This document shows positions 1 to 9,588 of a stretch of 9,588 nucleotides of DNA, piece after piece. Both the position numbers and the translations under genes were made by a program. Location of the stretch: positions 1-9,588 of the forward strand of contig JAFGNI010000391.1 in the NCBI GenBank assembly GCA_016927095.1, read 5' to 3'. The notes below the pieces were generated by a model. The model saw only the letters and a program-made list of their open reading frames with translations, searched no databases and was not told the DNA's origin. This DNA comes from Anaerolineae bacterium. Its GTDB lineage: Bacteria; Chloroflexota; Anaerolineae; B4-G1; SLSP01. Positions within the stretch are counted from its first letter, which is position 1, and the number at the start of each line of letters is the position of its first letter.

Positions 1-372
1 CGCGAACTGACCGACTGGGAAGGGATGTTCATCGCCCAGGAGTTGGGCGCCATCGGAACCGCAGAGGCGGTCTCTGCCCTCATCGAGGCCCTGCGCCGCG
101 ACAATCACCTGATCCGTCGCGGCGCCGCCCGGGGGCTCGACGAAGCCATGAGCCCCGCCTCGATTGAGCCGCTGATTGGTGTCCTGGACGACACCGACGA
201 CAAGACACGCAGACAGGCCACAGCGACCCTCTGTCGCTTCGGCACCGCTGCCATCGCGCCACTGGCGCGCGCGCTGGCGGCGGTGACGCCCGATGACGGA
301 CGCCGTCGCAGCATTCTATCGAGGGTGTTGGCAGAGGTGGAAGCATCTGCGCAGGAGCAGGCACGGTCGTAG
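1..372 (+). CDS. HEAT-repeat protein, C-terminal part (5' end outside window)
   Basis: The frame is open from base 1 and ends at TAG 370-372, so 123 C-terminal residues are visible. An internal ATG at 25 is unlikely to be the true start because the HEAT-like pattern already runs through the upstream codons. The sequence shows paired amphipathic helices typical of HEAT/PBS-lyase-like repeats: AQELGAIGTAEAVSALIEAL, then a helix pair around SPASIEPLIGVLDD, then GTAAIAPLARAL, at about 30-40 residue spacing. Such repeats form solenoids for protein-protein contact; some family members act as phycobilin lyases, but nothing here points to that. No signal peptide or membrane segment is visible in this part. 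The binding partner cannot be told from the fragment. The stop lies 185 bases before the pentapeptide-repeat gene, so co-transcription is possible but not shown. Confidence 0.8.
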   Translation, partial: RELTDWEGMFIAQELGAIGTAEAVSALIEALRRDNHLIRRGAARGLDEAMSPASIEPLIGVLDDTDDKTRRQATATLCRFGTAAIAPLARALAAVTPDDGRRRSILSRVLAEVEASAQEQARS

Positions 373-557
373 GTCGCGCAACTGCGTCATGCCATGCGCG
401 TAGGGGCGATCTTGTCCCCGGCACATGAAGCTCGGAGACGGAACTAACCACTGCCTGCAACCAGACCAGATCCCTTGCGTAATAACTACATGGGTACCCC
501 TTCATTGCGTACGGGGCACAGGGATCGCAGCGACGGATAGAACGAAAGGAGCATCAG
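373..557 (+). other. Intergenic region before the pentapeptide-repeat gene
   Basis: No convincing coding frame and no clear sigma-70 promoter is visible. TTGCGT at about 475 and again at about 505 has no matching -10 at a good distance. The end of the region holds the ribosome binding site AAAGGAG, six bases before the ATG at 558. A perfect 8-bp palindrome GGGTACCC lies at about 491-498. Confidence 0.5.
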
Positions 558-1310
558 ATGAACGAGGAAGTGACGAAAGAGGAAGTAACCACGACAGAGG
601 AAGTAGCCACGACAGAGGAAACCGCCGAGATCGTGCCCAAGCTGGAGAGAAAGGCCGACGTCGAGTCACAGCTGGCCAAGACCCGTGACCTTTCGGGTGT
701 CGATATGAGTGGCTTGGCCCTGGCGGGCATCAAGTTCGCAGGGGCCAAAATGACCAAGGCTACCCTGGCTAACGCCGATCTCAGCGGCGCCGTCTTGGCC
801 GGGCTGGACGCAGGCGAAACCGATTTCTCCAACGCCAACCTCAGCGGCGCTAAGATCCTGGGCGCCAACCTCGCCAAGAGCATTTTCCGCAACGTGATGA
901 TGGCTGGCGCACGGATCGCCGGGGTCGACATGAACCACGCAGACCTCAGCAACGCCGATCTCACCGATGGGAAGATCATGGGCGCCAGCTTCGAGGGGGC
1001 CAAGCTGGACAACGCCAACCTCACCGCCGTCAAGATGGTTGGCACCAGCCTCAAGAGCGCGACCCTGAACAATGCGGACCTTACGGCAACCACCCTCAGG
1101 CGCGTCGACGTCACCGATGCTGACTTCAGCGACGCCGACACCACTGGTGCACGCGCGGGCGGCGTGAACTGGGATCAGGCCAAGGTGCCACCGGCGCAAC
1201 TCCCGGAGGAACTGCCGACCGTCCCGCCGTGGCTGCCCGCCGTCATCGGCGGCGCGCTGGTCGCGCTGGTCGTGCTGCTGATCGTGCGGAAGAAGAAGGC
1301 AAAAGCGTAG
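558..1310 (+). CDS. Pentapeptide-repeat protein with C-terminal membrane anchor
   Basis: The 250-residue protein starts at an ATG preceded by AAAGGAG with 6-nt spacing. Residues 1-40 are a charged, Glu/Thr-rich low-complexity head. Residues about 44-205 are pentapeptide repeats of the A(D/N)LXX type. They have an exact 20-residue super-period: Asn at 72, 92, 112, 132, 152 and 172, each starting a block such as NADLSGAVLA, NANLSGAKIL or NADLTDGKIM. Twenty residues is one turn of the square right-handed beta-helix known for this family, so about eight coils are expected. A Pro-rich linker (210-224) leads to one hydrophobic segment (about 225-243, WLPAVIGGALVALVVLLIV) and a basic end, RKKKAKA. 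There is no N-terminal signal peptide, so I infer a tail-anchored protein with the helix in the cytoplasm. Members range from DNA-gyrase-protecting mimics (MfpA/Qnr) to proteins of unknown role. The membrane anchor argues against a gyrase mimic. Function unknown. Confidence 0.88.
   Translation: MNEEVTKEEVTTTEEVATTEETAEIVPKLERKADVESQLAKTRDLSGVDMSGLALAGIKFAGAKMTKATLANADLSGAVLAGLDAGETDFSNANLSGAKILGANLAKSIFRNVMMAGARIAGVDMNHADLSNADLTDGKIMGASFEGAKLDNANLTAVKMVGTSLKSATLNNADLTATTLRRVDVTDADFSDADTTGARAGGVNWDQAKVPPAQLPEELPTVPPWLPAVIGGALVALVVLLIVRKKKAKA
579..620 (+). repeat. 18-bp imperfect tandem repeat in the pentapeptide-repeat gene
   Basis: GAGGAAGTAACCACGACA (579-596) is followed directly by the same unit with one change (597-614) and the start of a third copy. 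A related GAGGAAGTGACGAAA unit precedes them at 564-578. They encode the EEVTTT/EEVATT head of the protein and probably vary in copy number by slippage. Confidence 0.75.
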
Positions 1311-1356
1311 AGAATCCGCGAGTCACAGAATCAGGAAGTAGCATAGCACATGAGAA

Positions 1357-1381
1357 GCGGGGAGCCCGACGGGCTCCCCGC
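1357..1381. terminator. Strong hairpin between convergent genes
   Basis: GCGGGGAGCCC (1357-1367) and GGGCTCCCCGC (1371-1381) form a perfect 11-bp stem with a 3-nt loop. It lies 46 bases after the pentapeptide-repeat stop and 20 bases after the stop of the minus-strand small gene, so it can serve both. Neither side has a good T-tract: GAATTGTC follows on the + strand and TTCTCATG on the minus strand. Intrinsic termination may therefore be partial. Confidence 0.65.
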
Positions 1382-1401
1382 GAATTGTCACTCCGACCTG
1401 C

Positions 1402-1620
1402 TTATGCTGCACCGAGGCACGCGGCCGGGTCCAGCTCGCACGCTCTATGATTCTCTGCCGGCACTGAGAAAGCCTGCTTCAGTGTGGCGAAAAGGCTCCG
1501 CACAGGTTGAAATAGATCGACGTCGTTATTTACCGGTCGGCGGATGACGCGCTTACTCATCCTTCGATCGAAATCCTTATACTCCTGCGATGCAACCCAT
1601 CCTCCAAATAGGGCTTCCAT
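1402..1620 (-). CDS. Small uncharacterised protein (72 aa) with its own strong promoter
   Basis: The ATG at 1620 is preceded by GGGGAG with 6-nt spacing. A frame extension to 1641 exists, but the binding site supports MEALFGG... as the start. The protein begins MEALFGGWVASQEYKDFDRR and contains a basic stretch (MSKRVIRRPVNND), an FQPVRSLFATLKQAF segment that could be a short amphipathic helix, and two Cys-free central regions. There is no transmembrane segment or signal peptide. I do not recognise a family. The case that it is real rests on position: a TTGACA-N17-TATATT promoter lies about 75 nt upstream on the same strand and a strong hairpin lies 20 nt downstream, making a complete single-gene transcription unit behind gatB. 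The stop is TAA (1404-1402). Confidence 0.55.
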   Translation of the reverse strand: MEALFGGWVASQEYKDFDRRMSKRVIRRPVNNDVDLFQPVRSLFATLKQAFSVPAENHRACELDPAACLGAA

Positions 1621-1696
1621 TTCTTTCTCCCCTCCCCTCAAGTGTCTCTTCTCGTGTTCTTTATCTGTATCATTTATGTCTAACTTAACTGTTCAT

Positions 1697-1725
1697 AATA
1701 TACACGATCTTCCGGGTTTTGTCAA
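1697..1725 (-). promoter_or_regulatory. Sigma-70-type promoter of the small gene
   Basis: On the minus strand TTGACA (1725-1720), a 17-nt spacer and TATATT (1702-1697) match the consensus in 11 of 12 bases. Transcription would start near 1690, giving a leader of about 70 nt before the ATG at 1620. The surrounding stretch (about 1640-1720) is clearly more A+T-rich than the rest of the window. It also marks the boundary after gatB, for which no separate terminator is visible. Confidence 0.8.
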
Positions 1726-1808
1726 GGGGCAATTTGGGGAATCCATCGAAATTGGTGCCGGGAGAGGCCGATTGGACCTTGAGATCTGAACCTGGACGCG
1801 CCACCACA

Positions 1809-3287
1809 TCAGTCTATATCTTGCAGCCGCCCTCGCAGTAGATCCAGCACCACCGGCGGCTTCGCGCGACCACGCGTCTCGCGCATCACTTGTCCCATGA
1901 ACCACTGGAGCAAGTTCTCTTTGCCCTCGAGATAGCTCTGGACCAGGTCGGGGTGCTCGGCGAGAACCTTGTCCACGATCTGGGCGAGCTGATCGGCGTC
2001 CGAGATCTGCACTAAGCCCTTCTCTTTGACGATGATGTCGGGCGCCTTGCCGGTCTCGAACATCGTGCCGAGGACATCCTTGGCGCTGTTCTGGTTGATC
2101 GTTCCCTTCTCGACTAAGCTGACCAGCTCTGCCAGAGCCTCAGGCGTCACCTTCACGCCCTCAATGCCAATGCCCTCCCGGTTCATCAAATAGGACAACT
2201 CCCCCACCACCCACTTGCTCACCGCCTCAGGATCGCCCCCGTGCGCATCGACCGCCGCCTCAAAGTAGTCCGCCAGCGCCCGTTCGCCCACCAGAATCCG
2301 CGCGTCGTTCTCCGAGAGTCCCATCTCTGTCACGAAACGCTCGTGCTTCGTCGCGGGAAGCTCCGGCAGCTCTGCTCGCACCTCCTCGACCCAAGCGCTG
2401 TCGATGTACAGCGGCGGTAAGTCGGGCTCCGGGAAGTAGCGGTAGTCGTGGGCCTGTTCCTTGCTCCGCTGCGAAAAGGTCACGCCCCTCACATCGTCCC
2501 ATCCCAACGTCTCCTGCACGATCTCGCCACCCGACTCCAGGACCGCGATCTGTCGCTCGATCTCGTACTCAGCAGCCCGTGTGAGCGCCCGGAAGCTGTT
2601 CAGGTTCTTGATCTCGGTCCGCGTGCCCAGCACCTCGCTGCCCGCGGGCCGGACGGAGACGTTGGCCTCGAAGCGTAACACACCCTTCTCCATATCGCCG
2701 GAGTTGACGCCTAGATAGCGCAGGATCTCCCGGATCGCAGCGGCATAGGCGTGGGCCGCCGCCACCGAATGCATATCGGGCTCCGACACAATCTCCAAGA
2801 GCGGCACCCCAGAGCGGTTGAAGTCGATGAGCGTGTACGCGTCCGTCTCGGGCCAGGCCGCCGGGTAGTGGTCGCTCTTGGCCGTGTCCTCCTCCATATG
2901 CGCACGGGTGATCCCCACCCGGACCGTCTCGCCCTCGTCGGTCATGACGTCGATCCAGCCGTTCGTGGCCAGCGGGTGGTCGTACTGGGAGATCTGATAC
3001 CCCTTCGGCAGGTCCGGGTAGAAGTAATTCTTACGCGCGAAGCTCGTGAATTCATTGATCTGGCAGTTCAACGCCAACCCCACCATCATCGCCTGCTCCA
3101 CAGCGCGCCTATTGACCACGGGCATCGCCCCGGGCAGCCCGGTGCAGACCGGGCAGATCGCCGTGTTGGGCTCCGCCACCGTCGTATCCACCACCGGACA
3201 CCCGCAGAACATCTTGGACGCCGTCCGCAGCTCCGCGTGGATCTCCATCCCAATTACGGGTTCGTAGTCGTCTCTGTGCATTGTCAT
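1809..3287 (-). CDS. gatB: Asp-tRNA(Asn)/Glu-tRNA(Gln) amidotransferase subunit B
   Basis: GatB (492 aa, near the usual 475-490) phosphorylates the misacylated Asp-tRNA(Asn) or Glu-tRNA(Gln) and transfers ammonia delivered from GatA. The zinc-site cysteines are present as CxC (28, 30) and CxxC (45, 48). The family signatures NYFYPDLPKGYQISQYDHPL and DYRYFPEPDLPPL follow. The C-terminal tail domain that contacts the tRNA ends in the usual QWFMGQVMRETRGRAKP region. The ATG at 3287 has GGAGGA four bases upstream; a second ATG at 3281 (protein two residues shorter) would be 10 nt from it, so the start is slightly uncertain. It is the last gene of aspS-gatC-gatA-gatB, 133 nt behind gatA. That gap is filled by a G-rich heptamer array and an inverted arm next to the ribosome binding site. 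It ends in TGA. Confidence 0.97.
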   Translation of the reverse strand: MTMHRDDYEPVIGMEIHAELRTASKMFCGCPVVDTTVAEPNTAICPVCTGLPGAMPVVNRRAVEQAMMVGLALNCQINEFTSFARKNYFYPDLPKGYQISQYDHPLATNGWIDVMTDEGETVRVGITRAHMEEDTAKSDHYPAAWPETDAYTLIDFNRSGVPLLEIVSEPDMHSVAAAHAYAAAIREILRYLGVNSGDMEKGVLRFEANVSVRPAGSEVLGTRTEIKNLNSFRALTRAAEYEIERQIAVLESGGEIVQETLGWDDVRGVTFSQRSKEQAHDYRYFPEPDLPPLYIDSAWVEEVRAELPELPATKHERFVTEMGLSENDARILVGERALADYFEAAVDAHGGDPEAVSKWVVGELSYLMNREGIGIEGVKVTPEALAELVSLVEKGTINQNSAKDVLGTMFETGKAPDIIVKEKGLVQISDADQLAQIVDKVLAEHPDLVQSYLEGKENLLQWFMGQVMRETRGRAKPPVVLDLLRGRLQDID

Positions 3288-3291
3288 ATCG

Positions 3292-3305
3292 TCCTCCGTT
3301 GAGGA
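3292..3305 (-). promoter_or_regulatory. Hairpin that could cover the gatB ribosome binding site
   Basis: On the minus strand TCCTC-AACG-GAGGA can fold into a 5-bp stem with a 4-nt loop. Its 3' arm is the GGAGGA Shine-Dalgarno of gatB. The 5' arm continues directly into the C-rich arm of the heptamer element (3330-3306). Pairing of that arm with the upstream G-rich array could therefore compete with the small hairpin. This is a reading of base complementarity only. Confidence 0.4.
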
Positions 3306-3441
3306 GGGGAAAAGGGATAGGGGATAAGGGCTCGCATGTCAGGGCGATGCGCCTGTCCGGCCCAGATCCCGTAGCCCGTGTCCCCTGTTCCCTGTTCCCT
3401 GTTCCCTGTTCCCTTTTCCCCTATCCCTTTTCCCCTATCCC
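3306..3441 (-). repeat. Heptamer G-rich repeat element between gatA and gatB
   Basis: In the direction of transcription, 3441-3381 is an array in strict 7-nt register: GGGATAG, GGGAAAA, GGGATAG, GGGAAAA, four copies of GGGAACA, then GGGGACA. At least 11 runs of three or more G are separated by 3-4 nt, a strong G-quadruplex pattern in the mRNA. A perfect 18-nt inverted copy (GGGGAAAAGGGATAGGGG at 3306-3323 on +, complement at 3418-3435) closes the element next to the gatB ribosome binding site, 94 nt away. The array overlaps the last codons and the TAG of gatA. Short tandem heptamer repeats (STRR, for example CCCCRAT) are known from cyanobacteria; the link to those is by form only. Confidence 0.85.
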
Positions 3442-4893
3442 AGGCGTAGCCTCATGCCACGCCGTCGCAGCCTGGTAAGCCTCGCCGATGCGGAAGACGA
3501 TCGGTTCGCCAAGGGGCGGGCCGATGATCTGCATCCCCACCGGTAGCCCGCCGGAGAAACCACAGGGCACCGCCAGCGAGCAGACGCCACCGGGATTCGC
3601 GGCAACCACGTGGATGTCGGACAAGTACATCTGGAGCGGATCGCCGATCTTCTCGCCAAGCCTGAAAGCCGTCGTCGGGGAGACCGGCGCCACAAGGGCA
3701 TCGACGTGCGCGAACGCGCGCTCAAAGTCCTGGCGCAGCAGCGTCCGCACCCTCTGCGCCCTGAGGTAGTAGGCGTCGTAGTAGCCCGAGGAGAGAGCAT
3801 AGGTACCCAGCATGATGCGCCGCTTGACCTCGTCGCCGAAGCCGGCCTCGCGCGTCTTCAGATAGCGCTCAATCACGTCCACGCCGCCAGGCGGCGTGCT
3901 CAGACCAAAGCGGATGCCGTCAAAGCGGGCCAGGTTCGAGCTGGCCTCAGCAGTCAGGATAAGATAGTAGATGGAAATCGCGTAGTCGGTGTGGGGCAGC
4001 GACACCGGTTCCACCTGGGCGCCCAGCCCGGCAAGCTGGTCGATCGCTGCGCGCACCGTTGCGTCCACCCCGGGGTCGATGCCCCTGGCAAAGTACTCCT
4101 CCGGGACACCCAACCTGATCCCTGTGAGATCCCGGTCAAACCCCGCCGTGTAGTCGGGCACCGGAGCCGCCAGCGACGTGCTGTCGTAGGGATCGCGTCC
4201 GGCAATGGCCTGCATAACCAGCGCGGCATCCCGCACTGTGTGCGCGAAGGGTCCGATGCTGTCGAAGGACGAGACCAGCGCAATGAGCCCATAGCGCGAG
4301 ACACGACCATAGGTCGGCTTCAGCCCGGTTACCCCGCAGAAACCTGCAGGCATCCGCACGGAGCCGCCGGTGTCCTCGCCCAGGGCAAACAGACCCATCT
4401 GAGCCGCCACTGCCGCAGCCGACCCGCCGCTCGAACCGCCGGGCACAGCGTTCAAGTCCCAGGGGTTGCGGGTATCAAAGAACGCCGAGTTCTCGCAGGA
4501 GGAGCCCATCCCGAACTCATCCATGTTTTGCTTCCCCACCAAGACAGCCCCGGCGCCACGCAGCCGCGCAATGACAGTAGCGTCGTAGGGCGGCACGTAG
4601 TTCTCCAGGATCTTGGAAGAGCACGTCGTCCGCACCCCCGTGGTCGAGAGACAGTCTTTGACGCCGTAGGGAATCCCGGTTAGGGGAGTGACATTCCCCC
4701 CCGATTGCCGTCGTGCATCCGCAGCAGCCGCTTCCGTTAGCGCCTCCTCCGCGCAGACGGTGACATAGGCCTTCACCTCCGGATCGACCGCAGCGATTCG
4801 ATCCAACACAGCCCGCGTCAACTCTACGGACGTGATCTCACCGGCTGTCAGCAAGGCGTGGGCCTCTTCGATCGTGAGTGTATGGAGTGTCAT
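3421..4893 (-). CDS. gatA: Asp-tRNA(Asn)/Glu-tRNA(Gln) amidotransferase subunit A
   Basis: GatA (490 aa, normal length) is the amidase-signature subunit that releases ammonia from glutamine and channels it to GatB. The Ser-cisSer-Lys catalytic set is intact: Lys79 in GVKD, Ser154 in PGGSSGGS and the nucleophile Ser178 in DTGGSVR, the same numbers as in the structurally known Staphylococcus aureus GatA. The Gly-rich amidase signature (about 151-190) is complete. The ATG at 4893 is 9 nt after the gatC stop with a G-rich (GGGGGCGG) but weak binding site, which suggests translational coupling to gatC. The last residues GIGEKG and the TAG stop are read from the heptamer repeat. The conserved family sequence ends just before, at AYQAATAWHEATP. 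Confidence 0.97.
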   Translation of the reverse strand: MTLHTLTIEEAHALLTAGEITSVELTRAVLDRIAAVDPEVKAYVTVCAEEALTEAAAADARRQSGGNVTPLTGIPYGVKDCLSTTGVRTTCSSKILENYVPPYDATVIARLRGAGAVLVGKQNMDEFGMGSSCENSAFFDTRNPWDLNAVPGGSSGGSAAAVAAQMGLFALGEDTGGSVRMPAGFCGVTGLKPTYGRVSRYGLIALVSSFDSIGPFAHTVRDAALVMQAIAGRDPYDSTSLAAPVPDYTAGFDRDLTGIRLGVPEEYFARGIDPGVDATVRAAIDQLAGLGAQVEPVSLPHTDYAISIYYLILTAEASSNLARFDGIRFGLSTPPGGVDVIERYLKTREAGFGDEVKRRIMLGTYALSSGYYDAYYLRAQRVRTLLRQDFERAFAHVDALVAPVSPTTAFRLGEKIGDPLQMYLSDIHVVAANPGGVCSLAVPCGFSGGLPVGMQIIGPPLGEPIVFRIGEAYQAATAWHEATPGIGEKG

Positions 4894-4902
4894 CGCCGCC
4901 CC

Positions 4903-5226
4903 CTAACCCTCATCCTCATCTGGAACGTCCAGGACCACGGGCACTTTGACATAGCCGCCGGACTGCTGTGGCGCGTTGGCAAGGAAGACCTCCCGGGGCA
5001 GCGTCGGACGCACCTCATCCTCGCGTAGCGCCGCCCGCCCCATCTGCGGCTGCCGGTAGGGAGGCACGTCTGTCACATCGACCTCCGCCAGCCGGTCGAA
5101 ATAGTCCACAATCGCGCTCAACTGCTCGCTGAACCTCTCCACCTCATCCTCAGTCAGCGCCAGCCTGATCAAAAACCCGATATGGCGAACTTGGTCGCGG
5201 TCAATGAGTCGTGTGTTCTCAGTCAT
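4903..5226 (-). CDS. gatC: Asp-tRNA(Asn)/Glu-tRNA(Gln) amidotransferase subunit C
   Basis: GatC (107 aa, usual 90-105) is the small subunit that wraps around and stabilises the GatA-GatB interface. Family features visible are the N-terminal DRDQVRHIGFLIRLALTEDE helix, the EQLSAIVDYFDRLAEVDVTD segment, and the C-terminal LPREVFLANAPQQSGGYVKV motif. The ATG at 5226 has a perfect AGGAGG about 5 nt upstream. It is 187 nt behind aspS, and that gap holds the second heptamer element. It ends in TAG, 9 nt before gatA. Confidence 0.96.
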   Translation of the reverse strand: MTENTRLIDRDQVRHIGFLIRLALTEDEVERFSEQLSAIVDYFDRLAEVDVTDVPPYRQPQMGRAALREDEVRPTLPREVFLANAPQQSGGYVKVPVVLDVPDEDEG

Positions 5227-5244
5227 GCTTTCCTCCTATGCAGA

Positions 5245-5435
5245 GGGAAAAGGGATAAGGGATAAGGACAGAGAACAAAGCAGCCAGTTGCGTCTCCACG
5301 CGCCACCTTTGCCCACTCGCCCTGTGTCACGATGCCGTCTCCCTTATCCTTTTTCCCTTATCCCCTATCCCCTATCCCCTATCCCCTATCCCTCGTCCCC
5401 TGTCCCCTGTCCCCTATCCCTTGTCCCTTATCCCC
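5245..5435 (-). repeat. Heptamer G-rich repeat element between aspS and gatC
   Basis: Read in the direction of transcription, 5435-5341 is an array of 7-nt units, including GGGATAG, GGGACAG and a central run of four GGGGATA. More than a dozen runs of three or four G are separated mostly by 3-4 nt. The inverted arm GGGAAAAGGGATAAGGG (+, 5245-5261) matches the complement at 5341-5357 in 16 of 17 positions and lies just upstream of the gatC AGGAGG. The arrangement is the same as in the gatA-gatB gap, but the unique sequence between the arms differs. The last codons and TAG of aspS are inside the array. Confidence 0.85.
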
Positions 5436-7198
5436 TTCGTCGCCAGACAAACGTGCGCCTCGCGAAGCTGCTCAGGCGCCACCGGTGCCGGTGCCCGCAT
5501 CAGCAGGTCCGTTGCCTGCCGTGTCTTCGGGAACGCGATCACATCCCGTATCGTATCAGTGCCCGCGAGGATTGCGACCAGACGATCGATACCAATGGCA
5601 ATGCCGCCGTGGGGCGGCGCACCGTGCTCGAGGGCGCCCAGCAGATGCCCAAAGCCGGTCTCCGCCTCCTCGGGTGTGTAGCCCAGCAGCGAGAGGATCC
5701 GCGCCTGCAGGTCGCGCTCGTGGATGCGCATGGAGCCCGAGCCCAGCTCCCAGCCGTTGCAGACCAGGTCGTAGCAGTCAGCGCGCACGGCGCCAGGATC
5801 GGTTTCTAGGATTCCGATATCGCCCGCCTTGGGCCGGGTGAAAGGGTGATGTTCCGCGTCCCAATGCTGTCCCTCGTGATCCCACTTGAAGAGTGGGAAG
5901 TCCGTCACCCACGCAAAGGCCAGCTTGTCCGGGTCGGCGAGTCCCAGCCGCTGACCCAGCTCACGGCGCAGGCCGTCCAGCGCGCCGTGCACCACACCGG
6001 TCTCCCCCGCGACAAGCATCAGGATGTCGCCCGGCTGCGCAGCAAAGGCACGGATCACCATCTGCTGTTCGGTTTCGGTAAGGTGGCGCGCCACCGGGGC
6101 CTCCAGTGCCCCAACGCCCACCCGGAACCAGATCACGCCGGTAGCACCTAGCTCGCGGCTCAGCGTCTGCAGCGTCTCCAGCTCGGCCTCGGTTGCATCA
6201 CCGTAACCTGGCACACGGAATCCCTTCACGATCCCGCCCTCGCTCGCGGCTTGTCGGAAGATCCGGACATCCGTTGCACCCAAAAGCTCCGTGCAATCGA
6301 CAAAAGCCATGTCCCAACGTAGATCGGGTTTATCGGTACCGTAGCGTGCCATCGCCTGATCGTACGTCAGCCGCAGGAAGGGCGTCACGATCGCCCGGTC
6401 CGGCTGCACCTGCTTGATAACGTCCGCGATCAAGGCCTCCGTCAAGGCCAGGACATCCGCCTGCGCCACGAAGCTCATCTCCAGGTCCAGTTGCGTGAAC
6501 TCCGGCTGGCGGTCGGCGCGAAGGTCCTCATCGCGAAAGCAGCGTGCCACCTGGTAGTAGCGATCGACACCCGCCACCATCAGCAACTGCTTCATCATCT
6601 GCGGCGATTGCGGGAGCGCATAGAACTCGCCCGGGTGGACCCGGCTGGGCACCAGATAGTCGCGCGCCCCTTCAGGTGTGCTCCGCGTCAACACGGGTGT
6701 CTCCACCTCCAGGAAGCCCTCCGCATCCAAGCCATCGCGCAGTCCCTTGACCACGGTGTGTCGCAGCTGCAGGTTACGCTGCAGCCCGGCGCGCCGCAGG
6801 TCGAGATAACGATACGCTAGCCGCACGCTCTCGTCCACCTGGTCCGCATCCTCTACCGGGAAGGGCAAAGGCGTTACCGTGTTGAGGAGGGTGATGTCCT
6901 CCGCTGCCAGCTCGACGGCACCGGTCGCCAGCGCAGGATTCTCTGTGCCCGCAGGGCGGGCGCGGACTGTGCCCGCGACCGACACCACATACTCATCTCG
7001 CAGGCCGCCCGCTACCGCGTGAGCCGCTTCCGAGATGGCAGGATCGGCGACCACCTGCAGGACCCCCTCGCGGTCCCAGAGATCCAAGAAGACCACGTGG
7101 CCATGGTCCCGGTGGCCCCGGACCCAGCCCTGAACCACGACGGACTGCCCCACGTCTTCGGCTGAAACCTTGCCGCAGCGATGCGTTCGCTTCTCCAT
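5414..7198 (-). CDS. aspS: Aspartate--tRNA ligase, probably non-discriminating
   Basis: AspRS charges tRNA with aspartate in the cytoplasm. I place the start at ATG 7198 (594 aa): GGGAGG lies 6 nt upstream, whereas the longer frame from 7240 begins inside a terminator hairpin. The order is an N-terminal OB-fold anticodon-binding domain (about 1-110), class II motif 1 region ([20 protein letters not shown], about 162-181), motif 2 ([14 protein letters not shown] at 221-234), the bacterial GAD insertion (about 290-400) and motif 3 ([10 protein letters not shown], 532-541). In the OB fold the sequence RDHG gives His32 where E. coli (discriminating) has Leu, and RPAG gives Gly84. From the Pseudomonas aeruginosa work I recall these as marks of non-discriminating AspRS, which also charges tRNA(Asn). 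The operon with gatCAB agrees. The last six residues GIRDKG and the stop come from the heptamer array. Confidence 0.96.
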
Positions 7199-7204
7199 CC
7201 TACA

Positions 7205-7210
7205 CCTCCC
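7205..7210 (-). promoter_or_regulatory. Ribosome binding site that fixes the aspS start
   Basis: GGGAGG on the minus strand lies 6 nt before ATG 7198 and 20 nt after the T-tract of the second terminator hairpin. It shows that aspS translation begins after the attenuator and not at the upstream in-frame ATG 7240. Confidence 0.8.
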
Positions 7211-7230
7211 CAAATTCCTCGCCGACAATG

Positions 7231-7264
7231 AAAAAGCCACGGGCTTGGTCGCGTGCCCGTGGCT
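7231..7264 (-). terminator. Attenuator terminator 2 (arms D:E)
   Basis: On the minus strand AGCCACGGGC (7264-7255) and GCCCGTGGCT (7244-7235) form a perfect 10-bp G+C-rich stem with a 10-nt loop, followed by TTTTT ending at 7231. This is an intrinsic-terminator pattern pointing into aspS from its own leader. The T-run exists only on this strand. Confidence 0.8.
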
Positions 7265-7282
7265 GTGGCTGGGTGTGAATGC

Positions 7283-7315
7283 AAAAAGCCACGGGCACTG
7301 CGTGCGCCCGTGGCT
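7283..7315 (-). terminator. Attenuator terminator 1 (arms B:C)
   Basis: On the minus strand AGCCACGGGC (7315-7306) and GCCCGTGGCT (7296-7287) form a perfect 10-bp stem with a 9-nt loop that can be extended by extra GC pairs. TTTTT ends at 7283. The stem sequence is identical to that of terminator 2, 23 nt downstream. Confidence 0.8.
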
Positions 7316-7338
7316 TGGATGACCGGATCAGAAGTGTG

Positions 7339-7431
7339 CTAGGATCGATCCTCCCACAGGCGCACGCGGGGATTATCGTTCTGCTGATTCTGGTTCTGGT
7401 TCGAGCTCAACATCCGAATCGCGAACAACAT
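7339..7431 (-). CDS. Asn/Gln-rich leader peptide (30 aa) of the aspS-gatCAB operon
   Basis: A 31-codon frame runs from ATG 7431 to TAG 7341-7339. AGGAG (7447-7443) lies 11 nt upstream. Residues 11-20 are NQNQNQQNDN: five Asn, four Gln and one Asp without interruption, preceded by an ordinary head (MLFAIRMLSS) and followed by PRVRLWEDRS. These are exactly the amino acids loaded through AspRS and GatCAB, the products of the operon downstream. The frame sits between a perfect-consensus promoter and two terminator-like hairpins, the classic place for an attenuation leader peptide. An in-frame ATG at 7470 would give 43 residues, but its AGGGG is only 1 nt away, so 7431 is preferred. The peptide itself probably has no function beyond being translated. 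No homolog is known to me. Confidence 0.8.
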   Translation of the reverse strand: MLFAIRMLSSNQNQNQQNDNPRVRLWEDRS

Positions 7432-7512
7432 CGCTTGCGTGTCTCCTGTGAGAGCGTGGGGGCGGAACATGCCCCTGAGGCCCAATGCGCCCCTATCGAT
7501 CAAGTTGTGACC

Positions 7513-7541
7513 ATTATAGGGGAGAGGGCCGGAGATGTCAA
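7513..7541 (-). promoter_or_regulatory. Consensus sigma-70 promoter of the aspS-gatCAB operon
   Basis: On the minus strand TTGACA (7541-7536), exactly 17 nt, then TATAAT (7518-7513): all twelve consensus bases match. The start would be near 7506, giving a leader of about 308 nt before aspS. Such a strong, apparently unregulated promoter fits control after initiation, by the attenuator. It lies 40 nt after the stop of the DUF2283 gene. Confidence 0.92.
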
Positions 7542-7581
7542 GACAGAATGGACGAGTCGGTAGTACGCGAGGTACCTTGGA

Positions 7582-7809
7582 TCACGACTCGGTCGTGGCC
7601 AATGCGACCGTCTGCAGCGGAAGGGACTCAGCCTCCAGGCGAGAGAGGTCCACGACGCGGCTTGCGTGGTCGATGTCGATACCAACAATGTTGCCCTCGG
7701 CGTCAAAATCGAGTACGACGCCAGGGGCGACCTCTTCGGAGTCGACGCCGGCGCGCTCAGCCAGGTCGATGTAGAGCGAGTCCGTCTCTGGATAGTAGTG
7801 GAACTTCAT
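7582..7809 (-). CDS. DUF2283 family small protein, likely antitoxin partner
   Basis: The 75-residue protein shows the DUF2283 pattern: MKFHYYPETDSLYIDLAER, then EEVAPGVVLDFDAEGNIVGIDIDHASR. The core is a small beta-sheet with a D-x-D-x-x-G-x-x-V-G-I-x-I turn. The ATG at 7809 overlaps the stop of the preceding gene by ATGA, and AGGAGA lies 7 nt upstream, so the two are translationally coupled. DUF2283 genes are often found next to small DUF4258-like or other toxin-type genes, and an antitoxin role has been proposed for the family. Function here is inferred from context only. Confidence 0.85.
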   Translation of the reverse strand: MKFHYYPETDSLYIDLAERAGVDSEEVAPGVVLDFDAEGNIVGIDIDHASRVVDLSRLEAESLPLQTVALATTES

Positions 7810-8045
7810 TGCGGATCTCCTTTGAACCGTCGATCCGGGAACGCATTGTGGATCGTCTCACCATCAGACAGCGTGATTACCCTCAGATACTTGTCCAGCT
7901 CATCGATGAAGACCCAGTATCGAAGGCGACCATCAGGCTGTGCCTCACAGTGAACGTACTCCCGAAGCGCGCGTTCACACCATTCCCGTTTGAGATAGCT
8001 CCGTTTTCTGAGTACTTGCTCCTCGAAGTAGCGAGTCGTCTTCAC
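7806..8045 (-). CDS. Small uncharacterised protein, possible toxin partner of DUF2283
   Basis: The start is GTG at 8045, chosen because AGGAG lies 8 nt upstream; the protein has 79 residues. It begins MKTTRYFEEQVLRKRSYLKREWCERAL and ends with RLRYWVFIDELDKYLRVITLSDGETIHNAFPDR. The second half reads as three beta strands with a conserved-looking TIHNAFPDR end, of the kind seen in small RelE/DUF4258-like proteins. I cannot assign a family with certainty. A basic N-terminal half and a four-base ATGA overlap with a DUF2283 gene suggest a toxin-antitoxin or similar two-protein module. A toxin usually precedes its partner less often than it follows, so the roles could be reversed. Confidence 0.75.
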   Translation of the reverse strand: MKTTRYFEEQVLRKRSYLKREWCERALREYVHCEAQPDGRLRYWVFIDELDKYLRVITLSDGETIHNAFPDRRFKGDPQ

Positions 8046-8072
8046 TAACGGAACTCCTTGTCGATCACTTGT

Positions 8073-8100
8073 AGATTAGCAGCAATAACTCTCTGGTCAA
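8073..8100 (-). promoter_or_regulatory. Possible promoter of the DUF2283 gene pair
   Basis: On the minus strand TTGACC (8100-8095), 16 nt, then TAATCT (8078-8073) lies in the 57-nt gap after crtY. It matches the consensus in 9 of 12 bases with a slightly short spacer. Confidence 0.45.
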
Positions 8101-8102
8101 CA

Positions 8103-9266
8103 CTACCCCTTCATGAGGTCAAATAGGTTCTCGGACGTCGCGACCTGAACAAAGGCTTTGAGGAAGACGGCGGGTGGCATGGAGGCAATGAGCATTAGGT
8201 TCTCCCACGGGGAGGAGGTCTCATCGAGGAAGCGAAGGATGTGCTCGATCGGATTCCGCTTGAACATCGCGCCAAACGCGCCCTTCAGATGGTCCCCGTG
8301 CTGGTGAATCACCTTGAGCAGCACCGCATCGAGCACATCGTAAAGATCCGGATCGTCGGGCACGTCGAAGGGATGCCCGTGTAGTAGGAGCGAATCGAGG
8401 ATCTCCTCGCAATCCTTCTGCACGCGCATAAACGCGTAGCCGGTTGAGGGCTTGATGCGCCCGGCGCGCGCGCCGATGGCCATCACACGCTTGCCCAGCT
8501 GTCGCTCCAGCGGATCATCTGTGATCGGCACCGCGCCTGCCTCTTGCGCCACGATTCGATATCGATCAACCTTGAGCACCCGCCCGAGATAGTCCGCCAA
8601 CGCTGCCTCATACGCGGATCGGTGCGAGACCTTCTTTGAGAAGATCGTGTACTCGACCAGCGCGTGGTCCTCCGCGTAGGGCAAGACGTAGAAAAAGCGC
8701 ATCTCCCCCGCCTGCGGCGTGCGGAAGTCCATAAAAGTCAAGGTCTCCGCCTCGAAGGCCGGCACCGGGGTCACGACCTCCCATCCGCGGAAATGCATCT
8801 TCAGCACCTGGTAGACATCGTCTGTCAAGCGGTGCGGCAGGCTGTCGAAGACCCACCGCCCGTAGAGAGGTGTCCCGTCCACGGTGACTACCGCGGCATC
8901 CCGCCCGTCGACGATACCGTCCACGGAGCCCTGCAGAAAGCTTACACTGTCGTATTGGGCCAGGTCCCGACGCGCAAACTCATAGAAGTCGATGCCCCGG
9001 ATCACATGGTAGCGGTAGTCCCCTAGCGGGATACGGCGGGGCACATCATCCTCCCCGACCACCTGCATCTGGGCCCACGACCGGTAGACAACCGGATCAA
9101 AAAGCGTCGCCTCGCTCGCCCAGAAACCCCACGTCCGGTCGTTCTGCTTCTTGGGGTCGCGGTCAACGATCAGGATCGATCGGTCCCGCAGCGATGTGCG
9201 CACCATATGGCAGGCCAGGCTCAGCCCGGCCAGCCCACCACCGGCGATGATAAAGTCGTAGAACAC
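8103..9266 (-). CDS. crtY: Lycopene beta-cyclase, CrtY type
   Basis: The 387-residue protein (usual CrtY about 380-390) converts the linear ends of lycopene to beta-ionone rings in carotenoid synthesis, at the membrane. An N-terminal dinucleotide fold is clear: IIAGGGLAGLSLA with G9-x-G11-x-x-G14 for FAD/NAD(P). The family segment NDRTWGFW follows at 42-49. FMDFRTPQAGEMRFFYVLP (about 178-196) with ALVEYT after it corresponds to the catalytic region, where an acidic residue protonates the substrate (candidate Glu205). GARAGRIKPSTGYAFMRVQ (265-283) is the conserved C-terminal flavin-loop motif. The start is GTG at 9266; it must lie here because the dinucleotide motif begins at residue 9. Only a weak GAGAG precedes it, and that stretch is a heptamer repeat. 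The stop is TAG. It precedes the DUF2283 pair by 57 nt. Confidence 0.88.
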   Translation of the reverse strand: MFYDFIIAGGGLAGLSLACHMVRTSLRDRSILIVDRDPKKQNDRTWGFWASEATLFDPVVYRSWAQMQVVGEDDVPRRIPLGDYRYHVIRGIDFYEFARRDLAQYDSVSFLQGSVDGIVDGRDAAVVTVDGTPLYGRWVFDSLPHRLTDDVYQVLKMHFRGWEVVTPVPAFEAETLTFMDFRTPQAGEMRFFYVLPYAEDHALVEYTIFSKKVSHRSAYEAALADYLGRVLKVDRYRIVAQEAGAVPITDDPLERQLGKRVMAIGARAGRIKPSTGYAFMRVQKDCEEILDSLLLHGHPFDVPDDPDLYDVLDAVLLKVIHQHGDHLKGAFGAMFKRNPIEHILRFLDETSSPWENLMLIASMPPAVFLKAFVQVATSENLFDLMKG

Positions 9267-9271
9267 AGCGG

Positions 9272-9299
9272 TCAGCTCTCAGCTTTCAACGATCAGCTT
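9272..9299. repeat. TCAGCTT heptamer array at the start of crtY
   Basis: Four units in 7-nt register: TCAGCTC, TCAGCTT, TCAACGA, TCAGCTT. The array begins 6 nt upstream of the crtY GTG, so it replaces the place of a normal ribosome binding site. The unit is unrelated in sequence to the GGGATAG units of the gat operon, but has the same length. Confidence 0.6.
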
Positions 9300-9405
9300 T
9301 GGACGGCAGTAAGGAGACCGGGAAAGGAGTAAGGTTAAGCCGTTGGTCATTGAGTCGTACTACGCGCTAGCGATGATGGGGTTGCAGCGTTAGCAAGATC
9401 AGGCT

Positions 9406-9434
9406 GTAGGGGCACCCACGAGGGGTGCCCCTAC
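9406..9434. repeat. REP-like perfect palindrome
   Basis: GTAGGGGCACCC (9406-9417) and GGGTGCCCCTAC (9423-9434) form a perfect 12-bp stem with loop ACGAG. It lies alone in the 215-nt gap between crtY and the next minus-strand gene. Palindromes opening with GTAGGGGC are common dispersed intergenic repeats in several bacterial groups. It could also act as a terminator for the right-hand gene, but on the minus strand no T-run follows. Confidence 0.6.
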
Positions 9435-9481
9435 GCGGATTTTGTTCGCCAATGTCGTGTGGCGTTCGGCGCATGGCCTCC

Positions 9482-9588
9482 CTACACAAACAGCAGCGGC
9501 AAGTACGTCGGTGCATCGTCATACGGTTCGACCGCGCCGCTTACCACCGCGTAGAGGCGCTCATGGCTCAGCCGCGCCGCCATCGCCA
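9482..9588 (-). CDS. C-terminal end of an unidentified minus-strand gene
   Basis: The frame is open from the right edge to TAG 9484-9482 and shows 34 residues, ending YDDAPTYLPLLFV. The preceding part (AARLSHERLYAVVSGAVEP) has an ordinary mixed composition and codon use like the other genes, with G/C at most third positions. It is too short to assign. Because it would lie upstream of crtY on the same strand, a carotenoid gene is possible, but nothing in the residues shows it. Confidence 0.4.
   Translation of the reverse strand, partial: AMAARLSHERLYAVVSGAVEPYDDAPTYLPLLFV

Follow-up and report, generated by a model that had tools for sequence, protein, structure and literature searches.

The stretch of DNA analysed here, 9,588 nucleotides long and called the window below, carries on its minus strand an aspS-gatCAB operon preceded by a short open reading frame in which ten consecutive codons specify Asn, Gln or Asp. 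The locus raises the question of whether this frame is a leader peptide through which the translating ribosome reports on charged tRNA, and if so for which amino acid. A preliminary description, made from the letters of the window, had proposed by analogy with the trp, his and pheST leaders a sensor of both tRNA(Asn) and tRNA(Gln), in an organism lacking asnS and glnS.

Layout of the leader and of the operon

The promoter, the leader and the four genes behind it are arranged as follows.

7513..7541, minus strand: promoter, TTGACA-17-TATAAT, matching 12 of 12 consensus positions
7339..7431, minus strand: leader peptide ORF of 30 aa, MLFAIRMLSSNQNQNQQNDNPRVRLWEDRS, from its translation, with homologous ORFs in six relatives and before asnA in two further genomes, G039 and G038
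7372..7401, minus strand: regulatory codon run, AAC CAG AAC CAG AAT CAG CAG AAC GAT AAT = NQNQNQQNDN, codons 11-20 of the leader
5414..7198, minus strand: aspS, a bacterial-type aspartate--tRNA ligase (TIGR00459, 702.8 bits, cut-off 373.85) with the non-discriminating-like residues H32 and G84, placed by alignment
4903..5226, minus strand: gatC (TIGR00135, over cut-off)
3421..4893, minus strand: gatA (TIGR00132, over cut-off)
1809..3287, minus strand: gatB (TIGR00133, over cut-off)

The ORF, its ten Asn/Gln/Asp codons ahead of aspS-gatCAB and the perfect promoter were all confirmed as first described. The leader's Shine-Dalgarno sequence, AGGAG (7443-7447), lies 11 nt 5' of the leader ATG, the leader stop codon ends at 7339, 22 nt 5' of the first of two terminators, and aspS starts with the ATG at 7198. 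A near-consensus promoter hexamer pair was found 5' of all eight leaders checked. In the five proteins of the window (2070 residues) Asn makes up 1.6%, Gln 3.4% and Asp 7.3%, and with this composition a ten-residue stretch of Asn, Gln and Asp has a probability of about 9e-10 at a given position. The early judgement that such a run is unlikely by chance is borne out by this figure and by an Asn run kept in six aspS and two asnA relatives; chance is better excluded by the conservation of the run than by the composition probability.

Upstream of the operon the window carries a lycopene-cyclase gene (PF05834, 8103-9266), and pieces of a similar cyclase gene adjoin the leader in the relatives G001 and G045. 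Between the cyclase gene and the promoter lie two small genes (7582-8045), one of them a DUF2283 gene (PF10049) and its neighbour without a Pfam match. A second promoter-like pair, TTGACA-17-TATATT (11/12), is present downstream of gatB on the minus strand (1725-1697).

Conservation of the leader and of its asparagine codons

A scan across named genomes yielded L001, a distant locus (46%), and L002 (70%; genome G001), which lies in a Thermoflexales bacterium MAG; the window itself likely comes from a relative of Thermoflexales. Across the order of that MAG (48 genomes searched), aspS of the window type was found in six genomes, G001, G026, G043, G044, G045 and G046, with 65-77% identity over the matched pieces. 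The order aspS-gatC-gatA-gatB is the same in these relatives wherever it can be read, the operons of G001 and G044 reaching contig ends. Inspecting the regions upstream of aspS or gatC in relatives, as had been proposed, revealed a short frame with an Asn run before the window-type aspS in all six. From first to last Asn these runs read NQNQQNNN, NQNNN, NRNQNGN, NQQQNNN, NHNDNN and NNQNDN, and when the seven aspS leaders are aligned, the run differs in length solely by multiples of 3 nt, which fits a coding sequence.

An RNA model was built from the seven aspS leaders, in which the downstream gene plays no part, and was searched against overlapping samples of 396 genomes of the class, 400 of the phylum and 40 of the order (the last without G048). 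Genomes with any match numbered 24/396, 3/400 and 7/40, respectively, those of the phylum sample being G001 and two genomes with weak matches. Beyond the six known loci, the model finds G039 (62.9 bits) and G038 (38.9 bits), and both of these leaders precede asnA, aspartate--ammonia ligase (TIGR00669, 371 and 413 bits). The two asnA leaders (..TNNNHNPRARLWEGDS with the run NNNHN in G039, ..MNNSNSNLNPSCACGSIGDVC with the run NNSNSNLN in G038) have no Gln in the run. In G038 the letters corresponding to region 2 of the leader RNA, GCGCCTGTGGG, are read in a frame other than the window's and the Asn run is still present, suggesting that region 2 is conserved as RNA and the run as peptide.

The composition of the runs over the nine leaders (the window, the six relatives, G039 and G038) indicates which residue is kept. 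Asn codons number 4-5 per run in 9/9 leaders, Gln codons number 4, 3, 3, 1, 0, 1, 1, 0 and 0, and Asp codons 0-1. Because every run keeps 4-5 Asn codons while Gln ranges between 4 and none and Asp between 1 and none, the conserved signal of the codon run is, by this comparison of sequences, Asn. The placement of one leader before two different routes of Asn supply, aspS-gatCAB and asnA, likewise points to asparagine as the signal.

These counts bear directly on the proposal that the leader senses both Asn-tRNA and Gln-tRNA, GatCAB making both in an organism without asnS and glnS. The four Gln codons of the window run, and three each in G044 and G001, are what would be expected of such a dual sensor; however, the run has 0 or 1 Gln in six of the nine leaders, the two asnA leaders have none, and asnS and glnS are both found over their family cut-offs in 6/6 relatives with the operon. 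The Asn half of the proposed sensor is thus supported and the Gln half is not, the predicted absence of asnS and glnS finds no support in the relatives, and we consider dual sensing unlikely. Sensing of Asn-tRNA is the reading that we follow below.

Alternative pairings and the position of the ribosome

Besides the ORF, the leader RNA contains segments that can pair in mutually exclusive ways.

7437..7454, minus strand: region 1, CTCTCACAGGAGACACGC, holding the leader Shine-Dalgarno sequence; pairs with region 2 (anti-antiterminator; pair counts)
7351..7367, minus strand: region 2, within the 3' codons of the leader ORF; partner of either region 1 or region 3, the latter pairing being the antiterminator (pair counts)
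7300..7316, minus strand: region 3, the 5' arm and loop side of terminator 1
7282..7316, minus strand: terminator 1 (3:4), AAGCCACGGGC / GCCCGTGGCTT and a T run (sequence and pair counts)
7230..7264, minus strand: terminator 2 (5:6), its arms identical in sequence to those of terminator 1

The features of a trp-type attenuator that can be read from the sequence are present, namely a leader ORF with its ribosome site, the Asn codon run and an intrinsic terminator ahead of aspS. When Asn-tRNA is lacking, the ribosome would stall in the run, keeping region 1 out and leaving region 2 free to take the 5' arm of terminator 1 (the antiterminator 2:3), with readthrough as the outcome. The 3' arm of terminator 1, thereby released, may in the window go on to disarm terminator 2, since it can pair with the 5' arm of the latter (4:5); a related second hairpin was recognised by eye in 5/6 relatives, being imperfect in G045 and absent in G044. 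When Asn-tRNA is ample the ribosome would run on and cover region 2, and terminator 1 would stop RNA polymerase, and when no ribosome is present the 1:2 pairing would let terminator 1 form.

The pairings are well kept across the seven-sequence alignment on which they were counted (G039 excluded). The proportion of paired cells is 94.3% for the outer 10 bp of 1:2, 94.9% for 2:3, a helix of 14 bp, and 97.4% for terminator 1, and it falls to at most 71%, 61% and 55%, respectively, when the partner is slid by 1-3 columns. Covariation among the seven sequences is weak, with one double (compensatory) change per helix, matched in 198/500 shuffles for 1:2, 78/500 for 2:3 and 84/500 for terminator 1.

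We then folded the leaders with all RNA up to 16 nt past the start of the P site blocked, advancing the A site one codon at a time. Under this scheme the antiterminator, exclusive with the terminator by pairing, is favoured at equilibrium with the ribosome at at least one Asn codon in 8/9 leaders and would thus be freed by a stall in the run, and the terminator is favoured beyond the run in 9/9. Where it is favoured, the antiterminator is also favoured for ribosomes short of the run, so that the run marks its end. If terminator 1 is the only one included, five leaders (G044, G043, G045, G046 and G026) switch cleanly and G001 and G039 do so partially; in the window the switch is confined to codon 18 and in G038 it is lacking. 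When both terminators of the window are included, 2:3 and 4:5 are favoured together with a stall at codons 11-18, leaving almost no terminator, and with the 3' arm of the terminator not yet made the antiterminator forms over the run in 9/9 leaders.

Other folds depart from the scheme. With the ribosome footprint alone blocked and region 1 free, 1:2 wins at a stall on the first Asn in 6/8 leaders (fully in the window, G001, G026 and G039, mostly in G045 and G046, and not in G044 or G043), a result that the model can accommodate only if kinetics or a following ribosome holds region 1 off. Without a ribosome, 1:2 and terminator 1 form in the window, G001, G046, G026 and G039; contrary to the model, the antiterminator is the preferred fold of G044 and G043, and G045 gives a mixture. 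A ribosome at the stop codon allows the terminator to form in 7/8 leaders, G043 keeping the antiterminator. For the whole leader of the window with the ribosome past the run, the equilibrium structure is 3:6 with 4:5 and not the two terminators, which implies that terminator 1 must act while it is being made. Taken together, the folds that go against the model mean that the mechanism needs a co-transcriptional order of events, a general assumption for attenuators.

These departures, together with the weak covariation and the fact that A-rich, low-complexity codons could come from composition, are compatible with another arrangement, a double terminator whose ORF serves merely to hold ribosomes close to RNA polymerase or to permit re-initiation, with incidental Asn codons. 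We regard this as quite improbable, since Asn accounts for 1.6% of the residues of the window's proteins but for 4-5 of the 5-10 residues of the run in every leader, AAC and AAT are mixed within the runs, and loss of the antiterminator coincides with the end of the run. On the pairing and folding models, we are fairly confident that the Asn-rich leader and its alternative hairpins form a trp-type attenuator, with the operon likely on when Asn-tRNA is scarce. The leader is real and conserved, and it most likely senses Asn-tRNA, by a mechanism proposed from analogy and computation. An attenuator of the trp or pheST kind before aspS-gatCAB, as first suggested, thus gains support from a conserved leader, terminator and antiterminator in sequence and folding.

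Related leaders, asparagine supply and known systems

No asnS locus had three Asn within eight residues upstream among 30 loci (28 with at least 300 nt upstream; the asnS of G045 and G046 excluded), and no Asn leader was seen in 10 asnB loci, one of which (L182) begins inside the gene. The 396 class genomes hold 23 near-full-length asnA matches, 22 of them over cut-off; among these, the asnA of G039 alone is preceded by such an Asn leader, and L133 has a short ORF with three Asn; G038 comes from the 40-genome search of the order, which partly overlaps the class sample. The housekeeping aspS of one clade is preceded by a different leader, with clusters of Asp and Asn (DDNDN, VDNN, DYDDN, NCNDND and others), a region 2 like GGGGCGGC and a terminator like AGCCGCCC. 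Such Asp/Asn leaders are clear by pattern in 16/39 loci examined and in 16/19 genomes of the clade (L010, L051, L021, L031, L027 and L020 are among the loci), but in folding their antiterminator wins at equilibrium in no more than 5/16, a weaker showing than that of the Asn leaders. Upstream of eight aspS copies of the Phe type, defined below, no GGGGCGGC / AGCCGCCC switch was seen; a loose filter placed a short ORF with three Asp or Asn in six residues before 2/8 of them (G046 and G029).

The weak matches of the RNA model (25-38 bits) resemble leaders of other kinds or simple terminators and were set aside as Asn leaders after reading, G038 excepted. A number of loci (L095, L098, L111, L113 and others) carry leader-like ORFs that end in ..SAPV.. 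or ..GAPV.. and that, together with a GTGCGCCTGT segment and a terminator of similar kind, precede genes named by eye as acetyltransferase-like, RsgA-like and ABC-type in the same class, and these are possibly a larger family of translation-stress attenuators. That the leader of the window is itself a general translation-stress attenuator, for example of an antibiotic response, with Asn codons acquired by drift, is highly improbable: the 25-38-bit matches share the terminator and region 2 letters and precede acetyltransferase-, RsgA- and ABC-like genes (by eye), but no Asn run was seen in these look-alikes and one is present in 9/9 leaders of aspS-gatCAB or asnA.

Control by a T-box was considered for the aspS-gatCAB locus and rejected, RF00230 having no match at gathering score in the window; the same was true of 19 related aspS, asnS and asnA loci. 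All 22 genomes searched do have a T-box match at some other place, and in 19 the match exceeds the gathering score. The initial contrast with T-boxes, held to be the usual solution in other groups, therefore stands for these loci but not for the genomes, which do possess T-boxes.

What the switch would achieve depends on the enzymes that it controls. Beside the operon AspRS, five of the six relatives possess a housekeeping one that shares 50-52% identity with the window enzyme (for G045 the window type alone is listed). The leader-linked enzymes read RDHG or RNHG (7/7) and the housekeeping enzymes of the same genomes, here the Phe type, RDFG or REFG (5/5), a position whose residue, His or Phe, we take to be a marker of AspRS specificity. 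By alignment, H32 and G84 of the window AspRS agree with the Asp/Asn ligases 4wj3 (Pseudomonas) and 5w25 (mycobacterial) and not with 6hhv. In a tree the window-type AspRSs form one clade (100/97) and the Phe-type AspRSs another, with moderate support (92/84). G027, G028 and G029 have the Phe-type AspRS, and the window-type operon was not found in them. From these residues, the leader-linked AspRS looks non-discriminating and the housekeeping copy does not. An archaeal-type non-discriminating AspRS, as in Thermus and Deinococcus, was rejected for the window, with TIGR00458 (aspS_nondisc) scoring 210.5 bits, under its cut-off of 368.4. In one further genome, an asnS-like gene (G007:C476:1791-3056; 210 bits, below cut-off) immediately precedes aspS, in the place that a leader occupies in most related genomes.

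The predicted non-discriminating AspRS together with GatCAB would make Asn from Asp on tRNA(Asn). The gatB of the operon is the sole gatB found in G001, G043, G045 and G046, G026 has a second, and in G044 it is the sole one except for a fragment on another contig, maybe its missing end. GatCAB needs the U1-A72 pair of tRNA(Asn), according to the available text of PMC4206432. A pattern search for tRNA(Asn) in 11 genomes gave matches in nine, of which eight were read, and U1-A72 is present in 8/8, including five of the six operon relatives; G046 had no pattern match. Asparagine synthetases are present too, asnA in G001, G026 and G044 and asnB (over cut-off) in G001 and G043, and since asnS and glnS occur in all six relatives as well, the amidation route is likely, by analogy, a supplement to other asparagine supply. 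The available part of PMC4206432 argues for such a role of this route in other bacteria. Amidation would thus be, in the relatives, a second route beside AsnRS, and the switch would start tRNA-dependent asparagine synthesis when it is needed.

Elongation factor Tu is held to reject Asp-tRNA(Asn). We put forward tentatively, with somewhat less than even confidence, that the leader for this reason reads the finished product: a stall would sense fully amidated Asn-tRNA(Asn) alone, and a T-box would take the mischarged intermediate as charged. If true, this would explain why a leader peptide serves the amidation route in genomes that own T-boxes, and why one module stands before both the non-discriminating AspRS-GatCAB operon and AsnA, and an Asp/Asn form of it before the housekeeping aspS of a sister clade.

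T-box control of the AspRS-GatCAB operon of Clostridium acetobutylicum was reportedly described by Saad in 2012 and 2013. That operon, redundant in its host, is under a T-box sensing tRNA(Asn), as far as the available text of PMC4052509 and PMC4206432 goes, and is by analogy the nearest functional parallel: both are transcription switches for tRNA(Asn) before a redundant amidation operon, but there a riboswitch binds the tRNA directly, whereas here, where no T-box was found, the translating ribosome would do the sensing. Leader attenuators of synthetase genes are described for trpS2 and leuS of Streptomyces in the accessible part of PMC1262725. With the trp, his, leu, pheST, trpS2 and leuS attenuators, as far as outlined there, the present leader shares regulatory codons for the operon's product, a terminator, an antiterminator overlapping the 3' end of the ORF and a helix that sequesters its upstream part. 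It differs from them in having Asn as the regulatory residue and an AspRS-GatCAB operon or asnA as target, in a region 1 that is the ribosome-binding site and not the regulatory codons, and, in the window, in two terminators with the same arms.

Dual routes to Asn-tRNA are known in Deinococcus, Thermus and Bdellovibrio, which, in the text seen of PMC4206432, likewise have AsnRS and GlnRS with GatCAB and a non-discriminating AspRS, and in Deinococcus and Thermus a second AspRS. The second AspRS is an archaeal acquisition in Deinococcus and Thermus, for which that text describes no leader attenuator, whereas here it is of bacterial type with a leader of its own. A "tRNA synthetase leader" predicted before the aspS of Shewanella (PMC2659441) is also a 5'-UTR structural element with a terminator, but, unlike here, the portion of that paper available describes no leader peptide or Asn codons for it. 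No asparagine leader peptide for aspS, gatCAB or asnA was recognised in the part of the open-licence literature covered, a body of text that leaves subscription journals mostly outside.

In a group that has received little study, the leader may thus be a ribosome-based counterpart of the Clostridium T-box for tRNA(Asn), and it links two different asparagine-supply operons through one element. On the sequences compared, the leader and the His/Phe split are suggested markers for which of two duplicated AspRSs is non-discriminating. The finding also bears on why cells keep AsnRS together with amidation: the second route would be inducible and triggered by starvation.
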